64,000 bases of DNA from Peptacetobacter hiranonis (GTDB lineage: Bacteria; Bacillota; Clostridia; Peptostreptococcales; Peptostreptococcaceae). Below the pieces are notes generated by a model. That model saw only the letters and a program-made list of their open reading frames with translations. It made no database searches and had not been told where the DNA came from. Below, one piece after another: positions 1 through 64,000 of the stretch. Position 1 is the stretch's first letter. Each line of letters begins with the position of its first letter. The stretch covers positions 1,178,001-1,242,000 of the forward strand of contig NZ_CP036523.1 of the NCBI RefSeq assembly GCF_008151785.1, written 5' to 3'. Both the position numbers and the translations under genes were made by a program.

Positions 1-677
1 ATTCCTAAAATAGATGCAACAAATACAAATATTCCTAAAACAGCAAATCCTACAGTTTTGTTTTTCATACTCATAATTATTATCATAAGTGTAGATATTA
101 CAGTTATTCCTACAAATACATAAAGTATATTTTCTATTAGGAAATCTACTTTATTTGAGCAAACAAATAATGTATCAGATGCAAATGAAAGATCTGAGTT
201 AAATGACGAATCTATTAAGTTACACTTTGATGCAAATGTTGCATTAAATATTAACTTTGATATAAATAATGCTATTGTTTCAAAAATCATAACCATATAT
301 ACAAAAAATAATGAGTTCATCATTTTTGCTGCATAGATTTTCATCTTGTTTCCTGGAATCATCATATAAGTGTATATATTTTTATGGCTTCCATTCCAAT
401 CTTTTAACCATATTGCAGCTGTGTATAAAATAGCTCCCATTACGCCTAAAGATAATAAAAGATGAATAACCATGTTTCCTTCAAGAATCATAGCCCCATA
501 AAATACTCCGCCGATTTGATTTCTATACATTTCTGTTAAATTGTATGTAGTAGCTGACATATAAATGTAGTATCCGTTAACAGCTATGATAGATACCAAT
601 ACTGTGGCACAGTATATAGAATAGAACTTTAGATTCTTTCTTAGCTCTATATTTGAAAGTGCCAGTATTTTACTCAT
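1..677 (-). CDS. ABC-2 type transporter permease (partial, runs off window)
   Basis: Open from an ATG at 677 to the window edge, so the C-terminus is missing. The visible 225 residues start MSKILALSNIELRKNLKFY and hold an N-terminal membrane helix (about 22-42), a second helix pair (about 65-90 and 120-140) and another near 190-225, as in the membrane subunits of ABC-2 exporters. The start codon overlaps the stop of the upstream ATPase gene by 8 nt, so the two are translationally coupled. Substrate is unknown. It belongs to the GntR-controlled operon that starts at about 2050. Confidence 0.75.
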   Translation of the reverse strand, partial: MSKILALSNIELRKNLKFYSIYCATVLVSIIAVNGYYIYMSATTYNLTEMYRNQIGGVFYGAMILEGNMVIHLLLSLGVMGAILYTAAIWLKDWNGSHKNIYTYMMIPGNKMKIYAAKMMNSLFFVYMVMIFETIALFISKLIFNATFASKCNLIDSSFNSDLSFASDTLFVCSNKVDFLIENILYVFVGITVISTLMIIIMSMKNKTVGFAVLGIFVFVASILG

Positions 678-1386
678 TTTGATATACCTCCCTCATCTTT
701 TCAAGAATTGATAGGTTTTCTCTTTCTCTAAGTTCTTCTGCATTTATGTTCATTACTAATTTTCCTTCATCTATGAAGATTACATCATCTACTATGTTTT
801 CTATGTCTGATATTTCGTGAGTAGTGATTACAATAGCCTGATCTTCATTCATGTATTCCGGTATTAAACTTATAAACTCTTCTCTTTTGAAGAAGTCTAT
901 TCCTGAGAATGGTTCATCTAATAATAGATACTCTGGCTTCTGAGCAAATCCTATTATTAGTTTTACTCTAGCTATGTTCCCTTTTGATAGGTTATCTATT
1001 ATATCTTCTTCATTTAATCCGAATATTTTTAGCATTTCCTCTGCCATTTCAGAGTCCCAGTTTTTGTAGAATACTTCCATAAACTCGAACATTTCTGATA
1101 TTTTTGTGTTTGCGAAGTGTATGTTTATATCTGGAACAAATGCAACCTTGTTGTAGCTATTCTGGTTGAATTTTTCACCATCGACAAGCACTTCTCCTGA
1201 GTCTGGTTTGATAAGTCCAGCCATTATTTTCATAACTGTTGTTTTACCAACACCATTTATTCCAAGTAAGGTTGTTACCTTACCTTTTTCTATATTGAAA
1301 CTTACATCATCTAGAGCTTTGAATTTTTTGTATTTTATTCCACTCAGCTTTCTAAATGATCTGCTGACATTTTTTACTTCTAACAT
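670..1386 (-). CDS. ABC transporter ATP-binding protein
   Basis: Cytoplasmic ATPase subunit of an exporter. Walker A (GINGVGKTT) is near residue 42, a variant signature segment (LSKGNIARVKL) near 135, and Walker B (YLLLDEPFSG) near 155. The ATG at 1386 was chosen over an upstream in-frame ATG because AAGAGGAGGAC lies 6 nt before it. The permease overlaps its 3' end and a GntR gene precedes it, the usual order of YtrA-type operons. The signature motif departs from LSGGQ, as in several YtrB/EcsA-like ATPases. Confidence 0.9.
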   Translation of the reverse strand: MLEVKNVSRSFRKLSGIKYKKFKALDDVSFNIEKGKVTTLLGINGVGKTTVMKIMAGLIKPDSGEVLVDGEKFNQNSYNKVAFVPDINIHFANTKISEMFEFMEVFYKNWDSEMAEEMLKIFGLNEEDIIDNLSKGNIARVKLIIGFAQKPEYLLLDEPFSGIDFFKREEFISLIPEYMNEDQAIVITTHEISDIENIVDDVIFIDEGKLVMNINAEELRERENLSILEKMREVYQNE

Positions 1387-1464
1387 TTTGTCCTCCTCTT
1401 CTGCCATAATCAATAGCTCTTAAAAAATAGATTGGCAAAATTTTTATACGAATTTTAGTTATTT

Positions 1465-1824
1465 TTAGTCGTAAAATCTTTCTATTAATTTTATTATTTC
1501 TTCTTTTTCAACCTTTATTGATTTCATATCCTTGATAAATTTTTCAAGAGATTCGTTAACCATCTCAGCCTTTAGAGATGCTATTATCTCTGGGTTTGAT
1601 GTTATTCTGCTCTGATGGTTTCCAAATGTTGTTATTAATTCCATATCGCCCATCTCCTTATATGCTTTCTGTACTGTGTTAAGATTTACTTTTAAACTTG
1701 ATGCCATTTCCCTTCTTGATGGAATCTCATCTCCTGGCATTAATTCCCCTATTATTATTCTTCTTTTTATATTTTTTATTATCTGTAAATATATAGGAGA
1801 GCTTGAGTCTATTTCGAAATACAT
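1465..1824 (-). CDS. GntR family (YtrA subfamily) transcriptional regulator
   Basis: About 119 residues from the ATG at 1824, which follows AAAGGAGA; an upstream in-frame ATG lacks a site. The N-terminal winged helix-turn-helix (about residues 12-75, with IPSRREMASSL and NTVQKAYKEM) is typical GntR. The C-terminal part is short, with no ligand-binding domain, the mark of the YtrA subfamily. These proteins usually repress their own operon with an ABC transporter, which is what lies downstream here. Four copies of a 22-bp palindrome upstream, and two before a VanZ-like gene at 21.6 kb, are its likely operators. Confidence 0.88.
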   Translation of the reverse strand: MYFEIDSSSPIYLQIIKNIKRRIIIGELMPGDEIPSRREMASSLKVNLNTVQKAYKEMGDMELITTFGNHQSRITSNPEIIASLKAEMVNESLEKFIKDMKSIKVEKEEIIKLIERFYD

Positions 1825-1841
1825 AAATTCTCCTTTCCGAG

Positions 1842-2065
1842 GTGTACTATTTATGTGGTACACTTCTTATAAAAAATTTTTTCCTCATTTGGCTAGCGTA
1901 TTATCTGTGTAGTACACACTAGGTAAAAATAATTGATAGAAGTACGGCAGCTCCTATCACGATTGTGTGGTGAGATTTTAATTATTTTTATCTCGATGTA
2001 CTACACAGACAGTACACTTTTTTGAAAATACTTTTGCTATTAACTGTATTATAATGGTAGTACAC
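1842..2065 (-). promoter_or_regulatory. Promoter region with four 22-bp GntR/YtrA-type operators
   Basis: Seen: four sites of form GTGTAY-N10-RTACAC or one to two mismatches from it, at 1842-1863, 1896-1917, 1996-2017 and 2044-2065. The last overlaps a minus-strand promoter: -35 TTTACA at 2072-2077, an 18-nt spacer, and -10 TATAAT at 2048-2053. Sites 1-2 and 3-4 sit in an imperfect inverted repeat centred near 1955. Inferred: autorepression of the GntR-ABC operon. Confidence 0.72.
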
Positions 2066-2102
2066 CTAATCTGTAAAGTAACAATTTTGTTACTTTTTCA
2101 AT

Positions 2103-2135
2103 AAAAAAAGAGCACCTGAATTAAATCAGATGCTC
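2103..2135 (-). terminator. Intrinsic terminator
   Basis: Stem of 10 pairs with one mismatch (GAGCA-CTGA arms) followed on the minus strand by seven T. It would end minus-strand transcripts coming through from 2.5 kb, ahead of the GntR promoter. Confidence 0.75.
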
Positions 2136-2137
2136 AG

Positions 2138-2396
2138 TTGATAAATCTAAAAGCAAAACTCTCTACCATTTAGTTTTTGCCAGAAAAAATCCAGCCATCG
2201 CCGTACAATTTCGTTGTTTACAATGATTGATTTACTGTTCTTTTAATTATTCGTAATTCGTAATATGTAAATTAATGAAAATTGTAAAATCGAAATTCGT
2301 TTTTCTATATAATAAGCTTTTTTCGTCTTTATACGGCTACTATATTTCAAAAAATATTTACCTACAACAAATTTACAAACTTCATCAAACTCTTCA
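2138..2396. other. Gene-free AT-rich stretch, possible gene remnant
   Basis: No ORF with a start codon. The minus strand carries an open frame of about 55 codons from about 2405 down to a TAA near 2245, without a start codon and just downstream of the repeat at 2397-2557. It could be the cut-off tail of a former gene; I do not recognise it. Confidence 0.25.
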
Positions 2397-2557
2397 CTAG
2401 AAACAAGTGCATAAGCTTATGGAAAGAGTTATAACTACTCTATCAGCGACAATTCTGCAAGCGCCCCACATCTTCTAAATGTGTTACTCTAACATAGTGG
2501 GGCGCTGAAGTCTGGAGCCGATGAGTAGTTATACTCTTTCCCTTATGCATTTTCTAG
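2397..2557 (-). repeat. Quasi-palindromic 3' element, copy 1
   Basis: Core on the minus strand: CTCCAGACTTCAGCG, an inner stem of GCGCCCCA/TGGGGCGC type, a loop with GTAACACATT, then CGCTTGCAGAATTGTCGC. The outer stem pairs AAGAG-TATAACTACTC with its complement. The arms extend to CTAG pairs at 2397 and 2554, so the right arm takes in the last codons and stop of the 2543-3052 gene and the left arm mirrors them. Same orientation as that gene. Confidence 0.85.
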
Positions 2558-3052
2558 ATCTACTTCTATTTCCACCTCAGTGTTTAGTTTTTCTATTAGT
2601 TGAGATAGTTCATTTAGTTTATTTTCTAAATCAAGTGACTCTATTTCTTCTTCAAACATTTCAATATTTGGATTTCCGTATTCTATCACACCTAAGTTTG
2701 GCTCTAGGCTGATTCTTGAATCATGAATCATTACCTCTAATAGACTTAAATACTGTCTACCTGTTTTTGCCTCTATTAATAAATCATTTAATGTCTTGCC
2801 TTCATAAACGACCTTATTGTTTCCTGCATGGATAGCTTTCTTTAGATTTACGATATCTTTTAGTAATGCTTTATATTCTTTAAATCTGTCTATATTTTTT
2901 TCTACCAATTCCTGACTTACAACAGATTCACCATCTTTTTTTAGTGGTATATCCCTACAAGAGCCATAAAACTGCTGTTTTAGTTTAGCTTCCTTCTTTT
3001 GTAAGTTTGATAGCATAAATATAGCTTGTTGCATAGTTATCTTCTTTATCAT
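2543..3052 (-). CDS. Coiled-coil hypothetical protein (weakly DIP1984-like)
   Basis: 169 residues starting MIKKITMQQAIFMLSNLQKK, ATG at 3052 after GGAGG with 8-nt spacing. Mostly charged helix: N-terminal segment about 5-30, middle coiled coil about 55-80, C-terminal acidic coil about 140-165. The layout (LSNLQKKEAKL near the start, a central TLNDLLIEAK segment) resembles DIP1984-family proteins, but I am not sure of that. No catalytic motif. Its stop codon lies inside the arm of a quasi-palindromic element. Confidence 0.6.
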   Translation of the reverse strand: MIKKITMQQAIFMLSNLQKKEAKLKQQFYGSCRDIPLKKDGESVVSQELVEKNIDRFKEYKALLKDIVNLKKAIHAGNNKVVYEGKTLNDLLIEAKTGRQYLSLLEVMIHDSRISLEPNLGVIEYGNPNIEMFEEEIESLDLENKLNELSQLIEKLNTEVEIEVDLENA

Positions 3053-3135
3053 ATACAACACCTCCGTTTGAAGGAAATTATATCACAATGGAAACGCTTT
3101 TACAATAAATGGTTCATAATAGATTATATTTAAAC

Positions 3136-3164
3136 AATAAAAAACCCCTATACTTTTAGGAGTT
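3136..3164 (-). terminator. Intrinsic terminator of the Fur-like gene
   Basis: On the minus strand AACTCCTA pairs with TAGGGGTT across a short loop and is followed by six T. It lies about 70 nt after the Fur-like stop codon. Confidence 0.75.
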
Positions 3165-3235
3165 GGCATACGATTATAGTACAGGAGTTTTAGGTTAAGA
3201 TTTATGTTTGAAATTTTGATTATGCTTTTTTAAAA

Positions 3236-3682
3236 TTATTTTTTTACTCTTGTCGTATTTATACTGTCTATTTTTAAATCATCGTTATATCCTTTGTTGA
3301 CTAGGATATTTTTGACAGCTGAGTACAGCTCGCAACAGTTTATACTTACTACTTCTCCATTTTGAAGAGTTACGCTGCAATCACCACACTCTACATTATC
3401 GTCAGCATTAGCAAAAGTAAATTTTTCATTTTCATCTATTATCCCAGCTTCTTGAAGGATTTTTATAAATCTATAAACAGTTGCTAATCCAATAGATCTG
3501 TCCTTTTTTCTAACGTTATAATATACTTCTTTTATCATAAGAGTTTCATTGCTTAAAATAGTATCCAGGATTAATCTTCTTTGGAAGGTTATTCTATGTC
3601 CCTTAGACTTTAACTCCTCTACAATTTGATTTTTTACCTCATTTTTATTATTAAAATCTATCTTTCCATTGTTTTTAAGCAA
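3236..3682 (-). CDS. Divergent Fur family transcriptional regulator
   Basis: About 148 residues. The N-terminal winged helix is clearly Fur-like: KSKGHRITFQRRLILDTIL near residues 25-45 and GLATVYRFIKILQEAGII near 70-88. The C-terminal dimerisation part is short and lacks the histidine-rich metal site (HHHD-type) of classical Fur/PerR/Zur, though it keeps a CGDC pair and a CCE. The TTG at 3682 has AGGGAG 8 nt upstream; the GTG at 3691 would overlap that site. Metal sensing is therefore uncertain. A Fur-box-like palindrome overlaps the transcription start region, suggesting autoregulation. Confidence 0.8.
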   Translation of the reverse strand: MLKNNGKIDFNNKNEVKNQIVEELKSKGHRITFQRRLILDTILSNETLMIKEVYYNVRKKDRSIGLATVYRFIKILQEAGIIDENEKFTFANADDNVECGDCSVTLQNGEVVSINCCELYSAVKNILVNKGYNDDLKIDSINTTRVKK

Positions 3683-3740
3683 TTTATTCACTCCCTTTAT
3701 TAATAATTTATGTTTATTGAAATTTAATCGTTGTATATAT

Positions 3741-3791
3741 TGATATTCGTTATCATATATAAATTATAATCATTTTTCTCATATTAGTCAA
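3741..3791 (-). promoter_or_regulatory. Promoter and Fur-box-like operator of the Fur-like gene
   Basis: Minus strand: -35 TTGACT at 3786-3791, 17-nt spacer, -10 TATAAT at 3763-3768. Immediately downstream the inverted repeat TGATATTCGTTATCA (3741-3755) resembles a Fur box and would cover the start point. Confidence 0.75.
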
Positions 3792-3853
3792 TACTAGCTT
3801 AAAAATATTTTAAATAGTTAGATAAATATTTCTTTTGATAGAAATTTTTTCAT

Positions 3854-3887
3854 AAAAAAAGGAGATGATTTAATATTATTCATCTCC
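3854..3887 (-). terminator. Intrinsic terminator
   Basis: AGGAGATGA pairs with TCATCTCCT, then seven T on the minus strand. It follows the EEP-family gene directly. Confidence 0.85.
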
Positions 3888-3896
3888 TAATTATTT

Positions 3897-4973
3897 CTAA
3901 TTTAATTTAAATTCTATTGTTGTTGGATTGTGATCAGAATACTTAAATTGTAAGTCACTTCCATTTTTAGCGACAACATTTATATTATCAGATACAATAA
4001 ATCCATCTATAATTGCAGTGAAGTTTACATCTTTATCATAAGGAATTCCAGCAGTTCTGTTAGTTGGTACATTTTCATCTACCTCAAATCTATATCCCTT
4101 TGGACTGAAGTTTTCTGGAATATAATCATACCAATCAGGTCTTTCCTCAGTTTTTGCAAATTTATTTATGTCAGTGGTTGGAATAACGTGGTTCCAATCC
4201 CCACCAGCTATTACATAATTCCCTTTTTTGTACTCATCTTCAAGTATTTCTTCTAACATATTAAGCTGCTTCTGTCTAAATTCTCCACCTTTATCATATG
4301 CTGACATATGTAGATTTATAAGGACAAGCTCTTTATTATTAGTTGTTTTTACTCTATTTACTATCATGCATCTATCTAATCCAAATAATCTAGCAAGCCA
4401 ACTCTGGTCTGTAGGAAGGGATATTCTCTCAGCAGTTTCAAATTTATACTTGCTGTATGTACCCTGTCCTGCAGATACTTTACCATGCATATCGTTAAAT
4501 GGATATATAATATATGGTACTTTATAATTAAATGCAAAACAATTTGTATATTCATCATCTAAACCATGAGCAACAAGTACTCTCTGATCTGTTTTTCTAC
4601 TTCTAGAACTATCTATATCTATTTCCTGAACAAAAGCAAAATCAGGGTCTATTTTGTTTAATTCATTTACTGAACCTTTGATATTTTTCATTACAGTTTC
4701 TCTATCTTTAGCCTTAGATTCTGTTCCACCGTCCATGAAAAAGTCAAAATCTTGGCTATATGCTCCAAAGCCAATATTATATGTTGTTATAGAGTGTGTC
4801 TTAGCTAGGTCAACTTTTTCTTTGCCAGCATCATGTGCTATCATTAGATTTTCTTTGTATAGTGGCTGATAGTCACATACAGTAAGCCAACCTAAATATG
4901 CACATAAAATTATAACTACTGTACCAAGTACAGCAGCTATGACCTTAGCTATTTTTTTTAAGCTTTTTCTCAA
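3897..4973 (-). CDS. Endonuclease/exonuclease/phosphatase (EEP) family protein, membrane-anchored
   Basis: 358 residues from a TTG preceded by GAGGT. One N-terminal membrane helix (about 8-30) should place the catalytic domain outside the membrane. Family motifs in order: TTYNIGFG (about 63), FAFVQEID (about 112, metal-binding Glu), INLHMSAYDKGGEFRQ (about 220), IAGGDWNH (about 257, Asp/Asn) and SDHNP (near 347, catalytic Asp-His). The fold is shared by DNase I, sphingomyelinases and inositol phosphatases; with a signal anchor, a phosphoesterase acting on extracellular or lipid substrates is more likely than a DNA repair nuclease. Substrate not determinable. Confidence 0.85.
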   Translation of the reverse strand: MRKSLKKIAKVIAAVLGTVVIILCAYLGWLTVCDYQPLYKENLMIAHDAGKEKVDLAKTHSITTYNIGFGAYSQDFDFFMDGGTESKAKDRETVMKNIKGSVNELNKIDPDFAFVQEIDIDSSRSRKTDQRVLVAHGLDDEYTNCFAFNYKVPYIIYPFNDMHGKVSAGQGTYSKYKFETAERISLPTDQSWLARLFGLDRCMIVNRVKTTNNKELVLINLHMSAYDKGGEFRQKQLNMLEEILEDEYKKGNYVIAGGDWNHVIPTTDINKFAKTEERPDWYDYIPENFSPKGYRFEVDENVPTNRTAGIPYDKDVNFTAIIDGFIVSDNINVVAKNGSDLQFKYSDHNPTTIEFKLN

Positions 4974-4992
4974 TTTTTACCTCTATTTTATC

Positions 4993-5301
4993 CTATTCAT
5001 TTATTAAATCTATAGCAAAATTAAGAGTAGCATGTCCATCACAAGCACCAAATTTTACCATATCTAACATTTCTACTTTTGTTTCGCCTGGAGCAAAGGC
5101 TTTTATACGTTCAAATTCTCCCATAAGCTGTGGGCTTAAAAGAAGTAAATCTATATTATTACTTGAAAGAACTTCCTCTATTTTATTTCTATGAATAGCT
5201 TGTATATCGCAAGCTATATTTCTGCTTTCTGCTTCTTTTTTCATTCTGTCCACTAATATATCTGTAGACATTCCACCAGTACACGCAACCACTATCTTCA
5301 T
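4993..5301 (-). CDS. PTS sugar transporter IIB component, lactose/cellobiose-like (lone)
   Basis: 102 residues. Starts MKIVVACTGGMSTDILVDRM, with the phosphorylatable cysteine at residue 7 in the C-x-x-GMST loop of the cellobiose/chitobiose IIB family. LLLLSPQL near 55 is the conserved second strand. It accepts phosphate from IIA and passes it to a sugar at IIC. No IIA or IIC gene is adjacent, so it either serves a complex encoded elsewhere or has become regulatory. The gap to the EEP gene is 19 nt, suggesting co-transcription. Confidence 0.85.
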   Translation of the reverse strand: MKIVVACTGGMSTDILVDRMKKEAESRNIACDIQAIHRNKIEEVLSSNNIDLLLLSPQLMGEFERIKAFAPGETKVEMLDMVKFGACDGHATLNFAIDLINE

Positions 5302-5525
5302 AAGTTTGTTTATATCCTTCCACTTTTATTTCATTTAGAAAAAATTTAACTTTATAACTCTAATAATAGTTTTAATTTATCTAGTATTTCTTATAGAAAA
5401 ATACACGAACTATTATCAGATTTAATTGTCTTATAATATATATTATAAACCCAATAAACAATCTGTCAATATTATAATCGTTCGTGTAATTCTAAATAAT
5501 AATTCTTATTTATTATAGATTGTTT

Positions 5526-5885
5526 CTAATCTATACCTTTTTTTAATTCATATACTTCATTATTAATAATATCTACACTCATACTACCAACTCTTATTCG
5601 CTCTCCCTTGTCATTTAAAAACATTTCCACCAAAGCGTTCGGATTTTCAATTATTTTTAGTTTCTTCGCTCTAGTCATTTTCTTTATATATGATTCAAGC
5701 TTCATTGCAGAACTTCTGCTGCTGCTTTCAAAATATGCTTCAAGCTTTTTAAATCCGTAGTTTTTAGTGTATTTGCAGTTAATTCCATCTGTATGTTCAA
5801 GCATTCTTCTTTTGATATCCGTAGTATATCCAGTGTATAATGTATCATTTTTACATCTTATTATATATGTATAGAAAATCTTCAA
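5526..5885 (-). CDS. GIY-YIG nuclease domain protein (YhbQ/UPF0213-like)
   Basis: 119 residues from a TTG with AGGAGA upstream. FYTYIIRCKNDTLYTGYTTD gives the GIY-YIG pair as YTYI and YTGYT; Arg in DIKRRMLEH (about 27) and Glu in AMKLESYIK (about 64) complete the catalytic set. Single-domain members are thought to act on structured or damaged DNA. A C-terminal extension of about 35 residues is longer than the usual 85-95. Probably co-transcribed with the NUDIX gene 12 nt upstream. Confidence 0.85.
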   Translation of the reverse strand: MKIFYTYIIRCKNDTLYTGYTTDIKRRMLEHTDGINCKYTKNYGFKKLEAYFESSSRSSAMKLESYIKKMTRAKKLKIIENPNALVEMFLNDKGERIRVGSMSVDIINNEVYELKKGID

Positions 5886-5897
5886 TTATTTTATCTC

Positions 5898-6506
5898 CTA
5901 GTTTTCGTTATCTTTACCAACTGATATGAATATCTGTAAAGCTAAAAATGCCTTTACATCCATATTTGCTTTGCTTTTCAATATTTCAACAGCCTGCTGT
6001 CTGTCTACTAATAAAGTCTGAATTTCTTCTGTTGGTTCAAGATATTTATTAGATGGCTCACCTTTGCATGTGCAGTAAAGTAAAGAGAAAGATTCATCTG
6101 TCATGCCTGGAGATGGGTATAAACCGAATCCACTATCCATTTTATTTATTTCAACAAGGTCGAGTCCTGTTTCTTCTTTTAATTCTCTTTTTGCACAAAC
6201 TTCTATGTCCTCACCTGGATCTATAAGTCCAGCTGGAAGTGAATATACATAATCGTCTAAAGGAACACGATATTCTCTTATTATAACAAGTTTGTCCTCT
6301 TCTATATGATATGGAACCATTACAACAGCGTCATCTCTGTCATTTCCATCGCCAAAATACATATCGTTAAGCTCTTCTTCTGATTTTCTTGTAGCTAACA
6401 TCCAAGTTTTTTCAGATTTGTCTTTAGATTCGTATTTCATTTCATACATGCTTAAATATTTAGACTTCCGTATTGGAGTTAATTTTTTTACTTTTTTCTG
6501 TCTCAT
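5898..6506 (-). CDS. NUDIX hydrolase (ADP-ribose pyrophosphatase-like)
   Basis: 202 residues, ATG preceded by AAGGGG. The Nudix box is complete near residues 97-119 (GEDIEVCAKRELKEETGL), giving the metal-binding REXXEE core. YRVPLDDYVYSLPAGLID just before it is typical of the ADP-sugar diphosphatase subgroup. It would hydrolyse ADP-ribose or similar nucleoside diphosphate derivatives in the cytoplasm. Linked to the GIY-YIG gene. Confidence 0.88.
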   Translation of the reverse strand: MRQKKVKKLTPIRKSKYLSMYEMKYESKDKSEKTWMLATRKSEEELNDMYFGDGNDRDDAVVMVPYHIEEDKLVIIREYRVPLDDYVYSLPAGLIDPGEDIEVCAKRELKEETGLDLVEINKMDSGFGLYPSPGMTDESFSLLYCTCKGEPSNKYLEPTEEIQTLLVDRQQAVEILKSKANMDVKAFLALQIFISVGKDNEN

Positions 6507-6634
6507 GTTAAATCCCCTTCTTATCTATAATTATTATTTTAAAAAAGAATTATTTTATATTAATTATATAATTTGATTATATCACAATTTCTAATATTAA
6601 TTAAATATGATATGTATTTTATAAAATTATATAT

Positions 6635-6665
6635 AAAAAAAAGAGATACCCTTTTGGATATCTCT
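6635..6665 (-). terminator. Intrinsic terminator (probably bidirectional)
   Basis: AGAGATA and TATCTCT arms with an AAAA loop flanked by A and T runs on both sides. It follows the dehydratase activator gene. Confidence 0.85.
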
Positions 6666-6685
6666 AAAAAATTTCTTTATTAAAA

Positions 6686-7447
6686 TTATCTTCTACCAAA
6701 TCCTATAACAGCAGCACCTAATGCTCCTATTATCTGAGTGTCTTCAGCTAAGAATATTTCTTTTCCTATTATTTCAGATACCATTCTAACAAGCTCGCTA
6801 CTTTTTGCAAGACCACCTGTGAATGCTACCTTGTCTACTATTTCTCCTCTTGATAACATAGAAGTAGATTTATTAGCTATTGATTTTAATATACCGGCAG
6901 CAACTTCTCCTGTTGGAACGTTCTGTGCTAATAAACTTACTATTTCTGACTCAGCAAAAACAGTACACATACTAGATATGTTTACTGGGTTGTTTCCTCT
7001 TGCAAGTTCATCTATTTTAGTTATATCGCTTCCTAATATATTAGAAGTTACTTCTAAGAATCTTCCTGTACCTGCAGCACATTTATCGTTCATTAGGAAG
7101 TTTACTACGTTTCCATCCGCATCAAGGTTTATAACTTTACTATCCTGTCCACCTATGTCAAGTATTGTTCTTACATCATTATTTATAAAGTGTATTCCTT
7201 TACTATGGCAAGTTATTTCAGTTACCTTTTTATCAGCAAAGTCCATAACTCCTCTACCATATCCAGTACCTACAACTTTTTTGATTTCTTCTTCTGGTAT
7301 ACCTTCTTTTAATTTTTCATAAACTTCATTAGCAGTAGTCATTGGGCTCCATCCTGTTGGAACTATTATTTTTTTAACTATTTTTTCTCCATCAAATAAA
7401 ACCCCTTTTGTTGCTACTGATCCTGAATCAACGCCTATACTGTACAT
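6686..7447 (-). CDS. 2-hydroxyacyl-CoA dehydratase activator-type ATPase (BadF/BcrA/HgdC family)
   Basis: 253 residues. ATG at 7447 chosen because GGAGGAG lies 8 nt upstream. Motifs: GVDSGSVATKG (phosphate-1, about 4-14), ILDIGGQDSKV (about 97), CAAGTGRFLEV (about 121, with one cluster cysteine) and FTGGLAKS near 215. Two such cysteines per monomer would bridge a [4Fe-4S] cluster in the homodimer. The protein passes an electron to a radical dehydratase or reductase at the cost of ATP. No dehydratase subunits are adjacent, so its partner is elsewhere. Confidence 0.88.
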   Translation of the reverse strand: MYSIGVDSGSVATKGVLFDGEKIVKKIIVPTGWSPMTTANEVYEKLKEGIPEEEIKKVVGTGYGRGVMDFADKKVTEITCHSKGIHFINNDVRTILDIGGQDSKVINLDADGNVVNFLMNDKCAAGTGRFLEVTSNILGSDITKIDELARGNNPVNISSMCTVFAESEIVSLLAQNVPTGEVAAGILKSIANKSTSMLSRGEIVDKVAFTGGLAKSSELVRMVSEIIGKEIFLAEDTQIIGALGAAVIGFGRR

Positions 7448-7810
7448 TAACTTTACTCCTCCCACTTTTTGTATATATATAATTTGTTTGATTATTATTT
7501 TACATTATTAGTCTACTTATCTATTTTATCATAGTTTTATCTAATAGTATAATAGAGATTTACTATAACATTATAAATTTAATATTTGAAATTGGCAGTT
7601 TTAATTTTCATACAAAAAAATTATTGATTTTTGATTATTTATATTTTTTTACTATAAATTCTAAATATGTTGAAATTCCAATATTTTTAAAATTTATCAT
7701 ATTTTCAGAACAGTTGTATAAATGAGAATAAAGTGTTATCCTAAAATTGTGTTTGAGAAAACGTATTTCAAATGACACAGAGAATAGATATTTTTACGGA
7801 GGGTAAAAAA
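7448..7810. other. Divergent promoter region, no gene
   Basis: About 360 bp of AT-rich sequence between two divergent genes. It must hold the promoters of both. A weak -35/-10 pair for the plus-strand aminopeptidase (TTGTAT, 17 nt, TATCCT near 7715-7743) is possible. No palindromes or small ORFs with a ribosome site stand out. Confidence 0.5.
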
Positions 7811-9598
7811 ATGGATATAAGAGAAAGATTATCTAAATTAAGAGAAATCATGGCATCAAAAAATATAGATGCTTACATGGTACCATCAGCTGACTTCCAT
7901 CAGAGTGAATATGTTGGAGAATACTTCAAATCAAGAGAATTCATAAGTGGATTCAATGGTTCAGCTGGTACTGTTATAGTAACTAAAGATTTCGCAGGAC
8001 TTTGGACTGACGGAAGATACTTCATACAGGCTGAAAAACAGTTAGAAGGAACTGGAATAGAATTAATGAAAATGGGTGTAGAAGGATTCCCTACTACAAC
8101 TGAATTCTTAGTTGCTAACCTTCCAGAAGGATCGGTTCTAGGATTTGACGGTAGAGTTATATCTGCTAACGAAGGAAATGAACTTACTGCTGTTTTAGCT
8201 GAAAAAAATGTAAAAATAGAATATCAGTATGATTTAATAGATGAAATATGGGCAGAAAGACCAGCTTTATCTGATGCTAAAGCTTTTGCATTAGATGTTA
8301 AATTCACTGGTGAAAGTATAGCATCTAAATTAACTAGAATAAGAGAAAAAATGGCAGAAAAAGGTGCTTCTCACCACGTAATAACTACTCTTGATGATAT
8401 CGCTTGGATATTCAACATGAGAGGTGGAGACGTAGCTCACAGTCCAGTTGTTTTAGCTTACACTGTTATAACTGCTGACAAAGTTTGCTTATTCTTAGAC
8501 GAAACTAAATTACCAGAAGATTTAAAAGCTATATTCGCAGCTGAAAAAATAGAAATATTACCATACAACGATGTTTACGAATTCGTTAAAGGTATACCAA
8601 CTGGAGAAAAAGTTCTTGTTGACGGAACTAAATTAAACTACGCTATATTCAACAATATAGTTGCTGAAAAAATAGTTGATTACAACCCATCTTTATTCTT
8701 CAAAGCTTGTAAAAATGAAACAGAACTTGCTTGCACAAGAAACGCTCATATAAAAGACGGTGTTGCTATAACTAAATTCATGTACTGGTTAAAAAATAAC
8801 GTTGCTAAAGGTGGTATAACAGAACTTACTGCTCAGGCTAAAATAGAAGAATTAAGAGCTGAACAGAAAGACTTCTTTGATACTTCATTCGGAAGTATAT
8901 CAGCTTACAAAGAACATGCTGCTATGATGCACTACTCTTCTACACCAGAAACTGATGTAGAATTAAAACCAGAACACTTATACTTACTAGATTCAGGTGG
9001 ACAGTACTTAGATGGTACAACTGATATAACTAGAACATTTGTATTAGGTGAATTAAATGATGAATTAAAACTTCACTTCACTTCTGTTGTTAGAGGTATG
9101 ATAAACTTATCATTAGCTAAATTCTTATACGGATGCCACGGATACAACCTTGACATACTTTGTAGAGGGGTTATGTGGAAAATGGGAATAGACTATCAGT
9201 GCGGTACTGGACATGGTATAGGTCATGTTCTTAACGTCCACGAAGCTCCAAATGGATTCAGATGGAGATTAGTTCCTGAAAGATTTGACTCTGCTGTTCT
9301 TGAAGAAGGTATGATAACTACTAATGAACCAGGTGTTTATATAGAAGGATCTCATGGTATAAGAATAGAAAACGAAATAGTTTGTAAAAAAGCTGAAAAG
9401 AACTTATACGGACAGTTTATGAACTTCGAAGTTATAACATTTGCTCCAATAGATTTAGATGGTATAGATCCAGAGCTTATGACTAAAGAAGAAAGAGATT
9501 ATCTAAACTGGTACCATGGACAGGTATTCGAAAAAATAGGACCACACTTAACTGAAGAAGAAAGAGAATGGTTAAAAGGATACACTAGAGCTATATAA
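7811..9598 (+). CDS. pepP: Xaa-Pro aminopeptidase (aminopeptidase P, M24B), copy 1
   Basis: 595 residues. ATG at 7811 follows CGGAGGG; an upstream in-frame ATG at 7772 lacks a site. Three-domain layout of the about 600-residue XPNPEP1-type enzymes: two creatinase-N domains (about 1-300) and a C-terminal pita-bread catalytic domain. Metal ligands appear as LLDSGGQYLDGTTDITRT (two Asp, about 395-410), GTGHGIGH (His), TTNEPGVY (Glu) and IRIENE (Glu). It removes N-terminal residues before proline. Codon use is strongly restricted, suggesting high expression. The 597-residue paralogue at 34.2 kb is very similar, and both genes end in the same kind of hairpin element. Confidence 0.93.
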   Translation: MDIRERLSKLREIMASKNIDAYMVPSADFHQSEYVGEYFKSREFISGFNGSAGTVIVTKDFAGLWTDGRYFIQAEKQLEGTGIELMKMGVEGFPTTTEFLVANLPEGSVLGFDGRVISANEGNELTAVLAEKNVKIEYQYDLIDEIWAERPALSDAKAFALDVKFTGESIASKLTRIREKMAEKGASHHVITTLDDIAWIFNMRGGDVAHSPVVLAYTVITADKVCLFLDETKLPEDLKAIFAAEKIEILPYNDVYEFVKGIPTGEKVLVDGTKLNYAIFNNIVAEKIVDYNPSLFFKACKNETELACTRNAHIKDGVAITKFMYWLKNNVAKGGITELTAQAKIEELRAEQKDFFDTSFGSISAYKEHAAMMHYSSTPETDVELKPEHLYLLDSGGQYLDGTTDITRTFVLGELNDELKLHFTSVVRGMINLSLAKFLYGCHGYNLDILCRGVMWKMGIDYQCGTGHGIGHVLNVHEAPNGFRWRLVPERFDSAVLEEGMITTNEPGVYIEGSHGIRIENEIVCKKAEKNLYGQFMNFEVITFAPIDLDGIDPELMTKEERDYLNWYHGQVFEKIGPHLTEEEREWLKGYTRAI

Positions 9599-9905
9599 TT
9601 AAATAAAAATATATTGGGATGTCGCAGTATGCTGTGGCATCCCTTCTTTATTTCTTACTTTAAATGTAAATAATATGGGGAAAAGACTAGTTAAATTTTG
9701 CTCCAGGCTTCAGCGCCTCGCTCTGATTATGTAACACATTTCAGAGTTGCGAGGCGCTTGCAGAATTGTCGCTTTAATTTAAACTAGTCTTTTCCTTTGC
9801 ACATTATTAAAATGATTAAAGATAAGGATCTAAAGAAGGGATTGCCACAGTAATTATCTGCGACATTCAAAATATTTTTATTCAAATTATATAGTTCATA
9901 GTGTA
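9581..9905 (+). repeat. Quasi-palindromic 3' element, copy 2
   Basis: Core at about 9699-9774 (CTCCAGGCTTCAGCG, stem GCGCCTCGC/GCGAGGCGC, loop GTAACACATT, CGCTTGCAGAATTGTCGC). Outer stem AAAAGACTAG/CTAGTCTTTT. Beyond it both arms carry a terminator-like hairpin, and the outermost arm copies the aminopeptidase 3' end: TACACTA at 9581-9587 and CTATATAATT at 9591-9600 recur inverted at 9883-9905. Confidence 0.9.
9616..9652 (+). terminator. Terminator hairpin of aminopeptidase copy 1
   Basis: GGGATG pairs with CATCCC (9616-9643) followed by a T-rich tail. A diverged inverted copy lies at about 9836-9868 in the other arm of the element. Confidence 0.75.
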
Positions 9906-10083
9906 TTTAAAGATGATATGGTTGGAAAAGTTTGTTTAATTGTCTTAGTATTTATTATTTGTGTTGAATTAAGTTGATTTTAATTATATAATTAGTAATA
10001 GTGAGTGTTTATGCTTATGTTTTTAAAATTATATTGAAATATATTTTATTTTCAGAAAATACAATTTAATAAGGGGGTTTAGT

Positions 10084-10956
10084 ATGAAAGAGAATTTTTC
10101 ATGGAAGACTATTTTTAATATAGTAGCAATTCTTATAGGGAATGCTATTTACGCTTTAGCAGTTGTTCTGTTTATAGTGCCAAATAATCTTATTACAGGA
10201 GGAACTACAGGGCTTTCATTGTTATTATACAATCAGTTTGGTATACCAATGTCAGGATTTATTTTTGTTTTTAATGGAGTTATGTTCCTTATAGGTTTAT
10301 TTGTTTTAGGTAAGAAGTTCGCACTTTCTACTTTAATTAGTACATTCTTCTACCCTACTGCATTTGCTTTCTTTGAAAAGACAATCGGTTATGGTGGTAT
10401 GACAAGTGATAATCTACTTGCTGTTTTATGTGCTGGTATTATGATAGGTGTTGCTATAGGTATAGTTATTAAATGCGGTGCATCTACTGGTGGTATGGAT
10501 ATTCCTCCTCTAGTTATAAACAAAAAGGTCGGTATTCCAGTATCTGTTAGTATGTACTTCTTTGACTTTTTAATACTTCTTTCTCAGATGTTATTTACAA
10601 ACAAAGAAATGGTATTATACGGAATACTTCTAGTTATGACTTATACTTTAGTACTAGATAATGTGCTTGTTATGGGTAAATCTCAGACTCAGGTTAAGAT
10701 AGTTTCTAAAGAATACGAAAAAATAAATACTATGATATCAACTGAAATAGATAGAGGTACTACTCTACTTCACGCAGAAACAGGATATATGAAAAATGAA
10801 TATCCAGTTGTTCTTACTGTTATTTCTAACAGAGAATTACCTGCTTTAAATAGCAAAGTTCTTGAAATAGATCCAAACGCATTTATGATAGTGAGCAAAG
10901 TAAATGAAGTTCATGGTAAAGGATTTACATTCAAGAAAGAATATATAGAAAACTAA
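10084..10956 (+). CDS. YitT family membrane protein (DUF161/DUF2179)
   Basis: 290 residues, ATG after AAGGGGG. Five to six membrane helices in the first about 200 residues (for example IVAILIGNAIYALAVVLFIV and IMIGVAIGIVIKCGASTGGMD), then a soluble DUF2179 domain of about 80 residues (QVKIVSKEYEKINTMISTEI onward) ending in FMIVSKVNEVHGKGFT. This is the standard YitT length and layout. Function is unknown for the family. It stands alone with its own terminator. Confidence 0.9.
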   Translation: MKENFSWKTIFNIVAILIGNAIYALAVVLFIVPNNLITGGTTGLSLLLYNQFGIPMSGFIFVFNGVMFLIGLFVLGKKFALSTLISTFFYPTAFAFFEKTIGYGGMTSDNLLAVLCAGIMIGVAIGIVIKCGASTGGMDIPPLVINKKVGIPVSVSMYFFDFLILLSQMLFTNKEMVLYGILLVMTYTLVLDNVLVMGKSQTQVKIVSKEYEKINTMISTEIDRGTTLLHAETGYMKNEYPVVLTVISNRELPALNSKVLEIDPNAFMIVSKVNEVHGKGFTFKKEYIEN

Positions 10957-10996
10957 ACAATTCAGGTATATAATAGATTTCATATAATGAATTTTT

Positions 10997-11036
10997 AATG
11001 GCATTTTATCCAATGGGTTTAATGCCATTTTTTTAT
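10997..11036 (+). terminator. Intrinsic terminator of the YitT gene
   Basis: AATGGCATT pairs with AATGCCATT and is followed by TTTTTTT. Confidence 0.9.
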
Positions 11037-11230
11037 TTTTGATAGAATAATATTAATTATAAATAGATGATATGCTTATTTATAAATTATTTACATCTTT
11101 CTATATAATTATTTTATAATATAATCTTTTTGTATTATAATTTTTTTGAATTTATAGAAAATAGTATAATCAAGTGATATAATTTATAATATAAAGATAA
11201 AAAACTAAATATTAAGAGGGAGGGATAAAA

Positions 11231-12664
11231 TTGAAACCTCAACAAAAATTAGCATTGGATTTATTGGAGCCTGGAGAAACCACGCAAGCCTATTTAAATT
11301 CAAGTAAAACAATTCCTTCTGGCATTACATCTAAGATGCTTTACAAAGATATCGTAACAATAGCATGGCCTTCTCTTTTAGAACTTATGTTAACTCAGTT
11401 GGCGTCTATGGTCGATATGATAATGGTCGGTCGTCTTGGAGCCTCAGCGCTTACCGCTGTTGGACTTACTACTCAACCTAAGTTTCTAATAATATCAATT
11501 ATAACTTCCATAAATGTCGGTACAACTGCTTTAGTTGCTCGCAGCAAAGGTCAAGGAGATCAAGGAAAAGCCAATCTTGTTTTAAGACAGGCTATTTTAA
11601 TAAATATCTTTATATCTGTATTAATTTCATTAATAATGTATTCCACAGCAGAGCCTATTATAAAATTCATGGGTGCTACTGATGCCCTTTCACTAAAAGA
11701 AGGAACAGAATATTTAAAAATACAAATGCTTGGAATTCTTCCACTAGCTCTTACAGGTACAATTACAGCTGCACTTAGAGGGGCTGGAAATTCTAAAACA
11801 GCTATGATTTATAATTTAATAGGAAACTTAGCAAATGTAGTTTTAAATTACGCATTAATCTACGGAAACTTTGGATGCCCAAGATTAGAGGTTGCTGGTG
11901 CTTCACTTGCCACAATTTTAGGGCAGTTTGTGGCATTTATTATGGCTTGTATTGCAGTTACAGGACACAGAAATTATGTAAGATTTAGAGTTAAAGATGG
12001 TTTAAAACCTAATTTTAAAATGATGGCTGCGATTTCAGATATAGGTGTTCCAGCACTTATTGAACAGTTAGTTATGCGTGTAGGATTTATCGCATTTGCA
12101 AAAACAGTAGCATCACTTGGAACATTAGCATTTGCAGTTCATAATGTATGTATGAATATACGGGCACTTTCATTTATGAATGGTCAGGCATTTGCAGTTT
12201 CTGCAACTTCTCTAGTTGGTCAAAGCTTAGGTAAAAAAAGAGCCGATATGGCAAATTTATACGCAACACGCTCAAGAAGAATGGGAACTGTAGTTTCTAT
12301 TATACTTATGATTTTATTCTTTGTATTCCCAAGAGAAATAATATCACTTTACAATCCTGATCCTGAGATAGTAAATCTAGGAGCTAGACTTCTTGTAATG
12401 GTGTCTATTATACAAATTCCTCAAGGATCTCAGTTTATCATAAGTGGTATTTTAAGAGGTGCTGGCGATACTAAGGCAACTGCTGTAATAGTAACAGTTA
12501 CTTCTCTATTCTTAAGACCAATACTTGCAATTGTACTAATTCATGGATTTGGTATGGGACTTGAAGGAGCTTGGATTGCTATTATGGCAGACCAGCTTTT
12601 AAGAACATTGTTGGTCTTTATACGATTCAGTAGTGGTAAATGGATTACAAAATTAGATAAATAG
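11231..12664 (+). CDS. MATE family multidrug efflux transporter
   Basis: 477 residues from a TTG with GGAGGG 7 nt upstream; no ATG is better placed. Twelve hydrophobic segments in two similar halves: VTIAWPSLLELMLTQLASMVD with MVGRLGASALTAVG in the first, and ALIEQLVMRVGFIAF with TSLVGQSLGKKRAD in the second. An extra soluble N-terminus of about 30 residues precedes the first helix. Members export cationic drugs or metabolites using Na+ or H+ gradients. No regulator is adjacent. Confidence 0.92.
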   Translation: MKPQQKLALDLLEPGETTQAYLNSSKTIPSGITSKMLYKDIVTIAWPSLLELMLTQLASMVDMIMVGRLGASALTAVGLTTQPKFLIISIITSINVGTTALVARSKGQGDQGKANLVLRQAILINIFISVLISLIMYSTAEPIIKFMGATDALSLKEGTEYLKIQMLGILPLALTGTITAALRGAGNSKTAMIYNLIGNLANVVLNYALIYGNFGCPRLEVAGASLATILGQFVAFIMACIAVTGHRNYVRFRVKDGLKPNFKMMAAISDIGVPALIEQLVMRVGFIAFAKTVASLGTLAFAVHNVCMNIRALSFMNGQAFAVSATSLVGQSLGKKRADMANLYATRSRRMGTVVSIILMILFFVFPREIISLYNPDPEIVNLGARLLVMVSIIQIPQGSQFIISGILRGAGDTKATAVIVTVTSLFLRPILAIVLIHGFGMGLEGAWIAIMADQLLRTLLVFIRFSSGKWITKLDK

Positions 12665-12726
12665 ATTATAATTAGTGTATGAAATTGTTTTCATAAATAA
12701 GTAATTTTAGAAAGGAATTATTTAAA

Positions 12727-13236
12727 ATGTTAATAAGAAATGTAAAAGAATCAGATTTTGAAGAAATATACAGCTTTGTAAAAACTGCCTTTGAAACAGC
12801 AAAAAATTCAACTGGAAATGAACGGGAATTTGTTTCTGAAATAAGAAATAAAGATACATATATTCCAGAATGTGAATTTGTCGCTGAAAAAGACGGTAAA
12901 ATAATAGGACATGTAATACTTTCTAAGCTAGATATTGAAACTGACGATGGTGAAGTTTTCCATGGCGTTAGAGTTGAACAGATTGTCGTTGCTGAGGATG
13001 AGAGAGATAATAGACTTGGTGGAATGCTTATCTGCAATGCTTGTATGATGGCTGCAGAACTTGGTTATCCAGGAGCTTTTGTCGTTGGATATCCTGAGTA
13101 TTTTGGTAAATTTGGATTTATTGAAACTGCTGAGTATGATATAGAGAATGTATCTGGAATAGATGACAAACTTGTACTTGCTTGCCCTACTTGTACTGGG
13201 GGATTTAGAGGAATAAAAGGAAAGGTAAATCTATAG
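12727..13236 (+). CDS. GNAT family N-acetyltransferase (YhbS-like)
   Basis: 169 residues, ATG after AAAGGAA. N-terminal IRNVKESDFEEIYSFVKTAF and the central GVRVEQIVVAEDERDNRLGG strand-helix pair form the acetyl-CoA site, though the usual Q/RxxGxG/A appears as RDNRLGG. AFVVGYPEYFGKFGF near 117 matches the VLGDPAYYxRFGF motif of the YhbS (COG3153) group. Acceptor substrate unknown. The last codons and stop lie in the left arm of a quasi-palindromic element. Confidence 0.85.
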   Translation: MLIRNVKESDFEEIYSFVKTAFETAKNSTGNEREFVSEIRNKDTYIPECEFVAEKDGKIIGHVILSKLDIETDDGEVFHGVRVEQIVVAEDERDNRLGGMLICNACMMAAELGYPGAFVVGYPEYFGKFGFIETAEYDIENVSGIDDKLVLACPTCTGGFRGIKGKVNL

Positions 13237-13497
13237 TAAATATAAAGGACAAGATAATAACTACTCTTTGCTCCAGTCTTCAGCGCCTCGCATTGTTAGA
13301 GTAACACATTTTAGAGTTGCGAGGCGCTTGCAGAATTGTCGCTTTAGAGTAGTTATTAATCTTGTCGGGTATATAAAATTTTTTCTGTAAATAAGCCCTC
13401 TATGGCTTAAACTACCGTTAGGTAGTATAATAGACTTAAAATAATTTATGAATAAATGGCTAACGCCCTTTAAAACATAATATTATTTATTTTGTTG

Positions 13498-13544
13498 CAA
13501 GTCAAGAAAACCAGCTAAAAAAGCCGGCTTTCTTGACTTTTTTA
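13498..13544. terminator. Bidirectional terminator inside the IS
   Basis: AAGTCAAGAAA pairs with TTTCTTGACTT, with a CC/GG extension and T runs on both strands, directly after the transposase stop codon. Confidence 0.8.
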
Positions 13545-13548
13545 ATTA

Positions 13549-14771
13549 TTACAATCTATCTTCATACATTATTGAAAGTTCTCCATAAATATATCCCCAG
13601 TTTCTAATAGGCATACTCCATTTTTTGCTTATTTTTTCAACTGATAGATATAGTGATTTTTCTAAGGAAATCTTGTTTGGAAAAACAGTTCTTTTTTATT
13701 TATTTTTCTAAGCTGCGAATTTACACTTTCAATGGCATTTGTAGTATAAATTACCTTTCTAGTTTCTGGTGAAAATTTAAATATCGGTATAATTGAATCC
13801 CAGTTACTAAACCAAGATTTCATAGAATTTGGATATTTTTCATTCCATTTTTCTGAAGTACGTTCTAAATTAGCTAGAGCCTGTTCTTCATTAATGGCAT
13901 GATATATTGTTTTTAAATCATTAGCAAATTCCTTTCTATCTTTGTATGATACATATTTTAATGTATTTCTAACTTGATGAACAATACATCTTTGATATTC
14001 AGTATTTGGAAAAGCGGAGCTTATCGCTTCTTTTATTCCTGATAGTCCATCAGCACAAACGATTAAAATATCTCTTACACCTCTATTTTTTAATTCATTT
14101 AGCACAGAAAACCAATACTTAGAGCTTTCAGTATCTCCAATATACAATCCTAGAATTTCTTTGTATCCTTCGGAACTTATACCAAGAATTACATAGACAG
14201 CTTTTTTCTTAACAGAACCATTTTCTTTAACAGAGAAATGGATAGCATCTATATATACAACAGGATATACACTTTCAAGAGGTCTATATTTCCATTCTTC
14301 GATTTTAGGTATTATTTTATCAGTTACATCTGAAATCATTCCTTCAGATAGTTCAAATCCATAAATATCCTCTATTTGAGAAGTTATATCTCTATTACTC
14401 ATGCCTAAAGCATACATATTTATTATTTTTTGCTCTATTTCAGAAACATCCTTTTGTCTTTTTTTGACAATTTGAGGTTCAAAAGAGGAATCTCTATCTT
14501 GAGGAACATCAATTTCGTATTCTCCCATTCCAGATCTAACTCTTTTTGTTTTATATCCATTTCTTGAATTGGTATTTTCACCACGTTCATATTTTTCATA
14601 TCCAAGATGCTCATTCATTTCAGATTCAAGCATCTCTTGAATAGTATCACCTAAAAGATCTTTAAGTGCATCCTGAATGTCTTGAGCGGTTTTAATTTCA
14701 TATGTTTTAATTAGCTCCGCTATTATATTTTTCTTTTCTGGATTTAATGGTTCTCTTTTCTTTCTGCCCAT
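13549..14771 (-). pseudogene. IS256-family transposase (mutator type), frameshifted near the C-terminus
   Basis: The first 369 residues read normally: DDE-type core with VVYIDAIHFSVKE (first Asp), ILIVCADGLSGIKEAI (second Asp) and TTNAIESVNSQLRK (Glu). Then a run of five T near 13680 puts translation out of frame and it stops after FFQTRFP. Adding one base restores the usual ending (EKISKKWSMPIRNWG to EDRL), with a stop at 13549-13551, giving about 407 residues, the normal family length. Either a real inactivating deletion or a homopolymer sequencing error. Confidence 0.88.
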
Positions 14772-14923
14772 AAAAAATCGCCTCCTATGATTAATTTGAT
14801 ATTACCATAGAAGGCGATTAAATTTACAGACTTTTTTTCATATACTCATCTTGTCCCATTTTTTATTATAGATTTACCTTTTTCATACTAAGCACTAGGA
14901 ATAGTTTATCTTGATAATAAATT

Positions 14924-15700
14924 CTACCATCCTTTTTTTGTTTTAACCTTTTTCTTTTTCTCTTTTGAGTTGTCTAGGTTTATGTTGGTTTTTATTGTTA
15001 TTAGTATAGATAGTAAAATCATTAAAGCTAGTGAGATTATGTTTAGTCCAATGTTCCAGTTTACACTTACATCATAGCTTCTATACCCTATCAATCCTAA
15101 TGTTGCAGTTATAGGATATATGTTTGCTAGAGCCATTTTTGATGATGCTAGTAATCCAGAATATCCATATACAAATGCTACTATTGCACCTACTAAATAG
15201 CCCTTTTGCTTTCTCCAAGATAATACTATTATCGGCATTGTTGCAATATAAAGGAATAAACTGTTTGCAGTTATGCTAAACAACGCTTCTATCGCATATC
15301 TCACTGTAAATCCTGGATAATTCATAACTTTCTCTCCTATTATTGTAAAAACAAAGCAACAAAATCCAAATAGAATTGAAACAACTCCACACACAATCAA
15401 CTTACAAAATACAAGTTTCTTATATGAAATAGGAACAGTAAGTATATTTTTCATTGTATCATTGTCATATTCTCTATTCATAATATATCCTGAAATTAAC
15501 GTAATACAAACTGGAAATATCAATGTCATATTATTTTTAATCACTTGTTCGTACAAATATCTAAAATCCCAAAATGATCCATCATTTGCAGTAGAAGTAA
15601 ATATAGTAAGTACTACAGATAAAAGCATCATAAAAATCCCAGATAATATAATATTGTATCTTTTTAACTTTAAAAATTCTGTTTTTATTATAGTAATCAT
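14924..15700 (-). CDS. ABC transporter permease (LanG/BcrB-like)
   Basis: About 258 residues starting MITIIKTEFLKLKRYNIILS. Six predicted helices; the opening TEFLKLKR motif is typical of lantibiotic-immunity LanE/LanG and bacitracin BcrB permeases. The ATG at 15700 lies 1 nt beyond the upstream permease stop. Lysine-rich C-terminus. With the second permease and ATPase it forms an exporter that likely protects against a cell-envelope peptide antibiotic. Confidence 0.85.
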   Translation of the reverse strand: MITIIKTEFLKLKRYNIILSGIFMMLLSVVLTIFTSTANDGSFWDFRYLYEQVIKNNMTLIFPVCITLISGYIMNREYDNDTMKNILTVPISYKKLVFCKLIVCGVVSILFGFCCFVFTIIGEKVMNYPGFTVRYAIEALFSITANSLFLYIATMPIIVLSWRKQKGYLVGAIVAFVYGYSGLLASSKMALANIYPITATLGLIGYRSYDVSVNWNIGLNIISLALMILLSILITIKTNINLDNSKEKKKKVKTKKGW

Positions 15701-15701
15701 A

Positions 15702-16502
15702 TTACTCACTTCTCTTTCTGTATATGTAATCAATTAAGAATATCGAAATTACACCAATCACTCCTAATATGGCAAATGTTTCTAAAGTGCTTGGCAATAA
15801 ATTAAGCTTTTGAAATTCTGACAAGTCTAATACCATTCCTCTTTCAAGCAGCTCTTTTGACGACCAGAACATAGAAAGTGGAATTGGTAAAATCCATAAC
15901 ACAAACTTAGGTAAAACATCGTACATCGCTGTTATCAATGTATTCAAGCTAGTCCAAAATACACATAGTAAAATTGAAAATATGTATGTTTTACTAAAAT
16001 ACACAACAACTACTACTAAAGGTAAAATACCTATCCCCATAAGTATGCCCATTTCCGCAGAGAGTAACAGCTTATATCCAAAATCATTTAATTCAAAAAA
16101 GATTAATCCGCAAATTCCTGCTGCTATACATGATAGTAAGCAGAATATAATCGAACAAATAAGCATTAAAATAATCTTGGAAATTACTAGTTGTGTTGAT
16201 GTTATAGGGATTGCTTTTAGATTTTTAAAGGTGTCGTTATCTCTTTCTTCAAAGAAAATTACAGCTGCAAGTATTCCTAACATACAAGGAAGCAAAAACT
16301 GCATTCCGTACACTATAACCATATCAAACAAGGAATCAAATGCGTCCTTTTGGCTCAAATACTCTCCTGAAATAAACTGTCCCTTTACAATAAAAGTAAG
16401 TGCTATTGGGAAAAGTAAAGAAAAGATTATTCCAATAGGAATTAATTTTTTCCTCTTTAATTTTAAAAATTCACATTTAACTAGTTTAAGCAATTCCAGC
16501 AC
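15702..16502 (-). CDS. ABC transporter permease (LanE/BcrB-like)
   Basis: 266 residues starting MLELLKLVKCEFLKLKRKK, the family's N-terminal signature, followed by six membrane helices (first at about 20-42, last at about 235-260). It overlaps the ATPase gene by 17 nt and abuts the next permease, so the three subunits are made together. Homologous to its neighbour, as in LanFEG and CprABC-type systems. Confidence 0.86.
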   Translation of the reverse strand: MLELLKLVKCEFLKLKRKKLIPIGIIFSLLFPIALTFIVKGQFISGEYLSQKDAFDSLFDMVIVYGMQFLLPCMLGILAAVIFFEERDNDTFKNLKAIPITSTQLVISKIILMLICSIIFCLLSCIAAGICGLIFFELNDFGYKLLLSAEMGILMGIGILPLVVVVVYFSKTYIFSILLCVFWTSLNTLITAMYDVLPKFVLWILPIPLSMFWSSKELLERGMVLDLSEFQKLNLLPSTLETFAILGVIGVISIFLIDYIYRKRSE

Positions 16503-17409
16503 CCCCAGTTATTCTCTTGAAATAATCTTCAAGTGTGTCCTCTTTCATCCGTATTTCTTCTACAGCAATCCCTTCATTCACAAGCTCTCTAACCAACTCT
16601 GGAATAACTAAATCTAAATCATATATTTTTATAGTTCCGTTCTTTTCAACAGAATAATTTTTAATATTAAAACATGCTTCTAAAACTTTAACCGCTTTTG
16701 AATCATTAGGTGTAACTAATTTGATGTATTTTTTATTTCTATTTTCTAGTTCTTCTAAGCTTTCCTCTTCCAATAAAACTCCATTATCTATAATTCCAAT
16801 ATCATCCGCAATAAGCTCTATTTCAGATAAAATATGGCTAGAAATTAGAATTGTTTTGCCTTTTTCAGTACATAATTTTCTTATAAAAGTTCTAACTTCT
16901 GCTATTCCTATAGGATCAAGTCCATTTATTGGTTCATCTAATATTAAAATCTCAGGATCGTGCATAACAGCAAGTGCTATTGCAAGTCTTTGCTTCATAC
17001 CCATAGAATACTGTGAAAACAACTTTTTATCATTATATTTTAGCCCAACTAGTTCTAGTGATTCTTTTATAGCATTTCTTTTAGGAATACCTCTAAGCTG
17101 AGCAAATATTTTTAAGTTTTCTGTACCAGTTAAGTTCGGATAAAATCCAGGAGATTCTATTAAGCAGCCTATTCTTGGTAGAATTTCCTTGTTGTATTTT
17201 TTCATACTTTTTCCAAATATTATTACTTCTCCAGCTGATGAATCTATCAGATTTAAAATCATCTTCATTGTTGTAGTCTTACCTGCTCCATTTCTACCTA
17301 AAAGTCCGTATATTCTTCCCTTTTTTATATGTAGGTTTAAATCAGAAACACTTCTTTTTCCATTGTATTCTTTAGTTAACCCTTTTGTTTCTATTACATA
17401 TTCACTCAT
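16486..17409 (-). CDS. ABC transporter ATP-binding protein (BcrA/LanF-like)
   Basis: 307 residues. Walker A GRNGAGKTT near 38, a Q-loop region GCLIESPGFYPNLTG, signature YSMGMKQRLAIA near 133, Walker B ILILDEPINGLDP near 155 and the H-switch ISSHILSEIE near 190. The C-terminal extension of about 80 residues is typical of bacitracin-type BcrA (about 305 residues). Substrates of relatives are bacitracin, lantibiotics and cationic peptides. The operator of the upstream two-component system lies before this gene. Confidence 0.9.
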   Translation of the reverse strand: MSEYVIETKGLTKEYNGKRSVSDLNLHIKKGRIYGLLGRNGAGKTTTMKMILNLIDSSAGEVIIFGKSMKKYNKEILPRIGCLIESPGFYPNLTGTENLKIFAQLRGIPKRNAIKESLELVGLKYNDKKLFSQYSMGMKQRLAIALAVMHDPEILILDEPINGLDPIGIAEVRTFIRKLCTEKGKTILISSHILSEIELIADDIGIIDNGVLLEEESLEELENRNKKYIKLVTPNDSKAVKVLEACFNIKNYSVEKNGTIKIYDLDLVIPELVRELVNEGIAVEEIRMKEDTLEDYFKRITGGAGIA

Positions 17410-17466
17410 ATATAATCGCCTCTCTTTCTTTAATTAAATTGTAATACTTAAACCTAACATATACAT

Positions 17467-17489
17467 TGCACCAACCTTGCATAAACCTT
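17467..17489 (-). promoter_or_regulatory. Response-regulator direct repeat before the ABC operon
   Basis: Minus strand AAGGTTTATGC followed at 11-bp spacing by AAGGTTGGTGC, overlapping the kinase stop codon and upstream of the ATPase gene. The same repeat lies before the response regulator gene. OmpR/PhoB-type regulators bind tandem sites one helical turn apart. Confidence 0.72.
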
Positions 17490-18459
17490 ATATTTCAAAG
17501 GTGATTTCAAATTCTGTTCCTTCTCCAACTTCGCTTTTTACGTTTATACAACCATTCATTTTCTCTACAAGTTCTTTAGTAATGTAAAGTCCTAATCCAC
17601 TTCCAACTTTATTTCTAGCCTTGTCGCACTTATAAAGTCTGTCAAAAATATGCTCCAAGTCATCCGGCTCTATACCTACTCCAAAATCTTTTATAGTTAT
17701 AAATATTTTTCTATTACTTTCTTTTATTGAAATTTGAATTTTTTTAGTCTTGCTGTGCTCAACTGCATTTTGGATTATATTATTTATAACCCTTGCATAA
17801 GCATTTTGATCCAAGTTGCATATTATCTCTTTCTCTTCTATTTCTATATCAAAATCTATATCCTTTTCTTCAAATATTACAATCCAGCTTTTTATAATAT
17901 TTCTACTAAGTTCAGTAATTTCAGTATCCTTTAAATCTAAGTAGAATTCATTGGAATTTAATTTAAACCAATCAAATACATTATCCAAATATTCTTTCAG
18001 AGAGTAAGATTTTTCTCTTACAATATCTATATAATTTTCTATAACGTTATTATTTTCTAATTTATTATTATTTTCAATTGCATTTTGTAAATCGTATTTG
18101 TCATTTAAACCATCCTTTAATAATTCTTTTTTTATTGCATCTGTATATCCAATTATAGATGTTAGAGGAGTTCTTATATCGTGAGAAAGGCTAGTCAACA
18201 GTTGATTATTTGCGTTTTCCATTTTTCTAAATTCTGTTAACTTTTCCTCGTATAAATATACAATCTCGTTTATTTTATATATTATTTCAGAAAAATTATC
18301 ATTGTCTTTTGATAATATCTTCCTATTTCCATTGCCTTTTTTTATATCATCTAATACCTCAATAGATTCAGATATTTTTTTATTTATAGATATTACCTTG
18401 CTGCACAAAACTATATTTATAAAAACAGATATTGCTAATAAGAAATATAAAATTTGCAT
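17488..18459 (-). CDS. Sensor histidine kinase
   Basis: 323 residues with one N-terminal membrane helix (about 1-20) and no sizeable extracellular domain, so sensing is probably within or at the membrane. H-box LSHDIRTPLTSIIGYTDAI near residues 92-110 (His 94 region), a low-complexity Asn-rich insert at about 120-140, N-box INNIIQNAVEHSK near 227, G1 DFGVGIEPDD near 258 and G2 GSGLGLYI near 287. Start ATG 2 nt after the regulator stop, with AAGGGGG. Similar small-sensor kinases control peptide-antibiotic exporters. Confidence 0.9.
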   Translation of the reverse strand: MQILYFLLAISVFINIVLCSKVISINKKISESIEVLDDIKKGNGNRKILSKDNDNFSEIIYKINEIVYLYEEKLTEFRKMENANNQLLTSLSHDIRTPLTSIIGYTDAIKKELLKDGLNDKYDLQNAIENNNKLENNNVIENYIDIVREKSYSLKEYLDNVFDWFKLNSNEFYLDLKDTEITELSRNIIKSWIVIFEEKDIDFDIEIEEKEIICNLDQNAYARVINNIIQNAVEHSKTKKIQISIKESNRKIFITIKDFGVGIEPDDLEHIFDRLYKCDKARNKVGSGLGLYITKELVEKMNGCINVKSEVGEGTEFEITFEI

Positions 18460-18461
18460 AC

Positions 18462-19166
18462 TTATACCCCCTTATTAAATCTATATCCTATGCCCTTCAC
18501 AGTTTGGATGTATTTAGGATTTGAAGAATCTTCTTCTATTTTCTTTCTTATCCTGCTTATTACTGACATTATATTATTGTCGTCAAATGCATAACTTTCA
18601 TTCCATACAGCTTCATATATCTGTTTTTTAGTAAGTATTCTACCTTGATTAATTGCACAAAAGTACAAAACATCAAATTCCTTTGGTAATAATTCAATCA
18701 TTCCTTTGTCAGTTTTTACAGAGTATTCATCAGGTAAAATTTCTAATCCTTCAAAATACAAACTTTCTCTATAATCTTCTGTGTTTTTGCTCTGTTTATT
18801 ATTCATATTGTATCTTCTAATCAATGAATCAACTCTAGCCAGAAATTCCTCTGTATTAAAAGGTTTTGTTATATAATCATCTGCTCCAAGTCTAAGTCCT
18901 TTGACTTTGCTTGATGTGTCATCTTTTGCAGTTAGCATAAGTACAGGAATATCACTATTTTCTCTAACTATTTCAAGTGTTCTAAATCCGTCTAATCCTG
19001 GCATCATAACATCTAAGATCAGCATAATATATTCGTCTTTTTCAAGTTCGTTTATCGCTTCTATTCCGCTAAAGCATATTTTAGAGTCTATGTTTTCACT
19101 TTTTAGTGTTATTTGTAGTAGTTTGCATAATTCTTTATCGTCATCTGCTATTAATATTTTTTTCAT
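18462..19166 (-). CDS. OmpR/PhoB family response regulator
   Basis: 234 residues. Receiver domain with acidic pair DDD near 8, phospho-acceptor in LILDVMMPGLDG (about Asp 53), Thr/Lys switch residues in VLMLTAKDD and YITKPFN. C-terminal winged helix about 135-234, ending TVKGIGYRFNK. ATG after AAGGTGG. Co-transcribed with the kinase. A pair of 11-bp direct repeats upstream of its own gene and before the ABC operon marks its likely targets. Confidence 0.93.
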   Translation of the reverse strand: MKKILIADDDKELCKLLQITLKSENIDSKICFSGIEAINELEKDEYIMLILDVMMPGLDGFRTLEIVRENSDIPVLMLTAKDDTSSKVKGLRLGADDYITKPFNTEEFLARVDSLIRRYNMNNKQSKNTEDYRESLYFEGLEILPDEYSVKTDKGMIELLPKEFDVLYFCAINQGRILTKKQIYEAVWNESYAFDDNNIMSVISRIRKKIEEDSSNPKYIQTVKGIGYRFNKGV

Positions 19167-19211
19167 AATAATACCACCTTAATTTTTTCTGTATTTAATA
19201 ATATGATAACA

Positions 19212-19232
19212 CAGTAATCTTGCACTAACCTT
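19212..19232 (-). promoter_or_regulatory. Response-regulator direct repeat before its own gene
   Basis: Minus strand AAGGTTAGTGC then AAGATTACTG at 11-bp spacing, matching the pair at 17467-17489. A -10-like TATCAT follows closely. Supports autoregulation. Confidence 0.68.
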
Positions 19233-19282
19233 ATAAAATCCTTTATAATTATTATAAATTCAACTTCTTGGTGGTGATATTT

Positions 19283-20164
19283 ATGGATAAATTTTTGAAA
19301 GTAATAAAAAAATTATACTGGCTAGGTTTTATTGGATTGATAGGTACTTTTACGCACATACGCTTTTTAGAATATTTTTATCTATTTTTTATTTTAGGTA
19401 TTGTCGATTTTATACTTTCTCTTGCTATCATTACAAAATATGAAGATGATAATGATAACGAAGATATTATCAATCTAAAATTTTTGTTTCAAAATTTAGG
19501 TATGTTATTTGGAATACCTATTATTTACATAAAAAATTTATTCAGACTTCCTAATGTAAAATCTTATAAACCAGAAGTCTTATATAGTCTTCCTTTTGAA
19601 GGAAAATGGCTTGTTGCAAATGGAGGAATTGATAAAACTAATTCGCATTCTTGGGGTGTTTGTAATCAGAGATATGCCTATGATTTTTATATACTAGAAA
19701 ATGAAAAATCATTTAAAGGTGATGGTAGAAAAGTAACAAATTATAATTGTTATGAAGAACCTATTTTATCTCCAGCTGACGGAATTGTCGTTGAAATAAA
19801 AAATCTTTTTAATGATACTCCTATTCCAGAAGTTCAAGAAGCTATATGTGCCTGCTCTGATATAAGAGGTAATTATATAGTTATAAAACATTCAGAAAAT
19901 GAATACAGTACAATTGCTCATATAAAGAAAGATAGCTTTTGTGTCAATGTAGGGGAAAATATTAAAAGAGGACAAAAAATAGCTTTATGTGGAAACAGTG
20001 GAAATACTAGTGAGCCACATATACATTTTCAAATACAACAAGGAAAAAATTTCTTACTGTCTGCAAGCTTACCTATTTCTTTTATAGATATAAAGAATAT
20101 TCCATATCAAGAAGAAAGGCAGTTTATTAGTCGTGGACAATTTATAGAAAGTCAAATAGAATAG
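19283..20164 (+). CDS. M23 family metallopeptidase, membrane-anchored (LytM-like)
   Basis: 293 residues. ATG at 19283 after GGTGGTG. Two to three hydrophobic segments in the first about 100 residues, then a LytM domain: HSWGVCNQRYAYDFY (His and Asp ligands, about 117-131), ILSPADGIVVEI, GNYIVIKHSENEYSTIAHIKK and EPHIHFQIQ (the HxH motif, about 250). The M23 zinc site is present, so a cell-wall endopeptidase is likely. It is divergent from the two-component system and could relate to envelope stress, but no shared operator is visible. Confidence 0.85.
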   Translation: MDKFLKVIKKLYWLGFIGLIGTFTHIRFLEYFYLFFILGIVDFILSLAIITKYEDDNDNEDIINLKFLFQNLGMLFGIPIIYIKNLFRLPNVKSYKPEVLYSLPFEGKWLVANGGIDKTNSHSWGVCNQRYAYDFYILENEKSFKGDGRKVTNYNCYEEPILSPADGIVVEIKNLFNDTPIPEVQEAICACSDIRGNYIVIKHSENEYSTIAHIKKDSFCVNVGENIKRGQKIALCGNSGNTSEPHIHFQIQQGKNFLLSASLPISFIDIKNIPYQEERQFISRGQFIESQIE

Positions 20165-20167
20165 CAT

Positions 20168-20260
20168 AAAAAAAGACTAACCCCAGGGGCAAAGGAATTC
20201 TTGGTTTTAAACCTACTCTCATTCGAGAACCCAGCCTATATCCTTCACGAGTTAGTATAT
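20168..20260 (-). ncRNA. Candidate structured small RNA
   Basis: Minus strand: ACTAAC at the 5' end pairs with GTTAGT, which is followed by seven T. Internal helices include GGTTCTC and AAGG...CCTT pairs. It lies alone between the M23 gene and the yjdF terminator, with GATAAT and TATAAA elements just upstream. I do not recognise the family, and a structured terminator is an alternative. Confidence 0.4.
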
Positions 20261-20388
20261 TTATACATTATCATTAGAAATAAAAAAAATCAAGATTATA
20301 AAATAGTATCAATTTTAAAAATATGGTGTGTCTTATAAATGTTTTTAAACATTCTGTTAGTGCACTTGTCTTGACAGTTCGTTATATT

Positions 20389-20422
20389 TAAAAGGGACTA
20401 GTACAAATGTACCAGCCCCTTT
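20389..20422 (-). terminator. Intrinsic terminator of yjdF
   Basis: AAAGGGGCTGGTAC pairs with GTACTAGTCCCTTT, then T-rich sequence on the minus strand, 5 nt after the yjdF stop codon. Confidence 0.85.
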
Positions 20423-20426
20423 CAAA

Positions 20427-20849
20427 TTAATGACCTTTATGTTTTTCTTTCTTTTTCAATATGTGGATTTCTCTTTTTCTTTCCTTTTCAGCTTCTACTC
20501 TTTCCTTACGAGCAATTTTCTTTTCCTTCTTAATCTGTTCATGCTGCAATTTAAGAGCTTGTTGAGCTTTAGTACCGATAAAATTACCTTGCACTTCTCT
20601 TTTTATTTTTCGCTGCATTCTTTTAGGATTTATCTTCTTTTCAGAGATAACTTCTCCACAAATTGCAGGACTGAATTTTAAACTATAATAATTTTTTTGA
20701 AGATATTCATAAACTTCATAATCCTTTGGCTCAGATGTATTTAAAACTACTCTACAAACTTCATACCTATCGTCTATTGTTTGCTCAAATAACCCAACCC
20801 AAAATGGTCCTTCAAAAAATATTGTTAGTTTTTCTGATACTTTCTTCAT
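20427..20849 (-). CDS. yjdF: YjdF family protein (DUF2992)
   Basis: 140 residues. ATG at 20849 has AAGGAGG 8 nt upstream; longer starts would read into the leader RNA. LTIFFEGPFWVGLFEQ, EPKDYEVYEYLQKNYYSLKFSP, INPKRMQRKIKRE and IGTKAQQALKLQHEQIKKEKK are all hallmark segments of the family, ending in a very basic Lys/Arg/Glu helix. The biochemical role is unproven; homologues are controlled by yjdF RNAs that bind azaaromatic compounds, pointing to toxic-heterocycle handling. A matching structured leader lies directly upstream. Confidence 0.92.
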   Translation of the reverse strand: MKKVSEKLTIFFEGPFWVGLFEQTIDDRYEVCRVVLNTSEPKDYEVYEYLQKNYYSLKFSPAICGEVISEKKINPKRMQRKIKREVQGNFIGTKAQQALKLQHEQIKKEKKIARKERVEAEKERKREIHILKKKEKHKGH

Positions 20850-20878
20850 ATCCTGTTCCTCCTTATGTATTGTAAAAT

Positions 20879-20962
20879 ACATAGAATGGACAACCAAGGA
20901 GGCAGGTTACTTACGGAAATTCCGCGTCCGGACTACCAACCGAACTGTGTTTTTATCTATGT
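20879..20962 (-). promoter_or_regulatory. yjdF-type riboswitch
   Basis: Minus strand: P1 ACATAGA (20956-20962) pairs with TCTATGT (20879-20885). Between them are conserved-looking blocks CGGTTGGTAGTCCGG, hairpin CGGAATTTCCG, then GTAAGTAACCTGCC and CCTTGGTTGTCC. Position (30 nt before yjdF) and size fit the yjdF motif. I assign it by context and structure, not by alignment. Confidence 0.75.
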
Positions 20963-21072
20963 TGTTGAGTATATTTAACTCAATTTTATTATAGTATCTT
21001 TTTATAATAAATTTCAATATGTTTTAAAAAATTAAACGTATCTCTAACTTAGTTTTTTTAAAATTTTCTTTC

Positions 21073-21582
21073 TTAATTTAGGAATATTAAAACTCCCATC
21101 ATAATCACTATCAGCACCACACACACGATAGAGAAAATATTTACAACCTTAAAAGCTTTATCTCCAAGAACTTTTCTCCGCAACTTAAAAATCAATATTC
21201 CTACAATCCCACCTAAAGTATTATTTATCAAATCAGTTATATCACATGCACCAACTGCAAAAATATACTGTGTTATTTCATAGAACAAGCTTATTCCAAA
21301 AGGTACCGCTGCCATTTTTATAAACTTCCAATTATCTGCAAGCATAGCCGTAAACACACCAACAGGAATAAATACTATTGCGTTATCTATAATCTCGCTA
21401 AAAGAAATCTTTCCATTTACAATCACCGATTCCTTAAACGGAATTAAGTTTATACTTCTCTCTGCTACTAAGTTGCTCATAGAAAGCTCCATCTTAAATA
21501 CAATAATCCATGTAAGCATCATAAAATATACAATAAATAGGATAGACGTTATTTTTTTATATTTTAATAATTTTTCATCCAT
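21073..21582 (-). CDS. VanZ-like family membrane protein, copy 1
   Basis: 169 residues starting MDEKLLKYKKI. Four to five membrane helices; the VanZ hallmark is visible as RSINLIPFKES near 45, IVFIPVGVF near 70 and SLFYEITQYIFAVGACDITDLINNTLGG near 97-124. Some VanZ relatives affect sensitivity to glycopeptides or lipoglycopeptides; the reaction is unknown. Its promoter carries two copies of the same 22-bp operator found before the GntR-ABC operon at 2 kb, so it is probably in that regulon. Confidence 0.85.
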   Translation of the reverse strand: MDEKLLKYKKITSILFIVYFMMLTWIIVFKMELSMSNLVAERSINLIPFKESVIVNGKISFSEIIDNAIVFIPVGVFTAMLADNWKFIKMAAVPFGISLFYEITQYIFAVGACDITDLINNTLGGIVGILIFKLRRKVLGDKAFKVVNIFSIVCVVLIVIMMGVLIFLN

Positions 21583-21632
21583 AATATCAACTCCATTTTT
21601 TATATTCATATTTCAAAGTCTATATTTCAAAA

Positions 21633-21698
21633 GTGTACTAGCCGTATCATACACCTTTTTACAAGTGTATTATACAACTAGTACACTTTATTTGTCAA
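21633..21698 (-). promoter_or_regulatory. VanZ promoter with two GntR-type operators
   Basis: Minus strand -35 TTGACA at 21693-21698, 18-nt spacer, -10 TATAAT at 21669-21674. Operator GTGTAT-N10-GTACAC (21665-21686) covers spacer and -10; a second, GTGTAC-N10-ATACAC (21633-21654), lies downstream. Same layout as at 2044-2077. Confidence 0.8.
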
Positions 21699-21701
21699 CA
21701 T

Positions 21702-21754
21702 AAAAAAATAATTCAAAATAGCATCCGAAAATTTTCATCAAATGCTATTTTGAA
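21702..21754 (-). terminator. Intrinsic terminator of VanZ copy 2 operon
   Basis: TTCAAAATAGCAT pairs perfectly with ATGCTATTTTGAA, followed on the minus strand by a T-rich run. Confidence 0.88.
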
Positions 21755-21757
21755 CAA

Positions 21758-22450
21758 CTAAATAAATAAAAAACAGTAATTTCTAACTAAAGATCCAATT
21801 ATTGCATACGAAACAATAGTCAGCACAGTCAAGTCTACATACTCTGAGCCACTATAAAATACAGACTTATAGCTACTCCCCATTCTAAACTTACTTCTAA
21901 AACTATACTTACCCGATTTATTTTTAAAAATCTTTACAAATAAAATATAATAAATTCCAAATCCAATAACTGTTCCTAATGTATTCATCATTAAATCGTC
22001 TACATCAGTCGCTCTAAAATTAAACATCTGTGTAATTTCAATAAATAACGAGAATAAAAATCCTGCTTCTACAGTTTTCTTAAAAGATTCAAACTCATTC
22101 CACATAATTGGAAGCATGAACCCAAATGGTACAAACATTATCACATTTAAAACATTTGTACTAACCCCATTAACAGCAAATGGTATAAAGTTGAAGTTAA
22201 AATAATTTATTCTAAAGCCGAAATCTATTACTGACGGTATCCCAGCAGCTGAAACCATACCAGTTATTAAAAAAGTATATACAACGCAAGCAAGGAAATG
22301 GAGATTAGAATCCCCATTCCCTTCATAAACTCTGCCTGTCGAGTACAATTTTAAATCGTATATTTTCATTTTATATCTTGATAAAACGAATAAAACTATT
22401 GGAAATACTGGTATATAGTGTAATATCGCTTCTTTAAGCTCTGATAGCAT
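21758..22450 (-). CDS. VanZ-like family membrane protein, copy 2
   Basis: 230 residues with five helices. The VanZ core is FNFIPFAVNG (about 87), IMFVPFGFMLP (about 104) and SLFIEITQMFNFRATDVDDLMMNTLGT (about 134-160). ATG directly follows the anti-sigma stop (0 nt gap), so it is the third gene of the sigma operon. No operator of the GntR type precedes it, so the two VanZ genes appear to be controlled differently. Confidence 0.86.
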   Translation of the reverse strand: MLSELKEAILHYIPVFPIVLFVLSRYKMKIYDLKLYSTGRVYEGNGDSNLHFLACVVYTFLITGMVSAAGIPSVIDFGFRINYFNFNFIPFAVNGVSTNVLNVIMFVPFGFMLPIMWNEFESFKKTVEAGFLFSLFIEITQMFNFRATDVDDLMMNTLGTVIGFGIYYILFVKIFKNKSGKYSFRSKFRMGSSYKSVFYSGSEYVDLTVLTIVSYAIIGSLVRNYCFLFI

Positions 22451-23242
22451 TTATATTAATTCCTCTGCCATGTCTATTAATGTCTGTTCTGGCATTCCTT
22501 CATCAGATAATGAAGATATAGAATATCTAACACCGTCTTTTTCCCAAGCTACTGTAACTGATTTTTTATCTTCAACCTTATCGCTTCCGTAAGATATAGT
22601 CATCTTACCTTCTTTCTCTAACTGTTTTTCTTCTGCTGTTTTTTCATGTTCAGGTGGAACAAATCTCATATTTGTAGTTGAAACGAATAATTTTATTCCA
22701 TTTACTTCAACATTTCTATAACCATCCTGCTCTTCTAAAGCTATTTCTGATGGCATTTTTTTATGAGCGTCTACAAATATCTCTGGAGAACCAGATTTTT
22801 TATAAACTAAGTTCATTGCCTTAGTTTTGTCTAATGTATCTCCATTTGATCCAGTTGTGTTTAAATCTTCAATAACTGCTCCATCAAATTTATATCCATT
22901 TGCAAATTTATCTACAAAAGCTTTTCTAATTCCTGTTTCTTTTTCCATCTGTTCTATTGTAGGAACATCTTTATATTTATATACGCTTGATGAGATTCCA
23001 AAATATCCTACTGCTTTTCCACCTGCGTATACTCCTACAGTTGTTATCATTAATGCACATGCTACTGATGCAACTTTTAACATTTTTCTATTTCTCTTCA
23101 TAGTAACCACCTTTTCCTTTCTACTCTGTTCAAATTCTATCTGTGATTTTATTTTTTCGAACATATCATCTGAAGGCTGAACATCTTCAGACATATCTAC
23201 CATTGCTTTTCTTATTTTTAAATCTAGGTCATCTTTTTTCAT
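22451..23242 (-). CDS. Membrane-bound anti-sigma factor (DUF4367-like)
   Basis: 263 residues. N-terminal cytoplasmic segment about 1-50 with DDMFEKIKSQIEFEQSRK, one membrane helix (about 55-78, VASVACALMITTVGVYAGG), then an extracytoplasmic domain ending in VTVAWEKDGVRYSISS and TLIDMAEELI, as in DUF4367 sensors. The gene overlaps the sigma gene by 14 nt, the usual arrangement for a cognate pair. It should hold the sigma factor at the membrane until an envelope signal. Confidence 0.8.
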   Translation of the reverse strand: MKKDDLDLKIRKAMVDMSEDVQPSDDMFEKIKSQIEFEQSRKEKVVTMKRNRKMLKVASVACALMITTVGVYAGGKAVGYFGISSSVYKYKDVPTIEQMEKETGIRKAFVDKFANGYKFDGAVIEDLNTTGSNGDTLDKTKAMNLVYKKSGSPEIFVDAHKKMPSEIALEEQDGYRNVEVNGIKLFVSTTNMRFVPPEHEKTAEEKQLEKEGKMTISYGSDKVEDKKSVTVAWEKDGVRYSISSLSDEGMPEQTLIDMAEELI

Positions 23243-23801
23243 AGCTCACACCTCCAAAATAATTAAGTGATTCAATCTTACCCTTTAAAAGCCTTCTAGC
23301 CTTGAAAAGTCTCGATTTAACAGTTCCTTCAAATACATCCAACATATTAGCGATTTCTTTTACGCTAAATCCGTTGAAATAATATAGTACAACTACAGCT
23401 CTATACTTCTCATCGAGATTATTTACAGCACTTCTGACAATTTCAACAGTTTCTGATTCCAGACACTTTGTCATATTGTCGCTTTCGTGATTTTGTTCCC
23501 GTTCTGCTTTTGCAAATATTTCATCAATTGGAACATTCTTTTTATCTGATTTGGAAAGTTTCCATGCCATTCTTGTAAGTATTTTGTAAAACCAAGTTTT
23601 AAAATAATCCGGATTTTTAAGGCTGCCTATGTTTAGATAACATTGGACAAATGTTTCTTGAACAATGTCCTCACTTGTAGCTTTGTTGCCACATATTAGA
23701 TAAGCAGTTCTCATTGCGGTACCTTTGTATTTGTTAAAGAGCTCTTCAAATGCTTCAAAATCACCATTGGCAACTTTTTCAACAAGTTCTCTATCTTCCA
23801 A
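23229..23801 (-). CDS. ECF-type RNA polymerase sigma factor
   Basis: About 190 residues. Region 2 has FEELFNKYKGTAMRTAYLICGN and SEDIVQETFVQCYLNI, and PDYFKTWFYKILTRMAWK; region 4 has AVVVLYYFNGFSVKEIANML and GTVKSRLFKARRLLK. The TTG at 23801 has AAGGAGG 8 nt upstream and gives the standard start LEDRELVEKV; the longer reading lacks a site. Overlaps the anti-sigma gene. Target promoters are unknown; co-transcribed VanZ copy 2 suggests an envelope-stress role. Confidence 0.9.
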   Translation of the reverse strand: MEDRELVEKVANGDFEAFEELFNKYKGTAMRTAYLICGNKATSEDIVQETFVQCYLNIGSLKNPDYFKTWFYKILTRMAWKLSKSDKKNVPIDEIFAKAEREQNHESDNMTKCLESETVEIVRSAVNNLDEKYRAVVVLYYFNGFSVKEIANMLDVFEGTVKSRLFKARRLLKGKIESLNYFGGVSYEKR

Positions 23802-23970
23802 ACTTAACACCTCCTTTATCGATGCATCTGTATATAAGAGCATAGTCGTTTGTATTTGGTTCACAGATTTTATAAATTTTTTAAAAATTTTTGTGGTTAC
23901 TACAAAGTAGTATATTATTGAATAGTTTTTTTAGCAATAAGAACTCATTTTATTTTTGAGCAAGATAAAC

Positions 23971-24019
23971 ATAAAAAAAGTGCCACTTTTTACTAATCAA
24001 GTAAAATATGACACTTTTT
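23971..24019 (-). terminator. Intrinsic terminator of the SulP gene
   Basis: GTG-CA-TTTTTACT pairs with AGTAAAA-TG-CAC with small mismatches, followed by TTTTTTT on the minus strand. Confidence 0.75.
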
Positions 24020-24041
24020 CATTTATATTTTTATATCTTCT

Positions 24042-25694
24042 TTATATACTCTCAGCTCTTTCTAATGCAGTATCTATAGAAGGACATACATTTTCTCTTC
24101 CTATATCATCTATAAATCCTGATTTTTCCATAAACTGAAGTGGCTGATCATTTACATGAGAGAATATAAGCACAACATTGTATTTCTTACATTTTGCATG
24201 AAGTTCTCTCAATTTATTAAGTGAAGTCGTATCCATCGCAGGAACACTTCTCATTCTAAGAATTATCGCCTTCTTAGTTTTATCAAATATTACATTATTT
24301 ATCTTATCTGCAGCTCCAAAGAACATAGGTCCTGTTATTTCAAATACTAGTACATCTTTTGGAACGTATCTTAGTGATATGTTTCCAGTATCTGAGTCTT
24401 CATCGTAGTTTTCGTCTTCTTCTTCAATATATTTCCATCCGTAAACGTCTGTAACATCTGCCATACGTCTCATAAATAGTACAGAAGCAAGCACTAAACC
24501 AAATCCTATTGCTATAACTAGGTCAAATACAACTGTTAATGTAAATGTAGCAACAAGAACCATTATATCGCTCTTTGGAGATTCTTTTATTACATCTACA
24601 AACTCTCTCCACTCACTCATGTTGTACGCAACCATAAATAGTATCGCTGCTATACAAGGCATTGGTATTAATGCAGCATAAGGCATTAATAATAGCAGAG
24701 TTATAAGAAGTACAATTGCGTGAACCATACCAGCTATTGGAGAACGTCCTCCATTTTTGATATTTGCTGCAGTTCTTGCTATTGCTCCTGTTGCAGGTAT
24801 CCCACCAAATAAAGCAGATGCTGTATTTCCGATTCCCTGTGCAACAAGTTCCATGTTAGAGTTGTGTCTGCTACCAATCATACCGTCTGCAACAACACAA
24901 GATAAAAGCGACTCTATTGCAGCAAGTACTGCTATTGTGAACGCATCTGGTAACACGTTTCTAACTGTATCATATGTAACTGTAGGCATTGTAAAATGAG
25001 GTAATGATGATGAAATTGTGTATAAATCACCGATTGTATTAACATTTAAGTTCATTACTTTTACTAATGCAGCACTTACTAAAACTGCTATAAGTGATCC
25101 TGGAATTTTTTTAGATATATGAGGCCATATAATAAGTATTGCTAATGAAATAACTCCTACTAAAAGAGCAGTAGTGTTTATTGTTGATATGCTTCTAAAA
25201 ATTTCAGCTACTTTTTCAATTGTTTCTATTGGTGAATTTTCGAATGTAAGACCTAAAAAGTCTTTTACCTGTCCGATAAATATAGTTACAGCTATTCCTG
25301 AAGTGAATCCTGTAGTGATTGTGTAAGGTATGAATTTGATTAGATTTCCCATTTTAAATATTCCCATAAGTATAAGGAATATCCCTGCAAGTATTGTCGC
25401 TACTACTAGTCCGTCCATTCCGTCTGTGGCAACTATCCCTGCTACTATTGATGCAAATGCTGCAGTAGGTCCTGCTATCTGGACTTTACTACCACCTAGT
25501 GCAGAAATTAAAAATCCCGCTATTATCGCCGTATAAATCCCCTGTTCAGGTCTTACACCCGACGCAAGTGCAAGTGCTATCGATAAAGGAAGCGCAATTA
25601 TTGCTACTATAATACCAGCGGTTAAGTCTTTAGTAAATGACTTTGCTGAGTAACCCTTCATCGAGTGGACCAATTCTGGTCTTAAAGTTCTCAT
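24042..25694 (-). CDS. SulP family anion permease with STAS domain
   Basis: 550 residues, ATG after GGGAGGA. The membrane domain (about 15-400) shows the SulP signatures IVAIIALPLSIALALASGVRPEQGIYTAIIAGFL and the substrate region ALFGGIPATGAIARTAANIKNGGRSPIAG. A C-terminal STAS domain (about 430-545) includes FEITGPMFFGAAD and RMRSVPAMDTTSLNKL. Relatives carry sulfate, bicarbonate or dicarboxylates; the anion cannot be told here. Single-gene unit. Confidence 0.93.
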   Translation of the reverse strand: MRTLRPELVHSMKGYSAKSFTKDLTAGIIVAIIALPLSIALALASGVRPEQGIYTAIIAGFLISALGGSKVQIAGPTAAFASIVAGIVATDGMDGLVVATILAGIFLILMGIFKMGNLIKFIPYTITTGFTSGIAVTIFIGQVKDFLGLTFENSPIETIEKVAEIFRSISTINTTALLVGVISLAILIIWPHISKKIPGSLIAVLVSAALVKVMNLNVNTIGDLYTISSSLPHFTMPTVTYDTVRNVLPDAFTIAVLAAIESLLSCVVADGMIGSRHNSNMELVAQGIGNTASALFGGIPATGAIARTAANIKNGGRSPIAGMVHAIVLLITLLLLMPYAALIPMPCIAAILFMVAYNMSEWREFVDVIKESPKSDIMVLVATFTLTVVFDLVIAIGFGLVLASVLFMRRMADVTDVYGWKYIEEEDENYDEDSDTGNISLRYVPKDVLVFEITGPMFFGAADKINNVIFDKTKKAIILRMRSVPAMDTTSLNKLRELHAKCKKYNVVLIFSHVNDQPLQFMEKSGFIDDIGRENVCPSIDTALERAESI

Positions 25695-26037
25695 AAATAG
25701 TTCCTCCCAAATATATTTTAATTATCACATTAATAGTTTACCATTTTAACAAGTATATTCAAGGATTTTGATTTTTTTATATGTATTAAATTCATTTTAT
25801 AATTTATATTCATTTTAACTTCAAATTAAATAGGCTTATTTCAACATTTATTTTATAAATTTTTAGAAAAATGATTGTTAAAATGCAAACTTTATTTTAG
25901 AAAATTCATTTTTAATTATATGTAAACCTATTATTTTTTCAATAAATTACATAATAAAAAGCTACCGATTTTTATTTTCGATAGCTTTCTTTTCCTATAA
26001 ATATATTTACAATCTATATTTATTATTTGTAACTTTA
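25695..26037. other. Gene-free AT-rich intergenic region
   Basis: Holds the SulP promoter side and, at 25954-25988, a terminator for the reductase 3' exon on the minus strand. Otherwise very AT-rich with no small ORF having a ribosome site. Confidence 0.5.
25954..25988 (-). terminator. Intrinsic terminator after the reductase 3' part
   Basis: AAAGCTA-CGA arms pair with TCG-TAGCTTT and are followed by T-rich sequence on the minus strand. Confidence 0.8.
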
Positions 26038-26478
26038 TTAAAATTTATCAGGATCTAATCCAGACCATCCTGTTTCTTCCATATTGAGTATTTTTTCAAA
26101 ATCTTCTTTTTCAAGTTCAAAATCTATATCCATATTCTGTTTCATTCTCTCAACAGATGAAGATTTTGGTAGAGGAACTACATCCATCTGAAGTGAAAAT
26201 GCTAAACAAATCTGTGCAACAGACTTTCCATATTTTTCAGCAAGTTTGTTTAAAAGTTTATCTTTGAATACTCTTTCTCTTCCAAGTGGACTCCAAGCTT
26301 CAACTACTATTCCATGCTTTTTATCAAAGTCAACAACATCTTTTTGGATATATCCTGGATGGAATTCTATCTGATTGACCATTGGAACAACTTCACAATT
26401 ATCTAATATATTCTGCATATGGTTATTTAAGAAATTGCTCACACCTATAGCTTTTGTTTTTCCTTCTTTATATATCTG
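26038..26478 (-). pseudogene. Aldo/keto reductase, 3' part of a gene split by an IStron
   Basis: Reads in one frame from about 26478: YKEGKTKAIGVSNF, then the C-terminal half of an aldo/keto reductase with CEVVPMVNQIEFHPGY (substrate pocket), GIVVEAWSPLGR, AQICLAFSLQ, VVPLPKSSS (NADPH phosphate site) and the usual C-terminus. It continues the N-terminal part at 28772-29171 exactly at the point where homologues read EELYKEGK. If the intron splices out, one functional enzyme of about 280 residues would result; if not, the gene is broken. Confidence 0.85.
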
Positions 26479-26768
26479 GTTCTAAAAATATATACAAATG
26501 TACTCATTTTAGATATTTCGCTCTTATTCTATCTTTTGATAGTTTTAAGTCTTGGTTGAGCCAGTTATCTCAATAAAATTTTTATCTCGATTATCCCACA
26601 ACCGTATTTTTTATTTATTTAAAGCATTTTATCTAACCCCCGTCACCGATAAAACATACCCTCTATTTATCAACAGTTGGATAAATACAAAATATATTTG
26701 TGATTAAATAAAATATACTTTTAATCTATTTTCTTTTCTTAATTAATATAAATTTTATTAAATATTAT
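26479..26768 (-). other. IStron right end, expected omega-RNA and 3' splice region
   Basis: Gene-free stretch between the tnpB stop codon and the reductase 3' part. In TnpB elements the guide RNA scaffold lies at this end and its guide is read from the flank; in an IStron the 3' splice site is also here. No specific helix was resolved by eye. Confidence 0.4.
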
Positions 26769-28181
26769 TTACTTTATATCAGCAATTCTACTTTCTAATA
26801 TTTCCTTAACTTTCTTATAACTTGTAAACATCTTTATTTTTTTATCATATTTTCTCTCTAAAATATTTTTACTTGCATTTATATCTGCATGGATTTCTCC
26901 ACAATTATCACAAACAAATGAATCTCCATCTCTTACACCAAATCTTCCGCATTTACTACAGATTTGACTTGTATATGCGGGATTTATATATGTAAATTCA
27001 ATACTATTTAATTTGAATTTGTACTCAAGTCTATCTCTTATGTATCCTTTAATCCATCTCGATAATTTTCTTTTTACAGATTTTGGATATCTATCATCCC
27101 AACTCACAAAATCTAAATTTTCCATTACAACTTCTTTAGGCTTTTCTGACTTTATAAATTCATTGATATTTTTATTGATGTAAGATTTAACTGTTTCATC
27201 GTGTTTATTTTTGTTTTTTCTGTATTTTTTCTTTCCTAAATTATTTTTAAGTATGTTGTCCGCTTTTTTAGTGTTACCTTCTTCGAGGTATTTTCTTCTA
27301 AGTGCGAAAAATCTGTTTCGATTAGCATTTTTATTATTCAATCTTTCAGTTTCTTTACTTAAATAATAATTCAATTTTTCTCCATACAGATTTCCATTTG
27401 ATGTTGCAAGCAAGTATCTATATCCTTTATCTATTCCTATAATATTTTCGTTGTTATTTTCCTTTGATTCCACTTCTAATGGAATATTTATTCTCAATAC
27501 ATTATCTATGATTTTGATTTTAAGTGTTTTGTTGTATTTATTTGAATCCCTCAATTTAATCGGTACTCTTTTTCTTATTTCCATTGAGGATATATAAATA
27601 TAATTTTCATTTAATTTATTTTTTGAATATCTATACAAACCTGTGTCTATTGAAAAAGAATTTATTTTGTTCGTATAAGGAACTTTCCCTTTATATCTTC
27701 TAGTGTATCTTTTTATTAAGTTGTTCAAATATTTAATATTTAAGTTTTTTCCTACAAATTTTTTAGGAATATCAAAGTTTATATTGTTTAATACGTTATA
27801 ATAAAGCTTATTTGCTGATAGTATATAATTTATATAATATCTATCATCAGTAGATAAATGTTCATTATTATAAGCAGCAGTCCTAATTTCATTTTTTGTA
27901 TTAGACCAACCAGACTTTATATTTCCAATTGCATCTTGTAATGCTAATTTCCAATATCTAGCTGGTAATTTCCATTGTTCATAAAACTTTGTACTTACCC
28001 ATGCATCTCTGATTTTTCGAGGTTTTTCAATGATTAAAAGACTTTTTATTCCACTATATCTTGAATATACGTAATTTTTAACATTTTTATATTCTTTTCC
28101 TATTTTTAATAATTCTTCAACCTTATAATCATCAATTTTATAGGAATATTGTTTTACAGTTTTAGTTATTGTCTTTTTCAT
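26769..28181 (-). CDS. tnpB: RNA-guided endonuclease TnpB (IS605 OrfB family)
   Basis: 470 residues, a full-length TnpB. RuvC-I IIGIDKGYRYLLATSNG (catalytic Asp about 245), RuvC-II KEVVMENLDF (Glu about 335), zinc ribbon CSKCG...CDNCG (about 402-423) and RuvC-III DINASKNIL (Asp about 427), so the nuclease site looks intact. N-terminal WED/REC region about 1-235 is basic. TnpB uses an RNA from the element's right end to cut the empty donor site and so keeps the element from being lost. It sits inside a group I intron here. Confidence 0.92.
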   Translation of the reverse strand: MKKTITKTVKQYSYKIDDYKVEELLKIGKEYKNVKNYVYSRYSGIKSLLIIEKPRKIRDAWVSTKFYEQWKLPARYWKLALQDAIGNIKSGWSNTKNEIRTAAYNNEHLSTDDRYYINYILSANKLYYNVLNNINFDIPKKFVGKNLNIKYLNNLIKRYTRRYKGKVPYTNKINSFSIDTGLYRYSKNKLNENYIYISSMEIRKRVPIKLRDSNKYNKTLKIKIIDNVLRINIPLEVESKENNNENIIGIDKGYRYLLATSNGNLYGEKLNYYLSKETERLNNKNANRNRFFALRRKYLEEGNTKKADNILKNNLGKKKYRKNKNKHDETVKSYINKNINEFIKSEKPKEVVMENLDFVSWDDRYPKSVKRKLSRWIKGYIRDRLEYKFKLNSIEFTYINPAYTSQICSKCGRFGVRDGDSFVCDNCGEIHADINASKNILERKYDKKIKMFTSYKKVKEILESRIADIK

Positions 28182-28772
28182 TTACCTCACCTCGATTCTA
28201 TAACAAATTTATCTTTCTAATTGTATTATATACTAATCGAAGTTATATTATACAAATAATATAAAAATTTTTTTAAGTTTTTAAATAAATAAAAAATACG
28301 GTCGTTATATCTAAAATACATCCGTATATATTTTTAGAGTGTTCAATCGGAATCGCTACTTTCCAATCAGTTCTCTTATGAACTTCTTAATGTTTCCATT
28401 AAGCACAGACTATATCACCATCTAATTTTTTAGATGCTCCCCATTTCCACCACCAATAGCTTGTGATGTACGGCATTTGCCTAGTCGTTGAACCTTATCC
28501 TGTTCGGATCTTGGCTGCTGATTATCCATTATTAAAGCACTTAGGATTTAACCTTATGCTATCTAGTTAATTTTTTCTGCTTTCGCAACATTCACGCTTG
28601 AATATTTTTCAATTCTACATTGTAGTTTAACTAGCTTTAGGAACTTCCAGCAATTAAAGGAGTTTTGGGCGATTTCTCGCCTCTCTACACTCGTTATGAA
28701 TGTAGGGAGCTTTTTTGTAAAAATATATTTGTCTATATATGTATATTTTTGACTATATTTTTAACAACTATA
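28182..28772 (-). ncRNA. Group I intron ribozyme core of the IStron
   Basis: Minus-strand core features: AATTGCTGGAA (P4-like, about 28650), AATCAGCAGCCAAG, then GGTTCAACGACTA at about 28480-28493 pairing with TAGTC in ATATAGTCTGT at 28404-28415, the P7 helix of group I introns. CAACTA/TAGTTG across the 5' junction (about 28763-28776) could be P1. The region up to tnpB (28182-28400) would be P8/P9 and peripheral parts. Splicing would rejoin the reductase reading frame. Confidence 0.8.
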
Positions 28773-29171
28773 TAGTTGCTCCTCAAAAGCCTTCCATGTT
28801 TCAATATCTAGCTTTTTCCAATCTGATTCAGCGTCAGGTCTTGGCCAATGTATAAGTAGCAAGTCAACATAGTCCATATCTAATTTTTCTAATGACTCTT
28901 CAAATGACTTCTTAGCTCCTTCATATCCCATGCAACTTTTCCAAACTTTTGTAGTTACGAAAAACTCTTCTCTAGGAATTCCAGATTTTTTAATGGCTTT
29001 TCCCAAAGCTTCTTCTGTATTGTAAAAAGCTGCTGTATCAAAATGTCTATATCCAACATTTATAGCATCTAATATTATCTGAACATCATCGCCTTCATTT
29101 ACTTTAAATGTTCCAAATGCTAGGTTTGGCATTTTTACTCCATTGCTTAAAACTGTGTACTCTTTTTTCAT
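28761..29171 (-). pseudogene. Aldo/keto reductase, 5' part of a gene split by an IStron
   Basis: ATG at 29171 after AAAGGAG. KKEYTVLSNGVKMPNLAFGTF, then YRHFDTAAFYNTEEALG (catalytic Asp about 47 and Tyr about 52), TTKVWKSCMG (Lys about 82) and LLLIHWPRP (His about 113): the full catalytic tetrad lies in this part. Native coding ends near 28777 after ETWKAFEE; the last few codons before the stop are IStron sequence. Expected intact length about 280, matching the family. Confidence 0.87.
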
Positions 29172-29202
29172 AATACCACTCCTTTTAGTTTGATATTTTA
29201 TA

Positions 29203-29430
29203 TTACTTTTCTTTTATTTTTACAAAGTAATTTCCTCTCATAATAGTTCCTTCTGGCTCGGCAACTTCATATAATACACCATCAATTTCAACTTCATTGT
29301 CTGATATAAATTTGCAAGTTTGATGATTTTCTTCACAGTATTTTTCGACTGCTTTTATCGTTTCAACTAAGTTCCGAGGTTTAGTTGGATCTTCTATGTC
29401 TAATATTATACTTTTCTTAAAAAGCCCCAT
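29203..29430 (-). CDS. Small conserved protein (possibly DUF4318)
   Basis: 75 residues, ATG after AGAAGGT. MGLFKKSIILDIEDPTKPRNLVETIKAVEKYCEENHQ followed by a beta-rich EVEIDGVLYEVAEPEGTIMRGNYFVKIKEK. The layout resembles short DUF4318 proteins of clostridia, but I cannot confirm the family. No signal or membrane segment. Lies 31 nt upstream of the reductase start, so the two are probably co-transcribed. Confidence 0.6.
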   Translation of the reverse strand: MGLFKKSIILDIEDPTKPRNLVETIKAVEKYCEENHQTCKFISDNEVEIDGVLYEVAEPEGTIMRGNYFVKIKEK

Positions 29431-29637
29431 AGTATTACCTTCTTTCTTATTAATAGCTTATTATTAACAATTATCTATTTTCTTATTTTTATTATACTAT
29501 CTTTTTAAGTCTAATCAATATATTTAAAGTAAGTGGTATTATTTTTATATTTAACTGGTTTTATGTTAATTCCTATAAATTATTATATATAATATTAATT
29601 ATCTACACTAATTTTTTCGCTTATTCATCAGCATTTT

Positions 29638-30102
29638 CTAAAAATTATTTTTTATTAATTGAATATATGTATCTTTATTTTTTATAATAAAGGAATCAAA
29701 CATTTCTTCAGAATTACCTTCTACCTCTATTTCCGCTATTTCATGCTCGTCAGAATAATACTCTCCTTTATCAAAATCATAGAATTTATCCATATATTTA
29801 TTGTTAAATTCATCTTCAACTTCTTTCTTAATATATTCATCGAAAGTCATCCATCTAAGTCCATATCCAGACATAAATGTTGCAACAGAAACATTCGTGT
29901 ATATTTCTTCTAAGGGATTTTCATAGTAAGATATTTCTGTAAATTCTTCAAGGGTCATTTTTATAACATTTCCACTTCTATCGTATGGACAACCATCATA
30001 ATACCATTTATATGGTCTAAGTGTTGAACATACTTCATATGCCTTTTCTTTTAACATTTCAAATCTTTCTTTAGTTAAGCGAGCTTTTGTCATTTCATCC
30101 AT
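29638..30102 (-). CDS. Hypothetical acidic protein
   Basis: 154 residues from ATG 30102 (AGAGGTG upstream; the first in-frame codon is a GTG without spacing). Two soluble regions: KARLTKERFEMLKEKAYEVCSTLRPYKWYYDGCPYD and an acidic C-terminal half with KYMDKFYDFDKGEYYSDEHEIAEIEVEG. Not recognised; no membrane segment or catalytic motif. It stands alone, and composition resembles the immunity-like proteins at 41-51 kb, but that is only an impression. Confidence 0.5.
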   Translation of the reverse strand: MDEMTKARLTKERFEMLKEKAYEVCSTLRPYKWYYDGCPYDRSGNVIKMTLEEFTEISYYENPLEEIYTNVSVATFMSGYGLRWMTFDEYIKKEVEDEFNNKYMDKFYDFDKGEYYSDEHEIAEIEVEGNSEEMFDSFIIKNKDTYIQLIKNNF

Positions 30103-30225
30103 TTTTAGCACCTCTTTTTATAAAAATATTGTTATCTAAGGATTATCAGTTTATACATATCTATTTTTATAATGTCATATTTTCAATAGAATTATACAAT
30201 TTCTATAACTTTTATTTTTCTAAAC

Positions 30226-30254
30226 AATAAAATAGAGGCTAATTTGTAGCCTCC
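30226..30254 (-). terminator. Intrinsic terminator of the DUF2325 gene
   Basis: GAGGCTA pairs with TAGCCTC across a 5-nt loop, with TATTTTATT after it on the minus strand. Confidence 0.8.
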
Positions 30255-30323
30255 ACTTTATTTACTATACTTTATTTAACAAAAAATATGTTATCGTGTT
30301 TTGTATTTTTTTACTAATATTTT

Positions 30324-30617
30324 TTATGCTTTAAGCTCTTTGTTTATTTCTTCAAGACATTCTGTAAACGCACTCTTGCTGCTGCTCTTTTTTCTAAATA
30401 TAGGTATACTCTGTTTCTTTGCTTTCATCTCAACTATATTGCATATCTTGTGTGATACCGTAGAAGTTAATATTACAACAGCATCAGGATTACCTATTGA
30501 ACTTGCCAACTTATTTGCCTTTTTGGTACAGACTTTTGTTTTAAAGCCTAACTTTTTACCCATTTCAAGATAATCTTTCTCCATTCTTTCGTGTCCGCCT
30601 ACAACTAAAATACTCAT
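30324..30617 (-). CDS. DUF2325 domain protein
   Basis: 97 residues, ATG after AGGAGGA. MSILVVGGHERMEKDYLEMGKKLGF, then AVVILTSTVSHKICNIVEMKAKKQSIPIFRKKSSSKSAFTECLEEI. This is the Rossmann-like pattern of DUF2325 proteins (VxVGG start, SxxSH middle, FxRSxS end). Function unknown for the family. Single-gene unit. Confidence 0.85.
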   Translation of the reverse strand: MSILVVGGHERMEKDYLEMGKKLGFKTKVCTKKANKLASSIGNPDAVVILTSTVSHKICNIVEMKAKKQSIPIFRKKSSSKSAFTECLEEINKELKA

Positions 30618-30762
30618 AATCTTTTCCTCCTAAAATTTTTATATTTTTATTTTTCTCATTAACTTTCTGTTTGATAATCATTATTATGTAATTTATATTA
30701 TCATTCGATGAATATTCAGTCAATAAATCTTGGCGAAACGATAATTTTTTTCGTTTTTTGCA

Positions 30763-30793
30763 TAAAAAATAGAGTACCTAATAGTACTCTATT
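30763..30793 (-). terminator. Terminator overlapping the GIY-YIG stop codon
   Basis: AATAGAGTAC pairs with GTACTCTATT, then TTTTTT on the minus strand. The first arm includes the TAG stop of the upstream gene, leaving no 3' untranslated gap. Confidence 0.85.
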
Positions 30794-31385
30794 CCTTCCA
30801 TTGTGTTTCCTCAGCAATTTCAGAAACTAACTTTCCATTATATGTAAAATACATTGGACCAGAAATTGAATATCCTTTAATCCCTTTTGCTATAGCAGAA
30901 AGTGATGTTAGTTCTCCATCATATTGAACCTTTCTTTCATCAACGACATAAGCTTTTACATCCTTATCATCAACAAATATTAATTCTGCTCCTACAGGAA
31001 TATTACATTTAGCAAAATTAACGGGAGGTCTTTTCTTTTTATGTTCTTCTTTTATTCCATTAGATATTAATTTCTTTAACTTATTTTGAGATCCACTAAT
31101 TATAGCTATAGCTTCCAATAATTCATATGCATCTTCTGCTGACATAACAAAAAATTCTCTGTCCTTCGAGACTCTCAAATCTGGATTTAGATTATCTATT
31201 AATTTATGTAACTTTTTATCTTCCAGATTACCCGGTGTTTCATAGGTTGCGTAGACTTCATATTCATAAGGAAGAGCTGTTGTACTTAATTGTTTTCTTC
31301 TCTTTTCAACATCTTTAGCATATCCAATTTTAACCATATTGTTTAAGCATGGATTTGTCATTATATAAATATATCCTTTTGACAT
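30789..31385 (-). CDS. GIY-YIG nuclease (T5orf172/MUG113 type) with C-terminal RAMA-like domain
   Basis: 198 residues. N-terminal KGYIYIMTNPCLNNMVKIGYAKDVEKRRKQLST is the T5orf172 variant of GIY-YIG; Arg about 29 and a Glu near 76 (REFF) would be catalytic. The C-terminal 75 residues (VGAELIFVDDKDVKAYV, VQYDGELTSLSAIAKGIKG) look like a RAMA- or DUF2924-type module associated with modified-DNA recognition. No clear ribosome site precedes the ATG. A stand-alone nuclease of this kind could be a small defence gene. Confidence 0.8.
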   Translation of the reverse strand: MSKGYIYIMTNPCLNNMVKIGYAKDVEKRRKQLSTTALPYEYEVYATYETPGNLEDKKLHKLIDNLNPDLRVSKDREFFVMSAEDAYELLEAIAIISGSQNKLKKLISNGIKEEHKKKRPPVNFAKCNIPVGAELIFVDDKDVKAYVVDERKVQYDGELTSLSAIAKGIKGYSISGPMYFTYNGKLVSEIAEETQWKE

Positions 31386-31757
31386 TTATTTTATATATTA
31401 CCAATTTTATTATTAGTAACTAACTCCTTTCAATAAAAATAGAATTTATTACTATCTAAATATTATCATAAGTTTTAAAATATCTCAATTTTAGCACTAT
31501 TATTATCCAAACATAATTATCGTTAATTTTTTTTAGCAAAAATTTATTTATCAGTATAAAAATCTTGCTTAACTTTTTTATCTTTTATAGATATTTTTTT
31601 CTCATATCTTTATTAACTTAAGATTTATATTGAAAAGATTTATAATACTAGTGTATAATTAAATTAATATATGTAGTTTTATTTTAGAAAAAATCATTTT
31701 GAAATAAAATTCAAAATATGCATATATATTTTTTTATAAAAATTAAAGGAGGTAAAA
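31386..31757. other. Gene-free AT-rich divergent promoter region
   Basis: About 370 bp between divergent genes, with long A/T runs. Only the AAAGGAGG site just before the NhaC start stands out. No riboswitch-like structure was found. Confidence 0.5.
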
Positions 31758-33125
31758 ATGGATCAAAACGAAAAAATCAAACCCAGTGGTAAAGCCCTTA
31801 TTCCTTTCGCTGTATTTATATTATTATATCTTGGCGTAGGTATCATATTAGAAACATCAGGAACAGAGATGGCATTTTACCAGCTACCAGCACCAGTTGC
31901 AATAATTGTCGGTGTTGTTGTAGCATTCATCATATTTAAAGGAAGCATAGAAGAAAAATTCTCTCAGTTTGCAAAAGGATGCGGAAATGAAAACATCCTT
32001 ATAATGTGCTTTATATACTTATTTGCAGGCGCATTTGCAACAGTTGCAAAATCAATGGGAGGCGTTGATTCTACTGTCAACCTTGGACTATCATTTATCC
32101 CAGCTCAGTATATAACTGCTGGTCTGTTCGTCATCGCGGCTTTTATATCTGTAGCAACAGGAACTTCTATGGGAACAATAAGTACAGTTGCTCCAATAGC
32201 AATTGCAACAGCAGAAAAAGCTGGATTAAATATGACGCTTATAGTTGCTGCAATCATAGGTGGTGCAATGTTTGGTGATAACTTATCTGTAATCTCAGAT
32301 ACAACAATCGCCGCAACTAGAACTCAGAACTGCGAACTAAAAGACAAATTTAAGGTAAACTTCTACATAGCCTTACCTGCAGCAATTCTTACATTTGTAC
32401 TTTTAATAATATTTGGTAAACCAGAAACTATAGTTCCTATACAGAAGCTAGATTACAACATAGTCAAAGTTATACCTTATATACTAGTTTTAGGACTTGC
32501 TGTATCAGGATTCAACGTATTCCTTACTCTAGGTGTTGGAACAGTTGTAGCCGGTATAGTTGGTATAGCTTATGGAGATTTAACTCCTCTTACATTTGCA
32601 CAGAACATATACGCTGGATTTACAGGAATGAACGAAATATTCTTACTTTCAATGTTTACTGGCGGTCTTGCCCACATGGTTACTCAGCATGGTGGACTTC
32701 AGTGGATATTAGAAAAAATTCAGTCTGTTGTTAAAAGTGAAAAATCAGCTCAGATTGGTATATCTGCAATAGCTGCAGCTGCTGACATGGCAGTTGCAAA
32801 CAACACAGTTGCGATAATAATAACTGGGCCAATAGCTAAAGAACTTAGTAGAAAATACAAAGTAGATCCAAGAAAATCTGCTTCTCTACTAGATATATGG
32901 ACTTGTATATTCCAGGGATTCATCCCTTATGGAGCACAGATATTACTTGCAGGAAGCTTAACAGCAGGTGCAGTTAGCCCACTTGCACTATTCCCATTCC
33001 TATGGTATCAGCAGCTTCTAGCAGTATTTACACTGATATCTATGTTTATCCCTTATGCAGATGGTTTAATAAAGAAAAGACCTTGGAACTGGGAACTAGA
33101 TAAAGCAGAAGAAATAACTGAATAA
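31758..33125 (+). CDS. nhaC: Na+/H+ antiporter NhaC family protein
   Basis: 455 residues, ATG after AAAGGAGG. About eleven helices. ATGTSMGTISTVAPIAIATAEKAG (about 130-155), GAMFGDNLSVISDTTIAATRTQ (about 172-193, with the ion-binding Asp residues) and AVANNTVAIIITGPIAK are NhaC hallmarks. It would exchange Na+ for H+ or act as a related malate/lactate-type antiporter. Single gene; its 3' end carries quasi-palindromic element copy 4. Confidence 0.88.
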   Translation: MDQNEKIKPSGKALIPFAVFILLYLGVGIILETSGTEMAFYQLPAPVAIIVGVVVAFIIFKGSIEEKFSQFAKGCGNENILIMCFIYLFAGAFATVAKSMGGVDSTVNLGLSFIPAQYITAGLFVIAAFISVATGTSMGTISTVAPIAIATAEKAGLNMTLIVAAIIGGAMFGDNLSVISDTTIAATRTQNCELKDKFKVNFYIALPAAILTFVLLIIFGKPETIVPIQKLDYNIVKVIPYILVLGLAVSGFNVFLTLGVGTVVAGIVGIAYGDLTPLTFAQNIYAGFTGMNEIFLLSMFTGGLAHMVTQHGGLQWILEKIQSVVKSEKSAQIGISAIAAAADMAVANNTVAIIITGPIAKELSRKYKVDPRKSASLLDIWTCIFQGFIPYGAQILLAGSLTAGAVSPLALFPFLWYQQLLAVFTLISMFIPYADGLIKKRPWNWELDKAEEITE

Positions 33126-33127
33126 CA

Positions 33128-33247
33128 AAAAAAAAGACTAGTTAAATTTTGCTCCAGTCCTCAGCGCCTCGCCCTTTTATGTAACACATTTATAAGATGC
33201 GAGGCGCTTGTGGAATTGTCGCTTAAATTTAAACTAGTCTTTTCCTT
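33128..33247 (+). repeat. Quasi-palindromic 3' element, copy 4
   Basis: Core CTCCAGTCCTCAGCG, stem GCGCCTCGC/GCGAGGCGC, loop GTAACACATT, CGCTTGTGGAATTGTCGC. Outer stem AAAAAGACTAG/CTAGTCTTTT as in copies 2 and 5. It starts 3 nt after the NhaC stop; the left arm is short, while the right flank still resembles that of copy 2. Confidence 0.88.
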
Positions 33248-33313
33248 TATCCATTATTAAACTTAATAAAAATAAAATTGTTAGTAAAAAAAATATATAA
33301 GCAAGTTATTTTA

Positions 33314-33724
33314 CTACTTATTTTTCAGCAAAGAAATTGATACACTCGCCAATCCTATTCCCAACATAATAAATGCAGTATTTGTTTCCAACTCTCCTAA
33401 TACAGCCAAAACCGTTACTGCAATTCCCATAGCAAGCCCAATTCCTTTTGGCGCTACATCCATAACCTCTTCAAACTTACTTTCCTTTACAACTTCCTCT
33501 TCTCCAACATTAACATCTGACTTTACTTGCATTAACTCATCCACAGAAACATCAAAAATCTCTGCTAACTTTGGAATAGAATTTATATCAGGAAACGACA
33601 AATCTCTTTCCCACTTAGAAACTGCCTTATCAGTAACTCCCATCTTCTTCGCTAAATCTAACTGTGTCATACCTCTATCTTTTCTCAGCGATGAAATCAT
33701 CTCACCAAAACTCTGCTTATTCAT
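33314..33724 (-). CDS. XRE family regulator with C-terminal membrane segment
   Basis: 136 residues from ATG 33724, which has AGGAGG 8 nt upstream; the ATG 6 nt earlier is too close. Helix-turn-helix about 5-62: ISSLRKDRGMTQLDLAKKMGVTDKAVSKWERDLSFPDI. A hydrophobic hairpin at about 90-130 (GIGLAMGIAVTVLAVLGEL and TAFIMLGIGLASVSISLL) should anchor it to the membrane. Similar one-component membrane XRE proteins sense envelope state. Target unknown. Confidence 0.85.
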   Translation of the reverse strand: MNKQSFGEMISSLRKDRGMTQLDLAKKMGVTDKAVSKWERDLSFPDINSIPKLAEIFDVSVDELMQVKSDVNVGEEEVVKESKFEEVMDVAPKGIGLAMGIAVTVLAVLGELETNTAFIMLGIGLASVSISLLKNK

Positions 33725-33873
33725 ACGCATATCCTCCTCTTATATTATGATAAAATCATACCATATACATATAAATATACTCAACCAACCTGTAGTTTAC
33801 CTTACTCTACCAATAGTTTAGAATTAGTTTACACAAACTCTGTCAACAAACTTCACCAATTTCTTCACTTTTA

Positions 33874-34190
33874 AATACAAATAGAACTATATAATTGAAA
33901 ATAGAATACGGATGTCGCGTTTGTATTTTATGACATCCACTTTTTATCTTTATGTATAACAATTTTAATAACTTGTAAAGAAAAAGACTAGCTTGAAACG
34001 CACGCAACAATCTACAGACGGCTCGCAACTTTTAAATGTGTTATATAATAAAAGCGAGCCGTCGAAGCCTGGCGCGAAGTTCAACTAGTCTTTTTCTTTG
34101 TGTTGTTTGCGATTAACAAAAGATAAAAAGGGATGTCACAATACATCGCGACATCCCAATATTCATTCAATTATATAGCTCTAGTGTATT
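33874..34190 (-). repeat. Quasi-palindromic 3' element, copy 5
   Basis: Core on minus: GCCAGGCTTCGACGG, stem CGGCTCGC/GCGAGCCG, loop ATAACACATTT, CGTCTGTAGATTGTTGCG. The inner stem base differs from copy 2 but still pairs. Outer stem AAAAAGACTAG. The right arm contains the terminator and 3' end of aminopeptidase copy 2; the left arm is an inverted diverged copy, with ACTATATAATTG at 33887-33898 matching the gene's stop region. Confidence 0.9.
34125..34157 (-). terminator. Terminator hairpin of aminopeptidase copy 2
   Basis: GGGATGT pairs with ACATCCC and is followed by CTTTTTATC on the minus strand. Its inverted copy is near 33910-33945. Confidence 0.78.
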
Positions 34191-35964
34191 CTTTTAACCA
34201 TTCTCTTTCTTCTTCAGTTAGATGTGGTCCTATTTTTTCAAATACCTGAGCATGGTAGTTATTCAACCATTCTCTCTCAAACTTAGTCATCTCATCTGGA
34301 TTTATACCATCTAAATCTATTGGAGCAAATGTTATTGTTTCGAAGTGCATAAACTGTCCAAACTCATTCTTTTCTCCCTTAGTAACTATCATCTCATTTT
34401 CTATTCTTATACCATGAGATCCTTCAACGTACACACCAGGCTCATTAGTTAAAACCATGCCTTCTTCAAATTTATGGTGTTCATTTTTAGATTTAACTAT
34501 CTGCCATCTAAATCCTGTTGGTGGTTCATGTATGTTAAGAAGGTATCCTACACCATGTCCTGTACCGCATTTAAAATCTATATCTAAGTCCCAAATTGGT
34601 CCTCTTGCTATTGCATCTAAGTTGTATCCAAAGCATCCGTATAAGAATTTCGCTCTTGATAAATTCAGCATACCTCTAACAACTGCTGTGAAGTGAGTTT
34701 TTAATTCATCGGCAACTGGTCCCATTACAAACGTTCTTGTTATATCTGTAGATCCTTCGATATATCCTCCACCAGTATCAGTTAAGAATAAATGCTCTGG
34801 AAGTACTTCAACATCTGATTCATCAGTTGGTGCATAGTGCATCATAGCTGCATGATCTTTATACGCACAGATTGGTTCAAAACTATCTCTTATATAGCCT
34901 TCCTGTTCTTTTCTGAATTCTTCAAGCTTTCTAGCTGCACTCATTTCAGTTATTTTTATCTTACCTACATTAGTTTTCATCCAATGCATTAATTTTGTAA
35001 CAGCTATACCGTCTTTTATATGGGCATTTTTTATATTTTCAAGCTCAACATCATTTTTCATAGCTTTCATAAGTATAGTTGGGTTCTGATGTTCTATCTT
35101 TTCAACACCTTCTGGTATATTATTGTAAAGTGCGTAATTTAACTTCATTGGGTCAATCATAACACTTTCACCAGCTTTAAGGTTCTTAACTTCTTCATAA
35201 ATATCATTGTATGGACGAACTGTTATATTATTTTCAGCAAGAAGTGCTTTTGCTTCGTCGTTTAATTTATTTTCATCTATAAATAAATCCATGCCATCAA
35301 GTTTAACTAAAGCGTATGAGAATATAAGTGGATAATAAACAACGTCATTTCCTCTCATATTAATTAACCAGCAAACATCGTCTAAAGATGCTATTATATG
35401 TGCTGTAGCTCCATTTTCTTTCATAACATTTCTAACTCTCTCAAGCTTAGAAGCTACACTTTCACCTGTATATTTTTCATCAAGCACGAAAACAGGCTCC
35501 TTAGATATCTCTGGTCTATCTTCCCAAACATCACCTACTAAATCGCATGAATACTCTATAGTTATATTCTTAGACGCAAGGGCTTTTTCTAAATCCTGTC
35601 CTTCTTCCATAGAAACAACACGTCCATCAAATGCTACCTTACCATTTTCTGGAACTATCTGCGCAAGATACTCCTCCATAGTTGGAACACCGTCTTCAAA
35701 CATATGGAATAAAGAAATGCCACTTCCCTCTAACTGTTTCTCAGCCTGAGTCCAATATCTACCATCAGTCCAAAGACCAGCCTCATCCTTTGCTATCATA
35801 ACAGTCCCATAAGAACCATCAAATCCAGAAATAAACTCTCTACATTTAAAATACTCTCCTGCATTCTCACTCTGATGGAAATCTGCTGTCGGAACTATAT
35901 AAGCATCTATCCCATTCTGCTCCATAAGAGCACGAAGTCTTGCTATTCTATCTGCTACCTTCAT
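34171..35964 (-). CDS. pepP: Xaa-Pro aminopeptidase (aminopeptidase P, M24B), copy 2
   Basis: 597 residues, ATG after AAGGAGG. Collinear with copy 1 at 7.8 kb over its whole length: DAYIVPTADFHQSE at the N-terminus, then metal ligands in FLTDTGGGYIEGSTDITRT, GTGHGVGYLLNIHEPP, LTNEPGVY and IRIENE. One His position reads HGVGY where copy 1 has HGIGH, so one second-shell or ligand residue differs. Two close paralogues in one region suggest a duplication that carried the 3' hairpin element with it. Confidence 0.92.
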   Translation of the reverse strand: MKVADRIARLRALMEQNGIDAYIVPTADFHQSENAGEYFKCREFISGFDGSYGTVMIAKDEAGLWTDGRYWTQAEKQLEGSGISLFHMFEDGVPTMEEYLAQIVPENGKVAFDGRVVSMEEGQDLEKALASKNITIEYSCDLVGDVWEDRPEISKEPVFVLDEKYTGESVASKLERVRNVMKENGATAHIIASLDDVCWLINMRGNDVVYYPLIFSYALVKLDGMDLFIDENKLNDEAKALLAENNITVRPYNDIYEEVKNLKAGESVMIDPMKLNYALYNNIPEGVEKIEHQNPTILMKAMKNDVELENIKNAHIKDGIAVTKLMHWMKTNVGKIKITEMSAARKLEEFRKEQEGYIRDSFEPICAYKDHAAMMHYAPTDESDVEVLPEHLFLTDTGGGYIEGSTDITRTFVMGPVADELKTHFTAVVRGMLNLSRAKFLYGCFGYNLDAIARGPIWDLDIDFKCGTGHGVGYLLNIHEPPTGFRWQIVKSKNEHHKFEEGMVLTNEPGVYVEGSHGIRIENEMIVTKGEKNEFGQFMHFETITFAPIDLDGINPDEMTKFEREWLNNYHAQVFEKIGPHLTEEEREWLKEYTRAI

Positions 35965-36148
35965 CTAAAAAGCCCTCCTTAAAAAAATAAATATAAAAAA
36001 CCAATTGTGAAAAAATTAATTCGTTCTTTAATAATATCACAATAATTTAGAAAATTCAAATTTATAAAAATAATATTATAATATAAAAACACGAACTAAG
36101 TGTCCCTTATAAAACCATATTTATAAACTTCAAACAAATCTCTCTACA

Positions 36149-36552
36149 TGCACCGATAAAATTATTACCTATATAAAAAAATGGCTGTTGCAATAATTTA
36201 CAAACAAGCCTTTTTAAATTAATCTTTTACAAAATTACTAACTTAAAAAGAGTGTATAAAATCAAAATTTGCTATAACTATTAATAGCATGTAGCATATG
36301 AGTTATATAGACAAAACTCTCTCGACAATCTGCAGACGCGGGTTTTAATTACAACAAAGTAATTTACATACACGCACGTCGAACCCTGGAGAGAAGTTTG
36401 TCTATATCTCATATGCTTTCATAATAACAAAAGATTAGCTAATTTTGATTTATACACTCTTAACAGATAGTCAATTTAAAAAGATTAAATAAAAAGGCTG
36501 CTGCAAATTATTGCAACAGCCACATTTTTACATTGGTAATATTTTATCGTGT
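36149..36552 (-). repeat. Quasi-palindromic 3' element, copy 6 (longest)
   Basis: About 400 bp. Core on minus at about 36330-36405 (CTCCAGGGTTCGACG ... CGTCTGCAGATTGTCG) with a larger, asymmetric inner hairpin. Outer stem GCATATGAG-TATAGACAAACT. Both arms hold a GGCTGTTGCAATAATTT hairpin, and the left arm (GCACCGATAAAAT at 36149-36163) mirrors the last codons of ppx at 36528-36552. Confidence 0.9.
36491..36522 (-). terminator. Terminator of the ppk1-ppx operon
   Basis: GGCTGTTGCAA pairs with TTGCAGCAGCC, then TTTTT on the minus strand, 6 nt after the ppx stop. An inverted copy is at 36182-36215. Confidence 0.88.
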
Positions 36553-37430
36553 ATATATCCATCTCTTACACCATTTTTTACTACAACTACTTCATCAACA
36601 CCAGACATTGTACAAATAGTATTAAGAACAACCAAACTTGGTATAATATTATTCATACGATCTGGAAGTATTCTCTCAAGAATATCTACATCGCTCTTTC
36701 TCGGATCAGAAAATCTCTCTGTAAGCTGATTAAGTTCTTTAATAGGAATATAATACTTATTTGACTTCTTCTTAGTCACATAAATATATCTGTGGATTTT
36801 TGCTGCAGCTCTTGCAGTACCACCCATTAAATACATAACTCTATGGTTATTTCCTTTAAAAATCTTAGAACTTTTAACACTAGCTTTTACACAATCCTCG
36901 ATTTCTTTTATCTCATCAAGTGTAGGATATACCATAGAAACAAATTTATTTCTCATCTCAAGACCACCAAGAGGTAAAGAAACTGAGTCTATAACCTGTC
37001 TGTCTTTAAACTTGAATATCTGCACACTTCCTCCGCCTAAATCAAGTCCCATACCACTTCTGTCTTTTACAACCTGGCTAAGACCTATATAGTCGTAATA
37101 TGCTTCCTGTTCTCCAGTTATTATTTCTGTATTCTCTACAATCTTTTTCATCTCAGAAACAACATAAACACTATTATCTACTTTTCTAAGTGAAGCAGTT
37201 GCAAAACAGAATACTTCTGCACATCCAAGTAATTCACAAATTTTAGCAAATCTATTTAATACTTTTAAAAGTCTTTCAAGACCTTCCTCCATAAGATTAC
37301 CATTCTGTATGAAACTTAGTATTACTGAAAGTTCCTTTTCCTTTAGTATAATCTTTATCTCTGTTCCCTTTAATTCAAATATTATTAATCTAATCGTATT
37401 TGATCCTACATCTATTATTCCATATCTCAT
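36528..37430 (-). CDS. ppx: Exopolyphosphatase / pppGpp phosphatase (Ppx/GppA)
   Basis: 300 residues. ATG at 37430 has GGAG 8 nt upstream; the ATG two codons earlier is too close. RYGIIDVGSNTIRLIIFEL (phosphate 1), CFATASLRKVDN, ITGEQEAYYDYIGL, GLDLGGGSVQIFKF (phosphate 2) and YLMGGTARA are the ASKHA-fold motifs. Length matches the short two-domain clostridial type without a C-terminal HD domain. Degrades polyphosphate or removes phosphate from pppGpp. Gap to ppk1 is 42 nt. Confidence 0.9.
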   Translation of the reverse strand: MRYGIIDVGSNTIRLIIFELKGTEIKIILKEKELSVILSFIQNGNLMEEGLERLLKVLNRFAKICELLGCAEVFCFATASLRKVDNSVYVVSEMKKIVENTEIITGEQEAYYDYIGLSQVVKDRSGMGLDLGGGSVQIFKFKDRQVIDSVSLPLGGLEMRNKFVSMVYPTLDEIKEIEDCVKASVKSSKIFKGNNHRVMYLMGGTARAAAKIHRYIYVTKKKSNKYYIPIKELNQLTERFSDPRKSDVDILERILPDRMNNIIPSLVVLNTICTMSGVDEVVVVKNGVRDGYIHDKILPM

Positions 37431-37472
37431 CGACATTACTCCAATCTTTCTTCATTTTGAGTAGAGTCTAAT

Positions 37473-39593
37473 TTATTTATCTTGCATCTCTAATTCCTTA
37501 TAGGCTCTTTCAAAGAAATACTCCTGTGAATTTAAAGGAGCACCTTCTTGTTTAACATGTTTGTATGTACCATCTTTAAGCAGTTTTCTAGCTTTAACAT
37601 TATCTGTGTACATTATCGCAAAGTCTTCAAGAATTCTCTTCTTAATATCTGGGTCTAAGATTGGTGTTGCTACTTCTACCCTTCTCATAGTATTTCTTGA
37701 CATTAAATCTGCAGATCCTATATAAACCTTACTATCGCAACCTTCACCAAATATATACACACGAGTGTGTTCTAGGTAACGGCCAACTATACTTATAACT
37801 TCTATATTTTCTGTAATACCCTCTACTCCTGGTATTAAGCAACATATACCTCTTACAATAAGCTGAACTTTAACCCCAGCTCTTGAAGCTTCTATAAGTT
37901 TATTCATAATTCCCTTATCAGTTAGAGAATTCATCTTTATACCTATATAGGCTGGTGCTCCATGTTCTGCTTTAACAATTTCATTGTCTATCATATCCAT
38001 AATAGGCTGTCTTAAACAAAGTGGAGATACTAGCAATAGGTCTGATTTTTCTACAACTTCTCCAAGAGATAATCTATCAAAAACTCTACCTGCTTCGTGT
38101 GCGATTCTCTTATCAGCAGTCATTAAGCAGTAGTCTGTGTATAATTTTGCTGTTTTTTCGTTGTAATTCCCTGTACCTATCTGAGTTATGTATTTTATTC
38201 CTTCATCAGTCTTTCTTGTTATTAGACATAATTTAGAATGAACTTTTAATCCAGGTAGTCCATAAATTACTCTACATCCAGCTTTTTCAAGTCTTCTTGA
38301 CCAGTTTATATTGTTTTCCTCATCAAATCTAGCTCTTAACTCAACTAATACAACAACTTCCTTACCGTTTTCAACTGCATTTGAAAGTGCATCTACTATC
38401 TTACTATCGCTTGATAGTCTGTAAAGTGTCATCTTTATAGATACAACAGTTGGATCTTCAGATGCTTCATATAGCATATCTAAGAAAGGCTTCATGCTAT
38501 TGTACGGATAGTATAAAAGTTTGTCCTTTTCTTCAATCTGTTCTATTATAGAACGTTTTGATGAAATATCAGGCGATTTCTGAGGAACTCTCTTTTCATA
38601 GAATAACTCTGAATGATTTCTAAGCTTGTCCTGTATCTTTCTAACAAAAGAAAATTCAAGCGGTGATTTAGAATAGAATATACTATCATCATCTAAGCCT
38701 ACGTATTTTCTAAGAGTTTTTAACGCTGAACCATTAAGCTCTCTTGACATTTCCATTCTAACTGGCGCAAGTTTTTTTCTTTTCTTAATTAGCTTTTTCA
38801 TTGTATCTCTGTAATCTAAGTCTTCGTCGTATACTGTTTCCTCATCAATATCGGCGTTTCTAGTTATTCTTATCAGAGATTTACTCTTAACTTTATACTT
38901 TTTAAATATTTTAGTTACAAAGTGAAGAATTAGCTCTTCTGCCAAAATATATTTTCTATCATCAGATGGAATTTGAATTAATCTTTCAAAAACATCACCT
39001 GAACAAGGAACTATACCTAATTTTTCTGTTCCATTCTTACCTTCTAAAGAAACTATTGCGTATATTTCTTTTTCCTTTAAGAATGGGAATGGCTGTCTTT
39101 TTCCTATTATTTGAGGAGAGATAAGAGGTCTTATTTCTGAATCAAATAATTTTTCTAACACTTCCTCGTCTTCAAGAGTTAGTGCCTTACTGTATTCATT
39201 TTTTAAATCTTCAACACAGTCCCCCGCTTCATTGCACTTTACCCTTGAATGAAAGTCTACTAGCTCGATTCCAAACTCCTTAACTTCTCTCATTAAATTA
39301 TTGTAAGCATCATCTTTTAACCCATTTAATTTTTTTGTATATTTTACAATTTCTTTAATCTCCTCTTCAGGAGTCATATTTGTTTTACTATCCCTAGAAT
39401 CCGGATCTACTATCATCTGGTCGTATAATGATCCGACTCTTACCATGAAAAATTCATCTAAATTGCTCTGGAATATCGATACAAATGTCAGCCTTTCCAT
39501 TAAAGGAACTGATGGATCCATCGCCTCTTCAAGCACTCTTTTGTTGAATTTTAGCCATGATATTTCTCTGTTATCATAGTATCTTTTAGTCAT
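37473..39593 (-). CDS. ppk1: Polyphosphate kinase 1
   Basis: 706 residues from ATG 39593, after GGGAGAG. REISWLKFNKRVLEEA (N domain), then head domain, and two phospholipase-D-like catalytic domains: YPYNSMKPFLDML, VSIKMTLYRLSSDS, GCRVIYGLPGLKVHSKLCLI (autophosphorylated His about 430) and YLEHTRVYIFGEG (second His about 590), with QIGTGNYNEKTAKLYTD. Makes polyphosphate reversibly from ATP at the membrane. Operon with ppx balances synthesis and breakdown. Confidence 0.95.
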   Translation of the reverse strand: MTKRYYDNREISWLKFNKRVLEEAMDPSVPLMERLTFVSIFQSNLDEFFMVRVGSLYDQMIVDPDSRDSKTNMTPEEEIKEIVKYTKKLNGLKDDAYNNLMREVKEFGIELVDFHSRVKCNEAGDCVEDLKNEYSKALTLEDEEVLEKLFDSEIRPLISPQIIGKRQPFPFLKEKEIYAIVSLEGKNGTEKLGIVPCSGDVFERLIQIPSDDRKYILAEELILHFVTKIFKKYKVKSKSLIRITRNADIDEETVYDEDLDYRDTMKKLIKKRKKLAPVRMEMSRELNGSALKTLRKYVGLDDDSIFYSKSPLEFSFVRKIQDKLRNHSELFYEKRVPQKSPDISSKRSIIEQIEEKDKLLYYPYNSMKPFLDMLYEASEDPTVVSIKMTLYRLSSDSKIVDALSNAVENGKEVVVLVELRARFDEENNINWSRRLEKAGCRVIYGLPGLKVHSKLCLITRKTDEGIKYITQIGTGNYNEKTAKLYTDYCLMTADKRIAHEAGRVFDRLSLGEVVEKSDLLLVSPLCLRQPIMDMIDNEIVKAEHGAPAYIGIKMNSLTDKGIMNKLIEASRAGVKVQLIVRGICCLIPGVEGITENIEVISIVGRYLEHTRVYIFGEGCDSKVYIGSADLMSRNTMRRVEVATPILDPDIKKRILEDFAIMYTDNVKARKLLKDGTYKHVKQEGAPLNSQEYFFERAYKELEMQDK

Positions 39594-39845
39594 TTTTCTC
39601 TCTCCCAACATCTTTATTTTATAGATATCATATTTATCTGATTGCTATAAACATTAGTAAAATTATCACATAATTAAAATACTAACACTTATAAAAAAAT
39701 CATTATAGTAAGCAATTGTTAAAAGAGGGTTAAAAAAATTTAACAAGAATTTGAGTTAATCAAGCTTTTCTTAACTTTGTTATGAATATAGTCTATCATA
39801 ATTTTCAGAATATTGCACGTTTATATAGCAAATTTATTTTAATTG

Positions 39846-41033
39846 CTATAATAATTTTTCTTTTGAGAAATCTATTAAAAATGCTCCAAGTGGTGCAGTT
39901 ATTATTATTGCAAGTACTGCAATTGATAGTACAAGTTTTCCACAATTTAGTCCAGCCGCAAGTGGTACTGATCCTATAGCAGCTTGAACAGTTGCCTTTG
40001 GAAGATATGAGAACACACAGAATAATCTTTCTTTAGTGTTTAATTCTGTTCCAATCATGCAAATAAATACACCTATTGAACGAATTGCAAGTGCGATAAA
40101 TATCATAATAACTGCTGTAAATCCAGCTCCCATTGTATATCTTATATCGACAGCAGCCCCAACAAGTACGAATAAAACAACTTCTGCGGCTATCCAAATT
40201 TTACCGAATTTCTCTTGAAGTCTGACCTTTACAATATTTGTACTCTTCATAGCAAGTACTAATGCCATACTTGTTACAGCAAGAAGTCCGGACATAGCAA
40301 CTCTTCCTTTTAAATAATCTTCAAGTGCAACAAGTAAGAACGATACAGCCAAGATAATTATGACTTTTGTGCTGTTTCTTATCAGATGTTCTTTGTTGTA
40401 TCTATACTCAAAGAATCTATAAAGAATTAATCCAACAACAGACCCAATTAAAATTCCAGATACTATCGAAATTGGTATGTCTGCAAAACTAGAAAGATTA
40501 ACACCTTCTCCTTGATTCATAGCTAAAAATGTACTGAATAGCACAATTACAAATACATCGTCAAAAGATGCCCCAGCTAAAATCATCTGAGGTATTCCCT
40601 TCTTTGTCCCGAGATTATTGTCCATTAAATCAACCATTCTAGGAACTACAACTGCTGGAGATACTGCACTAAGTACTGCTCCAATTAGTGCAGCCTCTAC
40701 TCTGCTGACACCAAATAAAATTGGAGCAAATATTGCATAAGCAATTATTTCAAATGTAGCTGGAAGAAACGACATTAAAAGCGCAGGTCTCCCAACTTTT
40801 TTTAAGTCCTTTAAGTCTAGTGATAACCCAGCTTTGATTAAGATGATGATAAGAGCCATTTTTCTAAGCTCTGATGATATGTTTAGAATTGAGCTATCTA
40901 AAAAATCTAGTACATAAGGACCTAAAATTATCCCAGTTACAAGCATTCCTATAATTCTCGGAATTTTAATTTTTTCGCATATAGATGCCAAGCTCATTCC
41001 AACTAAAAAAATTAAAGCAAGTGATACTAACAT
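39846..41033 (-). CDS. Cation:proton antiporter (CPA family, NhaP/KefB-like)
   Basis: 395 residues, about twelve helices. GIILGPYVLDFL, IILIKAGLSLDLKDL, IGAVLSAVSPAVVVPRMVDLMD and ILAGASFDDVFVIVLFSTFL (the DD pair of CPA antiporters, about 156) are visible; no TrkA-N or other C-terminal domain. Behind a probable fluoride riboswitch, so it is expected to be made when fluoride is high. Antiporters are a known gene class under that riboswitch besides crcB and CLC-F. Confidence 0.88.
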   Translation of the reverse strand: MLVSLALIFLVGMSLASICEKIKIPRIIGMLVTGIILGPYVLDFLDSSILNISSELRKMALIIILIKAGLSLDLKDLKKVGRPALLMSFLPATFEIIAYAIFAPILFGVSRVEAALIGAVLSAVSPAVVVPRMVDLMDNNLGTKKGIPQMILAGASFDDVFVIVLFSTFLAMNQGEGVNLSSFADIPISIVSGILIGSVVGLILYRFFEYRYNKEHLIRNSTKVIIILAVSFLLVALEDYLKGRVAMSGLLAVTSMALVLAMKSTNIVKVRLQEKFGKIWIAAEVVLFVLVGAAVDIRYTMGAGFTAVIMIFIALAIRSIGVFICMIGTELNTKERLFCVFSYLPKATVQAAIGSVPLAAGLNCGKLVLSIAVLAIIITAPLGAFLIDFSKEKLL

Positions 41034-41064
41034 TTTGTTTCTCCTTTTATTTTATTTTAAACGC

Positions 41065-41107
41065 AAAAAAGCTGATGGTTTCTGCGTGGTTGCAGAAGTC
41101 ATCAGCT
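41065..41107 (-). terminator. Riboswitch-controlled terminator
   Basis: AGCTGATG pairs with CATCAGCT, with an inner TTCTGC/GCAGAA helix, then TTTTTTGC on the minus strand, about 30 nt before the antiporter start. Its 5' arm is part of the aptamer, as expected for an expression platform. Confidence 0.85.
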
Positions 41108-41152
41108 CGATAAGCGGTTTAGGTTTCCCAAGGGAGACATTCATTCCCTAGT
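41090..41152 (-). promoter_or_regulatory. Fluoride riboswitch (crcB motif)
   Basis: Minus strand: AGGGAATGAATGTCTCCC (P1 region with pseudoknot loop), CCTAAACCGC, then GAGCTGATGACTTCTGC. These match the order and wording of the fluoride aptamer consensus (GGxAUGxxGUxxxCC, AAACCGC, GCUGAUGACUxCU). Located about 60 nt upstream of a cation:proton antiporter and fused to a terminator, so fluoride should allow read-through. Confidence 0.88.
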
Positions 41153-41242
41153 TGTATTTTGTATATTTATAATTTATATTATTTTAGTTGAAAAAGCAAG
41201 AAATATTTTAATGATATTTTTATAATTTAGTTGCATACATGA

Positions 41243-41932
41243 CTATTCAAAATTTTGAAATGTAACCTTGTCTTTATAAATTTTACTAGAATCATTAGCA
41301 TAATTTATCTGACAAAATGCTTGTCTTACATGAAATTTCTCTAAAGAACTATTAAACCATTTCTTAACTTTCATATCAAATTCAATTCCTTCGTCTAAGT
41401 CAAAATCTCCAAACATAATTACTACGGTTGATGCCATACAAGAATCATCCAGATTTTCCCAGATATGTACTTTCATCTTTTCAGAAAAAGGACATTTTTG
41501 TACAAGCTCTCCCTTTATATATTGGTATTCAGGACTACAATCAAGTCGAAAACTTATATTTACTGTGAATAACTCACTAGACACTAAATTTTGACATTCA
41601 AAGTTTTTACCAAATCCACCTGAGTCAGTTACTTGACAATAAGCTTGTTCAATATTAAATGAATTGCAGCACTTATTAAACCACTCACCTATTTCATCAA
41701 AATCTTCATAAGCCCTTAAATCACCAAATACTGAAACATCTAAATACTCATTTCCTCTAAAGATATTGATATGTAAAGATTCCTCTGAACCCATAGGTAA
41801 GTAGTACTCCTCTCCATTGAATTCTTCACCCCAGAGTAACTGTTTACCAAACACTTTATAAATATCTTTATCACTTACTACTTGATAATCAGCAAGCCTA
41901 AAATTACAATTCACATGAGTCCATATGCTCAT
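41243..41932 (-). CDS. Hypothetical immunity-like protein
   Basis: 229 residues from ATG 41932 with GGAGCG upstream. Seems built of two related halves: the N-terminal part with ESLHINIFRGNEYLDVSVFGDLRAYEDFDEIGEWFNKCC and the C-terminal part with MASTVVIMFGDFDLDEGIEFDMKVKKWFNSS; each ends in a QAYCQ or QAFCQ motif. This internal duplication is directly visible. Soluble, acidic. Overlaps the preceding repeat-protein gene by 29 nt. Function not recognised; its neighbours suggest a toxin-immunity setting. Confidence 0.65.
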   Translation of the reverse strand: MSIWTHVNCNFRLADYQVVSDKDIYKVFGKQLLWGEEFNGEEYYLPMGSEESLHINIFRGNEYLDVSVFGDLRAYEDFDEIGEWFNKCCNSFNIEQAYCQVTDSGGFGKNFECQNLVSSELFTVNISFRLDCSPEYQYIKGELVQKCPFSEKMKVHIWENLDDSCMASTVVIMFGDFDLDEGIEFDMKVKKWFNSSLEKFHVRQAFCQINYANDSSKIYKDKVTFQNFE

Positions 41933-42767
41933 TGTCATCGCTCCTTTCTGCTTGGTTTAAGGGTATACTTTGTAAATCCCTAACACTATTATACGCTTCT
42001 TCAAAATCAGTTATATCATTTTCTCTCATGTACCCATAAACTCTTTCGTACATCATCATCTCAAAGTAACTTATACTAGGATCAGCATATTTACTTACAT
42101 CGTACCCACCTAAAAGTCCAAAGAAAAGATTCTCTATTTGCGCTTCATCAAATCCAGGTTTTGCCATACAAGTAGGGTCAAGACCATATGACAAAGTTTT
42201 AATTACTAAATGTATACAATTTACATTATGCGATAAAGTAATATACGGAGTTGGATCTACTCCGCTGTAAAATCCATAACATATTTCGCATAATTGTTTT
42301 TCAGACCATCCCTGTTCTAAAAGTCTATAAATCTGTTCATTATGTTTCGAATCATATAGCATATACTCCATAACATTAATAGGTAATCTTTCATCTAATA
42401 TAGGTGTTATATCTTTACCCTCTTCTATAAATTTTATAAAAGCTTGCATTAAACGATAATCATATTTAGAATCCATAAAAGGTTCTGGATTTATTCCTCT
42501 ATTTAATGCATCATTAAAGCATGCCATTTGTAAACCATCAAATTTTGATACATCGTAATATTTTTTATCATACCCCTTTTCAATTCCCTCAATGGCTGCA
42601 CGTATTTGAAAATTGTCTATTCCTGGTTTAGGGATATCTCCTAAATCAATTCCATCTTCTAATGCACTTGCAATTATAGTTAATCCGTCATAAGCAACAC
42701 AACCTAAATGTGTTGTATCATAACCCTTATCTTTTAATCTTTTAAGTTCTAATTCTTTCAAATCCAT
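41904..42767 (-). CDS. Repeat protein of the 26-residue DP-x-F-D type (small)
   Basis: 287 residues, ATG after GAAGGTG. Contains degenerate copies of the repeat seen in the 677-residue protein upstream: a short Tyr/Pro-rich turn (KPGIDNFQIRAAIEGIEKGYD, KYADPSISYFEMMMYERV) followed by a helix ending in G-x-D. Acidic and soluble, no membrane segment. Function unknown. Co-transcribed with the immunity-like genes around it; the two repeat proteins probably arose by duplication. Confidence 0.7.
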   Translation of the reverse strand: MDLKELELKRLKDKGYDTTHLGCVAYDGLTIIASALEDGIDLGDIPKPGIDNFQIRAAIEGIEKGYDKKYYDVSKFDGLQMACFNDALNRGINPEPFMDSKYDYRLMQAFIKFIEEGKDITPILDERLPINVMEYMLYDSKHNEQIYRLLEQGWSEKQLCEICYGFYSGVDPTPYITLSHNVNCIHLVIKTLSYGLDPTCMAKPGFDEAQIENLFFGLLGGYDVSKYADPSISYFEMMMYERVYGYMRENDITDFEEAYNSVRDLQSIPLNQAERSDDNEHMDSCEL

Positions 42768-42789
42768 AATTTACACCTTCTTTGTAATT

Positions 42790-43215
42790 CTATACTGGTT
42801 TTTCTAAAGTAATATATATCTTATTTTTAGTTGTCTTATCCTCATCTACAACCATTTTTCTTATTGGCCTAGAAGGATCTTTTACATCTCTTGTAAACAA
42901 AACAAAATAATACTCACTATCCTTTATTCTCTCTAAAAAATCCTCATACTCAAATATTTCGTCAAAATCCTGTATAAACGTTATATTTTGCTTATCTACT
43001 TTTAAATATTTTTCTAATTCAAAATATCTTCCTTTCATATAGTAATAGCATCTAATATCGCTCTCATCATGAACGGCATTAGGCTCATTATATGAATCTG
43101 ATATCATTTTTATCAAAATATGCTCCCCTAACCAACTCTCATTTGATACAAGGGTTATTTTATCATCTAACTCAAATTCATAATCAATCTTAGTACTGTA
43201 AATATGTACCAACAT
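42790..43215 (-). CDS. Hypothetical protein of the immunity-like island
   Basis: 141 residues from ATG 43215 (AGGTGGTGA upstream), beginning MLVHIYSTKIDYEFELDDKI. Soluble alpha/beta pattern with ITFIQDFDEIFEYEDFLERIKDSEYYFVLFTRDVKDPSRPIRKMV. Not recognised. Lies 12 nt after the 147-residue gene and 22 nt before the small repeat protein, in one operon. Confidence 0.6.
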   Translation of the reverse strand: MLVHIYSTKIDYEFELDDKITLVSNESWLGEHILIKMISDSYNEPNAVHDESDIRCYYYMKGRYFELEKYLKVDKQNITFIQDFDEIFEYEDFLERIKDSEYYFVLFTRDVKDPSRPIRKMVVDEDKTTKNKIYITLEKPV

Positions 43216-43227
43216 TAAAATCACCAC

Positions 43228-43671
43228 CTATAAATACTTCCCTGCAAGTGTTACATAATCTATGGTATTTCTTACAATCTTATCTTCATTTGCAATATAT
43301 ATCTCAAATTCTTCATCTCCAAAGTTCATAATATATCCAAGCCTTATAGTTAAATCTTTCATTTTTCCAATTTCTAAAATCCATTTTGAACAATTATCTC
43401 CACAAGCAGAAGCATTGATAATTTTGTCAGTTTTGTACATAAGCATCAATGCACGTACACCACCAGACAATTCTTGAGGAGTTATTATTCCTAAAAATGG
43501 ACTATCTATAATCCCTTCATAGATTACTTTAGATTTATCAATATCTTCTACCATATTTTTGATAAATGAATCATTGAACCATTCCTTATCATAGTTATAA
43601 TTAAAATATATCTTAGGATTATATATAAAATTTTCGTCTTCTAAATTATCACCAAAATAAATTTTTAGCAT
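43228..43671 (-). CDS. Hypothetical DUF4869-like or immunity-like protein
   Basis: 147 residues, ATG after AGGAGG. Reads LKIYFGDNLEDENFIYNPKIYFNYNYDKEWFNDSFIKNMVEDIDKS, then SPFLGIITPQELSGGVRALMLMYKTDKIINASACGDNCSKWILEI. The FNYNYDKEWF-DxxxKxMIxDIDKSEV pattern recalls DUF4869 proteins that occur next to immunity and toxin genes in Clostridia, but this is from memory and unverified. Soluble. One operon with its neighbours. Confidence 0.6.
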   Translation of the reverse strand: MLKIYFGDNLEDENFIYNPKIYFNYNYDKEWFNDSFIKNMVEDIDKSKVIYEGIIDSPFLGIITPQELSGGVRALMLMYKTDKIINASACGDNCSKWILEIGKMKDLTIRLGYIMNFGDEEFEIYIANEDKIVRNTIDYVTLAGKYL

Positions 43672-43686
43672 AGTTTTATCCTCCTT

Positions 43687-45720
43687 TTATAAATTATCAA
43701 TTTCAAACTTTAACTCTATTTCATCTAGATTTGGAACCTTGTCAAAAATCTCAGTTACACATCTGGCTTTTATAGCCTGTTCAAATGTGATATCCTCAGA
43801 ATAATCACCTTCCATAAGCTGTCTAGATATCTCATTCTTCATTTCATCCTCTGTAATTTTGGGACTAGCATATACCTCTACACATAAAGATGCTAGTAAT
43901 CCAAAGTAAATTAAACGCATTTGCCCAATAGTGAATAAAGGATTTTTTAATTTTATGGCACGCAATCCATCTTTTTCACATCTATAAATTAAATACATCT
44001 GATCTATACTAAACTCGCAGTTTTCATAGTTGTATGTATTAAGCCCTTCTTCTAAGCCTTTTACTATCAACTTCATCTGATCAGCTGTATATTCAGACTT
44101 AGCATATTTTATTATTGGTAAATCTTGCTCAACACCTTTAGCTATAATTTTCAACTGATCATCGTTAAAAACTACTCCATACTTTTCATTTTCCATCATC
44201 CAATAAATATTTCTCATTCTAGCTGCAGGAATACTCGGATCTAGATATCTTTTAAAATCAACACCTTTTAAATATCCCCAAAATATTACGTCTATTTGCT
44301 CTGAATCGTAATCTTCTAAACTTCCATTTGGAAATACCTCATTAAATCCTATTTTGTTTGATTCTGGATTTAGGTCATTTTCTAAAAGAATTCTAATTTT
44401 ATACATAGTAGACCAAGAATTTTTAATATCTGAGTAAATAGTTACATCTACACCATGTTCAAACCCAAATCTAATCTCCTTAAGCTGATTATAATTAAGG
44501 TTAAAATTCAACATAGGTTTGACGTCTTTTGCACCACTTCTAATTGCGAGTCCTATTTCTTCTAACCTAATTCCCTCAAAACCTAATTTCGCATATTTTA
44601 GCAAATCAATCCCCCTATAGTAATTTGAGTTTAATACAGATTCTGTTTCCGAATCAAAATCATAATCAAAGTAATCGTGAATTTCGTCACATATTTTTAA
44701 TTGCTTTCTAATTTTTTTCATCTTATACCGAGGATACTCTGGCTTGAACCATCTAGAATAGTCTTCTTTCTCATCTGGGAAGCGGTGTTCTTTCGTTGCG
44801 TCTATATATATTTTTAACTGATTTATGTTAAATCCTTGCTCAAAATATTTCGTTGTATTTATTCCTTCTTTTTCTAAATCTATAATTTCTTTCATTACTT
44901 TATATGAATAGTTTTTATTTAAAATTTTATCCAAACTTATACCACTATTAATCGCCCTACAAATCTCTTTGCATTGACCTATATTGTAACCATCTCTAAT
45001 ATAAGAAAGAACATTAACACCTTCCATTAGGCAGTAACGTATACATTCCATTATTTGTACGGAGTATTTAGGATTTTCGTAAATTTTGTAATCTATATCG
45101 TTTATCATGCCATAGTAAATTTCTGTTCTTTGTCCATCATTATAGCAAGGTTTAATCAGAACTGAATAATCTCTACCACTTATTACACAATTTGCAATCA
45201 TATCACTTAAATCTGATGAATACTCTGGCTTAATATATAAATCCGGATCTATACCTCTTTTCAGCAGCATTAATATCCGCTCCATTTTCCAAGCGTCAAG
45301 ATTGGGATTTAAGTATCTATTTACATCTACACCAGACTCTAACCCAATCCTTATTTTCCTCATTTGGTAATTATTAAATTCCACTTTTGCGTATATGCTA
45401 GCATCTACTCCAGATTTTATACCATCTATTATCTCTCTTATCTGCCAACAATCAAAAGCAGGATTTAAACATAGAGTTACATCTACCCTTTCTTCTAATC
45501 CTTCCCTCAATTCTCTCATCTCTAACCAATCAAACTCTGGATTTGCATATATTTTTGCATCAATACCTTTTTCTAATCCTTCTCTGATCTGTTTCATCTG
45601 TGCATAATCAAATTTTGGATCCGCGTATAAACTTACATCCAGCTTTTTTCTTAATCCTTTTTCAATTTCTTCATACTGTCCATTATAAAATTCTTTATTT
45701 TTGTATAAAATTTTATCCAT
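43687..45720 (-). CDS. Large tandem-repeat protein (26-residue repeats)
   Basis: 677 residues from ATG 45720 (GGAGG, 8 nt). The first about 150 residues are clean tandem 26-residue units of form DPxFDxxQMxxIRxGLExGVD followed by xxxY; further copies, more diverged and with spacers, run to about residue 640. Each unit should form a short loop plus helix, so a solenoid scaffold is likely. No enzymatic motif, signal or membrane segment. Similar repeats occur as uncharacterised proteins in Clostridia. Here it heads the immunity-like operon, so a binding role is a reasonable guess. Confidence 0.75.
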   Translation of the reverse strand: MDKILYKNKEFYNGQYEEIEKGLRKKLDVSLYADPKFDYAQMKQIREGLEKGIDAKIYANPEFDWLEMRELREGLEERVDVTLCLNPAFDCWQIREIIDGIKSGVDASIYAKVEFNNYQMRKIRIGLESGVDVNRYLNPNLDAWKMERILMLLKRGIDPDLYIKPEYSSDLSDMIANCVISGRDYSVLIKPCYNDGQRTEIYYGMINDIDYKIYENPKYSVQIMECIRYCLMEGVNVLSYIRDGYNIGQCKEICRAINSGISLDKILNKNYSYKVMKEIIDLEKEGINTTKYFEQGFNINQLKIYIDATKEHRFPDEKEDYSRWFKPEYPRYKMKKIRKQLKICDEIHDYFDYDFDSETESVLNSNYYRGIDLLKYAKLGFEGIRLEEIGLAIRSGAKDVKPMLNFNLNYNQLKEIRFGFEHGVDVTIYSDIKNSWSTMYKIRILLENDLNPESNKIGFNEVFPNGSLEDYDSEQIDVIFWGYLKGVDFKRYLDPSIPAARMRNIYWMMENEKYGVVFNDDQLKIIAKGVEQDLPIIKYAKSEYTADQMKLIVKGLEEGLNTYNYENCEFSIDQMYLIYRCEKDGLRAIKLKNPLFTIGQMRLIYFGLLASLCVEVYASPKITEDEMKNEISRQLMEGDYSEDITFEQAIKARCVTEIFDKVPNLDEIELKFEIDNL

Positions 45721-45880
45721 CCTAATCACCTCCAATATTGATAATCAAATACTTAAAATTTAATTTCTAATGTTATACATTCTGATTCTAAATATGTAAT
45801 ATTCCAATTATTTGTTTTTAGTTATATTAACCACATTACTTATTATATTGCAGATAACTTTATTTTTATCATTTAGAATC

Positions 45881-46021
45881 TTAAATATTTCGTTTAAAGT
45901 TTAATTTTATACTAGAAACTACTATTTTTGTTTTCTGTTTTGTTTCAAGATTTACATCTACACCCAAATAAATATTACCGCCATTTGAATTAGCAAATGC
46001 TGAATATGTTTTTGTTCTATT
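45881..46021 (-). pseudogene. Possible remnant of an AlbA_2/Schlafen-type domain
   Basis: An open minus-strand frame of about 46 codons without a start reads TYSAFANSNGGNIYLGVD and ends at a TAA at 45881. The FANSNGG-I-x-GVD pattern is typical of the AlbA_2 DNA-binding domain. Upstream it is closed by a stop, so only a fragment remains. Weak evidence. Confidence 0.3.
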
Positions 46022-46102
46022 TCATACATATATTATAAAATATTTATGTTTTGTTGTAAACACATAGTAGACAATAAAATTCTTTAAATGGGAATAATAA
46101 AA

Positions 46103-46133
46103 AAGCTGCTTGTAAAATTTTTACTCGCAGCCA
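46103..46133 (-). terminator. Intrinsic terminator
   Basis: GGCTGC-GTAAAA pairs with TTTTAC-GCAGCT, then TTTTTTA on the minus strand. It closes the DUF4241-small ORF unit and separates it from the repeat-protein operon. Confidence 0.88.
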
Positions 46134-46141
46134 TTCTTATA

Positions 46142-46270
46142 TTAACTTATTCCAAAAATCAAAATTACTGTAAATAAAAATAGAATTAAACCTAACCAAT
46201 TTCTATCTACAAATAATTTAATAAACATAACAACTAAACACAGTAAAATTAAAACAACTACTCCATTCAT
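46142..46270 (-). CDS. Small membrane protein, 42 residues
   Basis: ATG at 46270, 10 nt after the DUF4241 stop, with TTAGGA upstream. Almost entirely hydrophobic: MNGVVVLILLCLVVMFIKLF, a short DRNW turn, then a second helix ending IFGIS. Two membrane helices linked by a polar turn. Too short for standard gene calling. Followed directly by a terminator, so it is the last gene of that unit. Function unknown. Confidence 0.6.
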   Translation of the reverse strand: MNGVVVLILLCLVVMFIKLFVDRNWLGLILFLFTVILIFGIS

Positions 46271-46280
46271 TATCTAATTC

Positions 46281-47006
46281 CTAATCAAAAGTATCATCAG
46301 TAACATCAATAAACAAGATATAAACACCACAAATCTCGTCATTATCATCATATCCAAAATAAACAGGGTACACACCATCGCCCCAACCAGAAGCAAATAT
46401 AGGAATATTCAGCTCTGTTTCAGGAATCGCCCAATTCAACCAATCTCCACCTTCACGCTGGTATTTTGGATATTTATCATAACTCTCTTCTAACAAATCA
46501 CAGAATAAGTCGTTATATGGATCAATTCCTTCCTCTTTCTCGCATCTCTGCTCCCAATATTCTTTAAATGCTGCTTGAGTACTTTCATCGAGAATACATC
46601 CCATTCCCGCATCTACACAAAATCCAAAATACTCATCATCCTCTAGCTCCTCGTCTAAGTCCTCATTTCCAATCACACCTAAATCATAATAAGCTGGTTT
46701 ATTATCATTAATCAAAACCTTTACACATGAATATCGGTCTCCAAATTTCTCACTTAATGCAACAGAAATATCTACATTATAATTTCCAGGAGGAATATTT
46801 TGAATATAAGCTGGTGCATCCTCAAGTTCAATTAATGGATCACAGGCAATTATTTTTCCTGTTGGAAAAGAAACTTTACCGATATTCAAAACATCAAGAT
46901 TTATTTTTCCTATCTTGTTTTCTGTAAAGTATGCATCTAAATCTATTTTGCATCTAAGTGATTCTTTCTTACTTTCGTACTTAGTTAACCATTCTTTACT
47001 AGGCAT
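46281..47006 (-). CDS. DUF4241 domain protein (immunity-type)
   Basis: 241 residues, ATG after GGAGGGT. GKIIACDPLIELEDAPAYIQNIPPGNYNVDISVAL, FCVDAGMGCILDESTQAAFKEYWEQ and NWAIPETELNIPIFASGWGDGVYPVYFGYDDNDEICGVYILFIDV are the characteristic DUF4241 segments. The family is often found in polymorphic-toxin immunity loci. Soluble, acidic. No toxin gene is visible nearby, so it may be an orphan immunity gene or serve another role. Confidence 0.85.
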   Translation of the reverse strand: MPSKEWLTKYESKKESLRCKIDLDAYFTENKIGKINLDVLNIGKVSFPTGKIIACDPLIELEDAPAYIQNIPPGNYNVDISVALSEKFGDRYSCVKVLINDNKPAYYDLGVIGNEDLDEELEDDEYFGFCVDAGMGCILDESTQAAFKEYWEQRCEKEEGIDPYNDLFCDLLEESYDKYPKYQREGGDWLNWAIPETELNIPIFASGWGDGVYPVYFGYDDNDEICGVYILFIDVTDDTFD

Positions 47007-47020
47007 AACACGTACCCTCC

Positions 47021-47590
47021 TTAATCATCAAAATCATCTTCAAAGAATTCCTCATCCTTTAGCCCACAGATAAATTCCTCAAAAGTATCTGCAAGATAAG
47101 TAATCTTGTAATCATGTTCTTGGTCAACATGAACAACTTTTGGCTCACCTTTAGGTCCACATTCTCTATAATCTAAGAAAATCATATCATGTCCAGCACT
47201 TGGACAATCGCATATAGCAACTCCAATAGCAGGATATTCCCATTCATCAATCATAAACTGGCTACCAAATTCTCCGCAAAGAGAATATCTCTTTTTTCTT
47301 CCAATACCTGAAATACCGGTAATAGCAACGTGATCCTCTGCCCAAGTAGTTGGCTCATTTGTTGGAAAGCATGATTTTGTAGTGATACCTCCATTATGCT
47401 GCTTCATCAGCCAAATATATGACTCTGGTAACTTATATCCTAATTCTTTTTCTACACTTTCAATCATTTCATCAGAAGGATATTCTTCAACATATTCATC
47501 TAATGAATAATCTATGTCATCCCAGAAATCTGTAAAATCATAATTCTCAAATGTCATTTTTTCACAACTTACATCATTTAAAATATCCAT
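47021..47590 (-). CDS. SMI1/KNR4 family protein (immunity-type)
   Basis: 189 residues. SDEMIESVEKELGYKLPESYIWLMKQHNGGITTKSCFPTN and YPAIGVAICDCPSAGHDMIFLDYRECGPKGEPKVVHVDQE plus DTFEEFICGL are textbook SMI1/KNR4 (SUKH) elements. SUKH proteins are the most common immunity superfamily against secreted toxins such as nucleases. 14 nt upstream of the DUF4241 gene. The cognate toxin is not in the window. Confidence 0.92.
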   Translation of the reverse strand: MDILNDVSCEKMTFENYDFTDFWDDIDYSLDEYVEEYPSDEMIESVEKELGYKLPESYIWLMKQHNGGITTKSCFPTNEPTTWAEDHVAITGISGIGRKKRYSLCGEFGSQFMIDEWEYPAIGVAICDCPSAGHDMIFLDYRECGPKGEPKVVHVDQEHDYKITYLADTFEEFICGLKDEEFFEDDFDD

Positions 47591-47618
47591 AATAATACCT
47601 CACTTAAATACTACACAT

Positions 47619-49898
47619 CTAATACTCTTCTGCTTCATAAGAAATTTTCAAAGTCATTCCTGGTATTGAAACACCTTCACTTCTTTCAATTTTATGTATG
47701 TCCTCTTCTGAACAACCTATTGTTTCTCCGTCCTGAAGCTCAACATCACCTTCTATCACATAATAAGTAATTCCCACTAAGAAATCTCTCAGCTCCTCAG
47801 GATCTGCTTCTACATTTAAAACTTCCATTTCATCCTTGCCAAATAAATACATACCGTATGTATAGGCATTTAATCCATTTTCATTTTTATACATTCCAAA
47901 CCAAATCCAGTTATAAATAGGTAGTTCCCCTTCTTTCATAACATCTGCGACATTTTCATAAAAGGCAGGTTCAAATACAACGCCACTAGTGTAAACTCCA
48001 GTAGCATATTTTTGATTACAGCAAGTGGCTGCTAATTTTGTAAATAATTTGCCTTTTTCTATTGTATTTTCTTCATTTCCTAGAACCGCAATCATAATAT
48101 GAGCCTTGTGTTCTTTAGTCACTTCAACTGCTTCTGGCCACATATAATTATTTTCTGCATTTATTTCTGCTTCACCCTCTGGAATAGGATATTGGAACAG
48201 ACTTACTGCTGCAATCATATTATCTATTTCAAATACTAGGCTATCGTCTCTTTTATCTCCATCTTCTTCAGCGACGATATCCCATTTTTCTTTTAAATCA
48301 CAGATAAATTGTTGCTTATCCCATATTCCTTCAGACATTAGTACAAATCCTAAAAAATGCCCCTTTTCTTCACCTTCTAAATCCATATCACTGTATTCTA
48401 AATCATCAATTTTATCATCATTTTCTTCGTTTTTTAAACTTATTGTTCCCGCAGTTCGGCGGAAAGTATGGAATGTAGCCCAAGGAATATCACTTTCATC
48501 AAAGATATCCTTAGCTATGTATAAAACAGTTTTTAAATCCCATGCGATAAAATCAATATAACCACAATTTACACCTGTTGCTCCACCAATAAATTTAAAT
48601 GCATCATCTCCACATTCCTCTTTAAGACTTTCTTCTAATTTATCTCTAAAAGCAAATATCTTTTCGCTTCCTTCTTCTTCTCTTAAAGTATCTATTGGAT
48701 AGCATATAAATCCTGCTACTACACCGTCAGCATGAAGTTCATCCATATAGAAATCATCATCATTAAAATATCCATTGATTAAAGCTAGACAACAGCTAGA
48801 GCCAGCAATAATATCAAATCTCAAATCCGCATCGGGATCATCATTAGGGTTCATTTCATATCCTGTATAAAGTTCTAAATAATTTTCTGCATCATTTGAT
48901 AACTCACTTCCCATTTCTTCAAGTTTTTCAGGAAGTTTTGAAAGTTTTATTGATTCGTCATCTCTTTTAGCTTTTAAAACATCAAATGAATAAATATATC
49001 TCATGTGAGAAATTTCACCCAAAATTTGATCAGTAAGTGTAGTCAATATCCACCAAACCTTATTCTCATCCTCATCAATTAGAGGAAGTAATTTTTCGCA
49101 ATATACAGATAAATTAAACATCTCTTTGTCTGCTTTTTCAACCCAAACCTCTACATCTTCTCCACTTATATCTAAATCATCAATCCTTAAACCAATATTT
49201 TCATTTGCCTGTCTTCCAACCAATATATTCCAATTATCCAATATACTTTCTGGAACATGGTTAGCAAAATATACAAGCTCAAACAGTTTGACTTTATCGC
49301 CTTCTGGAGTAAGAATAATTTCATATTTTTCGCCATTATATCCCATTTCAAAGGCAATATTATCAAAAGCTATGTTAAGTATATCCTCACATTTATCAAT
49401 TATCTCTTCGCCTCTTTCGTGATTTTTGTCCTCATCCATAATATGACGAATTTCTTCTTCCTCTTCAACAAATCTATTCCATGCTGCTTGAGTTCTTTCT
49501 CTAAAACTCATTGTAAATCTTGGAAAAGCAATACACTTTTTACAATCATTGATAAATAATTTAGTATCTTCATCTCCTGGACGTGCTTCTAAAGCTTTTT
49601 CAAAATATCTTAGTGCAAGCCCTTCCTGTTCTAAATAATAATAAGCATATGCCATACGGAAATTCCAACAATGATCTCCCTCAAAATATTCTTCATGAGG
49701 AACTAGCAAATCGATTGCTTTTTTGAACAGTTCTCTATCACTAGGCTCGGCTATATTGGCATAAGCACGAGCAAGCTCACTATCTGTTTCTGGAGTTCGG
49801 TTTTCATAAGGAATCTTTTCTAATTCTTCAATAATCTTTGCATAATTACCATCTTCATTCCAAATCTGACATTTTTCTAATAACATTTTAAAATCCAT
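47619..49898 (-). CDS. Large TPR protein with DUF4026/DUF4261-type domains
   Basis: 759 residues, ATG after GGAGGAAG. N-terminal TPR-like helices (about 1-115: ENRTPETDSELARAYANIAEPSD, NFRMAYAYYYLEQEGLALRYFEKALEA). A middle region (about 130-480) of unknown type. C-terminal about 530-755 reads as DUF4261: LGFVLMSEGIWDKQQFICDLKEKW, KAHIMIAVLGNEENTIEKGKLFTKLAAT, TGVYTSGVVFEPAFY, WIWFGMYKNENGLNAYTYGM, VIEGDVELQDGETIG. Such multi-module proteins occur in immunity loci. Soluble. Confidence 0.8.
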   Translation of the reverse strand: MDFKMLLEKCQIWNEDGNYAKIIEELEKIPYENRTPETDSELARAYANIAEPSDRELFKKAIDLLVPHEEYFEGDHCWNFRMAYAYYYLEQEGLALRYFEKALEARPGDEDTKLFINDCKKCIAFPRFTMSFRERTQAAWNRFVEEEEEIRHIMDEDKNHERGEEIIDKCEDILNIAFDNIAFEMGYNGEKYEIILTPEGDKVKLFELVYFANHVPESILDNWNILVGRQANENIGLRIDDLDISGEDVEVWVEKADKEMFNLSVYCEKLLPLIDEDENKVWWILTTLTDQILGEISHMRYIYSFDVLKAKRDDESIKLSKLPEKLEEMGSELSNDAENYLELYTGYEMNPNDDPDADLRFDIIAGSSCCLALINGYFNDDDFYMDELHADGVVAGFICYPIDTLREEEGSEKIFAFRDKLEESLKEECGDDAFKFIGGATGVNCGYIDFIAWDLKTVLYIAKDIFDESDIPWATFHTFRRTAGTISLKNEENDDKIDDLEYSDMDLEGEEKGHFLGFVLMSEGIWDKQQFICDLKEKWDIVAEEDGDKRDDSLVFEIDNMIAAVSLFQYPIPEGEAEINAENNYMWPEAVEVTKEHKAHIMIAVLGNEENTIEKGKLFTKLAATCCNQKYATGVYTSGVVFEPAFYENVADVMKEGELPIYNWIWFGMYKNENGLNAYTYGMYLFGKDEMEVLNVEADPEELRDFLVGITYYVIEGDVELQDGETIGCSEEDIHKIERSEGVSIPGMTLKISYEAEEY

Positions 49899-49911
49899 AA
49901 AACTTCCTCCT

Positions 49912-50412
49912 CTATTTTTCTCTTTCTTCTATCAAATCAAAAACCTCATCAATACTCATTTCAAACATTACTAAGTCATTATCTATTGGCTCAAAATAAT
50001 ATCTAACCTTCTCTACTCCAAATTCCTTTTCTAAATTTTTCCATTCCAAAGATAACTTAATACAAAAAGCCAACGTATCACTTCCAAGTGAGTCCATATA
50101 CCAACGGACTTGATACTTTGGAGATACATAATTTTGAACACTTTTCAACGTTGTATCCCTATCAGCGAAATCATCTGCATAAGGAATTCTCTCAACAGAG
50201 CCATCCTTTTTTAGAATAATATCAATTCCACGTTCTTTTTCTATCTCTACACACTCAAATTGAATGTTATCTTCTAGTGGCAATTTTTCATTAAAATATT
50301 CAATAATAGATTCATCATCTTCTCGCCAATCAATCCATATAAGATCTTCACTTTCCCAAAATTCATCCCTATTTTCATCTGGTGATTTCAAAAACTTCCT
50401 TATATTTTCCAT
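49912..50412 (-). CDS. Hypothetical protein of the immunity-like island
   Basis: 166 residues starting MENIRKFLKSPDENRDEFWESEDLIWIDWREDDESIIEYFNEKL. Soluble, acidic, Trp-rich near the start; the centre holds a YQVRWYMDSLGSDTLAFCI strand pair and the end an acidic helix. Not recognised. 13 nt upstream of the large TPR protein in the same operon. Confidence 0.6.
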   Translation of the reverse strand: MENIRKFLKSPDENRDEFWESEDLIWIDWREDDESIIEYFNEKLPLEDNIQFECVEIEKERGIDIILKKDGSVERIPYADDFADRDTTLKSVQNYVSPKYQVRWYMDSLGSDTLAFCIKLSLEWKNLEKEFGVEKVRYYFEPIDNDLVMFEMSIDEVFDLIEEREK

Positions 50413-50436
50413 ATCAATTCGTATCTCCTTTATTAT

Positions 50437-51540
50437 TTAAGTCTGCTGATGAAACATTGTAATTACCTTGCAATCAGTACAAATCTCTATATACAGAGTT
50501 CCCTCAGCAAAATCCTCAATCGTATCCCAATGAATCTGTGCAAGATATCTCATCTTCTTACCACATTCTGGACACTCTCTATACTCCCAATCCTGTACCC
50601 AACTAGCAAATCCACCTATTGTATTGACATCACAGTTAAATGCTCCATAAAACAAAGGTCTTTCAATTTCAGATAATACCAACTTATTAGATACCATATC
50701 TTCAAGCATTTCCTCTGTATAATAATTTTCCTCAATACCTTCATATTCCAAAATCTCGCTTTTTCCATCAAGAGTAAATTTATTTGACTGCCCTTCAGAT
50801 AAAAATATACAATTTGGACAACAACTCGCTGTAATTATTCCATCCATTCCCAAGAAATCAAATCTTTTATCTCTTCCATCAATCACCAAAATATCTACTA
50901 ATTCGCATCCACAATGTTTACATTTTTCTCCTCTTTTTCTAGCTATAAATGTTCCATTTTCATCCTTTTTATCTCCAGGCTCAAATGAAAAGCATCTATC
51001 ATAGTTTAGTTTTATGTACTCATTTTCTTCGTTGAAAGTCCAGCCGCCTTCTTCTGCGTACACATTCGTATCTACATATAAATTCCTTCTCCAAGGTTTT
51101 GGATTTATCTTTAACTCATGCAACGTATTTTTAGATTTTTCATCTTCTATCATTGCCAAACATCCTAAGATACAACTCGCATCATCACTTGATTCCGTAG
51201 CCATTATCCTTTCAATTAAGATATCTCTCACCTTTTCGTCAGCTTTATAATAAAGAGCACTTGGATAATATAATTCATATTCACAAGCTGCTTTTGCAAT
51301 TTCCTTGCAATCTATTCCTCTTGTCATTAAATCTCCAAATAAATCAAATTCATCAGTTGAATAAAATTTTTCATCACCTAAAGATTTAATACTATTTATA
51401 ATTTGATTTTTCTTTTCTTCTATTTCTTCTACAGACCAATTATTTACTTCTTTTCTGTGCTGCTTTGCTCTACATTGCCAACACAAACCTTCAAACCCTA
51501 TAGATGTTCCACATTCTTTACATTTGTATTTCAATCCCAT
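50437..51540 (-). CDS. Zinc-ribbon protein of the immunity-like island
   Basis: 367 residues, ATG after AAAGGAGA. N-terminal zinc ribbon YKCKECGTSIGFEGLCWQCRAK (about 4-25), helical middle, then CKHCGCELVD...CCPNC (about 210-245) and a C-terminal ribbon ECPECGKKMRYLAQI with EICTDCKVI (about 325-360). At least three Cys4-type sites. Resembles DUF1963-linked or other immunity-cluster proteins but I cannot name the family. First gene of the minus-strand run ending near 46.1 kb. Confidence 0.65.
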   Translation of the reverse strand: MGLKYKCKECGTSIGFEGLCWQCRAKQHRKEVNNWSVEEIEEKKNQIINSIKSLGDEKFYSTDEFDLFGDLMTRGIDCKEIAKAACEYELYYPSALYYKADEKVRDILIERIMATESSDDASCILGCLAMIEDEKSKNTLHELKINPKPWRRNLYVDTNVYAEEGGWTFNEENEYIKLNYDRCFSFEPGDKKDENGTFIARKRGEKCKHCGCELVDILVIDGRDKRFDFLGMDGIITASCCPNCIFLSEGQSNKFTLDGKSEILEYEGIEENYYTEEMLEDMVSNKLVLSEIERPLFYGAFNCDVNTIGGFASWVQDWEYRECPECGKKMRYLAQIHWDTIEDFAEGTLYIEICTDCKVITMFHQQT

Positions 51541-51851
51541 AAAAATCTCCTTTCAACTGACAATTTTTTTATCTTTACTCAGATACAAAAAATACCCTGC
51601 ACAACATTTTTAAAAAAACTAGCTGATGCAAGGTACAAAATTTCCAACTAAAAAACTCTATCTATTACATTTTAGAGCCTATTTTTAGTGATTATTTAAC
51701 TATTTATCTTATTTTAGCATATTATATTTCTCGATAAAATATTTATTTTAAATATTAACAAAATTTTTAGAAAATAAGCATTTTTAACTCAACTTAATAT
51801 TGTTATCTATTGTTTTAGATTGTATAATAAAGAAAAAAAGGAGTATTTGAT
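51541..51851. other. Divergent intergenic region with an inverted repeat
   Basis: TACC-TGCA at about 51591-51599 pairs with TGCA-GGTA at about 51627-51635 across an A/T-rich loop. The rest is AT-rich promoter space for the island (minus) and the 194-residue gene (plus). Nothing else seen. Confidence 0.4.
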
Positions 51852-52436
51852 ATGAGAAAATTAAGATTAATCTTTTCTATATTAACCGTTGTATTTGCTT
51901 CTCTAGGACTAGCAAAAATACTTTCTTATGATATATCACTTCCTTTGATGTTCGTATCTATGATATTAACGTTTTTAGTTTGGTCTAAGGAATGTTATGA
52001 CAAAGGATCTAAAAGAGATAGCTATATCTTCTTAGGAGTAGCTATTTTCATAGCTGCAATAACTGCTTTTAATATAATTTCAAACTTCTCTTCAAAAGAA
52101 AATAATGCAGGAATTCAAAATGGAGAAACAGTACAGATGTACTCTCAAGAGGAAATCAACTCAGCTATCGACGTTATAAAGAAAGAATTCGAAAAAGATT
52201 GGAAGGGTTGTACTCTTAAAGAAATCCACTATGCAGGAGATAAGGTATCTAAGGAACATCAAGAATTTGCCGAAAGATACAATGCTGATGAGGTAATTGT
52301 ATTGGTGTCGACTTTTGATGTTGATGAGTCTGATGGTGATGGCTCTTTAAACCCTAACAGTACTTACACTGATTGGAATTGGATTTTGGTTAGAAAAAAT
52401 GGTGGAAAATGGAAACACGTAGACCACGGATATTAA
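51852..52436 (+). CDS. Membrane-anchored hypothetical protein
   Basis: 194 residues, ATG after AAAGGAG. Three N-terminal hydrophobic segments (about 5-24, 28-43, 57-78), then an external or cytoplasmic domain with YSQEEINSAIDVIKKEFEKDWKGCTLKEIHYAGDKVSKEHQEFAERYNADEVIVLVSTFDVD and a C-terminal WNWILVRKNGGKWKHVDHGY. This last pattern is common in DUF4829-like small domains of Firmicutes. Function unknown. Followed directly by quasi-palindromic element copy 7. Confidence 0.65.
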   Translation: MRKLRLIFSILTVVFASLGLAKILSYDISLPLMFVSMILTFLVWSKECYDKGSKRDSYIFLGVAIFIAAITAFNIISNFSSKENNAGIQNGETVQMYSQEEINSAIDVIKKEFEKDWKGCTLKEIHYAGDKVSKEHQEFAERYNADEVIVLVSTFDVDESDGDGSLNPNSTYTDWNWILVRKNGGKWKHVDHGY

Positions 52437-52440
52437 AAAA

Positions 52441-52590
52441 AAGTATATAAAAAGGACAAGAGTATAACTGCTCTGTGCTCCAGGCTTCAGCGCCCCACCC
52501 TGTTAGAGTAACACATTTAGCAGTTGTGGGACGCTTGCAGTATTGTCGCTTTTGAGCAGTTATACATCTTGTCCTCAGTTTATTTACTTG
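52441..52590 (+). repeat. Quasi-palindromic 3' element, copy 7
   Basis: Core CTCCAGGCTTCAGCG, stem CGCCCCA/TGGGACG, loop GTAACACATTT, CGCTTGCAGTATTGTCGC. Outer stem AGGACAAGAGTATAACTGCTC, pairing with GAGCAGTTATAC-TCTTGTCCT. Outer arms AAGTATATAAA and TTTATTTACTT pair loosely beyond it. Confidence 0.9.
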
Positions 52591-52617
52591 TTTGCACGAC
52601 GTTCATGACTTGCTAAT

Positions 52618-53466
52618 TTAAAGGCTTAAATATTCTTTTAAAGATAAAAGTTTGTTACTTGCATCTTCTCTTCCTAAATCGTACATTTCCTGAATTTTAT
52701 CCAAATCTCTTTCAATTCTCTTGATATCTACAAGTCTTGAAGGTCTTAATACAAAAATCTTCTTCTCTTTTTCAAGCTCATTTACCTTTTCAAGCTCCTC
52801 ATTGTACACTTTATATCTATTATTTATAGTAGAAATCAAATTAGGATACTTGCGATAGAAAAGTTTAGGCATAAGCTCGTTTGATTTTTTCTTTCTATAG
52901 TCCTCAGGTCTTGTAAGTACTACAATCACTCTATCGTAGCCCATGCTCATAATCTTATCTATTGGGATACTATCAGAAATTCCACCATCTAAATAGCTCT
53001 TACCCTTCACACAAACTGGAGTTGATAAAAATGGCATAGATCCAGATGCACGCAAATACTCAATCTGATTCTTATCTCTAAAATCATCTAGCTTAATATA
53101 CTCTGGTTTTCCAGTTTCGATATTTGTCACAGTTGCATAAAATTCCTCGTCGCTATTTTTATATGTATCGAAATCAACTGGATCTAGCTCATTTACAAGC
53201 TTGTTAAAACAAAATTCCTTGTTCATAACATTTCCCGTAGTTATCCACGAATGAAATCCCATGTATTCCTTGCTTGTTGCATAATTTTTATTATATCTCA
53301 ACACTCTACCATGCTGCTTTGATTTGTAGTTCATTCCAAACAATGCCCCAGCAGAAACACCTATTATCCCATCGATTTTTATGTTATTTTCCATAAACAC
53401 ATCAAGAACACCTGCAGTGTACAAACCACGCATCGCTCCACCTTCTAATAATAATCCTGTTTTCAT
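52618..53466 (-). CDS. Patatin-like phospholipase family protein (RssA-type)
   Basis: 282 residues, ATG after AAGGGGTG. LLLEGGAMRGLYTAGVLDVF (oxyanion Gly-rich loop, about 6-25), GIIGVSAGALFGMNY (nucleophile Ser in GxSxG, about 39) and YLDGGISDSIPI (catalytic Asp, about 159) give a complete Ser-Asp dyad. DFRDKNQIEYLRASGSMPFLSTPV is the usual segment before it. Hydrolyses acyl lipids in the cytoplasm; natural substrate unknown. Single gene. Confidence 0.9.
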   Translation of the reverse strand: MKTGLLLEGGAMRGLYTAGVLDVFMENNIKIDGIIGVSAGALFGMNYKSKQHGRVLRYNKNYATSKEYMGFHSWITTGNVMNKEFCFNKLVNELDPVDFDTYKNSDEEFYATVTNIETGKPEYIKLDDFRDKNQIEYLRASGSMPFLSTPVCVKGKSYLDGGISDSIPIDKIMSMGYDRVIVVLTRPEDYRKKKSNELMPKLFYRKYPNLISTINNRYKVYNEELEKVNELEKEKKIFVLRPSRLVDIKRIERDLDKIQEMYDLGREDASNKLLSLKEYLSL

Positions 53467-53813
53467 AGTTCACCCCTTAAAAAGTTCTTTACAGTTTTGA
53501 AATATAGCACTCTTTTTGATATAAGTCAAATTTAACTAATTAATTTATTATTAATTTTATAAATATTTAAGAATTTTTCGCACAAATACTATATAATGTT
53601 AATACATTTGTATTAATAAATTTTCTTAAATTAAGTACTTTAAAAACAGAGAAAAAATATATAAAAATGAGGCTGTAAAATAGAATATACCAAAGAAGAA
53701 CTTGATTAAATATTGTATTCCTAATAAGTAAAGTATTATAATATATAGAAATAAATGATTTATATAAATAAGTTTAAACTCATTTAATAAATAAAACTAG
53801 GAGGAATAATTTT
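53467..53813. other. Divergent intergenic region, no gene
   Basis: AT-rich. A perfect palindrome TTAATAC-ATTT-GTATTAA near 53599-53616 could be an operator or a small hairpin. No ORF with a ribosome site. Confidence 0.4.
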
Positions 53814-54461
53814 ATGAAAAGATACTCAAAATATTTAGTAAGTGGTGTTGTATTCTTTGCAATACTATCGCTTGTCAGCTACTTCCTAAAACTAAACTGG
53901 AATATACAAATTCTTTTATTTGTAACTATTGTTTACATAGTGTTTAGTTTCATAAGCGATGTATTTATAGCAAAAAAATTCGCTAAAAATCCAGCTGCAG
54001 ATGTAGAAAATTTGAGCGAAGAAGAATCTGAAAAACTTAAAAATTTAATAGACAAAGGTGTTCTATTCTTACATGTACCTAAAAAGCCTATCGCTGAGCA
54101 GTGGGATAAAGAATTTGATGCTTTAGTTTCTGAGGAAGCAAAAGAAAATAAAAAGAACTACTCTGACCAGTTCAAATGGCATTTATTTAGCTTTGACCTT
54201 CTTCCTGCTCTTACAGGTAACGAAGCAAAAGCAGCTTTTGATAAAGAAGAAAAACATGAGCTTTACCTATTCTTTGAATATGCAGAACAGACATATATAA
54301 TTGGAAACGCAAATTTACTTAATGCAAAAGATATAGATGAGTTATTTGAAAAAAGCGATTTAGAATCATCAGATTTCTATTTCTTCGATCCACTAAACAG
54401 TTGGACTTATGTAATACCTCACGAAGAAGAACTAGGACCATACTTCTACAAAGCTAAATAA
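53814..54461 (+). CDS. DUF4275 domain protein, membrane-anchored
   Basis: 215 residues, ATG after AGGAGGA. Two N-terminal hydrophobic segments (about 8-25 and 30-53), then a DUF4275 domain: QFKWHLFSFDLLPALTGNEAKAAFDKEEKHELYLFFEYAEQTYII, then SDFYFFDPLNSWTYVIPHEEELGPYFYK, which matches the family's WTYVxTHExxLGPYF ending. Function unknown; the family often appears in immunity or stress contexts. 52 nt upstream of the macro-domain gene and probably co-transcribed. Confidence 0.82.
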   Translation: MKRYSKYLVSGVVFFAILSLVSYFLKLNWNIQILLFVTIVYIVFSFISDVFIAKKFAKNPAADVENLSEEESEKLKNLIDKGVLFLHVPKKPIAEQWDKEFDALVSEEAKENKKNYSDQFKWHLFSFDLLPALTGNEAKAAFDKEEKHELYLFFEYAEQTYIIGNANLLNAKDIDELFEKSDLESSDFYFFDPLNSWTYVIPHEEELGPYFYKAK

Positions 54462-54513
54462 TTTTATCCGATAAATTATCGAAGTAATAAATTTTTCTGA
54501 GGAGGAATCTAAT

Positions 54514-55047
54514 ATGACAATAGAAACAGTACTTGGAGATATAACAAAACAGACAGACGTAGAAGCAATCGTAAATGCAGCAAACAACAGCCTTTTAGGT
54601 GGTGGCGGTGTAGATGGGGCAATACATCGTGCAGCAGGACGAGAACTTTTAGCAGAATGTAGAACACTAAACGGATGTGAAACAGGGGAAGCAAAAATAA
54701 CATCCGCGTATAAACTACCTTGCAAATACGTAATTCACACAGTTGGTCCAATATACAGAGGTGGGAACTCTGGCGAACCACAACTACTTGCAAATGCGTA
54801 TAAAAACTCTATGAAACTAGCATTACAAAACAAAATTCGTACTATTGCATTTCCGTCAATCTCAACTGGAGTTTACAGCTATCCTTTAGAAGAAGCTGCA
54901 GAAATAGCAGTAACAACAGTAAATGACTTCTACATGGAACATCAAAATGAATTTGATTGCATAAGATTTGTATTGTTTGATTCTAGAACAAAACAAGCTT
55001 ACGACAATGTAATAGATAGAATTATATTATCTTCTACATATATGTAA
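54514..55047 (+). CDS. Macro domain protein (O-acetyl-ADP-ribose deacetylase-like)
   Basis: 177 residues, ATG after [42 protein letters not shown], then [30 protein letters not shown] and [23 protein letters not shown] form the complete MacroD/YmdB ADP-ribose site, including the catalytic Asn/Asp loop ([17 protein letters not shown]). It would hydrolyse O-acetyl-ADP-ribose or mono-ADP-ribose on proteins. Companion to DUF4275 upstream. Confidence 0.93.
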
Positions 55048-55163
55048 AACTGAATGAAAAAGGTTGTTACAACTCTTTTGTTAGTAAGACTATTTTTGCT
55101 TTGAATTACAATATATAAACGGCTTACAAATTTATCACAACACAAACGACAGAATAAAATGAT

Positions 55164-55193
55164 GGATGCCATTAGAAAAATCCATTGGCATCC
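55164..55193 (-). terminator. Terminator of tRNA-Arg(CCU)
   Basis: GGATGCCA pairs with TGGCATCC, followed on the minus strand by a T-rich stretch; 15 nt after the tRNA 3' end. Confidence 0.7.
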
Positions 55194-55207
55194 TCAATTA
55201 TTCAAAG

Positions 55208-55281
55208 TGTCCCTGACAGGAATTGAACCTGCGACACCCGCTTTAGGAGAGCGGTGCTCTATCCTGCTGAGCTACAGAGAC
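55208..55281 (-). tRNA. tRNA-Arg (anticodon CCU)
   Basis: 74 nt. Acceptor GTCTCTG pairs with CAGGGAC allowing one G-U; D arm AGCTCAGC-GGAT-AGAGC; anticodon stem CCGCT/AGCGG around loop CTCCTAA (anticodon CCT); T arm GCAGGTTCAATTCCTGT. CCA is not encoded. Reads AGG codons. Confidence 0.95.
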
Positions 55282-55457
55282 ATATTTAAATCGTATATAA
55301 CTAATAACATTAAATATTATATCACTAAAAATATTACTTTTCAAAAAAATTTCCAACACTTTCATTCATTTTCCAACATCAAAACTTCTACACAATTGAA
55401 AAAAACTATTTTCTATGCTATCATTTAATTAGTTGAATTTTTAAAATAATTTAAAAT

Positions 55458-55539
55458 CAAGCAGGGGAGCTTTTTCGGCTGAGAGTAGGTAAAACCTAGA
55501 CCCTTAACCTGATTTGGATAATGCCAACGTAGGGAGAAG
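55458..55539 (+). promoter_or_regulatory. TPP riboswitch
   Basis: Classic THI box: CAGGGGAGC, GGCTGAGAGTAGG, GACCCTTAACCTGATTTGG, ATAATGCCAACGTAGGGA. Followed by a terminator hairpin before thiM, so thiamine pyrophosphate should stop transcription of thiMED. Confidence 0.97.
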
Positions 55540-55550
55540 ATAAGATATCA

Positions 55551-55587
55551 AACACGAGCCTTTGTTGGTTTCGTGTTTTTTTATTTT
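55551..55587 (+). terminator. TPP riboswitch terminator
   Basis: AACACGA pairs with TCGTGTT and is followed by TTTTTTATTTTT, just after the aptamer. Confidence 0.9.
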
Positions 55588-55627
55588 TAAAATCTCTCTC
55601 AATACTAAAAAGACTGGGGGAATTAAA

Positions 55628-56449
55628 ATGTTAAAATCAACTATTGAAAATGTAAGAGAAATATCACCACTTATCCACAATATCACTAATTACGTTACTG
55701 TAAACGATGTTGCAAATATAATATTAGCTTGTGGTGCAAGCCCTATCATGGCCGACGATTCTGAGGAAGTTGAGGATATAACTTCTGTTTGTACTGCCTT
55801 AAATATAAATATCGGTACACTTAATAGAAACACAATCCCTTCTATGATATTAGCTGGTAAAAAAGCGAACGAATTAAATCACCCAACTGTACTAGATCCT
55901 GTTGGTGTAGGTGCGAGTGCTTTAAGAAACAAAACTGCTAAAGAACTTCTTGAAAATGTAAAATTCTCTGTAATAAGAGGAAATGTTTCAGAAATAAAAT
56001 TCTTAGCTACTGGTATCGGAGCTGGAAAAGGTGTCGACGCAGCTGTTGGAGATGCAGTTACTGAAGAAAATCTTGACTCTATGGTAGAATTTGCAAAATC
56101 ATTTTCAAAAGAAACAGGTAGTATAATTGCAATAACTGGTGCTATAGACTTAGTTGCTGATGCTGAAAGATGCTTTGTAATCAGAAATGGTAGAGCTGAA
56201 ATGGGAAAAATAACTGGAACTGGATGTCAGCTTTCTGGACTAATTGCATCATTTATCGCTGCAAATCAGGACAATATGCTTGAAGCAACTGCAGCTGCTG
56301 TAATAGATATGGGACTTTCTGGAGAAATTGGTTGGTCTAATATGGAAAAAACTGACGGAAACTCTACTTACAGAAATAGAATAATCGACGCTATATATAA
56401 TATGGATGGAAATAAATTGGAAGAAGGTGCTAAATTTGAAATCAAGTAA
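55628..56449 (+). CDS. thiM: Hydroxyethylthiazole kinase ThiM
   Basis: 273 residues. ATG at 55628 follows GGGGGGA; an upstream in-frame ATG lies inside the terminator. PLIHNITNYVTVNDVANIILACGASPIMADD at the N-terminus, VLDPVGVGAS near 100, GNVSEIKFLA, and the nucleotide/anion hole motif ITGTGCQLSGLIASF near 198. Phosphorylates 4-methyl-5-hydroxyethylthiazole for thiamine salvage. First gene of thiMED under the TPP riboswitch. Confidence 0.96.
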   Translation: MLKSTIENVREISPLIHNITNYVTVNDVANIILACGASPIMADDSEEVEDITSVCTALNINIGTLNRNTIPSMILAGKKANELNHPTVLDPVGVGASALRNKTAKELLENVKFSVIRGNVSEIKFLATGIGAGKGVDAAVGDAVTEENLDSMVEFAKSFSKETGSIIAITGAIDLVADAERCFVIRNGRAEMGKITGTGCQLSGLIASFIAANQDNMLEATAAAVIDMGLSGEIGWSNMEKTDGNSTYRNRIIDAIYNMDGNKLEEGAKFEIK

Positions 56450-57077
56450 TATAAATGGAAAAGATTTACAGTTATACGCTATAACTGACAGACATTGGTT
56501 AAATGAAAGAACTCTTGCTGAACAAGTAAGAGAATGTCTTGAAGGTGGGGCTACTATCCTTCAGATAAGAGAAAAAAATCTTCCAGAAAATGAATTTTTA
56601 GAAGAAGCAAAGGAAATTCAGGCTCTTTGCAAAGAATTTAAAATACCATTTATCGTAAATGATAATATAAATATCGCAGCTGAAATAAAAGCTGATGGTG
56701 TTCATGTTGGTCAGGAAGATATGGACGCTAAAAAAGTTAGAGATATGCTTGGAGAAAATGCAATTTTAGGTGTATCTGCATCTACAGTTGAGGAAGCTTT
56801 AAAAGCAGAAAGAGATGGAGCGGACTATCTTGGTGTTGGTGCAGTCTTCCCTACTTCTACTAAAGGAGATGCTGACAGCGTAACATTTGAAACATTAAAA
56901 GAAATATGTGAAACTGTATCAATCCCAGTAGTTGCAATAGGTGGAATAAGTGCAGATAATTTATTAAAACTAAAAGGCAGTGGAATAGATGGTGTTTCTG
57001 TAATAAGTGCTATATTTGCAAGCGACGATATAACTGCTGCCACTAAAAAACTTAAAGAACTAACTGAAGAATTATAA
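56436..57077 (+). CDS. thiE: Thiamine phosphate synthase ThiE
   Basis: About 213 residues from a TTG at 56436 (GAAGGTG upstream), overlapping thiM by 14 nt; the in-frame ATG at 56406 lies deep in thiM and is less likely. LQLYAITDRHW, CLEGGATILQIREKNLPE, IPFIVNDNINIAAEIKADGVHVGQEDM and YLGVGAVFPTSTKGDA, then GGISADNL, are the pyrophosphate and HMP-PP binding segments of the TIM barrel. Joins HMP-PP and thiazole phosphate to thiamine phosphate. Confidence 0.95.
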   Translation: MKSSNINGKDLQLYAITDRHWLNERTLAEQVRECLEGGATILQIREKNLPENEFLEEAKEIQALCKEFKIPFIVNDNINIAAEIKADGVHVGQEDMDAKKVRDMLGENAILGVSASTVEEALKAERDGADYLGVGAVFPTSTKGDADSVTFETLKEICETVSIPVVAIGGISADNLLKLKGSGIDGVSVISAIFASDDITAATKKLKELTEEL

Positions 57078-57105
57078 ATCTTATCTTTTTTAAGGAGGAA
57101 AAATT

Positions 57106-57897
57106 ATGAAAGTTGCTTTAACAATAGCAGGAAGTGACTGCAGTGGTGGTGCAGGCATACAAGCCGATATTAAGACCATGACTGCAAACGGCGTATTTGC
57201 AGAATCTGTAATCACAGCACTTACTGCACAAAACACAACTGGGGTATTTGGGGTATTTGAATCTTCTCCAGAATTTGTTACTCAGCAATTAGATGCAGTA
57301 TTCACAGACATTTACCCAGATGCTGTAAAAATAGGAATGGTATCCTCTGCTCCGATTATAAAAGCAATAGCAGAAGGATTAAAAAAATATGAAGCAAAAA
57401 ATATTGTAATAGATCCAGTTATGGTATCTACTAGTGGTTCTAAACTACTTCAAGACGATGCAATCTCTACACTTGAGGAAGTTTTATTCCCTCTTGCAAC
57501 ACTTCTTACACCAAACATACCAGAAGCTGAGATACTATCAAACATTAAAATAAATTCTGCGGAAGATATGACAAATGCTGCAGAAATAATCGGTAAAAAA
57601 TACAATGCCGCAGTCCTTTTAAAAGGAGGTCATAGCATAAATGATGCAAACGACCTACTATACTCTGACGGAGAATTTAAATGGTTCAGCGGAAAAAGAA
57701 TCGACAACCCAAACACTCATGGAACAGGTTGTACTCTTTCTAGTGCAATAGCTTCAAACCTAGCAAAAGGAATGAATTTAGATGAAGCTGTTGAATCTGC
57801 AAAGGCTTATATTTCTGGTGCTTTAGCTGCAATGCTAGACCTTGGAAAAGGTAGTGGACCAATGAATCACGCATTTGCAATTAACGGTAAATATTAG
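57106..57897 (+). CDS. thiD: Hydroxymethylpyrimidine (phosphate) kinase ThiD
   Basis: 263 residues, ATG after [46 protein letters not shown] at the N-terminus, [21 protein letters not shown] and the anion-hole [15 protein letters not shown] near 208, ending in [10 protein letters not shown]: the standard ThiD pattern. Makes HMP-PP for ThiE. Third gene of the riboswitch operon; 28-nt gap from thiE. HMP synthesis (thiC) and thiazole synthesis genes are absent, so the operon is a salvage set. Confidence 0.96.
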
Positions 57898-57912
57898 TAT
57901 AATTATATTATG

Positions 57913-58035
57913 AATAGCTACTTTAAATCTTAAAAACAAACCACTTATACCTATTTTCTTTTAATATAAATAGAAACAAATCTTATTCTCTTTTTTGTGG
58001 AAAGTTTAGAAGTTTTTAGTAGCTATTTATTTTTA
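57913..58035 (+). terminator. Large imperfect hairpin after thiD
   Basis: AATAGCTACT at 57913-57922 pairs with AGTAGCTATT at 58018-58027, and the arms continue imperfectly inward (AAACAAACCAC against GTGGAAAGTTT). TTTATTTTT follows. It lacks the conserved core of the nine-copy family but has a similar long-arm form. Confidence 0.6.
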
Positions 58036-58077
58036 CACACAAAAATTAAAAAAGATTAAAAGAAAGGAAAAAACAAA

Positions 58078-59007
58078 ATGAAAAGATTTTTAAACTGTAA
58101 CGCATCTGATTTTGAAAAAATGACAAAATCAGAACTTATCGAATCAATAGCAGCCAGTGAAGGAAGAATAGTAGTTTGCGAAACTATAGGTGCTGTTCCT
58201 CAGATGCTTGGCGATGTAACAAACGCAGAATTTGCTGCATCAATGGGAGCTGATATAATACTTCTAAACATATTTGATGTAAACAACCCTGTTATGCATG
58301 GACTTCCTGCTGATGTTAAACCAGAAGATTACATAAGAAAAATCAAAGAACTTACAGGTAGACCAGTTGGTTTAAACCTTGAACCACTTGAAGAAGGTGT
58401 TGCTAGTACTGTTGAAACTGATGAATGGGCTGGATTATCTTCAGGACGTGCAGGTACTTTAGAAAATGCTAAAAAAGCAGTTGAAATGGGTGCTGACTTC
58501 ATAGTACTTACTGGAAACCCTGGTATAGGTGTTACAAATAAAGCTATAACAGATACTCTAAAACTTTACAGAAAAGAACTTGGAGATAGCGTTGTTTTAA
58601 TAGCTGGTAAAATGCACGCAGCTGGTATACTTGGTGAAGCTGGTGAAAAAATAATAACTAGAAATGATGTTAAAGAATTCTCTGAAGCAGGAGCAGATAT
58701 AATATTAATGCCTGCACCAGGTACAGTTCCTGGAATAACTATGGAATATATAAGAGGACTTGTATCTTATGCTCACGAGCTAGGAAAATTAACTCTTACT
58801 TCAATAGGTACTTCTCAGGAAGGTGCTGATGTTTCAACTATAAAAAATATAGCCCTTATGTGCAAAATGGCTGGAACAGATCTTCATCATTTAGGAGATT
58901 CAGGATATATGGGAATGGCACTTCCAGAAAATATATTTGAATACGGTAAAGTGATAAGAGGGGTAAGACATACATACCACAGAATGGCTGCATCTATAAA
59001 GAGATAG
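58078..59007 (+). CDS. TIM-barrel-like protein of unclear function (possibly DUF7916)
   Basis: 309 residues, ATG after AAAGGAA. MKRFLNCNASDFEKMTKSELIESIAASEGRIVVCETIG, ADIILLNIFDVNNP, GRPVGLNLEPLEEG, GADFIVLTGNPGIGVTNKAI, IIAGKMHAAG (near 185) and LHHLGDSGYMGMALPENIFEYG. The alternating strand-helix units fit a barrel of the PEP mutase/isocitrate lyase or related fold. I recall this family as annotated 'haloacid dehalogenase-like' or DUF7916 near PTS genes, but no HAD motif is present. Function unknown. Soluble, single gene. Confidence 0.65.
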   Translation: MKRFLNCNASDFEKMTKSELIESIAASEGRIVVCETIGAVPQMLGDVTNAEFAASMGADIILLNIFDVNNPVMHGLPADVKPEDYIRKIKELTGRPVGLNLEPLEEGVASTVETDEWAGLSSGRAGTLENAKKAVEMGADFIVLTGNPGIGVTNKAITDTLKLYRKELGDSVVLIAGKMHAAGILGEAGEKIITRNDVKEFSEAGADIILMPAPGTVPGITMEYIRGLVSYAHELGKLTLTSIGTSQEGADVSTIKNIALMCKMAGTDLHHLGDSGYMGMALPENIFEYGKVIRGVRHTYHRMAASIKR

Positions 59008-59017
59008 ATATATATGG

Positions 59018-59049
59018 GACTGTTGCATATTTGTAACAGTCTCTTTTTT
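59018..59049 (+). terminator. Intrinsic terminator
   Basis: GACTGTT pairs with AACAGTC followed by TCTTTTTT, 10 nt after the TIM-barrel-like gene. Confidence 0.85.
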
Positions 59050-59336
59050 GTATAATCTGGTATGAATTTACTGCTTAAAGTGTGTATATAATGTCAAAAT
59101 TTATCAGAAACTTTGTTACTATGAGAAGCATATGAGATATAGACAAACTCTTCTCCAGGCTTCAGCGTGCGTGTAAGTAATGTGTATTGTTGCAAATAAA
59201 ATACACGCTTGCAGATTGTCGAGAGAGTTTTGTCTATATAACTCATATGCTACATATTATCAATAGTTTTGGTAAATTTTGACATTATACACTTCTTATA
59301 AGTTAGTAAATTCATACCAGATTGTTCAATAAAAGA
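59042..59336 (+). repeat. Quasi-palindromic 3' element, copy 8
   Basis: Core CTCCAGGCTTCAGCG ... CGCTTGCAGATTGTCG with an asymmetric inner hairpin like copy 6. Outer stem GCATATGAG-TATAGACAAA, then arms of about 90 bp with strong identity: ATAATCTGGTATGAATTTAC near 59051 recurs inverted near 59305-59325. The right arm is coding for the end of the CPBP gene. Confidence 0.92.
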
Positions 59337-60272
59337 TTTAATATTTTTATAAAATAAATTTATATATTTTTTATAGCATAGCCTTATCACCAAAAATAAT
59401 TTCAAAAAAGTCCATCCTACTAAAAAGTTTACATATACTCTTTTACTTTCTCTATAGCATAACATTCCTGCTATTACAAGTCCTGCCATTCCCACAACAC
59501 CAGGAAGAACATGACTTATTGAATTCCCAGCTGCAACATTAACAAAAATAGAAGCTGGATTATATATATTTATAATATTCAACGATAAATTGAATAACAC
59601 CGGACACCAAAGCGACTCTGTCTTATAAAGTAAATAAGACTGAATAACACCTACTGATGTACTCATAATTAAAAGCATCACTGCTCCATTTAACGGATTC
59701 TCCGCTACTTTCATATATAAAATCATAATTATCGGCAACTGCCATACTCCCCATAAAAATCCATTAAGTACAGCTGCCTTATCTGGTTTCATAATCTTGC
59801 ACATTCTTGGAAGAAGATAACCTCTCCAAGCAAATTCCTCACAAAAGCTCTGAATTATACCATAGATTGGGAAGATTATCGCTAAATTTGAAACCTCATA
59901 TGTAACACTCTTCAAATATTCAAACATACTTGTATACTGAAGATTGTAAACTGTCACCATCCCCAATAATTTAACCCCTGAATGGAATATTATATAGTTT
60001 ATAACTGCTCCAAAGTATATTATGAAAGGAGTAAAAAGCAATGTTTTTATGTAAGTCTTTTTATTCCTTTTGATGTTTATCTTCAAGAACATATTTCTAA
60101 GACCTTCTCTGCAAATCATTCTAGTTATTAATGCTGCCAATGCTGGTGAGAAGATCATATACAATAATAAATCCGGATTTCTATCTTGATAATACATAAT
60201 TGAAAGAGCTATCATAAACATAAGAGCTATTCCGAAAAACACAGATATTTGTTTCTTTTCTACATTATTCAT
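59250..60272 (-). CDS. CPBP family intramembrane metalloprotease
   Basis: 340 residues, ATG after GGGAGG. Eight hydrophobic segments. Motif 1 FCEEFAWRGYLLPRM (EExxxR, about 143-157) and motif 2 GFLWGVWQLPI (FxxxH-type region, here with W/Q in place of the usual His), plus LYKTESLWCPVLFNLSLN (motif 3-like, with N). The His residues that normally bind zinc are partly replaced, so activity is in doubt. The last about 28 residues are encoded by the arm of repeat copy 8, an unusual tail. Confidence 0.8.
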   Translation of the reverse strand: MNNVEKKQISVFFGIALMFMIALSIMYYQDRNPDLLLYMIFSPALAALITRMICREGLRNMFLKINIKRNKKTYIKTLLFTPFIIYFGAVINYIIFHSGVKLLGMVTVYNLQYTSMFEYLKSVTYEVSNLAIIFPIYGIIQSFCEEFAWRGYLLPRMCKIMKPDKAAVLNGFLWGVWQLPIIMILYMKVAENPLNGAVMLLIMSTSVGVIQSYLLYKTESLWCPVLFNLSLNIINIYNPASIFVNVAAGNSISHVLPGVVGMAGLVIAGMLCYRESKRVYVNFLVGWTFLKLFLVIRLCYKKYINLFYKNIKSFIEQSGMNLLTYKKCIMSKFTKTIDNM

Positions 60273-60488
60273 GAAAAAACCTCCCGTCTATCTGATTCGT
60301 TTTACTTAATTATAATATTAACACCCAATTATTAAATTAAATTGATATTATTTCTAAAGATTTATGAAATTTTAAGTTCAATCAATTTTTATTTTCTAAA
60401 TATTTTTTAAAAATTTTTAGATTTAAGATTTACTCAAAACTCAAAATCAATCTCTTTACACTCACAACTATACTATATATTAATACAT

Positions 60489-60515
60489 TTAAAGATAAAT
60501 TTCAAATCTTTAAAT
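60489..60515 (-). terminator. Hairpin after folT
   Basis: TTTAAAGAT pairs with ATCTTTAAA; A/T-only stem without a long T run, so a weak terminator call. Confidence 0.4.
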
Positions 60516-60545
60516 TACATTATTTTTACAATTTAAAATTAAATC

Positions 60546-61061
60546 TTAAACAGCTCTTCTATTTACTACCATGCTTTTCATATTAGCAATAGGGTATGAA
60601 AGGTTGTATATCACAAACGCCTTTATTGGCACCATTAAAACAGCTTTAAAAGCTCTTGTTGGTAATGTAGCCATAAAACCATATCCGCTAAGTAGGTATA
60701 TATTACCTGTGTTTAGAATTAGTTCAATTAAGTTTACTATTATAGTACATATGATGATGTTTTTCATAGCTTTTGGTTTGTTGTAAAGGAATTTTCCGTA
60801 AGTTAGTCCAACTAATGCTGTTGTAACTGTAAATCCTGGGAAGAAATCCCCTGTTATCAGTGTTACCCCTATTAAATCGGCTATTACTGCTATGATCATC
60901 GTATATTTTGCTCCATAAAGTATCCCCGCTATTGTTAGTGGAACAAAACTAAATCCTATCTTTATTATTGGAGTAGATATTGATAGGAATCTTGATAAAA
61001 TTATCGTTATCGCAACCAAAAGCGACATCATAACTAAGTCTTTAGTCGTAATTTTATTCAT
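60546..61061 (-). CDS. folT: ECF transporter S component, folate family (FolT-like)
   Basis: 171 residues. ATG at 61061 has AGGAGG upstream; the longer reading would run through a tRNA gene. Six membrane helices; TTKDLVMMSLLVAITIILSRFLSI at the N-terminus, IKIGFSFVPLTIAGILYGAKYTMI and LIGVTLITGDFFPGFTVTTALVGLTYG are typical of FolT/QueT-type S components. It binds the vitamin and works with a shared energising module (EcfAAT) encoded elsewhere. Substrate specificity is inferred. Confidence 0.82.
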   Translation of the reverse strand: MNKITTKDLVMMSLLVAITIILSRFLSISTPIIKIGFSFVPLTIAGILYGAKYTMIIAVIADLIGVTLITGDFFPGFTVTTALVGLTYGKFLYNKPKAMKNIIICTIIVNLIELILNTGNIYLLSGYGFMATLPTRAFKAVLMVPIKAFVIYNLSYPIANMKSMVVNRRAV

Positions 61062-61102
61062 TAAAAATAACCTCCTGAGTTTTCTTTTATTAAATTTTCT
61101 GT

Positions 61103-61140
61103 TTAAAAAACAAGAAGTCCCACAAAATTTGCAGGACTTC
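61103..61140 (-). terminator. Terminator of tRNA-Arg(CCG)
   Basis: GAAGTCC pairs with GGACTTC followed by TTGTTTTTT on the minus strand, between the tRNA and folT. Confidence 0.85.
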
Positions 61141-61151
61141 CTAATAAATGG

Positions 61152-61225
61152 TGTACCCGACGGGACTCGAACCCGCAGACCTTCAGAGTCGGAGTCTGAC
61201 ATTCTACCAATTGAACTACAGGCAC
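61152..61225 (-). tRNA. tRNA-Arg (anticodon CCG)
   Basis: 74 nt. Acceptor GTGCCTG/CGGGTAC with G-U pairs; anticodon stem TCAGA/TCTGA around loop CTCCGAC (anticodon CCG); T arm GCGGGTTCGAGTCCCGT. CCA not encoded. Reads CGG, a rare codon in such AT-rich genomes. Confidence 0.95.
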
Positions 61226-61445
61226 ATATTAATAAAGTATACTTTTTTAAAAAGTATCTTTCAAACACATATATTATGATAATTCATATCGCCTACTATG
61301 TCAATTATTTTTTACTCTTTTCTTTTCATATTACAATGTAAAAATTCTCAGTCATTTGAACAAATTTCCTTGATTTTCTGTCAAATAAAATGTATTCTAT
61401 TTAATGGATAGATATTTTTAAATTGGAAAAGGAGAGTGATGTGCA

Positions 61446-61496
61446 ATGGATAGTTATCCGTTGCAAAGTATTAAAAATTTAAAACCTATCTGTTAA
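61446..61496 (+). CDS. Candidate leader peptide upstream of corA
   Basis: Possible 16-residue peptide MDSYPLQSIKNLKPIC preceded by AAGGAGAG. Between it and corA a hairpin (GTAGT-GGCT/AGCC-ACTAC, about 61515-61555) could be an attenuator. Leader ORFs with Pro/Asp codons control some Mg2+ transport genes, but nothing proves translation here. Confidence 0.3.
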   Translation: MDSYPLQSIKNLKPIC

Positions 61497-61582
61497 CAGT
61501 ATCTTAGTCGCAATAGTAGTTTGGCTTTGATCACTCGTTAGCCGATAGTACTACTATAATTAAAAACAAGGAGTGTGTTGCG

Positions 61583-62518
61583 ATGATAAGATACTATAAA
61601 ACTATCGATTCTAAGCTAGAAAAAATAAACGAGCCAGAAGAAGGATGCTGGATCAACCTTGTTGAGCCTAATCAGAGTGAGATACATGAGATACATGATT
61701 ATACTGACATCGATATCGAAAGTATCAACGCTGCTCTGGATGAGGAGGAACGTTCAAGAATCGAAGTAAATGACAACCATACTCTTATCCTTATAGATAT
61801 ACCTATAGATGAGAGTGACTCACATAACTCGTTATACAGCACTATACCGCTTGGTATAATAATTACCGAAGATGTAATTCTTACAGTATGTAGTGAACAG
61901 ACAAAGATCCTTAATGACTTTATTGTCGGTCATATAAAGGATTTCTACACTAATATGAAATCTCGTTTTCTTCTTCAGATTTTGCACAAAAATGCATCTT
62001 ACTACCTACACTATCTAAGAAGAATAAACAAGATGACTACTACTCTAGAAAAAGAAATATATGACTCAATGCAGAACAAGCAGCTTATTCAGTTACTAGA
62101 GCTTGAAAAATCTCTGGTTTACTTCTCTACTTCATTAAAATCTAATGAGTTAGTGCTTAATAAGATGCTTAAAACATCAAGTATTAAGAAGTATCACGAC
62201 GACGACGATTTATTAGACGATGTTATTGTAGAAAACAGACAGGCTCTTGAAATGGCTACTATTTATGGAGATATACTTAGCCGAATCATGGACGCCTTCA
62301 GTGCGATAATAAGTAATAACCAGAACAATGTTATGCAGGTTCTTACAGTTATCACACTTATTGTTTCATTACCTACATTAATATCAGGGTTCTTTGGAAT
62401 GAACGTCGGCGGAATTCCGCTTGCAGAAAACCCAAACGGTTTCTGGTTGATATCTTTTATATCAGTAATTATATGTGTAATTATCACTATGTTAATGTCT
62501 AAAAATAAACTTTTATAG
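61583..62518 (+). CDS. corA: CorA family divalent cation transporter
   Basis: 311 residues, ATG after AAGGAGTG. Long cytoplasmic N-terminal domain with the coiled helix (LRRINKMTTTLEKEIYDSMQNKQLIQLLELEKSLVYF), then two C-terminal helices; the first ends in FGMNVGG, the GMN selectivity motif. Helix 2 WLISFISVIICVIITMLM ends with a basic tail. Carries Mg2+, Co2+ or related ions as a pentamer. A structured leader of about 140 nt precedes it but it does not match an M-box. Confidence 0.93.
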   Translation: MIRYYKTIDSKLEKINEPEEGCWINLVEPNQSEIHEIHDYTDIDIESINAALDEEERSRIEVNDNHTLILIDIPIDESDSHNSLYSTIPLGIIITEDVILTVCSEQTKILNDFIVGHIKDFYTNMKSRFLLQILHKNASYYLHYLRRINKMTTTLEKEIYDSMQNKQLIQLLELEKSLVYFSTSLKSNELVLNKMLKTSSIKKYHDDDDLLDDVIVENRQALEMATIYGDILSRIMDAFSAIISNNQNNVMQVLTVITLIVSLPTLISGFFGMNVGGIPLAENPNGFWLISFISVIICVIITMLMSKNKLL

Positions 62519-62520
62519 AT

Positions 62521-62575
62521 TCTGTTTCGTAAGTGTTTTAAACTATTTAGAATGCTTATGAAACAGACTTTTAAT
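62521..62575 (+). terminator. Intrinsic terminator of corA
   Basis: TCTGTTTCGTAAG pairs with CTTATGAAACAGA (one mismatch), followed by CTTTTAATTTT. Confidence 0.8.
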
Positions 62576-62609
62576 TTTAAGGGAAATTTACAAAGGGGGT
62601 AAACTTAAT

Positions 62610-63605
62610 ATGAATTATATTTTATTAGTAGTCGGATTTGTTCTTCTTGTAAAGGGAGCCGACTATTTTGTTGAAGGGGCGTCAAGTATTGCAGAGTCGC
62701 TAAAAATCCCTTCTCTTATAATAGGGCTTACAATCGTAGCCTTTGGTACTAGTGCTCCTGAAGCAGCGGTAAGTATCACAGCATCTTTAAGTGGACAAAA
62801 TGGTATGGCTATGGGGAATGTTATTGGATCTAATATATTCAATCTTCTTATGGTCGTTGGTGTATCTGCCATGATAAAGCCATTAATGGTAGAAAAAAGT
62901 GTTAGAATTAAAGAGTTTCCATTTTTAATACTTATATCTCTACTTACATTTGTAATAATTGGAGATCAGTTCTTTGGTGGAACTTCAGTAAACCAGCTTA
63001 GTAGAGGAGATGGTCTAGTTCTTTTAATGTTCTTCGCTGTTTTTATGTATTCGCTAATAATGTCAGCTCTAAGCTCTAGAAATCAGGCTTTAGAAGCCCA
63101 GAAAGCCAATCCTAATGAAAAAATAACTGTAGAAATAGATGCTCCAGTTGAAACAATGCCTATTTCAAAGGCTATAATATTCTCAATAGGTGGGATAATA
63201 GCAATAGTTTTAGGTGGACAGGTTGTTGTAAATGCAGCTACTGGAATAGCAAAAAGCTTCGGTGTAAGTGACCAACTTATAGGTCTTACAATAGTTGCTA
63301 TTGGTACTTCTCTACCAGAGCTAGTGACATCTATAATTGCAGCTACTAAAGGTGAGAGTGATATCGCTTTAGGAAATGTAATCGGATCAAATATGTTTAA
63401 TATATTATTTGTTCTAGGTGCATCTGCTGCTATTTCTCCAATAGCAATAGATCCTAAGCTGTTTGTGGATTGCTTGTTTATGATTGGTGTGACAGTACTT
63501 ACTTATATATTTACTGTTGTTAGAAAAGATATAAACAGGGTTGAAGGAGCAATATTAACTGCTCTTTACGTAGGATACACAGCGTATCTAATAATGAGTA
63601 TATAA
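62610..63605 (+). CDS. Calcium/sodium antiporter (CaCA family, YrbG-like)
   Basis: 331 residues, ATG after AAAGGGGG. Ten helices in two inverted halves, each with an alpha-repeat: GLTIVAFGTSAPEAAVSITASLSGQNGMAMGNVIGSNIFNLL (about 39-80) and GLTIVAIGTSLPELVTSIIAATKGESDIALGNVIGSNMFNIL (about 227-268). The Glu residues in both are the ion ligands. Exports Ca2+ in exchange for Na+. 3' end carries repeat copy 9. Confidence 0.93.
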   Translation: MNYILLVVGFVLLVKGADYFVEGASSIAESLKIPSLIIGLTIVAFGTSAPEAAVSITASLSGQNGMAMGNVIGSNIFNLLMVVGVSAMIKPLMVEKSVRIKEFPFLILISLLTFVIIGDQFFGGTSVNQLSRGDGLVLLMFFAVFMYSLIMSALSSRNQALEAQKANPNEKITVEIDAPVETMPISKAIIFSIGGIIAIVLGGQVVVNAATGIAKSFGVSDQLIGLTIVAIGTSLPELVTSIIAATKGESDIALGNVIGSNMFNILFVLGASAAISPIAIDPKLFVDCLFMIGVTVLTYIFTVVRKDINRVEGAILTALYVGYTAYLIMSI

Positions 63606-63757
63606 ATTATAAAAGGACAAGAGTATATCTGCTCTTATTTTCATAATTCAGCGCCCCACACTGTTAAAACAACATATTTAGCAGTTGTGGGGCGCTTGCA
63701 GTATTGTCGCTTTTAAGCAGATATTTCTCTTGTCCTCAGCTTGTTATTTTGGGATAT
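63606..63757 (+). repeat. Quasi-palindromic 3' element, copy 9
   Basis: Stem GCGCCCCACA/TGTGGGGCGC, loop AACATATTTAGC, CGCTTGCAGTATTGTCGC on the 3' side; the 5' core side has decayed to TTTTCATAATTCAGCG. Outer stem AGGACAAGAG/CTCTTGTCCT as in copy 7. It starts at the exchanger stop codon. Confidence 0.87.
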
Positions 63758-63875
63758 TATCTAATATAACATAAATACATTATTTTAAAAAAATAATACT
63801 TTAAAAGCTATCTACATTTAATATAGTCAAATAATTTTTATTTAATCTAAAAAGTTCATAATAAGGTTTAAAATG

Positions 63876-63931
63876 GAACCTATAGAATGGACACTTGTAA
63901 AAAGGTGTTTCATCTATAGGTTCTTTTTTTG
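63876..63931 (+). terminator. Long intrinsic terminator or attenuator
   Basis: GAACCTATAGA pairs with TCTATAGGTTC, with a second ACAC/GTGT helix inside, followed by TTTTTTTG. It lies 30 nt upstream of the next gene's start, so it could regulate that gene. Confidence 0.75.
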
Positions 63932-63960
63932 TATAATTTTAATATAGAGGTGAGTAATTT

Positions 63961-64000
63961 ATGAGTAAAAAACAATTTAGTAAAGAAGAAACATTAGAGC
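63961..64000 (+). CDS. Start of an unidentified gene (partial)
   Basis: ATG with AGAGGTGAG upstream; 13 codons visible (MSKKQFSKEETLE) before the window ends. Too short to identify. Confidence 0.5.
   Translation, partial: MSKKQFSKEETLE

Follow-up and report, generated by a model that had tools for sequence, protein, structure and literature searches.

In Peptacetobacter hiranonis, the two halves of an aldo/keto reductase gene lie on either side of a mobile element. This raises the questions of what the element is, whether its RNA could rebuild the gene, and how such an element multiplies. The last was raised in a 2014 survey for IStrons without tnpA (PMC4227781). The window, that is, the whole stretch of DNA analysed, comprises 64,000 nt of the forward strand (assembly GCF_008151785.1, contig NZ_CP036523.1, positions 1,178,001-1,242,000). 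The original prediction of an IStron, made from the sequence alone, is confirmed: a group I intron with a covariation-supported core contains an open tnpB frame, tnpA is absent, and the whole interrupts the reductase. The main parts are as follows.

26476..28778, (-) strand: whole IStron, 2303 bp; ends by alignment of six genomic copies, a relative's insertion being checked against the empty site of a paralogue
28779..29171, (-) strand: 5' exon, N-terminal part of the reductase (PF00248, 3.1e-27; joined frame)
26038..26475, (-) strand: 3' exon, C-terminal part of the reductase (PF00248, 3e-14; joined frame)
28779..28782, (-) strand: target motif GGAG directly 5' of the element, presumed TAM of TnpB, complementary to the intron guide (6/6 own copies)

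The claim that both flanks belong to one reductase was borne out. The half frames at 28761-29171(-) and 26038-26442(-) each match PF00248, and the flanks joined at 28779|26475 give one continuous reductase of 276 aa. The predicted splice product reads GAGGAG|ATATATAAAG (junction GAGGAG|ATATAT). Compared with the intact relative L083, the joined protein is 43% identical and gap-free at the junction, as it is against solved homologues, for example YvgN (3d3f). The junction had been expected to read continuously as EELYKEGK; the continuous reading stands, and the letters are EEIYKEGK locally.

A search for further copies, suggested as a check on ends and motif, placed the ends at 26476 and 28778, 3 bp away from the 26473-28775 proposed at first, and identified GGAG before all six copies in the genome. 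Insertion is exactly 3' of GGAG, without a target duplication. Because AG is common to the left junction (GG[AG]C...) and the right end (CC[AG]), the cut position can be slid by two bases. The same ends (GGAG|C...CCAG|) were identified in relatives from Hathewaya, Clostridium and Oceanirhabdus. GGAG is present at 10 distinct related loci found with a search pattern that did not require it, while the 12 complete relatives came from a pattern that did. In all of these 12, the frame is continuous across the junction, and in 11 it extends 21 codons or more to either side; the insertion at L112 lies six codons upstream of a stop. For one relative, an intact tandem paralogue could be aligned gap-free over 118 bp across the junction (109/118 identical), and this alignment confirms the predicted ends of that relative's insertion. 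Sense orientation within a gene or its leader is common to all 18 complete insertions that were read, six from this genome and 12 from relatives.

A genome scan with a single protein gave 107 pattern matches, none of them confirmed. Repeated with an alignment, the scan gave 18 loci, two of them in viral contigs and none of them a C. sporogenes record. Six loci without an intron match (L104, L105, L106, L107, L108 and L114) fall outside the 12 complete relatives; a CAG-type right end was not found in L106 and L107, and only a doubtful one in L108. For L111 and L113, the right end is missing from the stretch. The plasmid collection yielded 352 records and the phage collection 26, all of them with only distant TnpBs sharing less than 60% identity.

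The intron lies at the 5' end of the element, with these parts.

28408..28523, (-) strand: catalytic core from P4' to P7' with P6, P7.1, P7.2 and P8 (model R1 and covariation)
28482..28486, (-) strand: P7 5' strand GACTA (sequence, core model)
28408..28412, (-) strand: P7 3' strand TAGTC (sequence, core model)
28706..28710, (-) strand: internal guide GCUCC, complementary to GGAG plus the first intron base (17/17 complete elements)
28339..28407, (-) strand: hairpins P9, P9.1 and P9.2, ending in GAACAC (by eye and by fold)

The P7 strands lie where they had been reported. Core pairing is more than chance: over 116 positions and 31 distinct sequences, 94.0% of the cells are paired, as against 33.5-46.1% in a slid-alignment control, and 20 of 27 pairs are changed on both sides. 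The covarying helices are P6, P7.1, P7.2 and P8; P7 is conserved and nearly invariant, four of its five pairs never varying. The guide, as GCTCC in the DNA, provides the P1 strand in every complete element (5 own, 12 others). The usual U-G pair at the 5' splice site is absent, since the exon ends in G and the first intron base is C in 16/17 elements, for which a C-G pair is predicted; only L116 has U. This lack is not decisive, because group B IStrons likewise splice after G (PMC4227781). The minimum-energy fold of 491 nt of one copy has a z of -5.55; in it, the exon GGAG is paired locally and the guide pairing is not formed.

An Rfam search of the region gave no intron call, even with E values up to 10 admitted. 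This negative is uninformative, because RF00028 called only one (L061) of eleven loci matched by our own intron model; the ten missed, reached by that model alone, include two of the genus with 4-Mb genomes and, in addition, a locus with a c-di-GMP-II riboswitch. For IStrons, a GAACNN motif is listed and the IS ORF follows P9.2 (PMC4227781); here, GAACAC lies at 28339-28344 and tnpB after it.

26769..28181, (-) strand: tnpB, open frame of 470 aa (NCBIfam guided_TnpB and Pfam PF07282)

TnpB is intact, as had been proposed, scoring 106.6 bits against guided_TnpB (cut-off 100) in addition to its PF07282 match. Residues D251, E354, D433, C408, C411, C424 and C427 are invariant in six aligned TnpBs (four own, two relatives). 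We take D251, E354 and D433 to be the RuvC triad and the four cysteines to be the zinc ribbon, so that the residues of both TnpB hallmarks are present. The gene is under purifying selection, with a dN/dS of 0.08-0.15 in 9 of 10 copy pairs and an identical tenth pair.

Around the ORF region, two sets of inverted repeats were identified, the outer one reaching into the right end.

28307..28338, (-) strand: outer 5' AU-rich inverted repeat (duplex with the right end -34.7 kcal/mol, z -9.7)
28280..28301, (-) strand: inner 5' inverted repeat CCGTATTTTTTATTTATTTAAA (sequence)
26602..26623, (-) strand: inner 3' inverted repeat (sequence)
26482..26516, (-) strand: outer 3' AU-rich inverted repeat, alternatively closing a local hairpin (duplex computation)
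26476..26605, (-) strand: conserved right end, a candidate for the omega-RNA scaffold and the 3' domain of the intron, ending in TTTTTAGAACCAG (alignment A6, hairpin covariation)

The repeat duplex, which encloses the ORF region, has a z of -5.1 to -11.9 in 15/17 elements; no 5' repeat could be placed in the remaining two, L100 and L109. In IStrons, splicing and the TnpB guide RNA compete at the right end. For the present family, what was observed is a set of conserved RNA elements at the right end, among them one hairpin that carries compensatory changes. In 15/15 elements, the energy of the local hairpin does not beat that of shuffles by any strict standard (z -2.5 to +0.1); on this ground, a role as guide-RNA switch was set aside and is kept only as a hypothesis.

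With a probability of roughly 0.8, we read the locus as an IStron whose lineage has TnpB only and comes closest to CsISt1, the splicing, guide-RNA and cutting steps being deduced from sequence features. The host transcript would carry the element in sense and fold so that the intron GCUCC pairs with the GGAG at the end of the 5' exon. Cuts by the intron would then fall behind the last G of this motif and behind the final G of CCAG, and the joined exons would regain the reading frame in the reductase copy or the Shine-Dalgarno sequence in other copies. Some of the RNA may be kept instead as the guide RNA of TnpB. Since the guide would be the downstream exon, TnpB could cut restored empty sites beside GGAG, the element being kept via repair from the sister copy. 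GGAG would thereby serve splicing, TnpB and insertion alike.

Without a transposase in the vicinity, the element had been thought either stranded or moved in trans. The lack is genome-wide: a Y1 transposase was not found, and no IS607 tnpA exceeds the cut-off. An isolated, stranded element can be dismissed, because full copies occupy five separate sites in the genome, two of them with identical tnpB; a sixth copy, c1154, is deleted. The genome also carries a separate intron and TnpB unit, untyped and CdISt1-like by appearance.

Movement in trans, by an IS607-type tnpA since lost from the genome, has about an even chance of being correct. IS607 serine transposases use a dinucleotide crossover, which the AG common to both element ends resembles, and IS607 tnpA is over the cut-off in 4/10 genomes holding the element family. 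At both L119 (C. tarantellae) and L052, a group I intron directly precedes frames resembling tnpA and tnpB, so that IStrons with their own tnpA probably exist in related hosts; at L119, the intron match is weak (38.9 bits) and shares the strand of the tnpA that follows it. However, P. hominis, like P. hiranonis, has no tnpA over the cut-off, and indeed no match whatever. In five of the seven tnpA loci over the cut-off (L117-L120 and L126), all of them read, no matching pair of ends was found, only stray single end motifs in L117 and L126, and none of these five thus offers a tnpA with matching ends; a TnpB-like frame adjoins tnpA in four of them and is lacking in L120. Moreover, no frame of at least 60 aa lies upstream of tnpB in the 14 elements (of 17) in which tnpB was called by script. 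Three serine recombinases of the own genome (PF00239; 556, 539 and 234 aa) were considered as tnpA and rejected, none being over the IS607 cut-off; the 234-aa frame has its catalytic domain first, unlike IS607. Of the 10 genomes searched, Y1 is over the cut-off in all 9 others, including P. hominis (with a stop).

The GGAG target is the Shine-Dalgarno core, and GCUCC resembles the anti-Shine-Dalgarno sequence. In four of the six own copies, the insertion point falls inside a ribosome-binding site (AGGAG^G or GGGAG^G); one of these four also lies within a reading frame. The P. hominis copy was left out of this count, its contig containing the 3' flank only; there, an ATG follows 7 bases past the element end. 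Among the genes with a split site is the only dnaE of the genome, and dnaE leaders of relatives carry the Shine-Dalgarno sequence that the insertion splits. The predicted joined leader reads AGGAG|GTGGACGAATG. Because these copies sit within ribosome-binding sites, splicing would have to rebuild the translation site of the gene. On joining, the predicted anti-Shine-Dalgarno duplex goes from -6.2..-10.5 to -11.6..-16.1 kcal/mol, a gain in 16S pairing of 5.4-5.6 kcal/mol, so that splicing should matter where the element lands. By the same predicted pairing, the unspliced RNA retains a weaker site, and therefore dnaE expression alone would not prove splicing.

This placement may be a mere by-product of the GGAG target, without any preference, a view that falls just short of even odds. 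By an ad hoc gene caller in the one 64-kb window, 47/273 GGAG sites already lie at Shine-Dalgarno positions, and an open frame runs across each of the 12 complete insertions from other species. The four of six copies are above this background, with a tail p of 0.0098, or 0.028 against sense sites only. Such an excess is modest (p about 0.01-0.03), and the motif by itself might account for it; joining strengthens the duplex whatever the cause of the placement.

A bolder proposal, which we consider unlikely, is that a mobile intron with a guide mimicking the anti-Shine-Dalgarno sequence settles in ribosome-binding sites. Host translation, including that of the only dnaE, would then depend on a ribozyme rebuilding AGGAGGTG; GGAG would be common to TnpB and intron, and spread would be transposase-free, by TnpB-driven repair or even by reverse-splicing into Shine-Dalgarno sites. 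Quite improbable is a dead or inefficient intron in a disrupted reductase whose open frames survive only since the insertion is recent: the two other genomes of the genus yielded no reductase match with an E value of 1e-20 or lower against which selection on the exons could be gauged, but over its first 600 bases the element shares 99.7% identity with the deleted copy c1154, the core scores as well as those of other copies, and the sense orientation holds throughout the insertions read.

The element offers a clean natural system for how IStrons multiply without tnpA, with five full copies in a genome where neither Y1 nor IS607 tnpA was found. It also allows one to ask whether a selfish ribozyme can occupy the ribosome-binding site of a DNA polymerase gene, with splicing conditioning full translation, and at the dnaE copy splicing is open to a direct test.

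Among known systems, CboIStron (Science, 2024) is reportedly an IS607-family IStron balancing splicing against guide RNA, and serves as the model for their competition. CdISt1 and the group A IStrons share a group I intron with TnpB and the lack of a target duplication, but differ in their TTGAT-type target and IS605 type. Group B IStrons (BcISt1, CbISt1-4, SrISt1, LsISt1) share P7.1 and P7.2, a 5' exon ending in G, long AU-rich inverted repeats and ORF B within the intron. They differ in a GG-ending target and a CGG 3' end, where the present family has GGAG and CCAG, and C as first intron base in 16/17. An ORF A of the IS607-type family belongs to the group B description; the elements examined here showed no ORF A, and the own genome has no IS607 tnpA over the cut-off. 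The C. difficile c-di-GMP-II allosteric group I ribozyme likewise alters ribosome-binding-site access by splicing in a 5' leader; it is a riboswitch-controlled host element, for which the part of the source considered here does not describe TnpB or mobile spread (PMC3984707). The nearest described element is CsISt1 of Clostridium sporogenes, likened by description, not by sequence: both are inserted after AG, end in CAG, contain ORF B only and are about 2.4 kb long (2369 bp for CsISt1), with one copy there and five full copies here (Tourasse et al. 2014, PMC4227781). The main text of that survey does not mention Shine-Dalgarno sequences, ribosome binding or the start codon. What appears to be new here is a target that is the Shine-Dalgarno core, a guide like the anti-Shine-Dalgarno sequence, and the splitting of ribosome-binding sites.

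The genome holding the window consists of one contig of 2,521,899 bp, with five full copies and one deleted copy of the element. The copy in the window is the following:

28778 to 26476, minus strand: IStron, 2303 bp, with tnpB (470 aa) as the single long gene

In the copy alignment, the common block starts with CAA(C/T)TATATAG and finishes with TTTTTAGAACCAG, a right end common to 14 elements (two of them own copies), and GGAG precedes the block in all six own copies. This alignment gives ends at 26476 and 28778, so that the ends originally predicted, 26473 and 28775, were 3 bp off; joining at those positions (worked by hand) also keeps the frame, but reads EEQYKEGK. The element was predicted to interrupt a reductase frame, and its flanks were indeed found to be the two halves of a single aldo/keto reductase. 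Joined at the block ends, they give 276 residues without a gap at the junction, both against the reductase of locus L083 (43% identity; a gap lies a few residues upstream of the junction) and against solved reductases. An independent check of the ends was provided by L078, a locus from another family of the order, where two AMP-binding-type genes (named by eye) stand in tandem and the first is interrupted by the element. The second is intact, and its alignment with the joined flanks of the first runs gap-free for 118 bp, with 109/118 identical positions.

The insertion sites of the own copies are listed below, with gene names mostly given by eye.

Insertion sites of the six own copies
window copy: at the reductase codons GAG GAG
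c1034: in frame, within the final codons of a TetR-type frame
c424: AGGAG^GTGGACGAATG, before dnaE
c193: AGGAG^GGATTCATATG, upstream of a small membrane-type frame
c416: AGGAG^GTAAACTTTTATG, upstream of a transporter-like frame
c1154: GGGAG^GTGAAGGAAGAATG, in-frame end of one gene and leader of the next

In c1154, tnpB is mostly deleted, and the first 600 bases are 99.7% identical to the window copy. From the sites of c424, c193, c416 and c1154 it follows that four of the six copies split a ribosome-binding site. For these four, the predicted duplex energies with a generic anti-Shine-Dalgarno were -9.5, -6.3, -6.2 and -10.5 kcal/mol for the unspliced RNA and -14.9, -11.7, -11.6 and -16.1 kcal/mol after joining. 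Since the element ends in AG, a weaker site remains in the unspliced RNA, and joining is predicted to strengthen a ribosome-binding site rather than to create one.

The dnaE gene beside c424 is the sole dnaE-type match in the genome; the other DNA_pol3_alpha frame, of 1443 aa, is PolC-like by size. In Bacillus subtilis, dnaE is essential. The dnaE start was located in nine of 13 loci including the own one (four relatives were unreadable by script), and a Shine-Dalgarno sequence stands at the corresponding place in seven of the eight relatives' loci as judged by eye, for example AGGAGGTGATGTAATG. A promoter-like site lies directly upstream of the dnaE insertion, where the frequency of such sites was not above chance.

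The insertion sites may be explained by the GGAG motif alone. With ad hoc gene calls, the 273 GGAG positions of the window comprise 47 at Shine-Dalgarno positions, 157 sense within genes, 42 antisense and 27 elsewhere; against this background, four Shine-Dalgarno copies out of six have a tail p of 0.0098, which becomes 0.028 if the background is restricted to sense sites. All 12 complete elements from other species (14 tried) cross an open frame in sense, and in 11 of them the frame continues for 21 codons or more both before and after the insertion. Neither an account linking IStrons with Shine-Dalgarno sequences nor literature on a group I intron in hiranonis was found, both absences being weakly tested since few subscription papers were covered; passages of the review PMC3073962 mention IStrons and Shine-Dalgarno sequences unrelated to each other. 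The contig of the C. rectalis element (L098/L115) also appears, with equal length and range, among viral contigs, and L116 lies in a viral contig, with the element inside a phage-portal-like gene (by eye). In L064, from a same-genus genome, a peptidyl-tRNA-hydrolase-like frame (by eye) is apparently interrupted by an intron and TnpB start.

The intron core was modelled by covariance over 116 positions (R1, from alignment A2), and this model has matches in 51 of 345 genomes of the order. Over 34 matches (31 distinct), standard pairs occupy 94.0% of pair cells, a figure somewhat favoured by fitting the alignment to R1, and 20 of 27 pairs have changes on both sides; with partners slid by 1-3 columns, paired cells drop to 33.5-46.1%. 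The last P8 pairs are poor, and P7 is nearly invariant. P7.1 and P7.2 lie between P7 and P3', and P9, P9.1 and P9.2 (by eye and fold) are followed by GAACAC, an arrangement which fits the IA2 layout described for IStrons (PMC4227781). In c416, the P9.1 loop carries a 36-nt insert.

GCUCC at 28706-28710, present in all 17 elements (five own, 12 from other species), is complementary to GGAG plus the first intron base, which is C in 16 elements and U in the remaining one; when the window copy is folded to minimum energy, this pairing does not form. If the C were kept in the reductase exon, GAG GAG CAT ATA TAA would create a stop; the reading frame thus indicates that the 5' cut follows G, which is the position shown for BcISt1 (PMC4227781). 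A long AU-rich inverted repeat surrounds the gene region in 15 of the 17 elements (z -5.1 to -11.9), L100 and L109 being the two in which it was not located. A further candidate group I intron matches R1 at 62929-63052 of the contig (minus strand, 64.6 bits), and Rfam identified three riboswitches in the window:

20870-20966: azaaromatic (yjdF) riboswitch
41086-41157: fluoride riboswitch
55453-55552: TPP riboswitch

One right-end hairpin has compensatory changes, with CTATC/GATAG, CCACC/GGTGT (outermost pair broken) and, in P. hominis, CTGAT/GTCAG, L116 being misaligned at this hairpin; the five outer pairs of the terminal stem are nearly invariant. These features fit a TnpB guide scaffold without proving it. 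The same-genus relative G032 shares its TnpB locus and right flank with Peptacetobacter hominis NZ_SGJB01000010.1. In TnpB, D251, E354, D433 and four cysteines, with roles presumed from known motifs, do not vary across six aligned sequences, of which four come from own copies. Among the five full copies, dN/dS of tnpB is 0.08-0.15 in nine of ten pairs, and in the tenth, c424/c416, tnpB is identical and the whole element 99.65% identical, so that selection and recent spread are both visible. L098, L116 and L078 carry a 48-52 aa antisense frame between intron and tnpB, which was not found in the own copies; the L078 frame matches ribbon-helix-helix PF07878, and the L098 frame is similar by eye.

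The predicted lack of a nearby tnpA extends to the whole genome, which has no Y1 transposase and three serine recombinases, none above the IS607 cut-off. No frame of at least 60 aa was found upstream of tnpB in the 14 of 17 elements with a script-called tnpB; L112, L109 and L110, where the script found no tnpB frame above 300 aa, were left out of this count. Among ten family-holding genomes searched, Y1 was above the cut-off in the nine others and IS607 tnpA in four (seven loci), and the two ends of the family were present in none of the five IS607 loci read. In L119 (C. tarantellae), a group I match lies directly upstream of tnpA. Both L119 and L052, where the tnpA-like frame is interrupted, have a group I intron directly 5' of tnpA-like and tnpB-like frames and are apparently tnpA-bearing IStrons. 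Clostridium sp. KNHs214 has five 57-aa frames whose match to the IS607 tnpA model is confined to positions 1-53.

The own genome also contains a second, different group I intron in L031 (contig positions 2257000-2263000; core at 2785-2905 of the locus, minus strand), followed by a 415-aa TnpB-like frame, a unit which is CdISt1-like. In the 2014 survey, the two IStron groups are reported together in no species (PMC4227781). This survey also argued for IStron spread without ORF A (PMC4227781), of which the genome of P. hiranonis is a further, cleaner case.
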